39,688 nt of DNA from a virus, in IMG/VR virus record IMGVR_UViG_3300046519_000152, positions 1 through 39,688 of that record. One strand, 5' to 3'. How positions within the stretch are numbered: the first letter of the stretch is position 1; each line of letters begins with the position of its first letter. The notes below the pieces were generated by a model. It was given only the letters and a program-made list of their open reading frames with translations. It searched no databases and was not told the origin of the DNA. The translations under genes and the position numbers were made by a program. Below, in pieces: positions 1-39,688 of this stretch.

Positions 1-585
1 GTGCTTGATCGTCGGCGCCATCGACTGGCCCCAGCCGGTCACCATTTTGAGATGGAAATGCTCAATGAACTCTACGCCCATCTCGCGCAAGTGCTGCGGA
101 CTTACCCGAACGTCCTGAAGCATTTCTGGATAGTCGTGCGGGATCTGTCCGCCACCCATCGCGGCGCGGACATCGTAGTGAGCGATCCAGACTTCATCAC
201 CTACGGCCCCAGGCCTGTAATAGTCGATCTCAATAGCGCCGCCAGCATCGCCGGCATCTGCGGCTGCTAGCAATCGCCTGCGGGCATCATCCGGCAACCC
301 CTTGCCTTGCTTGGCCAGCATCTGGCGGACAAGGTCAGCCGCCGAGGCTTGAGGTGCCGGAAGCTCCGGAACGCCAACCGGGTCGGAGGGAGAAACCAGC
401 GTTCCCGCACTGAGCCCGATCTTTGTCTCGAGGTTGGCCGCGGCCTTCTCCCCCAGGTTTCTGTGCCCATTGAGAATCTGGGACAGGTACGAGGCATCGA
501 GGCCGTGCAGATTGGCAAAATCTTTTTGCGAAGCCCCAGCCATTACAGCTTTCAGAGCCTTCACGCGCGTTTCATTTATATCCAT
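1..585 (-). CDS. cI: CI-like lysogeny repressor (HTH + S24 peptidase), C-terminus cut by window edge
   Basis: Reading leftward from ATG at 585-583 there is an uninterrupted frame of 195 codons that runs off the window. Residues ~8-60 form an XRE-type helix-turn-helix (ASQKDFANLHGLDASYLSQI) and residues 184-193 give GWGQSMAPTI, the S24/LexA motif with the catalytic serine at 188. The rest of the peptidase fold, including the lysine, lies outside. Proteins of this family hold the prophage silent by binding operators and are inactivated by RecA-stimulated self-cleavage. The usual cleavage dipeptide lies ~38 residues before the serine; here that stretch reads AAMGGG, so Met-Gly or Gly-Gly rather than clear Ala-Gly. 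No strong Shine-Dalgarno precedes the ATG, which would fit a leaderless or weakly translated maintenance transcript. It is divergent from the cro-like gene at 686. Confidence 0.9.
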   Translation of the reverse strand, partial: MDINETRVKALKAVMAGASQKDFANLHGLDASYLSQILNGHRNLGEKAAANLETKIGLSAGTLVSPSDPVGVPELPAPQASAADLVRQMLAKQGKGLPDDARRRLLAAADAGDAGGAIEIDYYRPGAVGDEVWIAHYDVRAAMGGGQIPHDYPEMLQDVRVSPQHLREMGVEFIEHFHLKMVTGWGQSMAPTIKH

Positions 586-685
586 TCGCCAATCATCGCT
601 TTCAGTTAGCAAACAGTAAATTACGGTCTGCTATTGCTTGCCGGATTAGCAGTTGCTAATCTGACGCTAACTAGGAGGTGAGCCC
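586..685. promoter_or_regulatory. Immunity operator/promoter region between cI and cro
   Basis: This 100-bp divergent gap is AT-richer than its flanks. At 644-661 lies a perfect inverted repeat, GATTAGCAGTTGCTAATC (8-bp arms, 2-bp spacer). Related half-sites GTTAGC at 605-610, TGCTAT at 629-634 and GCTAAC at 666-671 suggest further degenerate operators. The rightward gene has a strong Shine-Dalgarno (AGGAGGTGA, 673-681). I could not assign promoter hexamers with confidence; TTGCTT (634-639) with TAATCT (657-662) at 17-bp spacing is a weak candidate for the rightward promoter, and would be covered by the palindrome. Confidence 0.7.
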
Positions 686-925
686 ATGAACCTGCACAAC
701 TACATCAAGCCGCTCGACAAACAAGCCCTGGAGAGTTTTGCCGCTCGTTGTGGCACCACGGTAGGCCAACTTAAGCAGGTTGCTTACGGGTATCGCCGTC
801 CTGGAGCTGCTCTTGCCATTGGCATTGAGCGAGAGTCGAGACGTTCTGTGTCCTGCGAGGAAATGCGGCCCGACATTGACTGGGGCTACCTGCGCAGCTC
901 TCCGCCAGCAGCATCAGCAGCTTAA
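686..925 (+). CDS. Cro/YdaS-like DNA-binding regulator
   Basis: A 79-aa protein divergent from the repressor, with the helix-turn-helix pattern of the YdaS/Cro family: N-terminal YIKPLDKQALESFAARCGTT, then VGQLKQVAYGYRRPGAALAIGIE, where a recognition helix and the conserved ALAI-IE segment can be seen. Such proteins repress the early or lysogenic promoters and promote lytic growth. The start ATG has an excellent ribosome-binding site 5 bases upstream. The C-terminal 20 residues (RPDIDWGYLR and an Ala/Ser-rich tail) match the usual end of this family. Its stop codon is shared, through the palindrome TTAA, with the stop of the convergent gene at 922-1137. Confidence 0.8.
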   Translation: MNLHNYIKPLDKQALESFAARCGTTVGQLKQVAYGYRRPGAALAIGIERESRRSVSCEEMRPDIDWGYLRSSPPAASAA

Positions 926-1137
926 ACAACTGCCGCACGCTTAGAGCTCAACGAAATCGTCGTCCGCTCAAAGCCCCGCAAAGCTTCATCAGTAAGGCGA
1001 TCCCTGACCAGATCGGCATAGGCCTCGAAAGAAGGCCAAAGCCTCAGCTGGCAAGCCAAGGGAAGGGTGGATGCCAAGGCAGCCACAAAGCAGCGAAGGG
1101 CTGCTATCTCGCCTTGTAGTTCGGATGAGTCGGTCAT
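922..1137 (-). CDS. Small leftward protein of unknown function (71 aa)
   Basis: An ATG at 1137-1135 preceded on the minus strand by AAGGA at good spacing opens a 71-aa frame ending in the TTAA that also closes the cro-like gene. The protein is mostly helical: MTDSSELQGEIAALRCFVA, a hydrophobic stretch LASTLPLACQL, then FEAYADLVRDRLTDEALRGF. I do not recognise it. It opposes the early rightward transcript, so it may be expressed from the lysogen or affect cro/cII-region mRNA in antisense. A longer frame reaches 1332 but would overlap the 1201 gene and lacks a ribosome-binding site, so the inner start is preferred. Confidence 0.6.
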   Translation of the reverse strand: MTDSSELQGEIAALRCFVAALASTLPLACQLRLWPSFEAYADLVRDRLTDEALRGFERTTISLSSKRAAVV

Positions 1138-1200
1138 GGATGCGTCCTTGATCAGTAGTAGCGATTTGGCATGAACCCAGAATACGAATGAGAGAGCCTC

Positions 1201-1818
1201 ATGGAAACGTCCAGTCCAAGACATGCAGCGCAGACACGTGATCAGGTCCTGATCGCCCATGCACAAAACCAAATCGCCCGCACCAGCATGAGCCAGGACG
1301 ACTTCGCCCAGGCGCTGAGTCGTGAGCTGCACCTGTCTTGCTCGGGCAAAGCTATTTCGAAAGACGTGCCGGACTTCGACGCTCTGACTCAGGCGAATGA
1401 TGTGGGTGAATTCGTTAAAGCCACCGGGCGCTGGTTGAAGCGTGTTCAGCGCTGGCTTTCTGCGGAAAACGACATGCCGTCATGGCTGGAAGAGTCTTGG
1501 GTTTCCGCCCTCAGCGCCGAATACCGCGACGACTGCGTTAACGAGCTGGCAAGCCGTCACGGCCTGATCGGCGCCCGCCATCTGGAAACCGATCAATGCG
1601 CCAACAAGAGTTTTGGCGCCCTGATCCGCGCGTTCGGCGATGTGATTGATACCGGCAGCGATGTCTTCGACGACCAGGTTATGTGCGCCGAAGACCTGCC
1701 GCACCTTCCTGCGTTCGCCAAGCAATGCCGTCAGATCGAGGCACGTGCGGGCGAGCTGGGTCGCAAGGCAGAGCAACTGATGCATGAAGGTCGCAGCGGG
1801 CTGAAAGCCGTTTCGTAA
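1201..1818 (+). CDS. Early-region protein of unknown function in the cII/YdaT position (205 aa)
   Basis: A soluble 205-aa protein lying between the cro-like gene and the replication initiator, where cII-like or YdaT-like regulators usually lie. Residues ~13-60 (DQVLIAHAQNQIARTSMSQD, then a helix FAQALSRELHLS) could hold a small helical DNA-binding domain; the middle has a Trp-rich helix (ATGRWLKRVQRWLSAENDMP) and the C-terminus is charged and helical. I cannot assign a family from sequence alone. The ATG at 1201 is preceded by a modest GAGAG. A hairpin follows the stop directly, so it may end an early transcription unit. Confidence 0.65.
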   Translation: METSSPRHAAQTRDQVLIAHAQNQIARTSMSQDDFAQALSRELHLSCSGKAISKDVPDFDALTQANDVGEFVKATGRWLKRVQRWLSAENDMPSWLEESWVSALSAEYRDDCVNELASRHGLIGARHLETDQCANKSFGALIRAFGDVIDTGSDVFDDQVMCAEDLPHLPAFAKQCRQIEARAGELGRKAEQLMHEGRSGLKAVS

Positions 1819-1835
1819 ATTTCAGGCAAAAAAAA

Positions 1836-1857
1836 GCCACCGGCGAGGGTGGCTCTT
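1836..1857. terminator. Hairpin, possible bidirectional early terminator
   Basis: GCCACC (1836-1841) pairs with GGTGGC (1848-1853) over a 6-base loop. An A8 run precedes it and TCTTTC follows, so the minus-strand orientation has the better U-tract. It lies between the 205-aa gene and the initiator gene and may limit read-through unless antiterminated. Confidence 0.5.
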
Positions 1858-1884
1858 TCAACAGCAAGTTCAACGAGAAGAATC

Positions 1885-2760
1885 ATGACAAACATCACCC
1901 ACATACACAAGTCCCGAGGGTTCACCCGAATGGACAACGAAATTATGGAGGCTCTCGCGACTGTTGATCTGCCTGCGCGTGAGCTTCGTGTCGTCATGGC
2001 GATCGCACGGCAGACGATTGGATTTCAGCTTGAGACAAAACGTCTCACAGCGGACGAGCTGGGCAAGCTGACCAACATGCGCCGCGATGTGACCTCGAAG
2101 GCCATCAGCCACCTGCTCGAACGGCGGGTGATCTTCCGTGTCGGTGGCAGCCGTGGGGATATCGGCATTTCCCCTGTAGCTGAGTGGCTTTTCTACCAAG
2201 AAAAACGAGCATGTCTCACTGAGACCAAAACGTCTCACTCAGACAATATCGTCTCACTGAGACATCCGGCGAGTGAGACCAAAACGGCAACTTGCCTTCC
2301 TTATACAAAGAAAGAACCCCTATTAACTCTTTCTTCGAAAGAGATTAATCCGCCCCAAGTTGATTCGGGCGAATCCGCTGCCGACAAACCAGACCGCAAA
2401 GCACCATTCGGCAAGATTCAGATGCTTGCCAACAACCCGAATGCCATTCCTGAACAACTCCTTGTCGACTGGCTGGCCCTGCGCAAGACCAAACGCTCAG
2501 TCATCAGCCTGACCGTGTGGGATTCGCTCAACGCCGAACTGGTCAAGTGCGCAGAACTGGGCATCACCTCGACCCAGGCGATGACCGAAGCGCTTACCGC
2601 TGGCTGGCAGGGATTCAAAGCCGAGTGGATTGCCAACCGCCTTGCCAACTCAGCACCAGCCGCAAAACCGGTCAAGCCCGCTAGCCGCCACACCGGGTTC
2701 GCTGATCGTGATTACAGCCGTGGACTTGTAGACCTTGGGGGTGGCGAACATGCGTTCTGA
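1885..2760 (+). CDS. O: Phage replication initiator, lambda O-like
   Basis: From ATG 1885 (GAGAAG just upstream) the protein is 291 aa. Residues ~8-110 match the phage replication protein O N-terminal winged-helix domain: GFTRMDNEIMEALATVDLPA, RELRVVMAIARQTIGFQLET and a DNA-contacting segment MRRDVTSKAISHLLERRVI. A poorly conserved linker of ~90 residues (about 110-190) follows, encoded by the repeat-rich stretch 2211-2345, then a C-terminal domain from GKIQMLANNPNAIPEQLLVD onward that probably contacts the helicase loader. O-type proteins bind iterons inside their own gene and recruit loader and DnaB. The next gene is a DnaC-like loader overlapping by 11 bases, the classic O/P order. An upstream in-frame start at 1849 would sit within the hairpin and is less likely. 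Confidence 0.88.
   Translation: MTNITHIHKSRGFTRMDNEIMEALATVDLPARELRVVMAIARQTIGFQLETKRLTADELGKLTNMRRDVTSKAISHLLERRVIFRVGGSRGDIGISPVAEWLFYQEKRACLTETKTSHSDNIVSLRHPASETKTATCLPYTKKEPLLTLSSKEINPPQVDSGESAADKPDRKAPFGKIQMLANNPNAIPEQLLVDWLALRKTKRSVISLTVWDSLNAELVKCAELGITSTQAMTEALTAGWQGFKAEWIANRLANSAPAAKPVKPASRHTGFADRDYSRGLVDLGGGEHAF
2031..2350. other. Putative replication origin: palindromic iterons inside O plus AT-rich stretch
   Basis: The 13-bp palindrome GTCTCACTGAGAC occurs at 2213-2225 and 2251-2263, with a one-base variant (GTCTCACTCAGAC) at 2232-2244 and the half-site GTGAGAC at 2273-2279. Spacing start to start is 19 bp, and the two exact copies are 38 bp apart. The flank CAAAACG recurs after the first and last sites. 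An extra pair of inverted half-sites, TGAGAC and GTCTCA around AAAAC, lies at 2031-2047. Immediately downstream, ~2295-2350 is AT-rich with an imperfect inverted AAAGA/TCTTT arrangement. In lambda, O-binding iterons followed by an AT-rich unwinding element lie in the same place in the O gene. Confidence 0.78.
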
Positions 2761-3562
2761 AGAAGTCATTGAGATGCCGGCAGTGGTTGACGGCTGCGGT
2801 CAGCGTATCCAGCCCGCCGATTGCGACAAGCACGGCGCTTTCGACCAGCGCGTCAGCATCATCTTCGGCCGCGAGTTCAAGGGCATCTGCCCAGAGTGCG
2901 AGAAAATCAGCAAAGCCGAGCGAGAAGCCGAAGAGCAGGCTACTGCAGCGCGTGACGCTCGCATCGCCATGGCGCGGAAACTTGGCTCAGCGTTGATCCC
3001 GAAGCGCTTCGCCGACAAGACCTTCGACGCGTACATCGCTGACACCGAAGGGCAGAAGAAGGCGCTGCGCATCGCCACCCGTTACGCGGAGCGTTTCGTG
3101 GACATCGCGCCGACTGGACGCTGCCTTCTGCTGCTGGGCAAGCCTGGCACCGGCAAGACCCATCTGGCCGTCTCGATCGCCAACGAGGTGATGGGCACTA
3201 CCACCGCAACTGCAGTTTACCGAACCATCGGCTCGGTGCTGCAGGCCATCCGTGCGACCTATGACCGTTCCAGCGATCAGACCGAAGCGCAAATCCTTCA
3301 AGGGCTCATCGCGCCATCGCTCCTGGTCCTCGATGAGATCGGCGTTAGCAAGGAAACCCCAAGCGACTTCGAGCTGACCACGTTGTTCGCGATCATCAAT
3401 GGCCGCTACGAAGAGCTTCGCCCGACCATTATCGTCTCTAACCTCGAAGCCGAGCAGTTGCCTTGCGCCCTGGGCGAACGCTGCATGGATCGTCTTCGCG
3501 AGGGCGGTGGCGTTGCGGTGAAGTTCGACTGGGAATCGCAACGCGGCAGGGAGGGCTTCTGA
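2750..3562 (+). CDS. DnaC-like helicase loader (AAA+ ATPase)
   Basis: A 270-aa protein starting at ATG 2750, overlapping the O stop by 11 bases. The N-terminus has four cysteines (C16, C25, C47, C50; the last pair as CPEC) that could form a zinc ribbon, followed by a charged coiled-coil (~52-78). The AAA+ core has Walker A GKPGTGKT at 130-137, Walker B LLVLDE at 191-196 and a sensor-1 like VSN at 229-231. This is the DnaC/IstB-type loader fold: it binds host DnaB and places it at the origin opened by O. It functionally replaces lambda P. Order, overlap and motifs make the call firm; the exact partner interface cannot be seen. Confidence 0.92.
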   Translation: MRSEEVIEMPAVVDGCGQRIQPADCDKHGAFDQRVSIIFGREFKGICPECEKISKAEREAEEQATAARDARIAMARKLGSALIPKRFADKTFDAYIADTEGQKKALRIATRYAERFVDIAPTGRCLLLLGKPGTGKTHLAVSIANEVMGTTTATAVYRTIGSVLQAIRATYDRSSDQTEAQILQGLIAPSLLVLDEIGVSKETPSDFELTTLFAIINGRYEELRPTIIVSNLEAEQLPCALGERCMDRLREGGGVAVKFDWESQRGREGF

Positions 3563-3678
3563 TGAAAATCCCCATCCTGATCATCACCGTTACGTTGCTG
3601 TGCACTGCCGTCCAGATCACTCAGCCGGGTGTTGCTTCGAAGCCTGTGCCGTTTTATTCGGGGGTCCTCTTCCGATGA
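3562..3678 (+). CDS. Tiny membrane or exported peptide (38 aa)
   Basis: An ATGA overlap with the loader stop starts a 38-aa frame: MKIPILIITVTLLCTAVQIT followed by a short tail. The first 20 residues are strongly hydrophobic and look like a signal anchor or signal peptide. The stop overlaps the ATG of the NinB gene in turn (ATGA at 3675-3678), so it is embedded in a translationally coupled chain, which argues that it is real. Function unknown. Confidence 0.6.
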   Translation: MKIPILIITVTLLCTAVQITQPGVASKPVPFYSGVLFR

Positions 3679-4115
3679 CCGACCTCATCCTTCGCACCGA
3701 GTCCGACCGCGTTCGCCTTATGGGGTACCTGCAAGGCCTCGACCTGACCAAACCGCGCAAGCTGACCATCGTCGAAATCCGCAGCAAGCGCAGTGATGCT
3801 CAGAACAAAATGCTGTGGATGTGGAACGGCCTGATCCAGACTCATCTGCGCGACTCGTTCGGCCAAATCGCCAGTTCGGAAGAATGGCACGAAATTCTGG
3901 TGTCGCGCCTCTGGCCGGCCGAGGTTCACCCAGTTCAGCTTCCAGACGGTACCCGATACCGCGTCGGCCGCGCCAAGACCCGCAGCTTCACCATCGCGCA
4001 GATGACGACCTATCTGGAATTGCTAGACGCGTACTGCGCCGTGCACCTGCAGTTGCTGCTGCCGCACCCCGACGACCTGATGTACGCCATCTACGGCGAG
4101 AGGAGGGCGGCATGA
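3675..4115 (+). CDS. ninB: NinB-like recombination protein
   Basis: 146 aa from ATG 3675. It matches the NinB family (lambda orf/ninB, a recombination mediator that can substitute for RecFOR): an N-terminal strand segment LTKPRKLTIVEIRSKRSDAQ, the diagnostic Q-N-K-M-L-W-M-W motif (QNKMLWMWNGLIQTHL), and later YLELLDAYCAVHLQLLLPHP. The length equals the family norm. It sits upstream of NinG as in the lambda nin region and overlaps both neighbours by 4 bases. Confidence 0.85.
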   Translation: MTDLILRTESDRVRLMGYLQGLDLTKPRKLTIVEIRSKRSDAQNKMLWMWNGLIQTHLRDSFGQIASSEEWHEILVSRLWPAEVHPVQLPDGTRYRVGRAKTRSFTIAQMTTYLELLDAYCAVHLQLLLPHPDDLMYAIYGERRAA

Positions 4116-4399
4116 GCCATCAATTCAAAGCGAGCGATCTGGCGCTCATCACCAACCACACGTTTCCTGAAGCTATAGGCCGCTGCGTTGAGTTGGTTTC
4201 ACGTCATCTGGTCGGGCCGGTAGATCGTCGCGACCCAGCGGACCCCAGCGTTTACGAGCTGGACGGTGGAGAGCCGGTCTGGGTTGTCACTTCGGAGTTC
4301 TTCTGCGAGCCGGGCTGCATTGCCTGGGAGAAATCGCTTATGCCAATGCGCGGAGACTTCGCACCCGAGCAAACCAAGTCCCGCGAGGTGACCGCATGA
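4112..4399 (+). CDS. Small conserved-looking nin-region protein (95 aa)
   Basis: Starts at ATG 4112 in an ATGA overlap with ninB behind AGGAGGG. The protein is soluble; the middle contains YELDGGEPVWVVTSEFFCEP and a Cys pair. I do not recognise the family. Its stop overlaps the next ATG. Position in the nin-like operon suggests an accessory early function. Confidence 0.7.
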   Translation: MSHQFKASDLALITNHTFPEAIGRCVELVSRHLVGPVDRRDPADPSVYELDGGEPVWVVTSEFFCEPGCIAWEKSLMPMRGDFAPEQTKSREVTA

Positions 4400-4506
4400 A
4401 GACCATCAACGCCCTCATTCGGACCCTCGCATGCTTCGCCGCAATGATGGAGTGCGCGGCGCTCGAACCGTCTACAGCCCAGTTCCAGATCGGAGGTGGA
4501 CTGTGA
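4396..4506 (+). CDS. Very small coupled ORF (36 aa)
   Basis: ATGA overlap with the preceding gene; a short frame MKTINALIRTLACFAAMMEC and a 16-residue tail. The N-terminal half is amphipathic or hydrophobic. It ends in TGA overlapping the GTG start of NinG (GTGA). Its main role may be to carry ribosomes into ninG, although NinG also has its own strong Shine-Dalgarno. No function can be assigned. Confidence 0.45.
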   Translation: MKTINALIRTLACFAAMMECAALEPSTAQFQIGGGL

Positions 4507-5114
4507 TCGGACGGGAAGCCAGGAAGTCGCCACCAGAGCGCAAGAAGAAGACCTGCGCCAATCCAGTCTGCGACGTCCAGTTCGTGCCGGCGCAGCTCGG
4601 GCAAAAGGTCTGCGGTTGGGCATGCGGCCTGGCCATCGCGCCGGCGAACCAGGACAAGGCGCGCAAGGCCATCGAGCAGCGTGAGCGCCGGGAGATCAAG
4701 GTTCGTAAGGAGAAGCTGAAATCGCGTGGCGACCACATGCGCGAAACTCAGCAGGCATTCAACGAATTTATCCGGTGGCGAGATCAGTTGGCCGGGCGCC
4801 TGTGTATTTCCAGCGGCAAGCCATTGGACTGGAGCGGTAACGCGGTCGATGCAGGCCATTACCGCAGCGTCGGGTCGGCTCCGCACCTCAGGTTCGACGA
4901 GCGTAACTGTCACGCCCAGAGCAAGCAGGACAACCGATTCCTGTCGGGCAACGCCGTGGTTTACCGCATCGGCCTTATCGCACGCATTGGCTTGGAGGCG
5001 GTTGACGCGCTGGAGTCGGATCAATCGGTTCGCAAGTACACGATCGAGCAGCTGCAAGAAATCAAAGCGCATTACCGGGCATTGGTCAGAGAATTGAAGG
5101 GGAGAGCGGCATGA
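4503..5114 (+). CDS. ninG: NinG/Rap-like recombination endonuclease
   Basis: 203 aa from GTG 4503, chosen because GGAGG (4492-4496) lies 6 bases upstream and because homologous NinG proteins begin near this point. The N-terminus carries a zinc site (CANPVC at ~15, CGWAC at ~37), followed by a long basic helix and the NinG core with DAGHYRSVGSAPHLRFDERN and CHAQSKQDNRFLSGN, an HNH-like His/Asn arrangement. Lambda Rap is a structure-specific endonuclease for recombination intermediates such as D-loops and Holliday junctions. It sits immediately before the Q-position gene, as in lambdoid phages. Confidence 0.88.
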   Translation: MIGREARKSPPERKKKTCANPVCDVQFVPAQLGQKVCGWACGLAIAPANQDKARKAIEQRERREIKVRKEKLKSRGDHMRETQQAFNEFIRWRDQLAGRLCISSGKPLDWSGNAVDAGHYRSVGSAPHLRFDERNCHAQSKQDNRFLSGNAVVYRIGLIARIGLEAVDALESDQSVRKYTIEQLQEIKAHYRALVRELKGRAA

Positions 5115-5656
5115 CTTATCGCAATGTGGTTTCCGCAGTAGTCCGGGCGCTGGCCGCCGAGACGATCAACAGCGCGGGCGGATGCGACTTTGAGCCAAAG
5201 GTGCAGGCTGCCAAGCAGAAGGGCGAGATCATCGGCAAGGAAGCTGCGTTCCTGCAAGACTGCTGGGTGTTTGGTCGCCTCCACAAATCGTTGTCGCCCG
5301 CACACTGGCGCGCGCTGGTGGCCAAGTTCTCGACGCACACTGACCGCAAGCACTCGGCAATTGCCGATCTGACCATGGTTATGCGCTCGCCAGCGCCGGA
5401 GCGGTTCCGTCACTGCGCGATCGTTACCTGGGCGCTGCCAAAGCTGCCAGGTGTCGAGGGAAAGCGGTCCACTAGTGTGCTGCCGGCCGGCTGGTACGAG
5501 ATGGATAACTGGTCGAATGAACCGCACCCGATCAAGACTCAAGAGCGGTGGCGTCGTGAGATTCGCAAGACCTTAGAGCGCGAAGTTGATCAGGCCTTAG
5601 TGGAGGTCCAGCACGTTCTAGAGCATGAAGGCCTTCTGATGGCGGAATGTGCTTGA
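5111..5656 (+). CDS. Protein in antiterminator Q position (181 aa), function unproven
   Basis: ATGA overlap with ninG. A soluble, basic protein beginning MTYRNVVSAVVRALAAET, with central CWVFGRLHKSLSPAHWRALVAKFSTH and a Trp-rich segment IVTWALPKLPG, then a charged helical C-terminus. I know of similar-looking hypothetical proteins at this place in Pseudomonas phages but no characterised family. Placement directly after ninG and directly before a promoter-hairpin-terminator array is where lambdoid Q genes sit, so a late-gene antitermination role is a reasonable inference, not a sequence-level identification. Confidence 0.75.
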   Translation: MTYRNVVSAVVRALAAETINSAGGCDFEPKVQAAKQKGEIIGKEAAFLQDCWVFGRLHKSLSPAHWRALVAKFSTHTDRKHSAIADLTMVMRSPAPERFRHCAIVTWALPKLPGVEGKRSTSVLPAGWYEMDNWSNEPHPIKTQERWRREIRKTLEREVDQALVEVQHVLEHEGLLMAECA

Positions 5657-5682
5657 CCTTCAGTGATCCAATGAGCCAATAT
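5653..5682 (+). promoter_or_regulatory. Candidate late promoter
   Basis: TTGACC at 5653-5658 matches the sigma70 -35 consensus at 5 of 6 bases and overlaps the stop of the Q-position gene. CAATAT at 5677-5682 with 18-bp spacing is a weak -10 (3 of 6). It precedes a hairpin and a terminator, as lambda pR' precedes tR'. Confidence 0.35.
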
Positions 5683-5694
5683 CACCCCATCATG

Positions 5695-5720
5695 TCAATC
5701 CTGCGCGCATAAAGGATTGA
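5695..5720. repeat. Inverted repeat, hairpin in late leader
   Basis: TCAATCC (5695-5701) and GGATTGA (5714-5720) form a perfect 7-bp inverted repeat with a 12-base loop. It lies 8 bases before the terminator hairpin at 5728 and may be an RNA structure or a protein site in the late leader. Confidence 0.55.
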
Positions 5721-5727
5721 TCCAGAA

Positions 5728-5755
5728 AGCCCAGCATCTACTGTTGGGCTTTTTT
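5728..5755 (+). terminator. Rho-independent terminator in late leader
   Basis: AGCCCAGC (5728-5735) pairs with GTTGGGCT (5743-5750), with one G-U pair, followed by six T. It is a strong intrinsic terminator upstream of all lysis and structural genes, so late expression must bypass it. Confidence 0.85.
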
Positions 5756-5854
5756 GTGCGTGTTTTCCGCCCGTCGGCCTGTAGGCACTTCACGGTCTCG
5801 ACGCATTCCGATCTGTATGTGCAGATATCCTGTACTCAGGTTAGGAGAGTCAGA

Positions 5855-6067
5855 ATGGCGATCGAGAACAACGGACCGGAATCAGCGTATCCAGGTCCAG
5901 ACGAGAAAAGCATCGACACCGGCGTAGATCATGATTCTGGCCTGGATCAAACTTCCTCTGAGCCTAAGCAGGGAACAGGTGAGAAGCCGGAAGACTGGAC
6001 CCCGCCACAAGGCAACCCAGGCTCGGATCAGGATGCTCTGACCAACCGTGACAGAGGCGGCGCATAG
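5855..6067 (+). CDS. Small acidic, disordered protein (70 aa)
   Basis: ATG 5855 behind GGAGAG at 7 bases. The product is hydrophilic and rich in Asp, Glu, Gly, Pro and Gln (for example GVDHDSGLDQTSSEPKQGTG, then PEDWTPPQGNPGSDQDALTN), so probably disordered. It is enclosed by terminators on both sides (5728 and 6100), an independent unit. Such small acidic proteins of Pseudomonas phages and chromosomes are uncharacterised. Confidence 0.65.
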   Translation: MAIENNGPESAYPGPDEKSIDTGVDHDSGLDQTSSEPKQGTGEKPEDWTPPQGNPGSDQDALTNRDRGGA

Positions 6068-6099
6068 CTCCCGCTGCTTAAAGATAAAAAGCAAATAGA

Positions 6100-6126
6100 A
6101 GCCCAGGCACTCGCTTGGGCTTTTTC
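6100..6126 (+). terminator. Rho-independent terminator before holin
   Basis: AGCCCAGG (6100-6107) pairs with CTTGGGCT (6114-6121) with one G-U pair, followed by TTTTTC. The stem sequence is nearly the same as that of the terminator at 5728, suggesting duplication or a shared origin. Confidence 0.82.
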
Positions 6127-6157
6127 ATTTCCGCTCCCCGCAAGGGAGGACAGTCGG

Positions 6158-6484
6158 ATGTCCAACATGCCCGAGAAAAACCCTGATTTCTGGGCGCAAG
6201 TCTGGATCGTCGTCACGACTCCCCTTTGGCAGGGCGCAATCATGTCGGCAACCATCTCGATGCTGCGCGTCCTCTATGAAGGCAAAGAAGCAAACAAGCG
6301 CCGCGTTTTGCTCGAAGCCCTCATGTGCGGCGGGCTGAGCTTGTCGGCCAGTAGCGTGATTGAGTGGATGGCTTGGCCTTCCAGTCTTTCGGTGGGAGCG
6401 GGTGGTGCCATCGGCTTCATTGGCGTGACCGCCATTCGTGAATTGATCATCAGGTTTCTCGGTCGCAAGGCGGATTCAGCATGA
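6158..6484 (+). CDS. Lambda-family holin
   Basis: 108 aa, starting at ATG 6158 after GGGAGGACAG. Three hydrophobic segments are visible: ~20-42 (TPLWQGAIMSATISMLRVLY), ~49-72 (LEALMCGGLSLSASSVIEWM) and ~77-100 (LSVGAGGAIGFIGVTAIREL), with a basic C-terminus, as in the lambda S / Phage_holin_3 family. Holins time lysis by opening lesions in the inner membrane for the endolysin. No dual-start motif as in lambda S is obvious, although Met1 and Met4 (MSNMPEK) could give two products. The spanin genes follow with an ATGA overlap; the endolysin is not here but at 38300. Confidence 0.85.
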   Translation: MSNMPEKNPDFWAQVWIVVTTPLWQGAIMSATISMLRVLYEGKEANKRRVLLEALMCGGLSLSASSVIEWMAWPSSLSVGAGGAIGFIGVTAIRELIIRFLGRKADSA

Positions 6485-6912
6485 ACCTCGAACCTGTTGT
6501 CGCAGTGACCAAATCAGTCTCCACTCTGCGTGCCATTGCGGCTGCCATCGTGATCGCCATTGTCATGGGGCTGCTCATAGCTATCCAGCAGATCCGTGTT
6601 GTGTCGCTCCAAGGCAACCTCACGTTGGAACGTGGCGCCACCGCGACCGCCCTGAGTGCCAACGCCGAGAGCCTGGCTACCATCACCACGCTGCGAGCCG
6701 AGGCCGCACGCAATGAGACTTACCGTCTCGATCTCGATAAGCGGCTGAAAGCCAGCGAGCAAAAAGCCGTACAGGCGAGGAAAGACTTTGAAGACCTCAA
6801 ACGCAAAAGCCCGGCTGTTCGTAAGTGGGCTGATCAGCCTTTGCCTGACGGCCTGCGCGGGAAGCCCGCCAGGTCCGGGAAAGACAACAACGTTAAGGCT
6901 CGAGCCCCCTGA
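6481..6912 (+). CDS. Rz-like i-spanin
   Basis: 143 aa, ATGA overlap with the holin. One N-terminal membrane anchor (~17-37, AIAAAIVIAIVMGLLIAIQQ) is followed by a long periplasmic alpha-helical, coiled-coil domain (TTLRAEAARNETYRLDLDKR and following) and a Pro/basic C-terminus. This is the Rz topology: anchored in the inner membrane, it joins the outer-membrane lipoprotein Rz1 to fuse the membranes at lysis. The last third overlaps an out-of-frame lipoprotein gene, which strongly supports the spanin call. Confidence 0.88.
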   Translation: MNLEPVVAVTKSVSTLRAIAAAIVIAIVMGLLIAIQQIRVVSLQGNLTLERGATATALSANAESLATITTLRAEAARNETYRLDLDKRLKASEQKAVQARKDFEDLKRKSPAVRKWADQPLPDGLRGKPARSGKDNNVKARAP

Positions 6913-7060
6913 GCTGGTCTCATGTGAGCGCATCAGCACCACCGATGACGACCTCGCGCTGAACGGCGACCTTTGGGCGTTGAAGGATCGAGCCGTAAAC
7001 CTACTCGACACCTGCGCCGATCAGGTCGACGCTCAGATCCTCCGAAGCAAAACTAAGTAA
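6788..7060 (+). CDS. Rz1-like o-spanin lipoprotein, nested in Rz
   Basis: A frame shifted relative to Rz begins inside it (TTG 6788 the first plausible start) and runs past its end to 7060, 90 aa. It shows a lipoprotein signal: ARLFVSGLISLCLTAC-AG, with lipobox L-T-A-C and lipidated Cys23, followed by a Pro/Gly-rich linker (AGSPPGPGKT) typical of Rz1. The mature protein is ~67 residues, on the long side for an o-spanin. It forms the periplasmic complex with Rz. The start is uncertain, since only TTG or CTG codons lie in the right place. Confidence 0.85.
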   Translation: MKTSNAKARLFVSGLISLCLTACAGSPPGPGKTTTLRLEPPELVSCERISTTDDDLALNGDLWALKDRAVNLLDTCADQVDAQILRSKTK

Positions 7061-7062
7061 TC

Positions 7063-7136
7063 CGCGCCACCTTTCGTCAGCGACGGTTTCGTGGCGCGCT
7101 CACATATTCCTAGTTCTTGCCGAGCCCCGGCAGTTT
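7063..7136. repeat. Two stem-loops after the spanin genes
   Basis: CGCGCCAC (7063-7070) and GTGGCGCG (7091-7098) form a perfect 8-bp inverted repeat with a 20-base loop. TGCCG (7118-7122) and CGGCA (7128-7132) follow with a 5-base loop and GTTTT behind. Neither has a full U-tract, so weak termination or mRNA protection is possible; no gene lies here. Confidence 0.5.
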
Positions 7137-7149
7137 TCCGAGGTATGAC

Positions 7150-7422
7150 ATGACCAAGCAGCTCGTTAAGCCGCCTGCCAAGAAGCGCGCGCGCTTGAAA
7201 CCCGAGATTCCGGAAGGCCCGTCCGAGGCGTTGGCGCCAGACATGTCGATCTCGCCCGCTGTGGCGTCGGAAGTTGATGGCCTAAATCAGCGCATCATCG
7301 ACGCTGTGAATTACGCGAAGACGACTGGTGTAGCGCAAGGCTTCATCGTTGCGGTGCTTCATGGCGCGGCATTGCGGGAGACCGAGATGATGAACCGGCC
7401 TGTCCCGACCGCTCAAGGCTGA
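7150..7422 (+). CDS. Unrecognised phage protein (90 aa)
   Basis: ATG 7150 (MTKQLVKPPAKKRARLKP) is preferred over an upstream in-frame CTG-like start because it begins a basic, natural N-terminus and is preceded by CGAGG. The first 25 residues are basic and Pro-rich, and the C-terminal half is one or two helices (ASEVDGLNQRIIDAVNYAKT, then TGVAQGFIVAVLHGAALRET). It is the first of six short, closely spaced genes between lysis and packaging functions. Function unknown. Confidence 0.65.
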   Translation: MTKQLVKPPAKKRARLKPEIPEGPSEALAPDMSISPAVASEVDGLNQRIIDAVNYAKTTGVAQGFIVAVLHGAALRETEMMNRPVPTAQG

Positions 7423-7427
7423 CGGGT

Positions 7428-7637
7428 ATGAAGATCATCGTCAGCAAGCTCCTTGGCTCTGCTGAGGTCGAATTTCTGCGTGAGGGTACAGTCGTGCACG
7501 TCGAGCGCTTCAGGGGCAAGACATCGAGCCCCTACGAGCGCCCGATCCGGACCGCCGAAGCGTTCGACGATCACCGATGCCGCTTTGTGACAGTGATGCC
7601 GGATGACTGGAAGTTCGAGTATGAGGTGGTGGCGTGA
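7428..7637 (+). CDS. Unrecognised small protein (69 aa)
   Basis: Begins 5 bases after the previous stop, with AAGG upstream. Beta-rich composition (MKIIVSKLLGSAEVEFLREG, later RFVTVMPDDWKFEYEVVA). It overlaps the next gene as GTGA. Acidic and aromatic, soluble. No family recognised. Confidence 0.6.
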   Translation: MKIIVSKLLGSAEVEFLREGTVVHVERFRGKTSSPYERPIRTAEAFDDHRCRFVTVMPDDWKFEYEVVA

Positions 7638-7843
7638 GACTGAATAAGTTCGGCCGCTTTGCCGATGCTTGGCGCGGGGACGGTTGGTTCGTCTCATGGA
7701 TGATCGGTCGGGGGTTCTTTCTCATTGCCTTTCGACCGATGCATTGGCGGCTTACTTACATTCGCCCACCGGCCAAGCCTTGGGTGCGGCGAGTATATGT
7801 TGGCCCGGTCGAATTCGAGCTGACCAGTATCCCGCCACTATGA
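7634..7843 (+). CDS. Unrecognised small basic protein (69 aa)
   Basis: Starts at GTG 7634, overlapping the previous stop by 4 bases. Rich in Trp, Arg and Phe (DAWRGDGWFVSWMIGRGFFL and RPMHWRLTYIRPP) with one moderately hydrophobic stretch that could associate with membrane. The stop overlaps the next ATG. Coupling to neighbours is the main support. Confidence 0.55.
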   Translation: MRLNKFGRFADAWRGDGWFVSWMIGRGFFLIAFRPMHWRLTYIRPPAKPWVRRVYVGPVEFELTSIPPL

Positions 7844-7968
7844 AGAAGTCCTGGGTAGTCACGGCGCCAGGATACAAACCCTTTCCCATGATCATGCCGG
7901 AAGACCACGACTACGCTGGTGCGCTGGCAGTTGCTCGGTCGATCTGGCCTGGCTGCGAGGTTGATTGA
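7840..7968 (+). CDS. Tiny coupled protein (42 aa)
   Basis: ATG 7840 in an ATGA overlap: MKKSWVVTAPGYKPFPMIMP, then DHDYAGALAVARSIWPGCEV. The C-terminal half looks like a helix followed by a strand, a pattern common in small phage proteins that end with a wwPG-type turn. Stop TGA and the next ATG overlap as TGATG. Function unknown. Confidence 0.55.
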   Translation: MKKSWVVTAPGYKPFPMIMPEDHDYAGALAVARSIWPGCEVD

Positions 7969-8156
7969 TGGCCGCCCAAGTCCACGACATCGCTGATCAG
8001 CGGCCGCATGCAGTGGTAGCTGCTGATGACGCAGTGCACGTCAGCCCGGTAGCTCTGTTCCAGTCGGTCATCGCCGGAGAAAAGCCATCCAGCGTCCTGA
8101 CCGAGCCAGTAGTGCGCCGGATCATTGAAGAGTGGCTGGAGAGGACGCGAGCATGA
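7968..8156 (+). CDS. Unrecognised small protein (62 aa)
   Basis: ATG 7968 overlaps the preceding TGA. The C-terminal half is a helix with EPVVRRIIEEWLERTRA; the N-terminal half is low-complexity Ala/Val/Asp/His. It overlaps the next start (ATGA at 8153-8156). Function unknown. Confidence 0.55.
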   Translation: MAAQVHDIADQRPHAVVAADDAVHVSPVALFQSVIAGEKPSSVLTEPVVRRIIEEWLERTRA

Positions 8157-8398
8157 AGGTCGTTGAGTTAAAACGCGAGGGGTGGCGCGATGCAGCCAAG
8201 ACCTTGCGCAAGATCGCAGATGATCTTGATGCCGGCGTGCATCCTGAATGCACTGTAGGCGCATTGACCATGATTGGTCCGAAGGGACAAGTGACCGTGT
8301 TCGGGCTGGGACCTAAGTGCGACGACCTGCAATGCTTGGGTGCGATGCGCCTGGGTGAACAGAAGGTCATTGATGTGCTGCTCGATATTGATGACTGA
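8153..8398 (+). CDS. Unrecognised small protein (81 aa)
   Basis: ATG 8153 behind GAGAGGACG. The N-terminus is an amphipathic helix (WRDAAKTLRKIADDLDAG) followed by beta-rich segments (GALTMIGPKGQVTVFGLGPK) and an acidic end. This helix-then-strand layout with a central Cys occurs in many small Pseudomonas phage proteins without known role. It ends the chain of coupled genes that began at 7428. Confidence 0.65.
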   Translation: MKVVELKREGWRDAAKTLRKIADDLDAGVHPECTVGALTMIGPKGQVTVFGLGPKCDDLQCLGAMRLGEQKVIDVLLDIDD

Positions 8399-8402
8399 GT
8401 GT

Positions 8403-8421
8403 GCCGCAGGGTTAGTGCGGC
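8403..8421. terminator. Hairpin between convergent genes
   Basis: GCCGCA (8403-8408) pairs with TGCGGC (8416-8421) over a 7-base loop in the 30-bp gap between two convergent genes. No T-run follows on either strand, so this is only a possible terminator. Confidence 0.4.
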
Positions 8422-8428
8422 GCATCTC

Positions 8429-8668
8429 CTATTCTCTTGCAGCCTGCATCTTCTCCGCCACCCCTTGTAGGTAGCCGATCAATTGCTTGACCTGCTCAGG
8501 CGTTGTTGCAATTGGATACTCACCGAGTACCGCTCTCAAAACGTCATGATGGTCGACACGGAACAGTCCCCCATCAACGTAAGTGGCGTACTGGTCAGCT
8601 GGAAGCTTGTACATGGTTGGGATGTCAATTGCGTTGTCTTCGGTATCGACAGTCACGTTGATCTTCAT
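8429..8668 (-). CDS. Leftward small protein (79 aa), possible moron
   Basis: ATG at 8668-8666 is preceded on the minus strand by GAGGTGAGG at ideal spacing. The protein (MKINVTVDTEDNAIDIPTMY, then VDGGLFRVDHHDVLRAVLGE and a helical C-terminus with VKQLIGYLQGVAEKMQ) has a natural composition. It opposes the late transcript, which is typical of lysogen-expressed cargo. No family recognised. It lies next to the metallopeptidase gene, with about 70 bases between the two starts. Confidence 0.75.
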   Translation of the reverse strand: MKINVTVDTEDNAIDIPTMYKLPADQYATYVDGGLFRVDHHDVLRAVLGEYPIATTPEQVKQLIGYLQGVAEKMQAARE

Positions 8669-8739
8669 TGCCTCACCTCACATCGAATGAACCCCACCAA
8701 TACCGGCATCCAGCCACTTATTCAAGCGAAGGCGGGCAT

Positions 8740-9363
8740 GTGGACAGACCTTCACCGCCATCGTCATTGCTGGAACTGTCAGACCTATCTGCCTTCAGCA
8801 TTCGTCTGACACCAGCTCCAGATGTATGGGAGTGGGTACAGGCAAAGATCCTCGCCGACACCGGCGACATCCATAACGAAGATCATGCCCATCTGATTGA
8901 CGCCGATATCGCAGTGATGTGGGCATCGTCCGCATTCAACAAGAAAGGCCGGACAGTTGTTGGTCAGGCCGAGCAAGTCGCTTTCCGTGCAGGAGGGTGG
9001 CAGAAAGCCCGGATGGAGCAACAGATGATCGATTGGTTCGGCCGAGTGCCGACCTACATCATCACCCTGGCTGCCGATTACTGTTCCCAGTGCAGCGACG
9101 CTGACTTCTGCGCGCTGGTTGAGCATGAGCTTTATCACATCGCCCAGGCGCAGGATCAGCACGGTGCGCCCAAGTTCACGCAGGACGGTCTGCCCAAGCT
9201 TGAGATGCGCGGCCACGACGTCGAAGAGTTCGTTGGTGTCGTCCGCCGCTATGGTGCGAGCCCTGACGTTCAGGCTCTGGTCGATGCTGCAAACAAACCT
9301 GCCGAGGTAGGCAAATTGAACATTTCGAGGGCCTGCGGAACCTGTCTGCTCAAGTCGGCTTGA
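8740..9363 (+). CDS. Putative phage metallopeptidase (zincin-like)
   Basis: 207 aa from GTG 8740 (AAGGCGGG upstream). Residues 129-133 give HELYH in the context ALVEHELYHIAQAQ, an HExxH zinc site; the third ligand may be the His or Glu in RGHDVEEF ~40 residues later. Two extra Cys pairs occur, CSQC at ~115 and CGTC near the C-terminus. This corresponds to the putative phage metallopeptidase family found beside terminase genes in proteobacterial phages; its substrate is unknown. The frame is open upstream to TTG 8668, which overlaps the divergent gene's start, so the exact start is uncertain. Confidence 0.8.
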   Translation: MDRPSPPSSLLELSDLSAFSIRLTPAPDVWEWVQAKILADTGDIHNEDHAHLIDADIAVMWASSAFNKKGRTVVGQAEQVAFRAGGWQKARMEQQMIDWFGRVPTYIITLAADYCSQCSDADFCALVEHELYHIAQAQDQHGAPKFTQDGLPKLEMRGHDVEEFVGVVRRYGASPDVQALVDAANKPAEVGKLNISRACGTCLLKSA

Positions 9364-9394
9364 TCCTTGACGCCCCTTGACGGATACCAAATCT

Positions 9395-9871
9395 ATGGCA
9401 GCTCTGAAAGACGAGGTGAAGGCCTTCATTGTTCAGGCGCTCGCCTGCTTTGACTCGCCAAGCCAGGTAGCGCAAGCCGTCAAGGAACAATACGGCGTCG
9501 AGGTCTCCCGCCAGCTGTGTGAGCGATACGACCCCACGAAGTACTCCGGCCGAGACCTTAGCCACAAGTGGAAGACCTACTTCGGTGAGTGCCGCGCGCG
9601 GTTCCGCGAAGAGACTTCGGAAATTTCGATAGCCAATAGAGCGTTCCGGCTGCGCGGTCTAGCTCGCATGGCCGAGAAGGCCGAAAGCATGAAGAACATG
9701 GTGCTGGCTGCTCATCTATTCGAGCAGGCAGCCAAAGAGGTGGGCGACATTTACGTGAATCGCCGCCTCGAACCCGAAAAGCCTCTTGGCTCCCAAGCTG
9801 ATCAGCAACATGCGGTCGCTGAATACAGGCTGGAGCCCGACGAGAATGTCCCGACTACCCCGTACCTTTGA
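9395..9871 (+). CDS. Terminase small subunit (DUF2280-like)
   Basis: 158 aa from ATG 9395. The N-terminal helix-turn-helix (LKDEVKAFIVQALACFDSPS, then VAQAVKEQYGVEVSRQLCER) resembles DUF2280 small terminases; a central helical oligomerisation region follows (SIANRAFRLRGLARMAEKAE) and an extended C-terminal tail. Small terminases recognise the packaging site on phage DNA and recruit the large subunit. The gene overlaps the large-subunit gene by 26 bases. TTG 9377 would add six residues; neither start has a strong Shine-Dalgarno. Any cos/pac site is likely in or just upstream of this gene but cannot be recognised by eye. Confidence 0.85.
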   Translation: MAALKDEVKAFIVQALACFDSPSQVAQAVKEQYGVEVSRQLCERYDPTKYSGRDLSHKWKTYFGECRARFREETSEISIANRAFRLRGLARMAEKAESMKNMVLAAHLFEQAAKEVGDIYVNRRLEPEKPLGSQADQQHAVAEYRLEPDENVPTTPYL

Positions 9872-11171
9872 CGCCCCGGTCAAGCTGACGCCCAAGCAGG
9901 CGAATATTTACTGCTGGGGTTTCCAGCCCGAGGCGCGCTTCCGTGATGCGGTGTGCGGCCGGCGGTTCGGCAAAACGTTTCTCGGTAAAGCGGAGATGCG
10001 CCGTGCTGCGAGGCTGGCAGCAGATTGGGGTGTCAGTGTCGAGGATGAAATCTGGTACGGCGCCCCGACATTCAAGCAGGCCAAGCGCGTGTTCTGGCGT
10101 CGACTCAAGCAGGCGATCCCGGAGGCATGGCGTGATCATCGCCCGAACGAGACTGAATGCTCGATCACATTGAAGTCTGGTCACGTCATGCGCGTGGTCG
10201 GGCTAGACAACTACGACAACCTGCGCGGATCGGGCCTGTTCTTTGTCCTGGTGGACGAATGGGCTGACTGCCCATGGGCGGCATGGGAAGAAGTTCTTCG
10301 TCCGATGCTATCGACGTGTCAGTACACGCTGCCCAGCGGCGAAACCCGCAAAGGTGGTCACGCGCTACGCATTGGCACGCCGAAAGGGTTCAACCATTGC
10401 TATGACACGTATCTTGATGGCCAGCCAGGCGCCGAACCTGATCACAAGAGCTGGCAGTACACCTCCTTGCAAGGCGGCAACGTTCCTGCCGAAGAGCTGG
10501 AAGCGGCTCGTCGCAAGATGGACCCGCGAACGTTCCGGCAAGAGTACGAGGCTGGCTTCGAGAGCTATTCCGGGATTGTCTACTACACGTTCAGCAGGAC
10601 TGAAAGCGCGACCACGGAGCGCATAAAGCCCGGCGAAGCGCTGCATATCGGCATGGACTTCAACGTCATGAAGATGGCTGCGGTGGTCTACGTGGTTCGA
10701 GACGGGCTACCACTTGCCCTTGATGAGTTCCATGGGGTCCGCGACACGCCAGACATGATCGAGAAGATTCAGGCGAGATTCCAAGGGCACAGCATTGCGG
10801 TCTATCCGGATGCCAGTGGGCAGAACACCAGCAGCAAGAATGCCAGCGAATCCGACCTGTCCCTACTGAGGAAGGCAGGATTCACCGTAGTGGTGGATTC
10901 AACAAACCCTGGGGTCAAGGATCGCGTGAACGCATTGAACGCCGTGCTTTTGAACACCTACGGCGAGCGGCGATTGAAGGTCAACACAGATCAGTGTCCT
11001 CAGCTCACGCTGTGCCTGGAGCGTCAGACCTACACCGATAAAGGTGAGCCGGACAAAGATCCGAAGAAAGGTCACGACCACATGAACGACGCGGCTGGCT
11101 ACTTCATTGCCAAGCGCTATCCGATCAAAACTCAAACCGCCGGCGTCCGCCGTATTGGAGGATTGGCCTGA
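9846..11171 (+). CDS. Terminase large subunit
   Basis: 441 aa from ATG 9846. The ATPase half shows a Walker A variant GRRFGKT (38-44) and Walker B FFVLVDE (132-138) followed by the DEWAD segment; a coupling-motif region with SGETRKGGHALRIGTPKGF lies near 180-200. The RNase H-like nuclease half has acidic residues D271 (HIGMDFN), D322 (VYPDASG) and D411/D415 (DHMNDA). It cuts concatemers and drives DNA into the prohead. The stop overlaps the portal ATG. Confidence 0.95.
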   Translation: MSRLPRTFDAPVKLTPKQANIYCWGFQPEARFRDAVCGRRFGKTFLGKAEMRRAARLAADWGVSVEDEIWYGAPTFKQAKRVFWRRLKQAIPEAWRDHRPNETECSITLKSGHVMRVVGLDNYDNLRGSGLFFVLVDEWADCPWAAWEEVLRPMLSTCQYTLPSGETRKGGHALRIGTPKGFNHCYDTYLDGQPGAEPDHKSWQYTSLQGGNVPAEELEAARRKMDPRTFRQEYEAGFESYSGIVYYTFSRTESATTERIKPGEALHIGMDFNVMKMAAVVYVVRDGLPLALDEFHGVRDTPDMIEKIQARFQGHSIAVYPDASGQNTSSKNASESDLSLLRKAGFTVVVDSTNPGVKDRVNALNAVLLNTYGERRLKVNTDQCPQLTLCLERQTYTDKGEPDKDPKKGHDHMNDAAGYFIAKRYPIKTQTAGVRRIGGLA

Positions 11172-12619
11172 TGCCAGTGCAATCAACGAACCCTGAGTAC
11201 GACGACCACCTGGCCGAATGGCAGATGATGGACGACGCGCTCGAAGGCGAGTGCGCGATCACGCGCAACGACAAGTACCTTCCGAAGCCTTCCGGCATGG
11301 CCGAAGCTGAGAAGCTGGACGCTACCGGCAACGCTTACCTCTACACGAACTATCGTGACCGCGCCCAGTACGAGCACTGGGTGCGCGACTCGCTCCGGTC
11401 GATGATGGGTCTGGTGTCTCGGCTTATCCCCGAAATCACGCTGCCGGCCGGGCTGAAGGGGATCGAAGACAACGCCACCGCTGACGGCTTCAGCCTCAAG
11501 CAGTTGTTCATGCGCATGGTTCGTCAGACGATTTCGCACGGCCGTGTGCCGCTGGTTGTGAACGTCGACGATCGTAGCGAGCCGTATTTCTCCACGTACG
11601 CCGCGCGCAACGCGATCAACTGGGACGCCGCTGATCAGGGCGGTCGTCAAGACCTGGTGCTCGCAGTGTTCCGGGAGTTCAGGAAGAAGGGCGGGGATCG
11701 GTACAGCCACGAATGCGATGTAGTGTTCCGCGAGTTCTTCATGCGGGACGATGTTTGCTATACCTCGGTCCGCAATGAGGGTGGCGACGTAGTCGAAGAC
11801 GAACGCCCGCTGGGCACCACCGGCAACGACAATCGATTGATTCGCGGGCTGCCTTACATCCCGGTCATTTACTGCGGCTCCACCGACAACTCTCCGGAAG
11901 TGGATGAGGTTCCGCTGCTTACCATGGCTCGTGCTGCGGTGAAATCTTACCAGCTCAGTGCCGACTACTTCACCGCGCTGCATCAGACCAGTCACCCGCA
12001 ACCCTGGGTGTCCGGCCTAGATGAAAATGTCGAGTTGAGCGTCACCGGGCCATCAGCGGCTTGGGATCTCGGCCCAAATGGCAAGTGTGGTTACCTGGAG
12101 TTTCAGGGGGCTGGCATCGAAGCCGTACGCCAAGCGATGGCCGACCAGAAAGGCGCAGCCCTCGAAGCCGGCGCCAAGGTCATGGATGTTTCGGGTGATG
12201 CCGAGTCAGGCGAAGCCCGTAAGACGCGCCAGAACGATCAGCACGCCACGCTGCACAGCATTGTCATGTCGGTGGCCGAAGCCATCGAGCAGGGTCTGCG
12301 CTATGCGGCAGAGTGGAAGGGCTACAGGCCAGAAGACGTCGTCTTCATGGTCAAGCCTGAATTCATCACGCCGGTCGTGGATGCCCAGGTACTGGCCGAA
12401 CTGCAGAAGGCCGTGATGGCCGGCACCGTTAGCGCCGATACCTATTGGCTCTACCTCACCACCGGCAAGCTGCCAGAACGCGCCTACGACGAAGAGTCCG
12501 ACCTGATCAGCGAAGAGCGCGAGTCGGCTGGCATCAATCTGGATAAAGACGATGGCGACGGCACCAGCAACAAACCGGACAGCGGACAGCCTGCTGCTGG
12601 AGCAATCGACGCGGCATAG
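11171..12619 (+). CDS. Portal protein (DUF4055-like)
   Basis: 482 aa, beginning at the ATG that overlaps the terminase TGA. The sequence fits the DUF4055 portal family: an N-terminal segment DKYLPKPSGM then YLYTNYRDRAQYEHWVRDSL, a middle with RGLPYIPVIYCGSTDNSPEV, and a helical C-terminal region (DAESGEARKTRQNDQHATLH) that usually forms the clip and crown side. Twelve copies form the DNA gate at one vertex and dock terminase and then connectors. The C-terminus overlaps the minor head protein gene by 68 bases. Confidence 0.9.
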   Translation: MPVQSTNPEYDDHLAEWQMMDDALEGECAITRNDKYLPKPSGMAEAEKLDATGNAYLYTNYRDRAQYEHWVRDSLRSMMGLVSRLIPEITLPAGLKGIEDNATADGFSLKQLFMRMVRQTISHGRVPLVVNVDDRSEPYFSTYAARNAINWDAADQGGRQDLVLAVFREFRKKGGDRYSHECDVVFREFFMRDDVCYTSVRNEGGDVVEDERPLGTTGNDNRLIRGLPYIPVIYCGSTDNSPEVDEVPLLTMARAAVKSYQLSADYFTALHQTSHPQPWVSGLDENVELSVTGPSAAWDLGPNGKCGYLEFQGAGIEAVRQAMADQKGAALEAGAKVMDVSGDAESGEARKTRQNDQHATLHSIVMSVAEAIEQGLRYAAEWKGYRPEDVVFMVKPEFITPVVDAQVLAELQKAVMAGTVSADTYWLYLTTGKLPERAYDEESDLISEERESAGINLDKDDGDGTSNKPDSGQPAAGAIDAA

Positions 12620-13652
12620 CGTCATGCTCGAGCGGCTGAAAGCAGGCGAGGTCAAGAAGTTCGAGAAATACCTGCGCCAGATCGACACGGTTGTGCGTGA
12701 TCAGCTAACCCGCAAGGAGCTGACCACCTACGGCCGTGACCGGCTGGAACAGTTCCTCGCCCGCGTCGATGGGAAGCTGCTCGACATCTACAAGGCGTAC
12801 GGCGACGTGGTGCAGGCCGATCTGGTCGACATCGCGATCTACGAATCAACCTTCGAAGCCAGCAGCCTCAATCATGCGTTCACGATCGATGCCGTGGTTC
12901 CGACCAATGCGGTGATCCGCGCTGCTGTCTTCTCGTATCCGCTACAAGTGACCGGGATCGACGGCGGCAAGCTACTCAAGCCATTCCTGAGCGGCTGGAC
13001 GCGCACCGAGACAATGCGGGTGACGAACACGATCAGGCTCGGCTTCGGCCAGGGCCAGACGAATGCTCAGATCATCCAGGCCATTCGCGGAACCGCGGCG
13101 CAGAACTTCACCGATGGCATACTCGCAATCAGCAATCGCAGCGCGGCGTCGGTCGTGCAGACGGCAGTTCAGCATGTGGCAACCACAGCGCGCATGGAAA
13201 CGCTGAAGGCCAACCCTGACGTGGTGAAAGGTTACCGCTGGATCTCGACGCTGGACCGCAAGACCTCGCTGCAATGCAAGGGCCTGGATGGCCGCATGTT
13301 CGAGGTAGGCAAAGGGCCGCTTCCTCCCGCGCACATCAACTGTCGGTCGTCCACCACTCCAGTGACAGCACTCGAAGAGTTCTTCTCGAAGGGCGCCACG
13401 CGAGCTTCAGTCGGCGACAACGGTGGCGGGCAGGTCGATGCCGGCCTCACGTATTACAAATGGCTCGCCACGCAACCAGCGAGCTTTCAGGATGCAGCGC
13501 TCGGGCCGGTTCGCGGCAGGCTGTTCCGCAAAGGCGGGTTAACTCCCGAGAAGTTCGCCACGCTGCAGCTCAACTCCAAGTTCAAGCCGCTGACGCTGGC
13601 CGAGCTAAAAGCGATCGAGCCGGAAATGTTTGTGAGAGCCGGTGTAAACTGA
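12552..13652 (+). CDS. Minor head protein, Mu gpF/SPP1 gp7-like
   Basis: 366 aa. The start at ATG 12552 inside the portal gene is chosen because homologues keep the N-terminal helix HSVMLERLKAGEVKKFEKYL together with the ~17 residues before it; ATG 12624 is an alternative. The C-terminal half has the Phage_Mu_F signature: RTETMRVTNTIRLGFGQGQT, KGYRWISTLDRKTSLQCKGL and the conserved PPAHINCRSSTTPV near 283-296. Such proteins bind the portal and enter the prohead at initiation. The extension after the domain carries a Gly-rich linker (VGDNGGGQ). Confidence 0.9.
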   Translation: MATAPATNRTADSLLLEQSTRHSVMLERLKAGEVKKFEKYLRQIDTVVRDQLTRKELTTYGRDRLEQFLARVDGKLLDIYKAYGDVVQADLVDIAIYESTFEASSLNHAFTIDAVVPTNAVIRAAVFSYPLQVTGIDGGKLLKPFLSGWTRTETMRVTNTIRLGFGQGQTNAQIIQAIRGTAAQNFTDGILAISNRSAASVVQTAVQHVATTARMETLKANPDVVKGYRWISTLDRKTSLQCKGLDGRMFEVGKGPLPPAHINCRSSTTPVTALEEFFSKGATRASVGDNGGGQVDAGLTYYKWLATQPASFQDAALGPVRGRLFRKGGLTPEKFATLQLNSKFKPLTLAELKAIEPEMFVRAGVN

Positions 13653-13675
13653 GCGCCCATCACCCAGGGCCGACC

Positions 13676-14158
13676 ATGATCATCGTTGAGCACGGCGAAG
13701 GTAACGAGAGCGCCGCGAACAGCTACGCCGATCTTGAGTCGCTGCTGTTCCATGGGAGCTATTACCGGTATCCGATACCTGGCAGCACGTCAGAGCAGGT
13801 CGAATACTTGTTGCGGGCATGCATTGCCATGGATCGCATGCAGTGGAAAGGCCGGCCGACTTCGCAGCTTCAGCCGCTGGCTTGGCCCCGCACCGATATT
13901 GTTATGCTCGGCGAATACCTCAGCAAAACGATGGTTCCTTACGGCATTCGGCATGGGCAGGTCATGCTCGCCATCGAGATGTACGCCGCCGATCAAGGCA
14001 TAACGCTTGTGCTGCCGACTCACGGCTACGAAGGTGACAAGGTCGTGCCGCTGATGCGCAGCACGGTCAAGGTCAGGCTGGATCCTCCGCTATGGACGCC
14101 GAGCCGGACGCAATTCGCGGATTACCTGGTGATGCGCGGATTGACTGTTGTTCGGTAG
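13676..14158 (+). CDS. Head-tail connector, DnaT-like fold family
   Basis: 160 aa from ATG 13676 (MIIVEHGEGNESAANSYADL). The pattern of an N-terminal VE-G-G---ANSY, then AMDRMQWKGRPTSQLQPLAWPR, then IPxxV-like helix (YGIRHGQVMLAIEMYAAD) is that of the connector proteins often annotated as putative DnaT-like ssDNA-binding protein. In this place it almost certainly joins portal and neck rather than acting in replication. The C-terminus VKVRLDPPLWTPSRTQFADY is also typical. A longer in-frame extension upstream is an overlap artefact with the minor head gene. Confidence 0.8.
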   Translation: MIIVEHGEGNESAANSYADLESLLFHGSYYRYPIPGSTSEQVEYLLRACIAMDRMQWKGRPTSQLQPLAWPRTDIVMLGEYLSKTMVPYGIRHGQVMLAIEMYAADQGITLVLPTHGYEGDKVVPLMRSTVKVRLDPPLWTPSRTQFADYLVMRGLTVVR

Positions 14159-14190
14159 CTTCATGATCGCTAGGCCTTTCGTTTGGCGGC

Positions 14191-14199
14191 TGCTATAAC
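14191..14199 (+). promoter_or_regulatory. Candidate extended -10 promoter of moron
   Basis: TGCTATAAC (14191-14199) reads as an extended -10 element (TGn then TATAAC, 5 of 6 to TATAAT). No good -35 is visible at 17 bp. It lies 25 bases before a gene that looks independently controlled, with AGGGGC as ribosome-binding site. Confidence 0.4.
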
Positions 14200-14223
14200 G
14201 CTCCCCACTTTTAGGGGCAAAAA

Positions 14224-14799
14224 ATGAATTGGATGACGGTGATAGTAGGGGTTGCTGCGTGCCTGATTTTCGGGATGCTTGGTCTTACGGCCGGCATCAA
14301 CTTGAATCCGGCATCAACGGTTTCGTACGTGTGGGACTGGAATACGGCAGGAAGCTGGGTCTCGGGCATCGGTGCATTGCTGGCTGTGCTCACCACTTTA
14401 TGGCTAGCTGATAAGCAGCGCCGAGAAGATGTCGAGCATTTACAAGTTTCGGTAAATACCGCGCTTGCTCACCCTGACAGACCTTGGTTCATTTCCATTG
14501 AGGTTGTCGCAGACGGCAAGCGTCCGGCCACGGTTAGGGGGGTGACGATTACATCACCTCACGCGAAGCATGCTGTGTACATGACTGGGTTCCTGAGTTT
14601 CAGTGACCAGTTACCCATACAGCTTAGCTATGGAGAGAAAGCCAATTTTCACCTGGACTACGGGACTGAGGACCTGATCAAGGGTTTCGTCGTAGATCAC
14701 TGCAATGGCCAACCCGATGGCCTGAAAGCGGTTATTTCAACAAACCTGAACTCATTTACCGCCCCGTTCCATAAGAACCTTCTTACGCTGAACAGTTGA
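14224..14799 (+). CDS. Membrane protein moron of unknown function (191 aa)
   Basis: Two hydrophobic segments, ~4-25 (MTVIVGVAACLIFGMLGLTA) and ~43-62 (GSWVSGIGALLAVLTTLWLA), are followed by a basic KQRRED and a soluble beta-rich domain of ~125 residues (for example FISIEVVADGKRPATVRGVT and KANFHLDYGTEDLIKGFVVD). It is inserted between the connector and the scaffold, where lambdoid phages normally have no gene, has a candidate promoter and a strong terminator behind it, and its base composition looks less GC-biased than its flanks. These are marks of a moron expressed in the lysogen, possibly for superinfection or phage defence. The family is not recognised. Confidence 0.8.
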   Translation: MNWMTVIVGVAACLIFGMLGLTAGINLNPASTVSYVWDWNTAGSWVSGIGALLAVLTTLWLADKQRREDVEHLQVSVNTALAHPDRPWFISIEVVADGKRPATVRGVTITSPHAKHAVYMTGFLSFSDQLPIQLSYGEKANFHLDYGTEDLIKGFVVDHCNGQPDGLKAVISTNLNSFTAPFHKNLLTLNS

Positions 14800-14817
14800 T
14801 AAATCGCTAAATACCAG

Positions 14818-14840
14818 ACCCGCCGATGGCGGGTTTTTTT
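14818..14840 (+). terminator. Rho-independent terminator after moron
   Basis: ACCCGCC (14818-14824) pairs with GGCGGGT (14828-14834) over a 3-base loop, followed by T7. A second small hairpin, CCCGC-AAA-GCGGG, lies at 14844-14856. It closes the moron unit; head gene transcripts must pass it. Confidence 0.9.
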
Positions 14841-14881
14841 ATGCCCGCAAAGCGGGAAATTAAGCCCAAGGGGTGCGCCAA

Positions 14882-15619
14882 GTGGAAGACGAAAACCAGA
14901 TCGATCTTGAAAGCCCGGCCGTCAAAGACGCCATTGCAGCGGCCGTGGAGGCTGCTACCGCCGGACTCAAGAACAAGAACACCGAGCTGCTTGGCTCGCT
15001 GAAAAATACCAAAACTGAACTGGACGGCTTCAAAATCCAGTTCGAAGGCTTGGACATCGCTGCGGTGAAGGGCCTGCTGACCAAGGTCGGCCAGGACGAA
15101 GAAACCAAGCTCATCGCTGAAGGAAAGCTCGACGAGGTCATCACTCGTCGCACCGAGCGCTTGCGTGGCGACTACGACAAACAGCTGACCGCCGAGAAGG
15201 CCCGCGCCGACAAGGCCGAGGCCTTCGCAGCCAAGTACAGCGACAAGGTGCTGGCCGACTCCATCCGCGCTGCCGCCATTAAGGCCGGCGCTCTACCCGA
15301 GGCTGCCGAGGACATCATTCTTCGCGCTCGGGGCACTTTCAAGCTCAGTGAAGACGGCGAAGCAATCGCTACCGACCGTGATGGCGAGGTCATCTACGGA
15401 AAGGACGGCAAGACCCCTCTGTCGCCGCTCGAATGGGCGGAATCACTGCGTGAATCAGCAACACACCTCTGGCCAAGGGCTCAGGGTGCCGGGCAGACCG
15501 GCGACAACGGTGGCAAGGCTACCAAAAAGTGGGGGGAGCACACCGAACAAGAGCGCGCCGCGCTCGCACGGGACAACCCCGAAGCATACAAGCGACTCAA
15601 AGCCACTCAAGGAACCTAA
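14882..15619 (+). CDS. Scaffold protein
   Basis: 245 aa from GTG 14882, chosen because AAGGGG lies 8 bases upstream (GTG 14873 would overlap it). The protein is acidic, Ala/Lys/Glu-rich and nearly all helix: ESPAVKDAIAAAVEAATAGL, then a coiled-coil (YDKQLTAEKARADKAEAFAA), ending in a basic segment (TEQERAALARDNPEAYKRLK). These features, and its place directly before the capsid gene, mark a prohead scaffold that shapes capsid assembly and is then lost. No protease motif is visible, so it seems not to be a protease-scaffold fusion. Confidence 0.88.
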   Translation: MEDENQIDLESPAVKDAIAAAVEAATAGLKNKNTELLGSLKNTKTELDGFKIQFEGLDIAAVKGLLTKVGQDEETKLIAEGKLDEVITRRTERLRGDYDKQLTAEKARADKAEAFAAKYSDKVLADSIRAAAIKAGALPEAAEDIILRARGTFKLSEDGEAIATDRDGEVIYGKDGKTPLSPLEWAESLRESATHLWPRAQGAGQTGDNGGKATKKWGEHTEQERAALARDNPEAYKRLKATQGT

Positions 15620-15622
15620 TCC

Positions 15623-16600
15623 ATGGCCACCACGCAACTCGCAGACATCTTCGTCAGCGACTACTACGCCGATCTGGCGCCGGTTAACTCGCCGGAAAAG
15701 ACTGCTGTTTTTGACTCCGGCATTATCGTCAAATCCCCCGAACTGGATGCCATCGCGTCCAACGGGCAGGGCACCGCAGAGATTGCCTACTGGCAGGATC
15801 TGGATGCAGACGAAGAACCCAACATCTCCAACGACGACCCGGATGACCTGGGCCTGGTTGGCAAAGCCGAGATGGGCAGCATGCGTGCGCGCACGCTGTA
15901 CCTCAACAAAGGCTATGGCGTTGCCGACTTGACCACCGAACTGGCCCGCACCGAGCCAATGCAGCACATCCGAAACCGTTTCGGCACCTACTGGACTCGC
16001 CGCTGGCAGCGTTACCTGCTGGGCGCTGCTCGCGGCATCATTGCCTCGAACATCGCCAATGATGCGGGTGACATGGTTGTCGATGCTGGTGCGACTATCA
16101 GCGCTGGTGCATTCCAGGATGCTGCGTTCACTTCTGGCGATGCTGCCGACGTGTTCTCCGCTATCGGCGTGCACTCGGTCGTAATGAACCAGATGGTCAA
16201 GCAGGACCTCATCGAGTACCTGCGTGACTCCGATGGCCGCATTCTCCTGTCCACCTACCTGGGCAAGCCAGCGTTCATGGACGACAGCCTGGTCTACGGC
16301 GCCGGTCGTTACCTGTCCGTGTTCTTCGGCCAGGGCGCGTTCGGCTACGGCGAAGGCAGCCCGGCGAACCCAGTCGAGCTGGAGCGCAAGCCGTCCGGCG
16401 GTAATGGCGGCGGTGCTGAAGTCCTCTGGGAACGGAAGACCATGATCCTGCAGCCGGCTGGTTTCAGCTGGAAGGGCGGCGAGAACCGCAACCTGAGCCC
16501 GACCGCAACGCAATACGCGGCGGCTGCCAACTGGGAGCGCGTGTTCGACCGCAAGCAGGTTCCTTTCGCTGCCGTCATCAGCGGCACCGTCACCCCGTAA
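15623..16600 (+). CDS. Major capsid protein
   Basis: 325 aa, start ATG 15623 with AAGGA upstream. It follows the scaffold and has the composition of an HK97-fold shell protein: N-arm with VFVSD-like IFVSDYYADLAPVNSPEKTA, a GQGTAEIAYWQDLDADEEPN segment, a spine-helix-like stretch TTELARTEPMQHIRNRFGTY, then WTRRWQRYLLGAARGIIASN, and a C-terminal P-domain/A-domain end with ERVFDRKQVPFAAVISG. No N-terminal propeptide is evident. The same layout occurs in capsid proteins of Pseudomonas siphophages. It is the most highly expressed structural gene by position, and is followed by a UUCG hairpin. Confidence 0.9.
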   Translation: MATTQLADIFVSDYYADLAPVNSPEKTAVFDSGIIVKSPELDAIASNGQGTAEIAYWQDLDADEEPNISNDDPDDLGLVGKAEMGSMRARTLYLNKGYGVADLTTELARTEPMQHIRNRFGTYWTRRWQRYLLGAARGIIASNIANDAGDMVVDAGATISAGAFQDAAFTSGDAADVFSAIGVHSVVMNQMVKQDLIEYLRDSDGRILLSTYLGKPAFMDDSLVYGAGRYLSVFFGQGAFGYGEGSPANPVELERKPSGGNGGGAEVLWERKTMILQPAGFSWKGGENRNLSPTATQYAAAANWERVFDRKQVPFAAVISGTVTP

Positions 16601-16611
16601 TCTGATTCGGC

Positions 16612-16631
16612 AGGGCGCCTTCGGGCGCTCT
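16612..16631 (+). terminator. UUCG-tetraloop hairpin after capsid gene
   Basis: AGGGCGCC (16612-16619) and GGCGCTCT (16624-16631) form an 8-bp stem with one G-U pair closed by a C(UUCG)G tetraloop. There is no T-run, so it is more likely an mRNA-stabilising or attenuating structure than a full terminator. It lies between the capsid stop and the next Shine-Dalgarno. Confidence 0.7.
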
Positions 16632-16650
16632 TGTCGACAGGGAGCTACCG

Positions 16651-17100
16651 ATGAAAGTCATCTACACCGATACCCCGGGCAATGAGCCTGGCGTTTGCTA
16701 TCGCCTGCTCAACGAGTTCTTCGGCGTGATCAGTTCGGCCAAGGAAGTGGTGGTGGACGGCGATAAGCCGAACATCATTGAGGCCTATAAGCGCGCCGGC
16801 ATCATCGTATCCGATGGCAAGGCCCCGGCATTGCTCCAAGACGGCCCGACTGTCGCGGAGTTCGTCGATGCCGGTTACAAGGCGATCAACTACCCGCCCC
16901 AGGGTTACGCCTCGAAAAGCACCGACGCTGAAATCGCTGGCGCCATCGCAGCCCAGAAAAAGGCTGACGACGATGAGCCTGAAACCGATCCTCTGAAAAT
17001 GAAGGTCGATGACCTGAAAGCGTGGCTGACTGCCAAAGGCATCGAGTTCGCTGCCGACGCGAAGAAAGACGACCTGAAGGCTTTGGTGCCAACGGAATAA
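16651..17100 (+). CDS. Head-region structural protein with C-terminal HeH/LEM-like motif
   Basis: 149 aa, ATG 16651 after AGGGAG. Residues ~1-95 form a compact domain of unknown fold (VCYRLLNEFFGVISSAKEVV, then AYKRAGIIVSDG). An acidic Lys/Asp linker follows and the last ~35 residues read KMKVDDLKAWLTAKGIEF and KKDDLKALVP, the helix-extended-loop-helix (HeH/SAP-like) motif common at ends of phage structural proteins. The motif is often linked to nucleic acid binding. Lying just after the capsid gene, it may be a head decoration or neck component; the exact role is not known. Confidence 0.75.
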   Translation: MKVIYTDTPGNEPGVCYRLLNEFFGVISSAKEVVVDGDKPNIIEAYKRAGIIVSDGKAPALLQDGPTVAEFVDAGYKAINYPPQGYASKSTDAEIAGAIAAQKKADDDEPETDPLKMKVDDLKAWLTAKGIEFAADAKKDDLKALVPTE

Positions 17101-17110
17101 GGACTTACAC

Positions 17111-17488
17111 ATGACCGATTTCATCACCGTTGCCGACGTTACTGCCCAGCTTGGTCCTGACTGGGCTGGCACTGGTGATCCGGTCCTTGCCGTGGCTATG
17201 GCTAACGCCTGGCTCACGTCCAAGATTCTGCGTGTCGTCCCTGATCCGCTTCCGAGCGAGATCAAAACGGCAGGCGCCTATGCAGCCAAAGAGGCGGCAG
17301 CAGGCAATTTGTACAAAGCGACTCAGAAAGAAGTTCTCAGCAAGACCGTTTCAGCGCAATCCGGGACTTCGGTCAGCAAAACCTACGCCGAGGGATCAAC
17401 GGAGCTGAGCCAGGGCGAGAACTTTGCCTTGGGCCTGCTAGCACCATGGATCAAGCGCCCCGGCACCATCATGCTCAAAAGGATTTGA
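17111..17488 (+). CDS. Neck/head-tail adaptor candidate (125 aa)
   Basis: ATG 17111 after AAGGACTT. The protein has the size and helical layout of HK97 gp6/SPP1 gp15-type adaptors: ITVADVTAQLGPDWAGTGDP at the N-terminus, a helix VAMANAWLTSKILRV, a helix IKTAGAYAAKEAAAGNLYKA and a Lys/Ser-rich linker, then the end LGLLAPWIKRPGTIMLKRI. The helix-rich first half and the C-terminal WIKRPG segment are seen in connector proteins that bind the portal ring. The family assignment is by position and layout. Confidence 0.7.
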   Translation: MTDFITVADVTAQLGPDWAGTGDPVLAVAMANAWLTSKILRVVPDPLPSEIKTAGAYAAKEAAAGNLYKATQKEVLSKTVSAQSGTSVSKTYAEGSTELSQGENFALGLLAPWIKRPGTIMLKRI

Positions 17489-17490
17489 CG

Positions 17491-17880
17491 ATGGGCATGC
17501 GTGAGGAACTGCAGGCGGATCTCGCCGAAGCATTCAGCGACGAAGACGGCCTTGCTGATGCGGTGAAGCCTGTCGCCGGCAGCCGGAAAGAGGCTGGCGT
17601 CTACGATCCCGGCACCGGCAAGACCACCAGCACGACGACCACCTACGTGGGGCGCGGCGTATTCGGCAGCTATTTGTCGAAAGAGGTCGATGGATCGATG
17701 ATCCAGACCACAGACGAAAAGCTGTTGATCCTGCAGAACGAGTTGTTCGTGTCGGTTGCGGGCGTGGCCACCTCGGCGCGCACCGAGCCGAAGATCGGCG
17801 ACCTGATAGGCGGCAAGCGCGCGCTCAATGTCAGCCAGGACCCAGCAGGCGCGACGTGGACCGTCCAACTGAGGAAATGA
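17491..17880 (+). CDS. Head-closure/head-tail joining protein candidate (129 aa)
   Basis: ATG 17491 behind AAGGA; frames upstream overlap the preceding gene and are dismissed. N-terminal helix MREELQADLAEAFSDEDGLA, then beta-rich (VYDPGTGKTTSTTTTYVGRG, later ARTEPKIGDLIGGKRALNVS, ending ATWTVQLRK). This helix plus beta-barrel layout matches lambda FII / SPP1 gp16-like stoppers, which seal the portal after packaging. Direct homology is not certain. Confidence 0.65.
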   Translation: MGMREELQADLAEAFSDEDGLADAVKPVAGSRKEAGVYDPGTGKTTSTTTTYVGRGVFGSYLSKEVDGSMIQTTDEKLLILQNELFVSVAGVATSARTEPKIGDLIGGKRALNVSQDPAGATWTVQLRK

Positions 17881-17881
17881 C

Positions 17882-18538
17882 ATGGCGTCGAAGTACTCAG
17901 GACAGAAGGGCGGCTTTGCTGCGCAGATACGCGAGTTCGCCGAGCAGTCGAATGCGGCCATCGAAACCACCATGCGCGAGATCATCATCGAGCTTGGCTC
18001 CAGCGTCATCCGCATGTCGCCGGTGGGCAATCCCGAGATATGGGCGGAGAACGTCGCTCACCGTGCAGCGAATACACGCTCCGCTGACGACTACGACTTC
18101 AAGGTTGCCGTCCGCAACACAGTCATCAACCTGACCGAATCGAATTTCACCAAGTCCGGCAATCTGAAGAAGGGCGTGAAGTACGCTAAGCCGCTGACCA
18201 AAGCCGAGCGGGTGCAGAACTTCAACGTAAATGGCCTGGTCTCCGGCAAGGATTACGTCGGCGGGCGGTTCCGTGGCAACTGGATGTTCAGCATCGGCAG
18301 CCCGGACAGCAGCACGACAGAGACTGTCGACCCGAACGGCACCAAGTCCACCGCGCGCATCGTCGCTGGTGCGCTGGAGTTCAAGGCGGGCGACACGGCT
18401 TACATCACGAACTCGCTGCCCTACGCGATCCCTTTGGAGTTCGGACACTCGACCCAGGTACCAGGCGGCATGGTCCGCATCACTGTCGCGCGCTTCCAGC
18501 AGATTGTGCTTGAGGCCATCAGGAACAACCAGATATGA
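17882..18538 (+). CDS. Tail-completion protein, HK97 gp10-like
   Basis: 218 aa, ATG one base after the previous stop. The C-terminal half has the gp10-like pattern AYITNSLPYAIPLEFGHSTQ followed by VPGGMVRITVARFQ. The first half is helical (REFAEQSNAAIETTMREIII) with RMSPVGNPEIW, and a flexible Ser/Thr loop (SPDSSTTETVDPNGTKST) sits in the middle. Proteins of this family sit at the head-proximal end of the tail and complete the tail before joining. The next gene overlaps by 4 bases. Confidence 0.85.
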   Translation: MASKYSGQKGGFAAQIREFAEQSNAAIETTMREIIIELGSSVIRMSPVGNPEIWAENVAHRAANTRSADDYDFKVAVRNTVINLTESNFTKSGNLKKGVKYAKPLTKAERVQNFNVNGLVSGKDYVGGRFRGNWMFSIGSPDSSTTETVDPNGTKSTARIVAGALEFKAGDTAYITNSLPYAIPLEFGHSTQVPGGMVRITVARFQQIVLEAIRNNQI

Positions 18539-18945
18539 GCCACCTCACCATCCGCCTGCTGTATCAGCAGCGTTTAGCCGCATGGGCGGCCGACAAAGGC
18601 CTGCGCGTCTCGTACGAAGGCGCTGAGTTCATCCCGGAAGCTGACGAGACCTACCTGAGCTGCTTTGCGCTGCCGGCAGGCACGGACGCGAACACTCTGG
18701 CCGGGGACCACCGCGCGTACACCGGCGTGTTTCAGATCAATGTCGTGTCGCCGATCGGTAGCGGTACTGGCGACGCTGAAGGACTGGTCGATGAACTGGC
18801 CGATCTGTTCCCCGCGTATCTCCGGCTCAAGCGGGACGACTTCGAAGTGATCGTACTGACACCGGTTGAGCAAAGCCCGCCGATCCCCGGCGACACAACT
18901 CTCTCCGTGTCGGCATCGTTTCAGTACCGCGCTGATACCGACTAA
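18535..18945 (+). CDS. Tail terminator protein (lambda gpU-like position, DUF4128-like)
   Basis: 136 aa starting in ATGA. It has the pattern of DUF4128 tail terminators: N-terminal helix IRLLYQQRLAAWAADKGLRV, the motif YLSCFALPAGTDANTLAGDH, YTGVFQINVVSPIGSGTGDA, a helix EGLVDELADLFPAYL and a final strand LSVSASFQYRAD. These proteins cap the tail tube when the correct length is reached and join it to the head. It ends the head-neck operon, which closes with an intrinsic terminator. Confidence 0.82.
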   Translation: MSHLTIRLLYQQRLAAWAADKGLRVSYEGAEFIPEADETYLSCFALPAGTDANTLAGDHRAYTGVFQINVVSPIGSGTGDAEGLVDELADLFPAYLRLKRDDFEVIVLTPVEQSPPIPGDTTLSVSASFQYRADTD

Positions 18946-18967
18946 TTCGCCCATTGGGCAAACCCTG

Positions 18968-18989
18968 AACCCGCCTTCGAGCGGGTTTT
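18968..18989 (+). terminator. Rho-independent terminator before tail genes
   Basis: AACCCGC (18968-18974) pairs with GCGGGTT (18981-18987) over a 6-base CTTCGA loop, followed by TTTTG. It is between the tail-terminator and the tube-protein genes; its T-tract is short, so it may attenuate rather than stop transcription. Confidence 0.8.
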
Positions 18990-19015
18990 GTCATTTCTGC
19001 AAAGAGGAAACTCCA

Positions 19016-19663
19016 ATGGGCTACAAAATCCCGAACGGTGGCACGTTTCAACACGCCGCTACCTACGCCGCTCCACTTGCTGTGTCCGCAATCAGCAACG
19101 CGACCGAAGCCGTCGCCACTGTCACTGGGGCCACTCTGGCCGTAGGCGATATCGTCTTGGTCAGTTCTGGCTGGACTCAGTTGAACGGCCGTGTCGCTCG
19201 GGTGAAAGCAGCCACCGCGACAGCGATCACTCTGGAAGGTATCGATACCACCAACACCCAGATCTTTCCTGCGCTGGGCGGCGTTGGTTCGCTGAAGAAG
19301 GTGCTGACGTGGGTGCTGATCCCGCAGATTACTGACGTCGCATTTTCCGGCGGCGATCAGAACTATCTGGCAGTCGTATTCCTGGAGGATGCTCAGGGCC
19401 GCGAAATGCCAACGGACAAGGCTGCCGCTCGAATGACGCTGACAGTGGCCGATGACCCGGCCCAGGCGTACGTCCCCATTGTTGTCGCGGCTGACGCCAG
19501 CGGCGCACCGCAAGCGTCCCGTCTCAATCTTCCAGGCAACGACACAATCTACTACGGCGCTTGCACATCTTGGTCCGCGCAGCCTGTTGTCGCTCGGGGC
19601 GCTCTCCTGACCCGGACCATCACGCTCGCGTTGCAAGCCCCTATCACCCGTTACCTGTCGTAA
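19016..19663 (+). CDS. Major tail tube protein
   Basis: 215 aa from ATG 19016 (AAAGAGGAAA upstream); a longer frame lies upstream but crosses the terminator hairpin. The protein is beta-rich with Thr/Ala/Val repeats and lambda gpV-like layout: MGYKIPNGGTFQHAATYAAP, then TGATLAVGDIVLVSSGWTQL, KVLTWVLIPQITDVAFSGGD and a C-terminal ARGALLTRTITLALQAPITR. The tube protein polymerises in stacked hexamers. Its place right before the chaperone pair and the tape measure is diagnostic. Confidence 0.86.
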   Translation: MGYKIPNGGTFQHAATYAAPLAVSAISNATEAVATVTGATLAVGDIVLVSSGWTQLNGRVARVKAATATAITLEGIDTTNTQIFPALGGVGSLKKVLTWVLIPQITDVAFSGGDQNYLAVVFLEDAQGREMPTDKAAARMTLTVADDPAQAYVPIVVAADASGAPQASRLNLPGNDTIYYGACTSWSAQPVVARGALLTRTITLALQAPITRYLS

Positions 19664-19672
19664 GGGGCAACC

Positions 19673-20062
19673 ATGGCCAAGTTCAAGATTGCGCAGGACC
19701 CCACGTTCAAAAAAGACGTGGATATCCCTCGCGTGAACGGCACCGTGAACAAGGTGCCATTTGAGTTCAAGTACCGAGACCGGAAGGAGCTGGCGAAGCT
19801 CTTCGCATCATGGAACGAGGCAATCAAGGATGACCAGGAGCGTTTCGCTGAGAAGGGTGATGACATCACCTTGGTCGACATCACTGATGCTCACATTGAT
19901 CGACAGATTGAGCAGGTCACTGAGTTGGTAGTGGGCTGGGGGTTTGACGACAAGCTGAGCCCTGAATCAATCCGCGCTCTGGTGGAAACCTCCGCTGGTG
20001 CAGGTGATGCAATCGTGAAGGCCTACCAGGAAGCGTTCGCCGCAGTCCGCCTGGGAAACTGA
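19673..20062 (+). CDS. Tail assembly chaperone, upstream product (gpG-like)
   Basis: 129 aa, ATG 19673 with AGGGGC. It matches phage tail assembly chaperones: FEFKYRDRKELAKLFASWNE, DITLVDITDAHIDRQIEQVT and LVVGWGFDDKLSPESIRALV. These small proteins bind the tape measure and prevent its aggregation during tail building. The gene ends in a canonical -1 slippery heptamer directly before its TGA (see separate entry), so a minority of ribosomes should make a 232-aa fusion with the next frame, the equivalent of lambda gpGT. Confidence 0.88.
   Translation: MAKFKIAQDPTFKKDVDIPRVNGTVNKVPFEFKYRDRKELAKLFASWNEAIKDDQERFAEKGDDITLVDITDAHIDRQIEQVTELVVGWGFDDKLSPESIRALVETSAGAGDAIVKAYQEAFAAVRLGN
20053..20059 (+). 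promoter_or_regulatory. Programmed -1 ribosomal frameshift site (GGGAAAC)
   Basis: The heptamer GGGAAAC fits X-XXY-YYZ in the zero frame (CTG GGA AAC, then TGA stop). Slipping back one base makes the ribosome read CTG AAA GAG and then GTG 20068, joining the chaperone to the downstream frame without a stop. Lambda uses GGGAAAG in the same place between G and T. The downstream stop codon next to the heptamer and a Shine-Dalgarno-like AGAGG are consistent with stimulation. AAC is a weaker slip codon than AAG in E. coli, so efficiency may be low. Confidence 0.85.
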
Positions 20063-20067
20063 AAGAG

Positions 20068-20370
20068 GTGTCGCAGGCGCTGTACACGTCCGCGACACCG
20101 GCTGATCAGCTCGCGATGTTTGGCATCACATCGACCGATCTCGACGAGACCATCGACGTGCTGCCGGACAACTGGGGGGCGTTTGTTCTTTTCGATGCGA
20201 TGTCCACGCAATGGCGCACAGGATACGGCGGTCGGACCGGCCTCGATTACTCCGCACTCCCAGCGGTGATGAACCTGCTAGGGCTCCCCAAAAAGAACAG
20301 AAACAGCCTTTTTCAAGACGTCATTGTCATGGAAACCGAGGCGTTGCTCGTCATGAGCGAAGAAAAATAG
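20068..20370 (+). CDS. Tail chaperone frameshift extension (gpT-like, DUF1799-like)
   Basis: 100 codons in the -1 frame relative to the chaperone gene, from GTG 20068 if translated alone; as a fusion the frame joins at 20059 through Leu-Lys-Glu. The sequence resembles DUF1799 proteins: SATPADQLAMFGITSTDLDE, then NWGAFVLFDAMSTQWRTGYG, GGRTGLDYSALPAVMNLLGL. These are the T-part equivalents that bind the tape measure. No good ribosome-binding site precedes the GTG, which supports production by frameshift. Confidence 0.85.
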   Translation: MSQALYTSATPADQLAMFGITSTDLDETIDVLPDNWGAFVLFDAMSTQWRTGYGGRTGLDYSALPAVMNLLGLPKKNRNSLFQDVIVMETEALLVMSEEK

Positions 20371-20380
20371 CGGAGCGACC

Positions 20381-23300
20381 ATGTCGGGCACAATTGCGCA
20401 GTTAGGCCTTGAGGTCGACTCGGGTGATGCCGTTCAGGCCGCCACGGATTTGGACAAGCTCACGGCGGCAGGCGTCAAGGCAGAAAAGGCCGCCGAGGAT
20501 GTGGCGGCCGGCTTCAAGAAGACCGCAGCGTCGGCTAACGAACTGGCAGCCGCCGAAGACAAGGCTTCCCAAGCGACTGACAACGCCAAGGCACGATTGC
20601 TGGAGACGGCCAAGGCCTCACTGGAGGCGAGCCAGTATTACCAGTCGCTCACGACTGGCGTGAAGAACAACGCCTCGGCCATGGACTCCGGGCGCGCTTC
20701 AACCACCAATTACGTCGACCTGCAAACCCGCCTCAAAGCGATGTCGGATGCGCTGGTCGGCACCACTGACAAGGTAGCGGCTTCGACCAAGCAGGCCGCA
20801 GCCGCTACCGGTGTCCAGGCCGAAGGATTGCAGGCGCTGTTGGGCAAAATCACCCCAGCGCTCGCCGCACTGCAAAAACTGGATGATCAGCAGGAGGAGC
20901 TGAACAAGCATCACGCCGCAGGCACCATTGGGGTGGACGACTTCAAAACCTACTCCGCTGACATCGACGCAGCGCGGCAGCGAATCAAAGGCCTAGGCGA
21001 CGACACCTCGAAGTTCAGCCTGAACACCAAGGGCGCGCGCGAAAACGTGCTCCAGCTCGGCAATGCTCTGGCCGAGGGCAACATTCGCGTCGCGGCGCAC
21101 AACCTGCTGGAAATAGGCACCAGTGCTGGGACGTCGGCGCTGCGCCTGGCTGCATTGCTTGCGCCAATCGCCGCGGTGGTTGCTGTCGTTGCCGCCTTGG
21201 GCGTTGCCTATTACAAGGGCAGCGAGGAATCCGACAGCTACAACAAGTCGCTGATCCTCACCGGCAGCGCGGCGGGTCTGAGCGCCGTGCAGCTCGGCGA
21301 AATGGCCCGCCAGGTCAGTGCGACGGTCGGAACCACAGGCGCGGCCGCTGAAACGCTTGCCGCGCTGGCAAGCAACGGCAAGATCGCAGGTGAAAGCTTT
21401 CTCTCAATCGCCACCGCTGCTCAGTCGATGCAGGAAGCGACGGGCCAGGCAGTAAGCGAAACGATCGCAGAGTTCGTTAAGCTGGCCGACGATCCAGTGA
21501 AGGCTTCGGCCGCGCTGAACGATCAATACCACTACCTCACCGCGTCGGTTTACTCCCAAATTGCCGCATTGGAAGAGCAGGGCAACCATGCGGGCGCGGT
21601 TAAGCTGGCGACCGAACAGTTCGCGGACGCCATCAACGAGCGCACCCCGAAGATTCTGGAGAACCTAAGTTTCTGGGAGAAGGGCTACAACGCTGTAGCA
21701 AAAGCGGCAGACTCGCTGAAAAACGTCGGCCGGTCCGACATTGTTTCGGATATTGCCAAAGCTCAAGACGATCTGGATCGAGCGCAGAGGGGCGAAGTCG
21801 GCCTCTTCCAAAACAAAGCCGTGATGGTCGAGTACTACACGGACAAGCTCAACTTTCTGAAGGACACCAAGGCCGCCCAGGATGATGATGCGAAGTACGC
21901 GGGCGAGCAGGCCAAAGCCCAGCAAGATTCGATCACCGCCATGGGCAAGATCGATGCGCTTACGAAATCCTCATACACCAATGAGCAGAAGCGCACCGAG
22001 GCGATCAAGGATTATCGGCGCTCGCTCGATGCCATTCGCAAGACCGATCCGAACGATGCGCGGCTGAATCAGGCGGCCATCGATAAGAACATCGCGAACA
22101 TCAATGACAAGTTCAAGGACGCCAAAGGGCCTGCAAATCAGCTGGACCTCAGCGGCGTCAATGACACCCAGAATCAGCTGAAATCGATTGCCGGCTATTA
22201 CCAGAACATCCAGAAGGAACTGGATGCGGCTCAGAAAGCTGGCCTGATCTCCGCCGAGTCTTACAGCAGCCAACGCACTGCCATTGTCGAGCAAGAGAAA
22301 GGCGACGTCACATCTGCGTACGAGGCAGAGATTGCCGCACTCGAAGCCACCAAGAGCAAATCGTCGACGTCCGCCCAGCAACGAATCCAGCTTGATCAGA
22401 AAATCGCTGACGCGCGCACCAGTATGGTCAAGGCGCAGCGTGATGCGGATAGCCAGCTTGAAGTGTTGGCGACAAACGAGCAAGGCCGTATGGCCAAGCA
22501 AGAGCGGTCGATCAACTCATACGTCCAGGCTCTCAGCCAGCAGCAAAAGGCGCTGGAGTTGGCCGGGCAGCGCGCCGTGCTGGGCGTTGGCCGTGGTGAT
22601 CGTGCAAACGCGCTCAATGGCGAGCTGAACAGCCAGCAGGACCGGTTTGCTCAGCAGTCGCTTGAACTCGCGAATCAGAAGTCCGATCCGTCGCGCAACA
22701 TGTCGGAAGACGAGTTCGCGAAGAAGTCGCAGGCGCTGGCCGACGCCAACAAAAACGCCACCGACCAGATCCGGCAGAATTACGCGGATGTCGAAGCAGC
22801 CCAGGGCAGTTGGACGAGTGGCGCAAGCGCGGCATGGGAAAATTACCTGGACAGCGCCAAGAACATTTCCGGGCAGACCAAGAGCCTTTTCGGCAACGCG
22901 TTCAGCTCCATGGAAGACGCTGTCGTCAACTTTGCGCTAACGGGAAAGCTGTCGTTCTCCAGCTTCGCAAAATCGATCCTTGCGGACATGGCGCGTATCG
23001 CTACACGGCAAGCGTCGTCTTCTTTGCTCAGCTCTCTGTTTGGGGCGGGGTTGAGTTACTTCAGTGGTAGCGGCACCGGGTCCGAATCGTTGGGGGCGAG
23101 CCAGGCAGGCTATTCGCAAACGTACTTCCCGCAGGCCAAAGGCGGCGCATGGTCGAACGGCGTGCAGATGTTTGCCGAGGGCGCGGCGTTCACCAACAGT
23201 GTTGTCAGTACACCGACTGCGTTCGGGATGGCCGGTGGCAAGACTGGTGTCATGGGCGAGGCGGGCGATGAGGCGATCATGCCGCTGACTCGAACCTCAA

Positions 23301-23527
23301 GCGGCGCCCTCGGCGTCCGCTCTGTAGGTGGCGGCGGTTCGAGCATCTCGATTAACGCGCCAGTGAGCGTCGTGACACAGGATCGAAGCGGCGAAGGGAT
23401 GCAGCTTGATCAAACAGCGCTTCAGCAGAATCTGCAAAAGCAGATGAAAAGTGCTGCGGAGAAAGCCGTGGCTGATTCTTGGCGCGCCGGCGGCGTCAGT
23501 TACCGCAACAGCACTGGGAGAGGGTGA
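20381..23527 (+). CDS. Tail tape measure protein, lambda gpH-like
   Basis: 1048 aa, ATG 20381. Mostly Ala/Gln/Lys-rich helix: N-terminal coiled-coil (DLDKLTAAGVKAEKAAEDVA), a hydrophobic stretch at ~255-282 (LAALLAPIAAVVAVVAALGV) that could insert in the inner membrane, a long helical rod and a Gly/Ser-rich C-terminal domain with SSFAKSILADMARIATRQAS, GGAWSNGVQMFAEGAAFTNS and AGDEAIMPLTRTSSG, the lambda-family tape measure C-terminal motif. The length sets the tail length, in lambda-like phages about 1.5 angstrom per residue; that rule would give ~150 nm. The final residues SYRNSTGRG lie just before gpM. Confidence 0.93.
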   Translation: MSGTIAQLGLEVDSGDAVQAATDLDKLTAAGVKAEKAAEDVAAGFKKTAASANELAAAEDKASQATDNAKARLLETAKASLEASQYYQSLTTGVKNNASAMDSGRASTTNYVDLQTRLKAMSDALVGTTDKVAASTKQAAAATGVQAEGLQALLGKITPALAALQKLDDQQEELNKHHAAGTIGVDDFKTYSADIDAARQRIKGLGDDTSKFSLNTKGARENVLQLGNALAEGNIRVAAHNLLEIGTSAGTSALRLAALLAPIAAVVAVVAALGVAYYKGSEESDSYNKSLILTGSAAGLSAVQLGEMARQVSATVGTTGAAAETLAALASNGKIAGESFLSIATAAQSMQEATGQAVSETIAEFVKLADDPVKASAALNDQYHYLTASVYSQIAALEEQGNHAGAVKLATEQFADAINERTPKILENLSFWEKGYNAVAKAADSLKNVGRSDIVSDIAKAQDDLDRAQRGEVGLFQNKAVMVEYYTDKLNFLKDTKAAQDDDAKYAGEQAKAQQDSITAMGKIDALTKSSYTNEQKRTEAIKDYRRSLDAIRKTDPNDARLNQAAIDKNIANINDKFKDAKGPANQLDLSGVNDTQNQLKSIAGYYQNIQKELDAAQKAGLISAESYSSQRTAIVEQEKGDVTSAYEAEIAALEATKSKSSTSAQQRIQLDQKIADARTSMVKAQRDADSQLEVLATNEQGRMAKQERSINSYVQALSQQQKALELAGQRAVLGVGRGDRANALNGELNSQQDRFAQQSLELANQKSDPSRNMSEDEFAKKSQALADANKNATDQIRQNYADVEAAQGSWTSGASAAWENYLDSAKNISGQTKSLFGNAFSSMEDAVVNFALTGKLSFSSFAKSILADMARIATRQASSSLLSSLFGAGLSYFSGSGTGSESLGASQAGYSQTYFPQAKGGAWSNGVQMFAEGAAFTNSVVSTPTAFGMAGGKTGVMGEAGDEAIMPLTRTSSGALGVRSVGGGGSSISINAPVSVVTQDRSGEGMQLDQTALQQNLQKQMKSAAEKAVADSWRAGGVSYRNSTGRG

Positions 23528-23529
23528 GC

Positions 23530-23868
23530 ATGGCGACTGAAACATTCACCTGGCCAACACAGCCGGGTGACGCCCCTGATATTGATTACCGAACGCGGAC
23601 CTCTCAGTTCGGGAATGGGTACAAGCAGGTCGTCGGTGACGGGCCGAACAACAAGGAGTGTTCATATCCCATCACCTACACAGGCTCAAAGTCTGAGGTG
23701 ATCAAAATAATGGCTTTCTTTGACCGCCACGCAGGCGCCAAAGCATTCCTCTGGACGCCTCCACTCGGCGGTCTAGGGCTGTTCTTGTGCGGCAAGCCCG
23801 TCCCGACGCCCATGGGCGGCAACGTGTACCGCATCACAGCGACCTTCGAACAAGCCTTCCGCCCATAA
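23530..23868 (+). CDS. Minor tail protein, lambda gpM-like
   Basis: 112 aa, ATG 23530 behind GAGAGGG. It has the Phage_min_tail layout: ETFTWPTQPGDAPDIDYRTR, FGNGYKQVVGDGPNN, a segment VIKIMAFFDRHAGAKAFLWT-PP and a C-terminus YRITATFEQAFRP. gpM acts in the tail-tip assembly step after gpH. Its homologues are ~110 aa, as here. Gene order H-M-L-K-I-J is conserved. Confidence 0.88.
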   Translation: MATETFTWPTQPGDAPDIDYRTRTSQFGNGYKQVVGDGPNNKECSYPITYTGSKSEVIKIMAFFDRHAGAKAFLWTPPLGGLGLFLCGKPVPTPMGGNVYRITATFEQAFRP

Positions 23869-23877
23869 GGATCACCC

Positions 23878-24627
23878 ATGCCGTTAATCAGCGATCTCCA
23901 GGTTCTTGAGCCTGGGAGCGAAGTGTTGCTGTTCGAGCTGGACGGCTCGGATTACGGCGCGGATATCCTGCGCTTTCACGGGCATTCGATCCCATACACG
24001 TCTGCTGAATTGCTGGTGGCTGGCGTGAACGCTGATCAGCTGCCCGCAAAGGCTATCTGGTGGCAGGGCGAGGAATATGGCGCGTGGCCGGTCCAGATTG
24101 AGGGCGTTGAGGCGAACGGCGACGGCACGGCGGTGCGCCCGACGCTTTCCGTGGGAAACGTTGGCGGCCGCATTACGGCGCTATGCCTGGCGTTCGAAGA
24201 CCTCCTGGAATTCAAGATGACCATGCGGCACACACTTGGTCGATATCTTGACGCGGTGAACTTCGAAGGCGGCAATACCGAGGCCGATCCCACCCAGGAA
24301 TCGATTGAAGTCTGGTATCTCGACCAGAAGACGAACGAGGATGGTGAAAACGTTTCGTGGGAGCTGGCCAGCCCGGGCGACGTTGGCGGCGAGTCTATTG
24401 GTCGCCAGATGACCACGCTGTGTCACTGGTGTCTCACCGGTGGGTACCGCGGGCCGAACTGTGGCTACACCGGCGGATACGTCGACAAGGACGGTCTGCC
24501 CACGGACAACCCTGAAGTCGACGAATGCGACGCGACCCTTGGCCGTGGTTGCGAGCCGCGCTTCGGCGCAAACAACGAACTGCCATTTGGCGGATTCCCC
24601 GCCGTCTCCCTCATCGCTCGGAGCTGA
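23878..24627 (+). CDS. Minor tail protein L (iron-sulfur type)
   Basis: 249 aa, ATG 23878 after AAGGATC. N-terminal beta domain (EPGSEVLLFELDGSDYGADI), then helical, and a C-terminal cysteine region with LCHWCLTGGYRGPNCGYTGG, and two further cysteines (DECDATLGRGCEPRF). Lambda gpL binds a 4Fe-4S cluster through C-terminal cysteines and forms the tail-tip distal ring; the conserved Cys spacing here suggests the same. It occupies the L position between gpM and gpK. Confidence 0.9.
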   Translation: MPLISDLQVLEPGSEVLLFELDGSDYGADILRFHGHSIPYTSAELLVAGVNADQLPAKAIWWQGEEYGAWPVQIEGVEANGDGTAVRPTLSVGNVGGRITALCLAFEDLLEFKMTMRHTLGRYLDAVNFEGGNTEADPTQESIEVWYLDQKTNEDGENVSWELASPGDVGGESIGRQMTTLCHWCLTGGYRGPNCGYTGGYVDKDGLPTDNPEVDECDATLGRGCEPRFGANNELPFGGFPAVSLIARS

Positions 24628-24629
24628 TC

Positions 24630-25388
24630 ATGCTCAAGTACATCCTGGAAGCGCTGCGCAAGCACGCGGCGGCGGAATATCCACGCGAGAGCTGCGGGCT
24701 GCTGCTGGCTGTCGGCCGGAAGCAGCAGTATTACCGCTGCACCAATGTCTCTACCGATCCCACCGAAGAGTTTCGCATCGATCCCGAGGATTACGGCCGG
24801 GCGGAAGATGTCGGTGACGTGATCGGTATCATTCACTCACACCCTGACGCCACGAGCCGACCGTCACCGCGCGATCTCGCGATGTGCGAAGCGACCGAAC
24901 TGCCCTGGCACATTCTAAGCTGGCCCGAAGGCGACCTCAGAACGATCACTCCGACCGGCAACACGCCGCTGCTCAAGCGTCCGTTTGTCCACGGCGCCTG
25001 GGACTGTTGGCAGGTCTGCGCGGATTGGTACAAGCGCGAATGGGGGATTGAGTTCGAAGCCTTCCAGCGCGAGGACGGTTGGTGGGAGCAGGCCGATGGA
25101 CCGAGCCTATACGAGCAGAACTACGAGGCGGCAGGGTTTGAGCGCGTCGGCACGCCTCAGCGCGGCGACATGATCGTCATGGACGTCGGTCGAACAAAGC
25201 ATCCGAACCATGCCGGAATTTACCTCGGCACCGATGCGGCGCTGCCCGGCGAGGATAGCGGCGTGCATGGGCCTGGCCCTTTCATGCTGCACCACATGTA
25301 CGGGCGGCCCTCAGAAATCATCGTCTTCGGCGGGCCTTGGCTGAACCGGACACGCCTGATCCTCAGGCACAAAGATACGAAACAGTAA
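24630..25388 (+). CDS. Tail-tip assembly peptidase K (JAMM + NlpC/P60)
   Basis: 252 aa, ATG 24630, two bases after the L stop. The N-terminal JAMM/MPN domain has E20 in YPRESCGLL and H69-x-H71-x(10)-D82 (HSHPDATSRPSPRD), a metal-binding motif. The C-terminal NlpC/P60 domain has the catalytic Cys in AWDCWQV (~126), the histidine in NHAGIYLG (~194) and a further segment HHMYGR. gpK is a two-domain protein needed in lambda tail-tip assembly and thought to act on peptidoglycan at DNA entry. All active-site residues seem intact. A moron cluster intervenes before gpI. Confidence 0.92.
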   Translation: MLKYILEALRKHAAAEYPRESCGLLLAVGRKQQYYRCTNVSTDPTEEFRIDPEDYGRAEDVGDVIGIIHSHPDATSRPSPRDLAMCEATELPWHILSWPEGDLRTITPTGNTPLLKRPFVHGAWDCWQVCADWYKREWGIEFEAFQREDGWWEQADGPSLYEQNYEAAGFERVGTPQRGDMIVMDVGRTKHPNHAGIYLGTDAALPGEDSGVHGPGPFMLHHMYGRPSEIIVFGGPWLNRTRLILRHKDTKQ

Positions 25389-25414
25389 GCGGCGATGCCG
25401 CGGGAGGCAGGTAA

Positions 25415-25582
25415 GTGACGGAACCAAAACAAGTTGAAGACTTGAAAAAAGGGCTGGCGCAGGCATTAGCGGCGATAGCCAACTTAGAAGCTCACCTCGC
25501 TAACGAGGCAAGCCAACGACACGCTTCCATTTCAGAGTTGGAGCGGCAGATCAGAAGGGTCGAAACTAAGCTTTCTCGCTAG
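25415..25582 (+). CDS. Small coiled-coil protein (55 aa)
   Basis: GTG 25415 behind GGGAGG. The whole product is one long helix with heptads (EDLKKGLAQALAAIANLEAH, then ISELERQIRRVETKLSR). Such short coiled-coil frames occur often beside minor tail genes. It is convergent with, and only two bases from, the leftward gene at 25585. Function unknown. Confidence 0.55.
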   Translation: MTEPKQVEDLKKGLAQALAAIANLEAHLANEASQRHASISELERQIRRVETKLSR

Positions 25583-25584
25583 GA

Positions 25585-25770
25585 CTAGAGGATGTGCTGC
25601 TTGGCCGCCTCTTTGCGAGCGAGATCCTCGAGTTGAGCGATGGTCATGTTGTCAATCGGCTGACCTGGAACGATCCAAACAGTGGTGGAGGCATCTGTCG
25701 CCGCATTCTTGAGAGTGACCATGACGCGCCCGTCGACGCTAGTAACCAGTGTGTACAACTTGAAAGACAT
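25585..25770 (-). CDS. Leftward small protein (61 aa), moron-like
   Basis: ATG at 25770-25768 is preceded on the minus strand by AAGGA at good spacing. Product: MSFKLYTLVTSVDGRVMVTL, then ASTTVWIVPGQPIDNMTIAQ and a helix with LEDLARKEAAKQ. Soluble beta-then-helix. It opposes the tail operon, so it is likely transcribed in the lysogen. No family recognised. Confidence 0.7.
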   Translation of the reverse strand: MSFKLYTLVTSVDGRVMVTLKNAATDASTTVWIVPGQPIDNMTIAQLEDLARKEAAKQHIL

Positions 25771-25990
25771 GCAGTGTTCCTTAAGGTAAATGCCCCGGTC
25801 CATGGGCCTGCAAGCAACGGACCAAGGCGGTTCGTTGGAGGCGCAACACTACTCCGGCCTGTATCAGTTCTGTTACTGGCCTTTTGTCCACGCTGGATGG
25901 GCAGATAGTCGAACGCTTTGCGCTGCGCGGGTCGCTGATGTAACGTTTCGCAATGTCATGAACCGCGTTCAAGCGACTTAAGGAAAAGAG

Positions 25991-26476
25991 ATGAGAGTCT
26001 GGATGGCAACGCTGTTTCTGATTCTGGTTACCAACAGTGCGTTGGGTGCCACGATGAATAAGTGTGTTGATGGTGCTGGCAATGTGACTTTCACTCAGCA
26101 GGCCTGTGCTGGCGGGGGCTCAGGCGAACGCATATCTGTTCAAAGTGCCTCTCAAGGTATGGTCATCGCGTCTCCGAGTCAGATCCAGCAGCCAGAGCAT
26201 GAAACCCGCCCGTCTGCGGGATCGGCTAGGGTGGATGTCGTCGGCGAGACCGTCAGTCCATGCGGTGCGGTATCAAGCCAAGAAATTAGAAAAGCGGTAG
26301 TGCAGAAAAAGATTTTTGCAGGGATGACATCCAAGGATGCAGTAAGCAGTTGGGGTAAGCCCAACAAGATCAACGCGAGCTCTGCCGGCCCAGATCAATG
26401 GGTTTACTATCGATCTGACTCGGACGCACAGTACCTGTATGTCGATCGACTTGGTTGCGTAACTGCTTGGAATTGA
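25991..26476 (+). CDS. Secreted protein with DUF4124-like and BamE-like parts
   Basis: 161 aa, ATG 25991 behind AAGGAAAAGAG. Signal peptide ~1-20 (WMATLFLILVTNSALGA) followed by MNKCVDGAGNVTFTQQAC, the DUF4124 pattern with two cysteines. A Ser/Gln linker follows, then a C-terminal domain KIFAGMTSKDAVSSWGKPNK, with WVYYRSDSDAQYLYVDR, which resembles SmpA/OmlA (BamE)-like folds. Probably periplasmic and expressed in the lysogen. It lies in a moron cluster inserted between gpK and gpI. Confidence 0.75.
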   Translation: MRVWMATLFLILVTNSALGATMNKCVDGAGNVTFTQQACAGGGSGERISVQSASQGMVIASPSQIQQPEHETRPSAGSARVDVVGETVSPCGAVSSQEIRKAVVQKKIFAGMTSKDAVSSWGKPNKINASSAGPDQWVYYRSDSDAQYLYVDRLGCVTAWN

Positions 26477-26513
26477 ACTAAAAGTCGAGTTTATAAAAAG
26501 GGTAGGTGGTCGT

Positions 26514-26951
26514 ATGTTCGTTGTCAGGCTTTTAGTCCTGGGATTTCTAGCGTTCTTTAGCTATTCAATGGGCGCAGAGCACGGCCCTCTCAATGCCTTC
26601 GGAAAGTTGATCGCGTATAGCGGCGTCGTGTTCATACCTCTCTTTTACATGCTTCCCACAGTCGAAGCGGCCATCCGCAAAAACAGCAACCTGCCAGCTA
26701 TCGCGGCAGTAAACTTCTTTCTTGGCTGGAGCCTGCTCGGGTGGGTTGCTGCGCTGGTATGGGCCTTCAAAAAGCCGGCTCACGTCATCGTCACGGAAAG
26801 TGTCACCAGTCATCCATTTAGTGAGCCGGTGATTGCCGATCGCAAGCCGAAGAAAGACTGTCCTTTCTGTGGTGAGGAGGTTTTGGCGGTGGCCGTAAAG
26901 TGCAAGCATTGCGGCAGTGATCTTCATGAGACTGCTGGAGGTGTTGCATGA
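26514..26951 (+). CDS. Superinfection immunity membrane protein with C-terminal zinc ribbon
   Basis: 145 aa, ATG 26514 after AGGTGG. Three hydrophobic segments: ~5-20, ~31-48 and ~62-84. The last, PAIAAVNFFLGWSLLGWVAA followed by LVWAF, is the hallmark of the superinfection immunity family (N-x-F-L-G-W-x-x-x-G-W). After a linker the C-terminus has a zinc ribbon with C116, C119, C130, C133 (CPFCGEE, KCKHCG). T4 Imm and related proteins sit in the inner membrane and block DNA injection by superinfecting phages. The zinc ribbon is an addition to the core family. Lower GC and own Shine-Dalgarno mark it as a moron. Confidence 0.87.
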   Translation: MFVVRLLVLGFLAFFSYSMGAEHGPLNAFGKLIAYSGVVFIPLFYMLPTVEAAIRKNSNLPAIAAVNFFLGWSLLGWVAALVWAFKKPAHVIVTESVTSHPFSEPVIADRKPKKDCPFCGEEVLAVAVKCKHCGSDLHETAGGVA

Positions 26952-27298
26952 AAATCCGGCTATTGGTTCTGGCGGTGGCATTGTTGGCTGGATGCATGGC
27001 CCGCCCGATGAACGAGGTGAGACAGGACGGCCCGAACAAAATCCTGTATTCGAAGAAGTCTGATAAGACTGTCGCTCAGTGCGTTCAATACGAGTGGCAA
27101 AACCAGTCGCTTTTTGGCGTAACGCCCGAGGCCACAATGCAGGCGGGTCGAGATTCTGGCTACACGGTTTTCACCGCCGCCTCCGAGTACTTCGTGGATA
27201 TCAAGGCGGGGGCATCCGGATCGGAGGCGAGGTACTACGTCATCGCCGACAACTGGATAGCTAAAGCGAGGCTGGAAAAACTTCAATCCTGTCTCTGA
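26948..27298 (+). CDS. Lipoprotein moron (116 aa)
   Basis: ATGA overlap with the superinfection gene, with GGAGGT upstream. N-terminal lipobox LLAGC (MKIRLLVLAVALLAGC, Cys16). The mature part (DGPNKILYSKKSDKTVAQCV, then YFVDIKAGASGSEARYYVIA) is soluble with an internal Cys pair. Coupling to the immunity protein suggests that the two act together, one in the inner membrane and one at the outer membrane; this is inference. Confidence 0.78.
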   Translation: MKIRLLVLAVALLAGCMARPMNEVRQDGPNKILYSKKSDKTVAQCVQYEWQNQSLFGVTPEATMQAGRDSGYTVFTAASEYFVDIKAGASGSEARYYVIADNWIAKARLEKLQSCL

Positions 27299-27308
27299 AT
27301 AATCAACG

Positions 27309-27330
27309 AACCCGCTCCGGCGGGTTTTTT
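27309..27330 (+). terminator. Rho-independent terminator closing moron cluster
   Basis: AACCCGC (27309-27315) pairs with GCGGGTT (27320-27326) over a TCCG loop, followed by T6. It ends the moron transcription unit directly before the gpI gene. Confidence 0.9.
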
Positions 27331-27344
27331 ATTGGGACAAATAA

Positions 27345-27956
27345 ATGGCCGCCACATACACCCCAATGACCGTGATCAAGCTTTCTGGCTCGCTTGCGAG
27401 GCGATTCGGCAGAGAGCATCGGCGCGCGATCGATAGCCAAAGCGTTTGGGAGGCTTTCCGAGCGCTCAAGGCGACACTTCTCGGGTTCGAGGATGAGATC
27501 AAACGACTGGATCGGCTCGGGCTTCAATTTGCGATCTTTCGGAACAAGAAAAACTCCGGAACAGAATCCTTCGAAATGGCCGGCACGCGCGAGCTAAGGA
27601 TTGTCCCTGTCCTAGAGGGCAGCAAACGGGCGGGCTCGCTGCAAACGATCCTGGGTGCGGTCCTGATAGTCGTCGGCTTGGTTATCACTGGAGGCACATT
27701 CGGCGCGGGAGCCCCGTTTGGGTCTGCCCTGGTCACGCTTGGCGCTTCTATGGTGGCAGGCGGCATTATTCAGATGCTGAGCCCGCAGCAGAGCGGGCTC
27801 TCGCAAAGCGCCTCACCCGAAAACCTACCGTCATACGCCTTCGGCAGTGCCCGCAATACCACGGCCAGCGGTAACCCGGTGCCGATTTGCATCGGAAAGC
27901 GGCGGTGGGGCGGCGCAATTATCTCGGCATCGATTTTGGCCGAAGACAAAACCTGA
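27345..27956 (+). CDS. Tail assembly protein, lambda gpI-like
   Basis: 203 aa, ATG 27345. N-terminal ubiquitin-like half (VIKLSGSLARRFGREHRRAI, later GTRELRIVPVLEGSKRAG) and a central hydrophobic stretch (LQTILGAVLIVVGLVITGGT, then GSALVTLGASMVAGGIIQML), as in the lambda tail assembly I family. The C-terminus GSARNTTASGNPVPICIGKR is the family ending that pairs with gpJ. gpI is needed to build the tail tip but is absent from the final virion. A 56-base gap with a terminator separates it from gpJ. Confidence 0.88.
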   Translation: MAATYTPMTVIKLSGSLARRFGREHRRAIDSQSVWEAFRALKATLLGFEDEIKRLDRLGLQFAIFRNKKNSGTESFEMAGTRELRIVPVLEGSKRAGSLQTILGAVLIVVGLVITGGTFGAGAPFGSALVTLGASMVAGGIIQMLSPQQSGLSQSASPENLPSYAFGSARNTTASGNPVPICIGKRRWGGAIISASILAEDKT

Positions 27957-27974
27957 TCTGACTCGCGTCATCCG

Positions 27975-27996
27975 ACCGCCTCTGGGCGGTTTTTTT
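27975..27996 (+). terminator. Rho-independent terminator before gpJ
   Basis: ACCGCC (27975-27980) pairs with GGCGGT (27985-27990) over a TCTG loop, followed by T7. It lies 17 bases before the gpJ start and is followed by GCCTGGAGAAAAGC, identical to the leader of the endolysin gene (see 38259). Confidence 0.85.
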
Positions 27997-28012
27997 ATGC
28001 CTGGAGAAAAGC

Positions 28013-31000
28013 ATGGGCGCAGCACAGCAGTTAGATATTCATGGCGCCAAGGGCGGCAGCACCACACCAAAGTCGCCAACAGAAGCCACCGACAGCCTGC
28101 GCTCAACGAACCTTGCAAAGATCCTGATTGCGGTCGGTGAGGGCGAGTTTGACGGCGTCCCTACGGCAAAGGACATCTACCTCGACAACACCCCGATCGA
28201 GGACGTGAACGGCAACGTCAACTTCCCAAATGTGCAATGGGAATGGCGTTCTGGCTCCGTCGAGCAGTCCTACATTCCCGGCATCCCGTCCGTTGAAAAC
28301 GAAACGACCGTCAACGTTGAGCTGCGCAACGACGCGCCATGGGTTCGCTCGATCACCAACGTTCAGCTTTCGGCTGCGCGCGTGCGCTTGGCGTGGCCAG
28401 CACTTCAGCAGCAGGACGATGAAGGCAACGTCGGCGGATACCGGATCGAATATGCAATCGACATCGCGACCGATGGCGGCGCTTATCAGCAGGTGTTGAG
28501 CGAAGCTGTCGACGGAAAGACCACCACCCGATACGAGCGTTCGCGCCGCGTCGACTTGCCGGCTGCAACCACTGGCTGGCAGATCCGCGTCCGCCGCATC
28601 ACCGCGAACCAGAACACCAACAAGGTCGCTGACACCATGCTGGTGGCTGGCTTGACTGAAGTCATCGACAAAAAGCTGCGCTACCCAAACACCGCTTTGC
28701 TCTACATCGAGTTCGATGCCGAGCAGTTCACCAACATTCCCGCCGTTACAGTCGACTGTAAGGCCAAGAAGTGGCAGGTACCGAGCAACTACGATCCTGT
28801 CGCACGAACCTACACGGGAGTGTGGGACGGCACATTCAAGGAGGATTGGACCAACAACGCAGCCTGGATAACTTTCGGCGTCTGCACTGAAGACCGGTTC
28901 GGCCTGGGCAAGCGCATCAAACCCTTCATGGTCGACAAGTGGGAACTGTACCGGATCGCGCAGTACTGCGATGTGATGGTGTCCAATGGGGTGGGTGGCC
29001 AAGAGCCGCTATTTCTTTGCGACATGAACATCCAGGGGAAGTCCGACGCTTGGGGACTGCTGCGCGATATTTCTGCGATCTATCGCGGCATGACCTATTG
29101 GGCCCAAGGTCAGCTTGTGATGCAAGCAGACATGCCGCGCGCGCAGGATTTCGATTACGTCTTTACCCGCTCAAACGTGATCGACGGCAAGTTTTCCTAC
29201 GGTAGTGCCTCCTCTAAAACCCGCTACACCCGCGCGATCGTCAGTTACGATAATCCGGCGAACAACTACGACACCGACGTCGTCGCCTATTCCGACCTGC
29301 CACTACAGCGCCGATTTGGCGACAAGCCAGTGGAGATCAGCGCAATTGGTTGCACTCGCGCATCCGAAGCGCAGCGCCGCGGCAAGTGGGTGGTACTGAC
29401 CAACAACTTCGACCGCACCGTCAGCTTCAAGACCGGCATGGAGGGTGCAATCCCTCTGCCTGGCTACATCATCCCGGTTGCCGACTCGCTGTTGGCAGGC
29501 CGGGAGATCGGCGGGCGCATCTCGGCCGTTGCCGGGCGCGTCGTGACGCTGGACCGTGACACCCAGGCGAAGGCGGGCGACCGTCTGATCGTCAACCTGC
29601 CAAGCGGCAAAGCCGAGGCTCGCACCGTTCAATCGGTCGCCGGGCGCGCCGTGACTGTCACGACCGCCTACAGCGAGACCCCTGTCGCCCAGCTGCAATG
29701 GGCGATCGATGCTGATGATCTGGCAATCCCGCTGTATCGCGTGATGAGCACCAAGCGCACCACCGAGGGCGATTACGAAATCACGGCTTTGCAGTATGAG
29801 CCAAGCAAGTTCGCGGCGATCGACACCGGCGCGCGCCTGGAAGAACGCCCGATCAGTGTGATCCCGATCACCGTCGTTCCGGCGCCGGCGAGTGTGACGC
29901 TGACGTCGACCTCGGCCGTGTCGCAAGGCATCGCGGTCACCACCATGACGATCGCCTGGCCCCCGGTTAGCGGCGCAGTGGCGTACGACGTGGAGTGGCG
30001 CAAAGACAACGGCAACTGGATCTCCGTCCAGCGCACCGGCATGACCAACGTCGACATCACCGGCATCTACTCGGGCGGCTACCTCGCTCGCGTGCGTGCG
30101 GTGAGCGCATACGACATCACCTCGATTTGGAAAAGCTCGAACCTCACTCAGCTGAATGGCAAAGAAGGCCTGCCGCCAGCGGTGACCTCGCTCACCACCA
30201 CCAGTCTGCTGTTTGGTATCGGCCTGAAATGGACCTTCCCCGCCGGCGCGGAAGACACCCAGCGCACCGAGATCTGGTACAGCCAGTCGCCGACGCTGGA
30301 AACCGCGACCAAACTGGCGGACCTGTCGTACCCGCAATCCGACTATTCGTTGCAGCAGCTCAAAGCCGCCATCACGTTGTTTTTCTGGGCGCGCCTGGTG
30401 GACCGTTCCGGCAACGTCGGTCCGTGGTATCCAGCTGGCAACGGCGTGGCCGGGCAAACGAGCTCCGATGCTGACGCCATCCTCGATCTGCTCGTGGGCG
30501 AGATCACCGAGAGCCAACTTGGCCAGGAGTTGCTTTCCGATATCCAGACTGGCGGCTCAGGTCCTGGCTCTATCAGTGAGCGCCTGACCGAGATTGACGG
30601 AGAACTGATCGACCTCGGCAATCAGTCGATCGCGATCCGCGACAATCTGCAAAGTCAGATCACCTCAGTCAACGGCACGCTGACGTCCGTAAAAAATGAC
30701 CTTCAAGGTCAGATCACCGCGGCGAACGGCGCCCTCACGTCTGTAAAAAATGACCTGCAGGGACAGATCACAGCGGCCAACACTGCAATCACCGCCACCA
30801 ACACCGCGTTGAACGCAGCGAAGACCAACCTGCAATCGCAGATTGACGCCGTGAACGTGATCGCGGGCTCTCTGCCGTACAAGGCGAGCAGCACCTACAC
30901 GACCGGAAAAGCGACTCTCGGCTCTGACGGGATCATCTATCAGGCGACGCAGAACGTCCCGATCAACACGCCGCCGCCGAACACCACCTACTGGCTGAAC

Positions 31001-34000
31001 ATCGGCCAGGCCGCCGCCGCAGGTTCTGCGCTCAGCACTCGCGTGCAAACTCTCGAGACTCGCGCGACCAGCATCGAAGGCGTGAATAGCACGCAGGCGA
31101 CGCAAATCACCGGCCTGACCAGCTCTGTCGCCAACAAGGCAGACGCGTCGGCGGTCACGTCGCTGAACACTCGCGTGACCACTGCCGAGGGCAACATCTC
31201 CTCCCAGGGCAATGCGATCACCGGCCTGACGAACACTGTCGCGGGCAAGGCTGATTCGACCACTGTCACGAACCTGACCAACACCGTGACGCAGCAAGGG
31301 ACGGCGATCACGGCGCAGGGAACGGCGATCACTGGCATCACTGCCAGCTTGGGTGACGTAGGCGGGCAAAACCTGTTCTACAACCCGTCGTTGGATTACA
31401 TGCTGGCGGGCGGCTCGACTGTGGTCGCCGACGGCTGGGGCGTGACCAATGCCAACGGCTCGACCAACACTCCGAGCGTGGTTGCCTCGACCTTGGACCC
31501 GAAGGGCAAAGCTCAGCGCATTGATCTGGTAACGAGCGGCACCGGTTATGCCGATCTGACGCCGTTCACTGTTCGTCGTCCGTCGTTGTCAGCAGGTCAG
31601 AACGTCATGCTCTCCGCCTACGTGCGCGGTACCGCTGGTATCGCGGTCCGGATGTACATGCAACCGCTGAACGCTGCGGGCGCGACACTCGGAACGAAGA
31701 CCGGCCCGACAGTTGTAATGACCGGCGAGTGGCTCCGCATTCCGCTGGACTACGCGGCGCTACCTGCGAACACCGCATCCATGCACTGCATCTTTCGTCA
31801 GGGCGCGGCAATAGGCGGGACAGTCACAAGCGGTTTCGTCGAGTGGGATCGCCTGCAACTGCAACTCGGCACAGTGGTTACGGGCTGGCAGGACAACACC
31901 GGCACGATTTCTACCGACGTGGCCGCGAATGCTACGGCGACGACGGCACTCACTGGCCGCGTGGCGACTGTCGAGGGCAGCGTTACCAGTCAGGGAACGG
32001 CAATCACCACCCTGACGAACAACGTGACGCTGGCAGGCGGGCAAAACCTGCTGCCAAACCCATCGCTTGACCGCGAAAGCACAACTGCGGGCTTGGCACT
32101 GGGCTGGCGCACTGGCGTGGGCTCTGGAACCACCGCTGTTCGATCCCTCGTCGCCTCCACCTTGGACCCGAAAGGCAAGGCACAGCGCCTGGATATGACC
32201 GGCTTGAGCACTGGCGCGACCGCATACGTCGACTATGCCCTGACCGGCTCCGTCGCTGACGGCTACCTGGCAAGCGCATCGGTCGGACAGGTAATGACCA
32301 TGTCCGGGAACTGGCGTGCGACTGTCGGCCTGACTGTTCAACTGTTCTTCCAGTGGAAAAACGCGGCGGGCGGAACAATCAGCACCGACGGCGCTACTTC
32401 TTTCGCCTCAACTGGCGACTGGCAACGCGGATTCCGGACTGCCGCCGCTGCCCCCGTTGGAACCGTCGCCGTGGATCTGCTGTATAGAGTTCGCGGGGCA
32501 ACCGCCACCGCGGTCGATGGTTTTATTGAATTCGACCGCATGCAACTCGAGATCGGCTCACTTACCGGGTGGCGCGATAACAACTCGCTGGACGCGGTCG
32601 ACCTGACTGCGAACGCTGCGGCAACTACCGCGCTGACAACCCGCGTAACGAGCGCAGAAAGCACGCTTTCTACTCAGTCTGGTCAGATCACCACCCTGAC
32701 CAACGACGTTGCCGGCAAGGCAAGCTCGGCGACTGTAGCCGCGCTTGACTCGCGCGTAACAACGGCGGAGGGGAATATTGACTCTCAGGGCTCGGCAATT
32801 ACGAACCTGACGAACACTGTCGCCGGTAAAGCTGACGCGTCCGCCTTGAATGCCCTGACGACTCGCGTGACGAGCGCAGAGGGCACGATCACAAGCCAGG
32901 GCAACTCGATCACCGGCTTGACCAGCACGGTCAACAACAAGGCCGACGCATCCGCCGTCACTGCCTTGACTACCCGCGTGACCGCGACCGAGAGCAAAAA
33001 CAGCTCGCAAGATTCTACGATCACTAGTCAAGGGACGGCGATCACCAATCTGCAAAACGCCCTGCCAGGCAAGGCAGATGCGTCCGCTGTGACCGCGTTG
33101 ACTACTCGCGTTTCGAACGCCGAGGGGACGCTTTCTAGTCAGGGATCGGCGATCACCAGCCTGACCAACACCGTTAACGGCAAGGCCGATGCATCTACAG
33201 TGACGAACCTGTCAAACACGGTCACGGCGCAGGGCAACACCATTACCGCGCAAGGGACCGCGATCACTGGCATCAACGCTACGCTGGCAAACATCGGGGG
33301 CGAAGGCGCGAACCTGATCCCTGCGGAATACAGCTCGTTCACTTCGGTCGTGCCGAGCATGGCCAAACAAGGGGTTGTTGCACTTGCCGTCGAAGCCGAT
33401 AGCACCGCCTATTCCGGTTATTTACTGAAGGCTAGCACTACCACTTCCTCGACAGGTTACCTCTACCTCGGGGACGTCAGCGGGACTGATTACAACCTGC
33501 GGCTGACACCGAACGGTAAGTACATCTTTTCGTTTTGGGCAAAAGGCAGCGCCGCTCACAGTATTAGCGTGCGCCTTCGCTTCCCGGTAGCGGGCGGCGG
33601 CGTTAGCGAGTTTGTTGTAGGCACGGTGCCTGTCGGCACGGACCTTGCGCGCTTGAGCGTTGCCATTACCGCTTCCGCGACGCTGGTTAGCCAAGCGGTA
33701 ATAGTGCTGTACACGCAGAACACCGCCGCCATCGGCGACACATGGTTCGACGGGTTCATGCTTGAGCAGCAAGTCGGCACCGGCAGCGCTCCAAGCAACT
33801 TTATTCCTGGGCCGTCCACCCGTCAGTCTGCCGCCAACGCAACCGCGACCACCGCACTGACAGGCCGCGTCACGACCGTCGAGGGCACCGTTAGCACGCA
33901 GTCGAATCAGATCACGGCGCTGACAAACAATTTGACGAACAGCGGCGGCGACAACCTGCTACCGAACAGCTCGTTCGAGGATATGGCGACCACTCTCCGC

Positions 34001-36094
34001 CCTAAATACTGGCAAGTGGGCGGGAGCGCCTCGTGGACCGATTCCGTTCCTGCTTCGCCGCTGACCTTGAGCACGCAGTCGTATCGCGCTACATCTGCGG
34101 CGGCGGTTCCGGTTGCGGGAACGCTTGAAATTCGATTTAACACCGCAGAGGGTCCACGTCCGAAAGTCACTGGCGGCAACACCTACACGCTCAGCTCTTT
34201 CATCCGTGGATCGACTGGCGGCTTCCGTATCTCGATGTACATTCAGTTCATGAACGCGGCAGGGACAGTGCTCAGCACTCCCACGATGACCGAAACCCTC
34301 GTGACTGACACGTTCACCCGCTACACGCTGACCGGCGTCGCTCCGGCGCTTGCTGTGAGCGCAAACGTGTACGCCGTGCGGATCTTTAACCGCACTGCCG
34401 CCGCCGCTGATATGTTCGTCGAAGTCGACAACGTCCAGTTTCAGGAAGGCCCGGTAGCGACCGCGTATAGCCCTTCAATCAAAATCGCTCTCGATGCACA
34501 GTCCGCAGCGACCGCCGCTCTGACCTCCCAGGTCACGCAGCAAGGGACTGACATCACCAGCGCATCGACACGCGTCACCAATCTGGAAAACAGCGTCAAC
34601 AACGCTACGACCGGCCTGGCGACCAAAGCGAGCAGCGCCGCACTTGATTCCCTGACGTCGACCGTCACGACTCAGGGAACCAACATCACCAGCGCGACAA
34701 ACCGCGTGACGACTCTCGAGAACAGCGTGAACAACGCCTCGACCGGTCTGGCGACGAAGGCAAGCAGCACGGCCCTCAACTCGCTGTCTGGAACCGTAAC
34801 GACTCAGGGCAACACGATCACGTCTCAAGGGACCGCGATCACGAACCTGGCCAACACGGTCAACAGCACCACTGACGGTCTGGCAACGAAGGCGAGTGCC
34901 GCGGCGCTCACGGCCGTGACCAGCCGCGTGACCGCCGTCGAGGGCGTCAACACCAGCCAGTCGACCAGCATCACGAACCTCACGAACTCGATCAACTCGA
35001 TCCAGGGCGATCTAAATGGCTCGGAGCTGGACGCGGCGCCGGGGGCGAACTGGAACTTTGACGGTTCGCTCGACGGATGGTTTGGGCAGAACGCCTCCGT
35101 GGCACTGGTCGGAACCAGTTCTATGCGCGTCACGGCGTCGACGGCCAACCCGATTGCCGCTTGCGGCAACCTGTCGATCGTGGGCGGTCGTTACAACATC
35201 GTGCGGGCCAAGATTACCCGCCGCACGGCCAACGCTGCGGACTGGAACGGCATCCTCTACTACGCCACGCCTGGGCATGGCGTCAGCTCGAGCTATTACA
35301 AAGCGTCGGCAAACCCGAACATCGCCGTCGACGCCAGCGCAATCGTAGAATGGGATATGTCGGCGCTGACTGCGGGCGGCGCGGACTGGATGAACAACAC
35401 GATCAACACGCTCCGCTTCGACCTCGGCACGCGCACAGACAGCGTTTTTGATATCGACTGGATCGTGGTCGGGCGTAAAGGCCCCGGCGCATCGAGCCAG
35501 GCTCTGTCGTCCCTGTCGTCGACCGTGACTCAGCAAGGCACTACGCTGACCTCTCAGGCGTCGGCAATCACGAACCTGAACACGACTGTCGGCAATCAGG
35601 GCGCGGCGTTGCAGATCCAGGCGCAGGCAATCGGCGACACGGCGGGCAAGGTTTCCAGCTCGTACACCGTCAAGCTGCAAGCTATGACCGACGGCCGTCA
35701 GTTCATGGCGGGATTCGGGATTGGCCTCGATAACAGCTCAGGCGTAACGCAGTCGCAAGTCATATTCAACGCTGACACGTTCGCGGTGCTAAATGGCAGC
35801 GCCGACCTCAATAACGGTGGCCGGGTGGTGTCGCCTTTCGTTATCGAGGGCGGACAGGTTTTTATGTCCGACGCCGTAATTAAGAAGGCAACTATCACCA
35901 ATGCGATAATTGGGTCGACAATTTATTCGCAGACCTTCACGTCGTATGGGCAACCTGTGATGACCACCGACTACAACAGCGGCATGATCACTATCCAAAA
36001 TAAAGCGACCCAAGGCCGATACATGTTCATTCGTGACGACGGCATCTTTATGGTGTCCGGCGGCGTCGTTATGGTGGAATTGAGCTTGGCGTAG
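28013..36094 (+). CDS. Giant tail-tip/host-specificity protein, lambda gpJ-like (2693 aa)
   Basis: ATG 28013 after GGAGAAAAGC. Residues ~1-620 form the gpJ hub (ILIAVGEGEFDGVPTAKDIY, then QRGKWVVLTNNFDRTVSFKT). Two fibronectin III-like domains follow (~625-715 and ~720-815). ~880-955 is a coiled coil with an 18-aa duplication (SVKNDLQGQITAAN twice), then a short aromatic module ~957-1000 (YKASSTYTTGKATLGSDG), like chitin-binding CBM5. From ~1000 to 2540, five jelly-roll-like modules of ~150-185 residues (starting ~1114, 1341, 1763, 1978, 2341; G-xx-NL-NPS/F motif) alternate with Ser/Thr/Gln-rich coiled-coil linkers. The C-terminal ~150 residues are a DUF1983-like end. Lambda gpJ has about 1130 aa, so this one is more than twice as long. 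It contacts the receptor. Confidence 0.93.
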   Translation: MGAAQQLDIHGAKGGSTTPKSPTEATDSLRSTNLAKILIAVGEGEFDGVPTAKDIYLDNTPIEDVNGNVNFPNVQWEWRSGSVEQSYIPGIPSVENETTVNVELRNDAPWVRSITNVQLSAARVRLAWPALQQQDDEGNVGGYRIEYAIDIATDGGAYQQVLSEAVDGKTTTRYERSRRVDLPAATTGWQIRVRRITANQNTNKVADTMLVAGLTEVIDKKLRYPNTALLYIEFDAEQFTNIPAVTVDCKAKKWQVPSNYDPVARTYTGVWDGTFKEDWTNNAAWITFGVCTEDRFGLGKRIKPFMVDKWELYRIAQYCDVMVSNGVGGQEPLFLCDMNIQGKSDAWGLLRDISAIYRGMTYWAQGQLVMQADMPRAQDFDYVFTRSNVIDGKFSYGSASSKTRYTRAIVSYDNPANNYDTDVVAYSDLPLQRRFGDKPVEISAIGCTRASEAQRRGKWVVLTNNFDRTVSFKTGMEGAIPLPGYIIPVADSLLAGREIGGRISAVAGRVVTLDRDTQAKAGDRLIVNLPSGKAEARTVQSVAGRAVTVTTAYSETPVAQLQWAIDADDLAIPLYRVMSTKRTTEGDYEITALQYEPSKFAAIDTGARLEERPISVIPITVVPAPASVTLTSTSAVSQGIAVTTMTIAWPPVSGAVAYDVEWRKDNGNWISVQRTGMTNVDITGIYSGGYLARVRAVSAYDITSIWKSSNLTQLNGKEGLPPAVTSLTTTSLLFGIGLKWTFPAGAEDTQRTEIWYSQSPTLETATKLADLSYPQSDYSLQQLKAAITLFFWARLVDRSGNVGPWYPAGNGVAGQTSSDADAILDLLVGEITESQLGQELLSDIQTGGSGPGSISERLTEIDGELIDLGNQSIAIRDNLQSQITSVNGTLTSVKNDLQGQITAANGALTSVKNDLQGQITAANTAITATNTALNAAKTNLQSQIDAVNVIAGSLPYKASSTYTTGKATLGSDGIIYQATQNVPINTPPPNTTYWLNIGQAAAAGSALSTRVQTLETRATSIEGVNSTQATQITGLTSSVANKADASAVTSLNTRVTTAEGNISSQGNAITGLTNTVAGKADSTTVTNLTNTVTQQGTAITAQGTAITGITASLGDVGGQNLFYNPSLDYMLAGGSTVVADGWGVTNANGSTNTPSVVASTLDPKGKAQRIDLVTSGTGYADLTPFTVRRPSLSAGQNVMLSAYVRGTAGIAVRMYMQPLNAAGATLGTKTGPTVVMTGEWLRIPLDYAALPANTASMHCIFRQGAAIGGTVTSGFVEWDRLQLQLGTVVTGWQDNTGTISTDVAANATATTALTGRVATVEGSVTSQGTAITTLTNNVTLAGGQNLLPNPSLDRESTTAGLALGWRTGVGSGTTAVRSLVASTLDPKGKAQRLDMTGLSTGATAYVDYALTGSVADGYLASASVGQVMTMSGNWRATVGLTVQLFFQWKNAAGGTISTDGATSFASTGDWQRGFRTAAAAPVGTVAVDLLYRVRGATATAVDGFIEFDRMQLEIGSLTGWRDNNSLDAVDLTANAAATTALTTRVTSAESTLSTQSGQITTLTNDVAGKASSATVAALDSRVTTAEGNIDSQGSAITNLTNTVAGKADASALNALTTRVTSAEGTITSQGNSITGLTSTVNNKADASAVTALTTRVTATESKNSSQDSTITSQGTAITNLQNALPGKADASAVTALTTRVSNAEGTLSSQGSAITSLTNTVNGKADASTVTNLSNTVTAQGNTITAQGTAITGINATLANIGGEGANLIPAEYSSFTSVVPSMAKQGVVALAVEADSTAYSGYLLKASTTTSSTGYLYLGDVSGTDYNLRLTPNGKYIFSFWAKGSAAHSISVRLRFPVAGGGVSEFVVGTVPVGTDLARLSVAITASATLVSQAVIVLYTQNTAAIGDTWFDGFMLEQQVGTGSAPSNFIPGPSTRQSAANATATTALTGRVTTVEGTVSTQSNQITALTNNLTNSGGDNLLPNSSFEDMATTLRPKYWQVGGSASWTDSVPASPLTLSTQSYRATSAAAVPVAGTLEIRFNTAEGPRPKVTGGNTYTLSSFIRGSTGGFRISMYIQFMNAAGTVLSTPTMTETLVTDTFTRYTLTGVAPALAVSANVYAVRIFNRTAAAADMFVEVDNVQFQEGPVATAYSPSIKIALDAQSAATAALTSQVTQQGTDITSASTRVTNLENSVNNATTGLATKASSAALDSLTSTVTTQGTNITSATNRVTTLENSVNNASTGLATKASSTALNSLSGTVTTQGNTITSQGTAITNLANTVNSTTDGLATKASAAALTAVTSRVTAVEGVNTSQSTSITNLTNSINSIQGDLNGSELDAAPGANWNFDGSLDGWFGQNASVALVGTSSMRVTASTANPIAACGNLSIVGGRYNIVRAKITRRTANAADWNGILYYATPGHGVSSSYYKASANPNIAVDASAIVEWDMSALTAGGADWMNNTINTLRFDLGTRTDSVFDIDWIVVGRKGPGASSQALSSLSSTVTQQGTTLTSQASAITNLNTTVGNQGAALQIQAQAIGDTAGKVSSSYTVKLQAMTDGRQFMAGFGIGLDNSSGVTQSQVIFNADTFAVLNGSADLNNGGRVVSPFVIEGGQVFMSDAVIKKATITNAIIGSTIYSQTFTSYGQPVMTTDYNSGMITIQNKATQGRYMFIRDDGIFMVSGGVVMVELSLA
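30682..30790 (+). repeat. Tandem 54-bp repeat in gpJ coiled coil
   Basis: ACGTCCGTAAAAAATGACC at 30683 and ACGTCTGTAAAAAATGACC at 30737 start two copies of a 54-bp unit encoding SVKNDLQGQITAANG. The run of six adenines is shared. It extends the rod in heptad-like steps of 18 residues. Confidence 0.75.
31120..35640 (+). repeat. Degenerate coding repeat family in gpJ linkers
   Basis: Peptide units like NKADASAVTALTTRVTATE, GKADASTVTNLSNTVTAQG and TKASSAALDSLTSTVTTQG recur in clusters at about 31120-31350, 32600-33290, 33830-33930, 34490-35010 and 35490-35640, each ~22-30 residues. They encode beta-to-helix linkers between the jelly-roll modules. At DNA level copies differ at many synonymous sites (compare 32939-32980 with 33071-33112: same 14 residues, 9 synonymous codon changes). 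Confidence 0.75.
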
Positions 36095-36107
36095 GGGAGG
36101 GCGACAA

Positions 36108-36413
36108 ATGCCAGGACTTATAGTTAGAAATCCTCAGGGAGTCGTCATCCTGGACATGACGATGCAGATCAGTCAGAGCATGGGCTCGGTAGATACTGGC
36201 GGTGCGGCGGGGTCGATGGCAATCCCGGCGCCGCCTCCGGGCAAGCAGGCCTATTACGTCATTGTTCCGCTCGTTGACATGCAGAGGGAAAAAGGAAAAA
36301 GGCCATCGGTTTCAATAGTGAACAATGCTCTCTACTGGTCCTACTCATTTAACCCCGAACCGACGTGGGGATACTTCGCAGCCAATTGTCGAATCTATTA
36401 CGGATGCTACTGA
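36108..36413 (+). CDS. Tail-tip accessory protein (101 aa)
   Basis: ATG 36108 behind GGGGAGGG. Begins MPGLIVRNPQGVVILDMTMQ and continues ISQSMGSVDTGGAAGSMAIP, a pattern seen in small tail proteins that follow gpJ in Pseudomonas phages. The C-terminus is aromatic (YWSYSFNPEPTWGYFAANCR). It shares its opening (M-P-x-LIVR-x-x-GVV-x-D) with the next gene, so the two are probably related by duplication. Likely located at the tip or involved in receptor recognition; not proven. Confidence 0.72.
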   Translation: MPGLIVRNPQGVVILDMTMQISQSMGSVDTGGAAGSMAIPAPPPGKQAYYVIVPLVDMQREKGKRPSVSIVNNALYWSYSFNPEPTWGYFAANCRIYYGCY

Positions 36414-37274
36414 ATGCCGAGCCTCATAGTACGAAAGCAGAGCGGTGTCGTTCTTTTTGACTCGAAGTACATCGTTCACGGCCTGGTCAAAAGTGGATAT
36501 CTCCAAACTGACGACGTATGGCAGCGAAAAATCATCCGTGCGAGCAATGTGGACCCGAACCTTGGCTCCAGCTGGGTAGACGGCGGGCTGCCAGGTGATC
36601 CGATGTACTCGATCACGGTGAACAACTGCATATCGCCGATCTGCTTCATCGTCGGGAAAGGATGCCTGCAAGGGACAACGCGCTCTGGCAACACGATGAA
36701 ATTTATTTACAGCGGCGGTGACACCAATACAAAGGCTTATGTCTTCGACATGATGCAAGACAATCTGCCGGGGACTGCTTTTCTGAAGTTGCGTAACGAA
36801 ACGGGCGTTGTAACTTTCAACTCTCTGCAGGTTCCGTTGAACATCGCGTACGCAATTCAACCGCCGGGCCCGAGCGCCGTAGATAGGTTCGGACGCCCAC
36901 AATCGCCTTATGATGGCGCGAACTGGCAAATCATCCGTCAGCAGAGCTCAAACGGCGTTCCGATTCTGCATTCCGTTTTAGAGATCGCCCTGACGCCTAG
37001 TATCGAATATGCCGCCTTTCTCAACTATTCGCGAACCTGCACTGGGTATTGGGCCAGCACAGGCGCTAACGTGCAGATTGTTGGTATGTCCGAAGGCGCA
37101 TACGGGCGCGTCGGCGGGATAAGTTTCATGTTCGGCGCTGCTGGCGCTACAACAACTGCCGGCCCTTCGGACGTTAGTTATTCGCTGCCAGCTTCAGTAA
37201 ATAACGTTCCCACTGATAGATATCCGCTTGCGCTGGTAATCCCAACCGGCAACTTGCCATTTCCATTCGGTTAA
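36414..37274 (+). CDS. Tail-tip/fibre-like protein paralogous at its N-terminus (286 aa)
   Basis: ATG directly after the previous stop (TGAATG). Opens MPSLIVRKQSGVVLFDSKYI, a clear relative of the preceding protein's start, then diverges into a larger beta-rich domain with many Gly/Asn/Tyr (AFLKLRNETGVVTFNSLQVP, later SFMFGAAGATTTAGPSDVSY). The weak ribosome-binding site suggests translation by coupling. Probably a short tail-tip protein or a receptor-binding variant. Base composition is less GC-rich than in gpJ. Confidence 0.72.
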   Translation: MPSLIVRKQSGVVLFDSKYIVHGLVKSGYLQTDDVWQRKIIRASNVDPNLGSSWVDGGLPGDPMYSITVNNCISPICFIVGKGCLQGTTRSGNTMKFIYSGGDTNTKAYVFDMMQDNLPGTAFLKLRNETGVVTFNSLQVPLNIAYAIQPPGPSAVDRFGRPQSPYDGANWQIIRQQSSNGVPILHSVLEIALTPSIEYAAFLNYSRTCTGYWASTGANVQIVGMSEGAYGRVGGISFMFGAAGATTTAGPSDVSYSLPASVNNVPTDRYPLALVIPTGNLPFPFG

Positions 37275-37316
37275 CATGCATCACCCCACTGAAATAAACC
37301 CACTCGGAGAAACACC

Positions 37317-37544
37317 ATGCCTTTCATTGTTATCAATTCCAGCAACGCCTTCGATCCATCCAACCAAATCGAATACGCAACTGCTGACGATGCCGACACC
37401 AAAGCTCGCGAGCTGCTGCAGGCCAACCCCCAGGCAAGCGTACGGACCGCCCAGTTGCTAAACACCTACTCCGCGAAAGTGACCATCACCTCGAAAGCGG
37501 TGCCAGAGGCACCTGCCGTTCAAGAGCCCGCTGCCACGGCATGA
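37317..37544 (+). CDS. Small protein at end of tail operon (75 aa)
   Basis: ATG 37317 behind CGGAGA. N-terminal beta-then-helix (MPFIVINSSNAFDPSNQIEY, DDADTKARELLQANPQASVR) and a low-complexity Pro/Ala/Glu tail. Its position after the fibre-like genes and before a terminator marks it as the last gene of the tail operon. It may be a chaperone or connector of the tail fibres; function unknown. Confidence 0.62.
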   Translation: MPFIVINSSNAFDPSNQIEYATADDADTKARELLQANPQASVRTAQLLNTYSAKVTITSKAVPEAPAVQEPAATA

Positions 37545-37560
37545 ACTGAGAACAGTCGAT

Positions 37561-37581
37561 GCCCGCCATGTGCGGGCTTTT
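37561..37581 (+). terminator. Rho-independent terminator ending tail operon
   Basis: GCCCGC (37561-37566) pairs with GCGGGC (37572-37577), followed by T4. A second perfect inverted repeat, TTTGGGGA (37579-37586) and TCCCCAAA (37609-37616), follows in the gap between this operon and the convergent regulator gene. Confidence 0.85.
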
Positions 37582-37624
37582 GGGGAAGCGGCTTCAGTTG
37601 TCTGCCACTCCCCAAAGACCTCAC

Positions 37625-38125
37625 CTACCGCTCACGAGGATTGCCTGTGGCTTTTAAGAAAGCCACATCAAGCAGTTTTTCCGAGGTCGCTATCAAGTTC
37701 TCCAACTCTTTTTGCAACGCCAAGTCGCTCGTTGTGTCTAGGGCAGGATTGAATATATGCGCCGCGCTCGCGATAGCTTTGGCAGAAGCTTGAAGACTTA
37801 TTCTGAGCGGGTCGAACAGGTCATGCATAGATTTATGATCAGGGGGACCATCAATGTATCCATCGGTTTCGGTTATCATCAATACGCGTTTTGCCACCAC
37901 CGATTGCTCATAAGGGCCTGATGTTGCCTTGGTGAGAAGGAACATCAGGTCAACGCCTGCGCCGCCTACCCTTTGCAAATAATCGGCTTTAGGATTGCGC
38001 CACCCGCTTTCATAGTGACCCTGCGCGTTGGGTTCAACGCCGCCAATTCTTGCGAAATTTGCTTGGGTAAGGCCTAGCCTATTTCTTTCTTTCCGTAACC
38101 GTAATCCAAAATCTTTCACGAGCAT
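37625..38125 (-). CDS. XRE-family transcriptional regulator, leftward
   Basis: 166 aa from ATG 38125-38123. Residues 5-62 form an XRE helix-turn-helix: FGLRLRKERNRLGLTQANFA, then GVEPNAQGHYESGWRNPKAD and YLQRVGGAGVDLMFLL, which keeps the family layout although the Q-x-x-Y-E segment is modified. The remainder is helical and may be an oligomerisation domain. GTG at 38119 (two codons on) sits 7 bases from AGGAG and is an equally good start. The gene opposes the late operons and lies between tail and endolysin, so it is probably active in the lysogen and could be a second regulator acting on host genes. Confidence 0.82.
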   Translation of the reverse strand: MLVKDFGLRLRKERNRLGLTQANFARIGGVEPNAQGHYESGWRNPKADYLQRVGGAGVDLMFLLTKATSGPYEQSVVAKRVLMITETDGYIDGPPDHKSMHDLFDPLRISLQASAKAIASAAHIFNPALDTTSDLALQKELENLIATSEKLLDVAFLKATGNPRER

Positions 38126-38258
38126 ACTCCTGCGAAATCCACTCAATTCCGTTCTCGAAACAAAGTGTGATGGAGGCTGGAGCACGAGGTTCTCAGGAGT
38201 AAGCCACTTCCTCGTACGCGGCTGATCACTAACCATAGTCTGTATTCAGAAATTTGTT

Positions 38259-38282
38259 GCCCGCTCAGTGCGGGCTTTTTTT
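38259..38282 (+). terminator. Rho-independent terminator before endolysin
   Basis: GCCCGC (38259-38264) pairs with GCGGGC (38270-38275) over a 5-base loop, followed by T7. The bases after it, GCCTGGAGAAAAGC, are the same as the leader before gpJ at ~28000. Confidence 0.88.
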
Positions 38283-38299
38283 CGCCTGGAGAAAAGCGA

Positions 38300-38725
38300 A
38301 TGACCGTAACTGACAATGATCGTGACGTGCTGGCGCGTACCCTTTGGGGTGAGGCGCGAGGAGAGGAGCCTGCCGGAATGGTGGCCGTTGCTTGGGCGAT
38401 CCGCAACCGCGTGGACGACGGCAAGGCCAAGTCGTGGTGGGGCGAGGGTTATATTGGCGTCTGTCAAAAGCCGTGGCAGTTCAGCTGCTGGAATTCGAAC
38501 GATCCCAACTTCCCGTTTCTGAGCGGCGCCAAGCCGATTCCGAAAGCTGAGTTTGCGATGTGCCAGCTAGCAGCCCAGCAGGTCATCAATGACGTGAAGC
38601 CTGATCCAACCGGCGGGGCGACTCACTATTACTCGACGACAATGCCGAAGCCGCCAAAGTGGGTAACCGGCGCAAAGCAGACGCTAAAGCTCGGGCACCA
38701 TGTTTTCTTTAAGGACGTCCCATAA
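38300..38725 (+). CDS. Endolysin, SleB-type cell wall hydrolase
   Basis: 141 aa, ATG 38300 after GGAGAAAAGCGA. The SleB/CwlJ hydrolase pattern is clear: DRDVLARTLWGEARGEEPAG with the catalytic Glu (E18, in LWGEARGE), VAVAWAIRNRV, YIGVCQKPWQFSCWN and DPTGGATHYY followed by PPKW. These enzymes act on peptidoglycan as lytic transglycosylase-like hydrolases. There is no signal sequence, so it should need the holin at 6158, 32 kb away. The strong Shine-Dalgarno and the terminator just upstream mean it is under separate control or relies on antitermination. Confidence 0.9.
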   Translation: MTVTDNDRDVLARTLWGEARGEEPAGMVAVAWAIRNRVDDGKAKSWWGEGYIGVCQKPWQFSCWNSNDPNFPFLSGAKPIPKAEFAMCQLAAQQVINDVKPDPTGGATHYYSTTMPKPPKWVTGAKQTLKLGHHVFFKDVP

Positions 38726-38735
38726 CGTTCGCTGG

Positions 38736-38969
38736 TCAGTCGAATCGGGCCTTGCTGGCATTTAGGGTTGCCGGACTTGCTCGGCCGATGCTGTCAAGTT
38801 CTACCCATGGATTGAGGCTTGCTAAGGCGCTCGCACAGCCGTGGCCGTGCTGGAACGGGGAGCTCCTATCATTCTCTGATTGCGACGCGTGGCATGCGCG
38901 ACAACTGACCACCGTCTTAGATATCTGCCATGTGAAGTGCCAACGAATCAGGCGGTCTTGTGCATTCAT
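38736..38969 (-). CDS. Small CxxCH/zinc-ribbon-like protein A (77 aa)
   Basis: ATG at 38969-38967 with GGAGATAAC upstream on the minus strand. The core reads MNAQDRLIRWHFTWQISKTV, then SCRACHASQ, with PFQHGHGC and NPWVELDSI. The C-x2-C-H and H-x3-C spacing suggests a small zinc site. Its paralogue lies at 39254. No known family is recognised. It is convergent with the endolysin, only 10 bases from its stop. Confidence 0.72.
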   Translation of the reverse strand: MNAQDRLIRWHFTWQISKTVVSCRACHASQSENDRSSPFQHGHGCASALASLNPWVELDSIGRASPATLNASKARFD

Positions 38970-39253
38970 GTTATCTCCGTCTCAATCTCATATGGGATCG
39001 ATACGAAATGATAGATTCCTGCTTTTCGTATGGATTCAATCTAAATCGATTGGCCGCGCAAATGGCCAACACGCTCTGCTGATAGTTGCCGTACACGTCA
39101 TTTGTGCCGTAAGGTTGCCTCGGCCGACCTTGGCGGGGTTTTGTTAAGCACTGCCCAGATAACCAAATCAGATACCGCCTTGAAAAATAAACAAATTCCA
39201 TCGGTTTGACGGCGTAAGCGGATCTCTCCCCTGCTTATTAAGGACGGCTGTTT
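38970..39253. other. Structured non-coding gap between paralogous genes
   Basis: No credible gene lies here. It is AT-richer than its flanks and contains two perfect inverted repeats: ATACGAAA (39001-39008) with TTTCGTAT (39024-39031), and TTGGCC (39050-39055) with GGCCAA (39064-39069). These may be protein-binding sites or part of an attachment or control region. Open frames across it on either strand lack start signals. Confidence 0.45.
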
Positions 39254-39451
39254 TCAAAATCCTTGGCAGATGCGGTCCAGTTCATACCAAGGGTCCGACG
39301 CTTCACTGTCATTTCTACAATGGGGCGCGTGCAGAAACGGCGTGGCTATGTCAGTTTCTTGCTGGGACGCGTGGCACGCTCTGCACGACACTTCATCCCT
39401 TGTCATCTGCCAGGTGAAATGCCACTTGAGCAGTCTTTCCTGGGCGTACAT
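39254..39451 (-). CDS. Small CxxCH/zinc-ribbon-like protein B, paralogue of A (65 aa)
   Basis: ATG at 39451-39449 aligns with the start of protein A: MYAQERLLKWHFTWQMTRDE, then SCRACHASQQETD, PFLHAPHC and DPWYELDRI. Identity to A is high across the first 32 residues and at all the cysteines and histidines. The ribosome-binding site is weak; GTG and TTG codons lie upstream in frame. A tandem duplicate in the non-essential end of the genome suggests accessory, possibly anti-host or anti-phage function, not tested. Confidence 0.68.
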   Translation of the reverse strand: MYAQERLLKWHFTWQMTRDEVSCRACHASQQETDIATPFLHAPHCRNDSEASDPWYELDRICQGF

Positions 39452-39513
39452 CACTGAATCCGGTATGAGCCTCAACTGCGCTAGGGTGGGCCCATATCAT
39501 CCCAAAAGATAGA

Positions 39514-39546
39514 AAAACATCTCGTTAGTATTCTAAAGGATGTTTT
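39514..39546 (-). terminator. AT-rich hairpin, possible leftward terminator
   Basis: AAAACATC (39514-39521) and GATGTTTT (39539-39546) form a perfect 8-bp inverted repeat with a 17-base loop. Read leftward, the stem is followed by TTTTTC, so it could end the small leftward ORF at 39588. The stem is weak in GC. Confidence 0.35.
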
Positions 39547-39587
39547 CCGAGCCCTATCCTCGTTCGCTGAATGCCATGCTAAACCGG

Positions 39588-39671
39588 TCACCTCCGATCC
39601 TTCTTGAGAGAACGGGTGAAATCCATAAGCGCCAACGGTGAACGCCAAGCGTATTCAGCGAGCTTTGACAT
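39588..39671 (-). CDS. Tiny leftward ORF with strong Shine-Dalgarno (27 aa)
   Basis: ATG at 39671-39669, preceded on the minus strand by GGGAGG at 7 bases. The product MSKLAEYAWRSPLALMDFTR and a basic end (SLKKDRR) is amphipathic and positively charged. Only the strong ribosome-binding site and the fitting terminator-like hairpin support it; it may be a leader peptide or a small regulatory protein. The window ends 17 bases beyond. Confidence 0.4.
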   Translation of the reverse strand: MSKLAEYAWRSPLALMDFTRSLKKDRR

Positions 39672-39688
39672 ACCTCAACCTCCCTGAG

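What the first reader, a model, noticed from the sequence alone, without database searches (positions are those of the whole stretch)
20053..20370. Canonical -1 frameshift site fuses tail chaperone to DUF1799-like frame
Seen: GGGAAAC sits in the correct zero-frame phase (CTG GGA AAC TGA), directly before the stop, and slippage leads straight into the 100-codon downstream frame without a stop (Leu-Lys-Glu then GTG 20068). The downstream GTG lacks its own good ribosome-binding site. Known: lambda G/GT uses GGGAAAG in the same place. Inference: the phage makes a 129-aa and a 232-aa product. The Z base is C (AAC), less slippery in E. coli than AAG, so the ratio may differ from lambda's.
Basis: partly seen in the sequence, partly recalled or inferred. 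Interest (0 to 1): 0.75.

Follow-up and report, generated by a model that had tools for sequence, protein, structure and literature searches.

The report
Phage tail-chaperone frameshift signal with hairpin
This phage makes two versions of a tail-building helper protein from one gene because ribosomes occasionally slip back one base at GGGAAAC, a well-known trick of long-tailed phages; here it is backed by strict conservation in relatives and by a predicted RNA hairpin just downstream.

Summary
GGGAAAC (20053-20059) lies in X_XXY_YYZ phase at the last codons of a 129-aa tail assembly chaperone (PF08748) and leads into an open -1 frame holding PF08809 (DUF1799), between tail-tube and tape-measure genes. 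One such site could be chance (5.7% of codon shuffles have some heptamer in the overlap). Conservation excludes that: GGGAAAC is kept in phase in 107/107 relatives (91 distinct sequences), although GGA is only 5% of glycine codons in these genes. Across wider DUF1799 loci the site is X_XXA_AAC in 159 of 163. Independent initiation at GTG 20068 is unlikely: no properly spaced Shine-Dalgarno, no nearby start codon in half the relatives, and the GTG lies inside a hairpin.

It is far more stable than synonymous recodings (z -3.5), shows compensatory changes, and equivalents recur in several distant family members, not all. It is the probable stimulator.

Verdict: a G/GT-type programmed -1 frameshift, a new member of a known kind; GGGAAAC-TGA was already predicted in phage KL1. 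DUF1799 is not detectably homologous to lambda T. Frameshifting itself was not measured.

The parts
19673..20062 (+). Tail assembly chaperone ('G' product), 129 aa, Phage_TAC_4
   Evidence: PF08748 E 1.3e-34 over residues 1-129; phrog_569
20053..20059 (+). Slippery heptamer G_GGA_AAC
   Evidence: sequence; invariant in 107/107 relatives
20060..20062 (+). Zero-frame stop TGA directly after the heptamer
   Evidence: TGA or TAA there in nearly all relatives
20067..20099 (+). Predicted stimulatory RNA hairpin, 12 of 13 bp, 7-nt spacer after the heptamer; contains GTG 20068 in its 5' arm
   Evidence: fold -20.4 kcal/mol; z -3.5 against synonymous recoding; covariation in relatives
20059..20370 (+). 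-1 frame extension ('T' part), 103 codons after the slip, containing DUF1799; fusion product 232 aa
   Evidence: PF08809 E 6.2e-23; phrog_680; alignment A3
20068..20070 (+). GTG, nominal start of the downstream ORF, probably not used
   Evidence: no spaced Shine-Dalgarno; start codon not conserved; base-paired in the hairpin
19016..19663 (+). Tail tube protein (context)
   Evidence: PF08813 E 3.7e-56
20381..23527 (+). Tape measure protein, 1048 aa (context)
   Evidence: PF06791 and PF09718

Best explanation
Programmed -1 ribosomal frameshifting of the lambda G/GT type. Most ribosomes decode GGA AAC and stop at TGA, giving the 129-aa chaperone. A minority slip back one base on G_GGA_AAC, probably while held by the hairpin that starts seven nucleotides downstream, and continue into the DUF1799 frame, giving a 232-aa fusion. 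By analogy with lambda, the chaperone part would coat the tape measure protein and the C-terminal part would recruit tail-tube subunits, the low fusion:chaperone ratio being what matters. Shown here: the signal, its phase, its conservation, the two domains, the gene order and a supported hairpin. Inferred: that slippage occurs, its rate, the hairpin's stimulatory role, and the functions in assembly.
For: In-phase heptamer leading into an open -1 frame with a conserved domain. GGGAAAC kept in 107/107 relatives; the preceding codon always ends in G although its amino acid varies (L, T, S, E, Q, R, A); glycine is GGA in 91/91 distinct sequences here but in 33 of 663 glycines elsewhere in the same genes. 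L073 and phage PseuP_222 keep the heptamer although their stop is one codon later. Wider DUF1799 loci: X_XXA_AAC next to the stop in 159 of 163. No start codon in the first 12 codons after the site in 46 of 91 distinct relatives, and no spaced Shine-Dalgarno in any. Hairpin: z -3.5 against synonymous recoding, control windows sd 0.91 and minimum -2.2; covariation score reached by 0 of 500 shuffles. Annotated joins in Sweeny and Smarc2; predicted GGGAAAC-TGA in phage KL1 (PMC3483164).
Against: No direct measurement of slippage in this phage or in any DUF1799 relative was found. AAC is a poor shift codon in E. coli assays (PMC4066793). The hairpin is missing in many relatives, so it cannot be essential to the family.
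Confidence: 0.95

Rival explanations
1. The DUF1799 ORF is an independent gene started at GTG 20068, perhaps by termination-reinitiation after TGA 20060; the heptamer is incidental.
For: A GTG lies 5 nt after the stop in the window and some relatives; several relatives have an ATG about nine codons in; public records mostly annotate a separate ORF with a later start.
Against: No start codon within 12 codons in 46/91 distinct relatives and no spaced Shine-Dalgarno in any; conserved T residues upstream of the annotated starts (A3); the GTG is paired in the hairpin; the heptamer would have no reason to be invariant.
Confidence: 0.03
2. The fusion comes from RNA polymerase slippage rather than ribosomal slippage.
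For: Transcriptional slippage does make fusions in some bacterial genes (PMC5009743); AAAAAAC relatives have a six- or seven-A run.
Against: GGGAAAC has only three-base runs, too short for RNA polymerase slippage by general knowledge, while GGGAAAC and AAAAAAC occupy the same place in homologues. A conserved hairpin at a ribosomal spacing fits translation.
Confidence: 0.01
3. The frameshift is real, but the hairpin is a by-product of coding constraint or serves something else, such as hiding the GTG or protecting mRNA.
For: Many relatives lack it, and the heptamer alone could suffice, as thought for lambda.
Against: Energy exceeds synonymous recodings of the same peptide (z -3.5; relatives to -4.5) while control windows do not; compensatory changes; equivalents start 6-8 nt after the heptamer in distant phages (Vaitephage z -6.6, Medea1 -5.1, T1-like loci about -4 to -5).
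Confidence: 0.2

Closest known systems
Bacteriophage lambda G/GT tail assembly chaperone frameshift (Xu, Hendrix, Duda 2004, as cited in PMC3483164 and PMC5009743)
   Same: Gene order tube - G - T - tape measure; [quoted passage not shown] -1 fusion with a C-terminal extension
   Different: Lambda uses AAG and slips about five codons before the G stop; chaperone Pfam family differs (PF06894 against PF08748); DUF1799 not detectably related to lambda T (PF06223), hhalign probability 0.6%; hairpin present here
Burkholderia phage KL1 gp18/gp19 (PMC3483164)
   Same: Predicted GGGAAAC directly before the TGA of the chaperone gene, -1 fusion, predicted stem-loop downstream
   Different: KL1 has an extra gene before the tape measure; prediction only; its proteins were not compared here
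Drexlerviridae and similar phages with annotated joins (Klebsiella phage Sweeny, Serratia phage Smarc2)
   Same: Homologous DUF1799 -1 frame, annotated as a joined frameshift product
   Different: Smarc2 uses AAAAAAC; Sweeny lacks the canonical heptamer (GCA AAA GTT TAA)

Membership tests
Phage tail assembly chaperone programmed -1 frameshift (G/GT type) | Two overlapping ORFs between the tail tube and tape measure genes | tested here: met
   PF08813, PF08748, PF08809, PF06791 in order
Phage tail assembly chaperone programmed -1 frameshift (G/GT type) | In-phase slippery heptamer leading into an open -1 frame | tested here: met
Phage tail assembly chaperone programmed -1 frameshift (G/GT type) | Site evolutionarily conserved beyond codon needs | tested here: met
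   91/91 distinct sequences, GGA otherwise 5% of glycines
Phage tail assembly chaperone programmed -1 frameshift (G/GT type) | Measured fusion product at a low ratio | not testable with these tools
   needs reporter or mass spectrometry
Phage tail assembly chaperone programmed -1 frameshift (G/GT type) | Fusion required for tail assembly | not testable with these tools
   needs phage mutants
Lambda G (PF06894) / T (PF06223) protein families | Sequence homology of the extension to lambda T | tested here: not met
   hhalign of the DUF1799 profile with lambda T: probability 0.6%; no PF06223 hit
Phage_TAC_4 PF08748 + DUF1799 PF08809 | Pfam gathering scores passed | tested here: met
   119.5 against cut-off 21.1 bits; 81.3 against 26 bits

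The most novel reading that the evidence does not exclude
The TAC_4/DUF1799 phages keep the fusion scarce by a common rule: the heptamer is always X_XXA_AAC, a codon that shifts poorly in bacteria, and some lineages then raise the output with a hairpin 6-8 nt downstream. Where AAG is used (Taid, KLB16) the first slip codon is not slippery. Output would thus be set by swapping stimulator and A-site codon between lineages.
Probability: 0.4. Interest if true: 0.4.

Novelty: new member of a known kind. Interest (0 to 1): 0.27.

Why it matters
It shows that the separate 'hypothetical' DUF1799 ORF in many phage records is very probably the C-terminal half of a frameshift fusion, so many annotations start that gene wrongly. 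The family offers a natural series (GGGAAAC, AAAAAAC, tetramers; with and without hairpin) for testing how bacterial ribosomes use AAC as a shift codon and how phages set the chaperone:fusion ratio.

Tried and rejected
Consensus fold over 26 diverse relatives gave no common structure; the signal appeared only after splitting by subclade and testing against synonymous recoding. Rfam has no match for the element. A sequence link between DUF1799 and lambda T was sought and not found. A Shine-Dalgarno stimulator upstream, as in dnaX, was looked for by eye: AGGA at 20028-20031 is about 21 nt before the heptamer, too far. Transcriptional slippage was rejected because the runs are short. The primary papers on lambda G/GT were not in the library, so lambda facts come from reviews and citing papers. 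Structure prediction was not run: it would not bear on the frameshift.

Full report
OBSERVATION. The window contains GGGAAAC at 20053-20059, in the phase CTG GGA AAC TGA of the ORF 19673-20062. A -1 slip gives CTG AAA GAG GTG and then an open frame to 20370; the products would be 129 and 232 aa. The -1 frame is open from 20008, a 52-nt overlap; in codon shuffles of the chaperone gene, 5.7% have some in-phase XXXYYYZ in that stretch and 0.4% have one exactly at the end. One sequence alone is therefore suggestive, not proof.

CONTEXT. The two frames are Phage_TAC_4 (PF08748) and DUF1799 (PF08809); upstream are a tail terminator and tail tube protein (PF13554, PF08813), downstream a tape measure protein (PF06791, PF09718) and minor tail proteins M and L. 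This is the lambda-like tail order. The window is a 39,688-base virus record with close relatives mostly in Pseudomonas prophages.

CONSERVATION. All 107 relatives found by the chaperone (80 from IMG/VR, 27 from bacterial genomes) carry GGGAAAC in the same phase. They are 91 distinct sequences. The base before the glycine codon is always G although the codon varies (CTG, TTG, ACG, TCG, GAG, CAG, CGG, GCG). Glycine is GGA 91 times in 91, but 33 times in 663 elsewhere in the same genes. L073 and PseuP_222 have the stop one codon later and still keep the heptamer. In 22 named phages the site is GGGAAAC or AAAAAAC in 19, and in three (Sweeny, Taid, KLB16) no canonical heptamer is present but an A_AAA or A_AAG tetramer is. 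Of 163 further loci found by DUF1799, 159 have X_XXA_AAC at the end of the chaperone ORF: AAAAAAC in 131, GGGAAAC in 28 (44 distinct 21-nt contexts, so these loci are far from independent). The other four are one with the heptamer but a lost stop and three with a five-A run. No canonical heptamer seen in this family ends in AAG.

INDEPENDENT START. The nominal GTG 20068 has GAGG directly against it, with no spacer. In 46 of 91 distinct relatives there is no ATG, GTG or TTG in the first 12 codons of the -1 frame, and none of the nearby starts has a spaced Shine-Dalgarno. Conserved residues of the extension lie upstream of the starts that public records choose. The GTG is paired in the hairpin described next.

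HAIRPIN. Nucleotides 20067-20099 fold as GGUGUCGCAGGCG-cuguaca-CGUCCGCGACACC (12 of 13 pairs), -20.4 kcal/mol, beginning seven nucleotides after the heptamer. Against synonymous recodings of the same peptide the z-score is -3.5; 18 of 74 distinct relatives reach p <= 0.01, while 149 control windows further along the same frame have mean -0.06, sd 0.91 and minimum -2.2. In the window's subclade 89.9% of cells pair, four pairs change on both sides, and the covariation score exceeds all 500 shuffles; the slid controls fall to 25-60% paired. These are related sequences, so the shuffle count is not a probability. In the wider family equivalents start 6-8 nt after the heptamer in Vaitephage (z -6.6), Medea1 (-5.1) and T1-like loci (about -4 to -5), and are absent in others. 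A single consensus over all relatives does not exist. The best reading is a lineage-specific stimulator, gained or lost repeatedly.

MECHANISM. Established for lambda (as reviewed in PMC5009743): gpG and gpGT in about 30:1 ratio, the G part binding the tape measure protein and the T part the tail tube protein. The same is inferred here from gene order and domains. In E. coli, heptamers that shift from AAC to AAA are less efficient than those with AAG (PMC4066793; PMC5009743), so the fusion is expected to be scarce, and a hairpin would raise it. That the first slip codon never varies fits the report cited in PMC5009743 that tRNA-Asn supports only double slippage.

COMPARISON. It works like lambda G/GT and belongs to the class described by Xu, Hendrix and Duda (2004), which I could not read directly. 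GGGAAAC directly before TGA was already predicted in Burkholderia phage KL1 (PMC3483164) and GGGAAAC in Caulobacter phage Colossus (PMC3556154). Records of Sweeny and Smarc2 annotate the homologous join. It is not a member of the lambda T sequence family: the DUF1799 profile does not match lambda T, although it sits in the same place.

VERDICT. Confirmed, and ordinary in kind. What is added is the quantitative conservation, the hairpin, and the rule that heptamers in this family end in AAC.

Noticed in passing
   Followed up: yes
L236 near 1180-1201; L268, L277, L292 just upstream of 1201: Exceptions in the survey: L236 keeps GGGAAAC but has TGG in place of the TGA stop; L268, L277 and L292 have five A where relatives have six, which breaks the usual frame relation (real variants or homopolymer sequencing errors).
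   Followed up: partly
L125, L126, L127: Sweeny, Taid and KLB16 have the DUF1799 frame but no canonical heptamer (GCA AAA GTT TAA; CAA AAG TAA; TCA AAG GAT TAA): probable tetramer shift sites.
   Followed up: partly
L005-L008 against the window: Chaperone about 80% identical to the window's but the DUF1799 part of L005 only about 49%, hinting at exchange near the frameshift junction.
   Followed up: no
38736-38969 (-) and 39254-39475 (-): Two small paralogous ORFs (54% identical over 61 aa, shared motif SCRACHASQ) with no Pfam or PHROG match.
   Followed up: partly
6481-6912 and 6788-7060 (+): Rz-like spanin pair, the second ORF overlapping the end of the first in another frame (phrog_89 and phrog_456).
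   Followed up: partly
28013-36094 (+): Very long ORF of 2693 aa in the place of the tail tip protein J, with a long stretch of repeated TSxVTxLExxVN-like segments.
   Followed up: no
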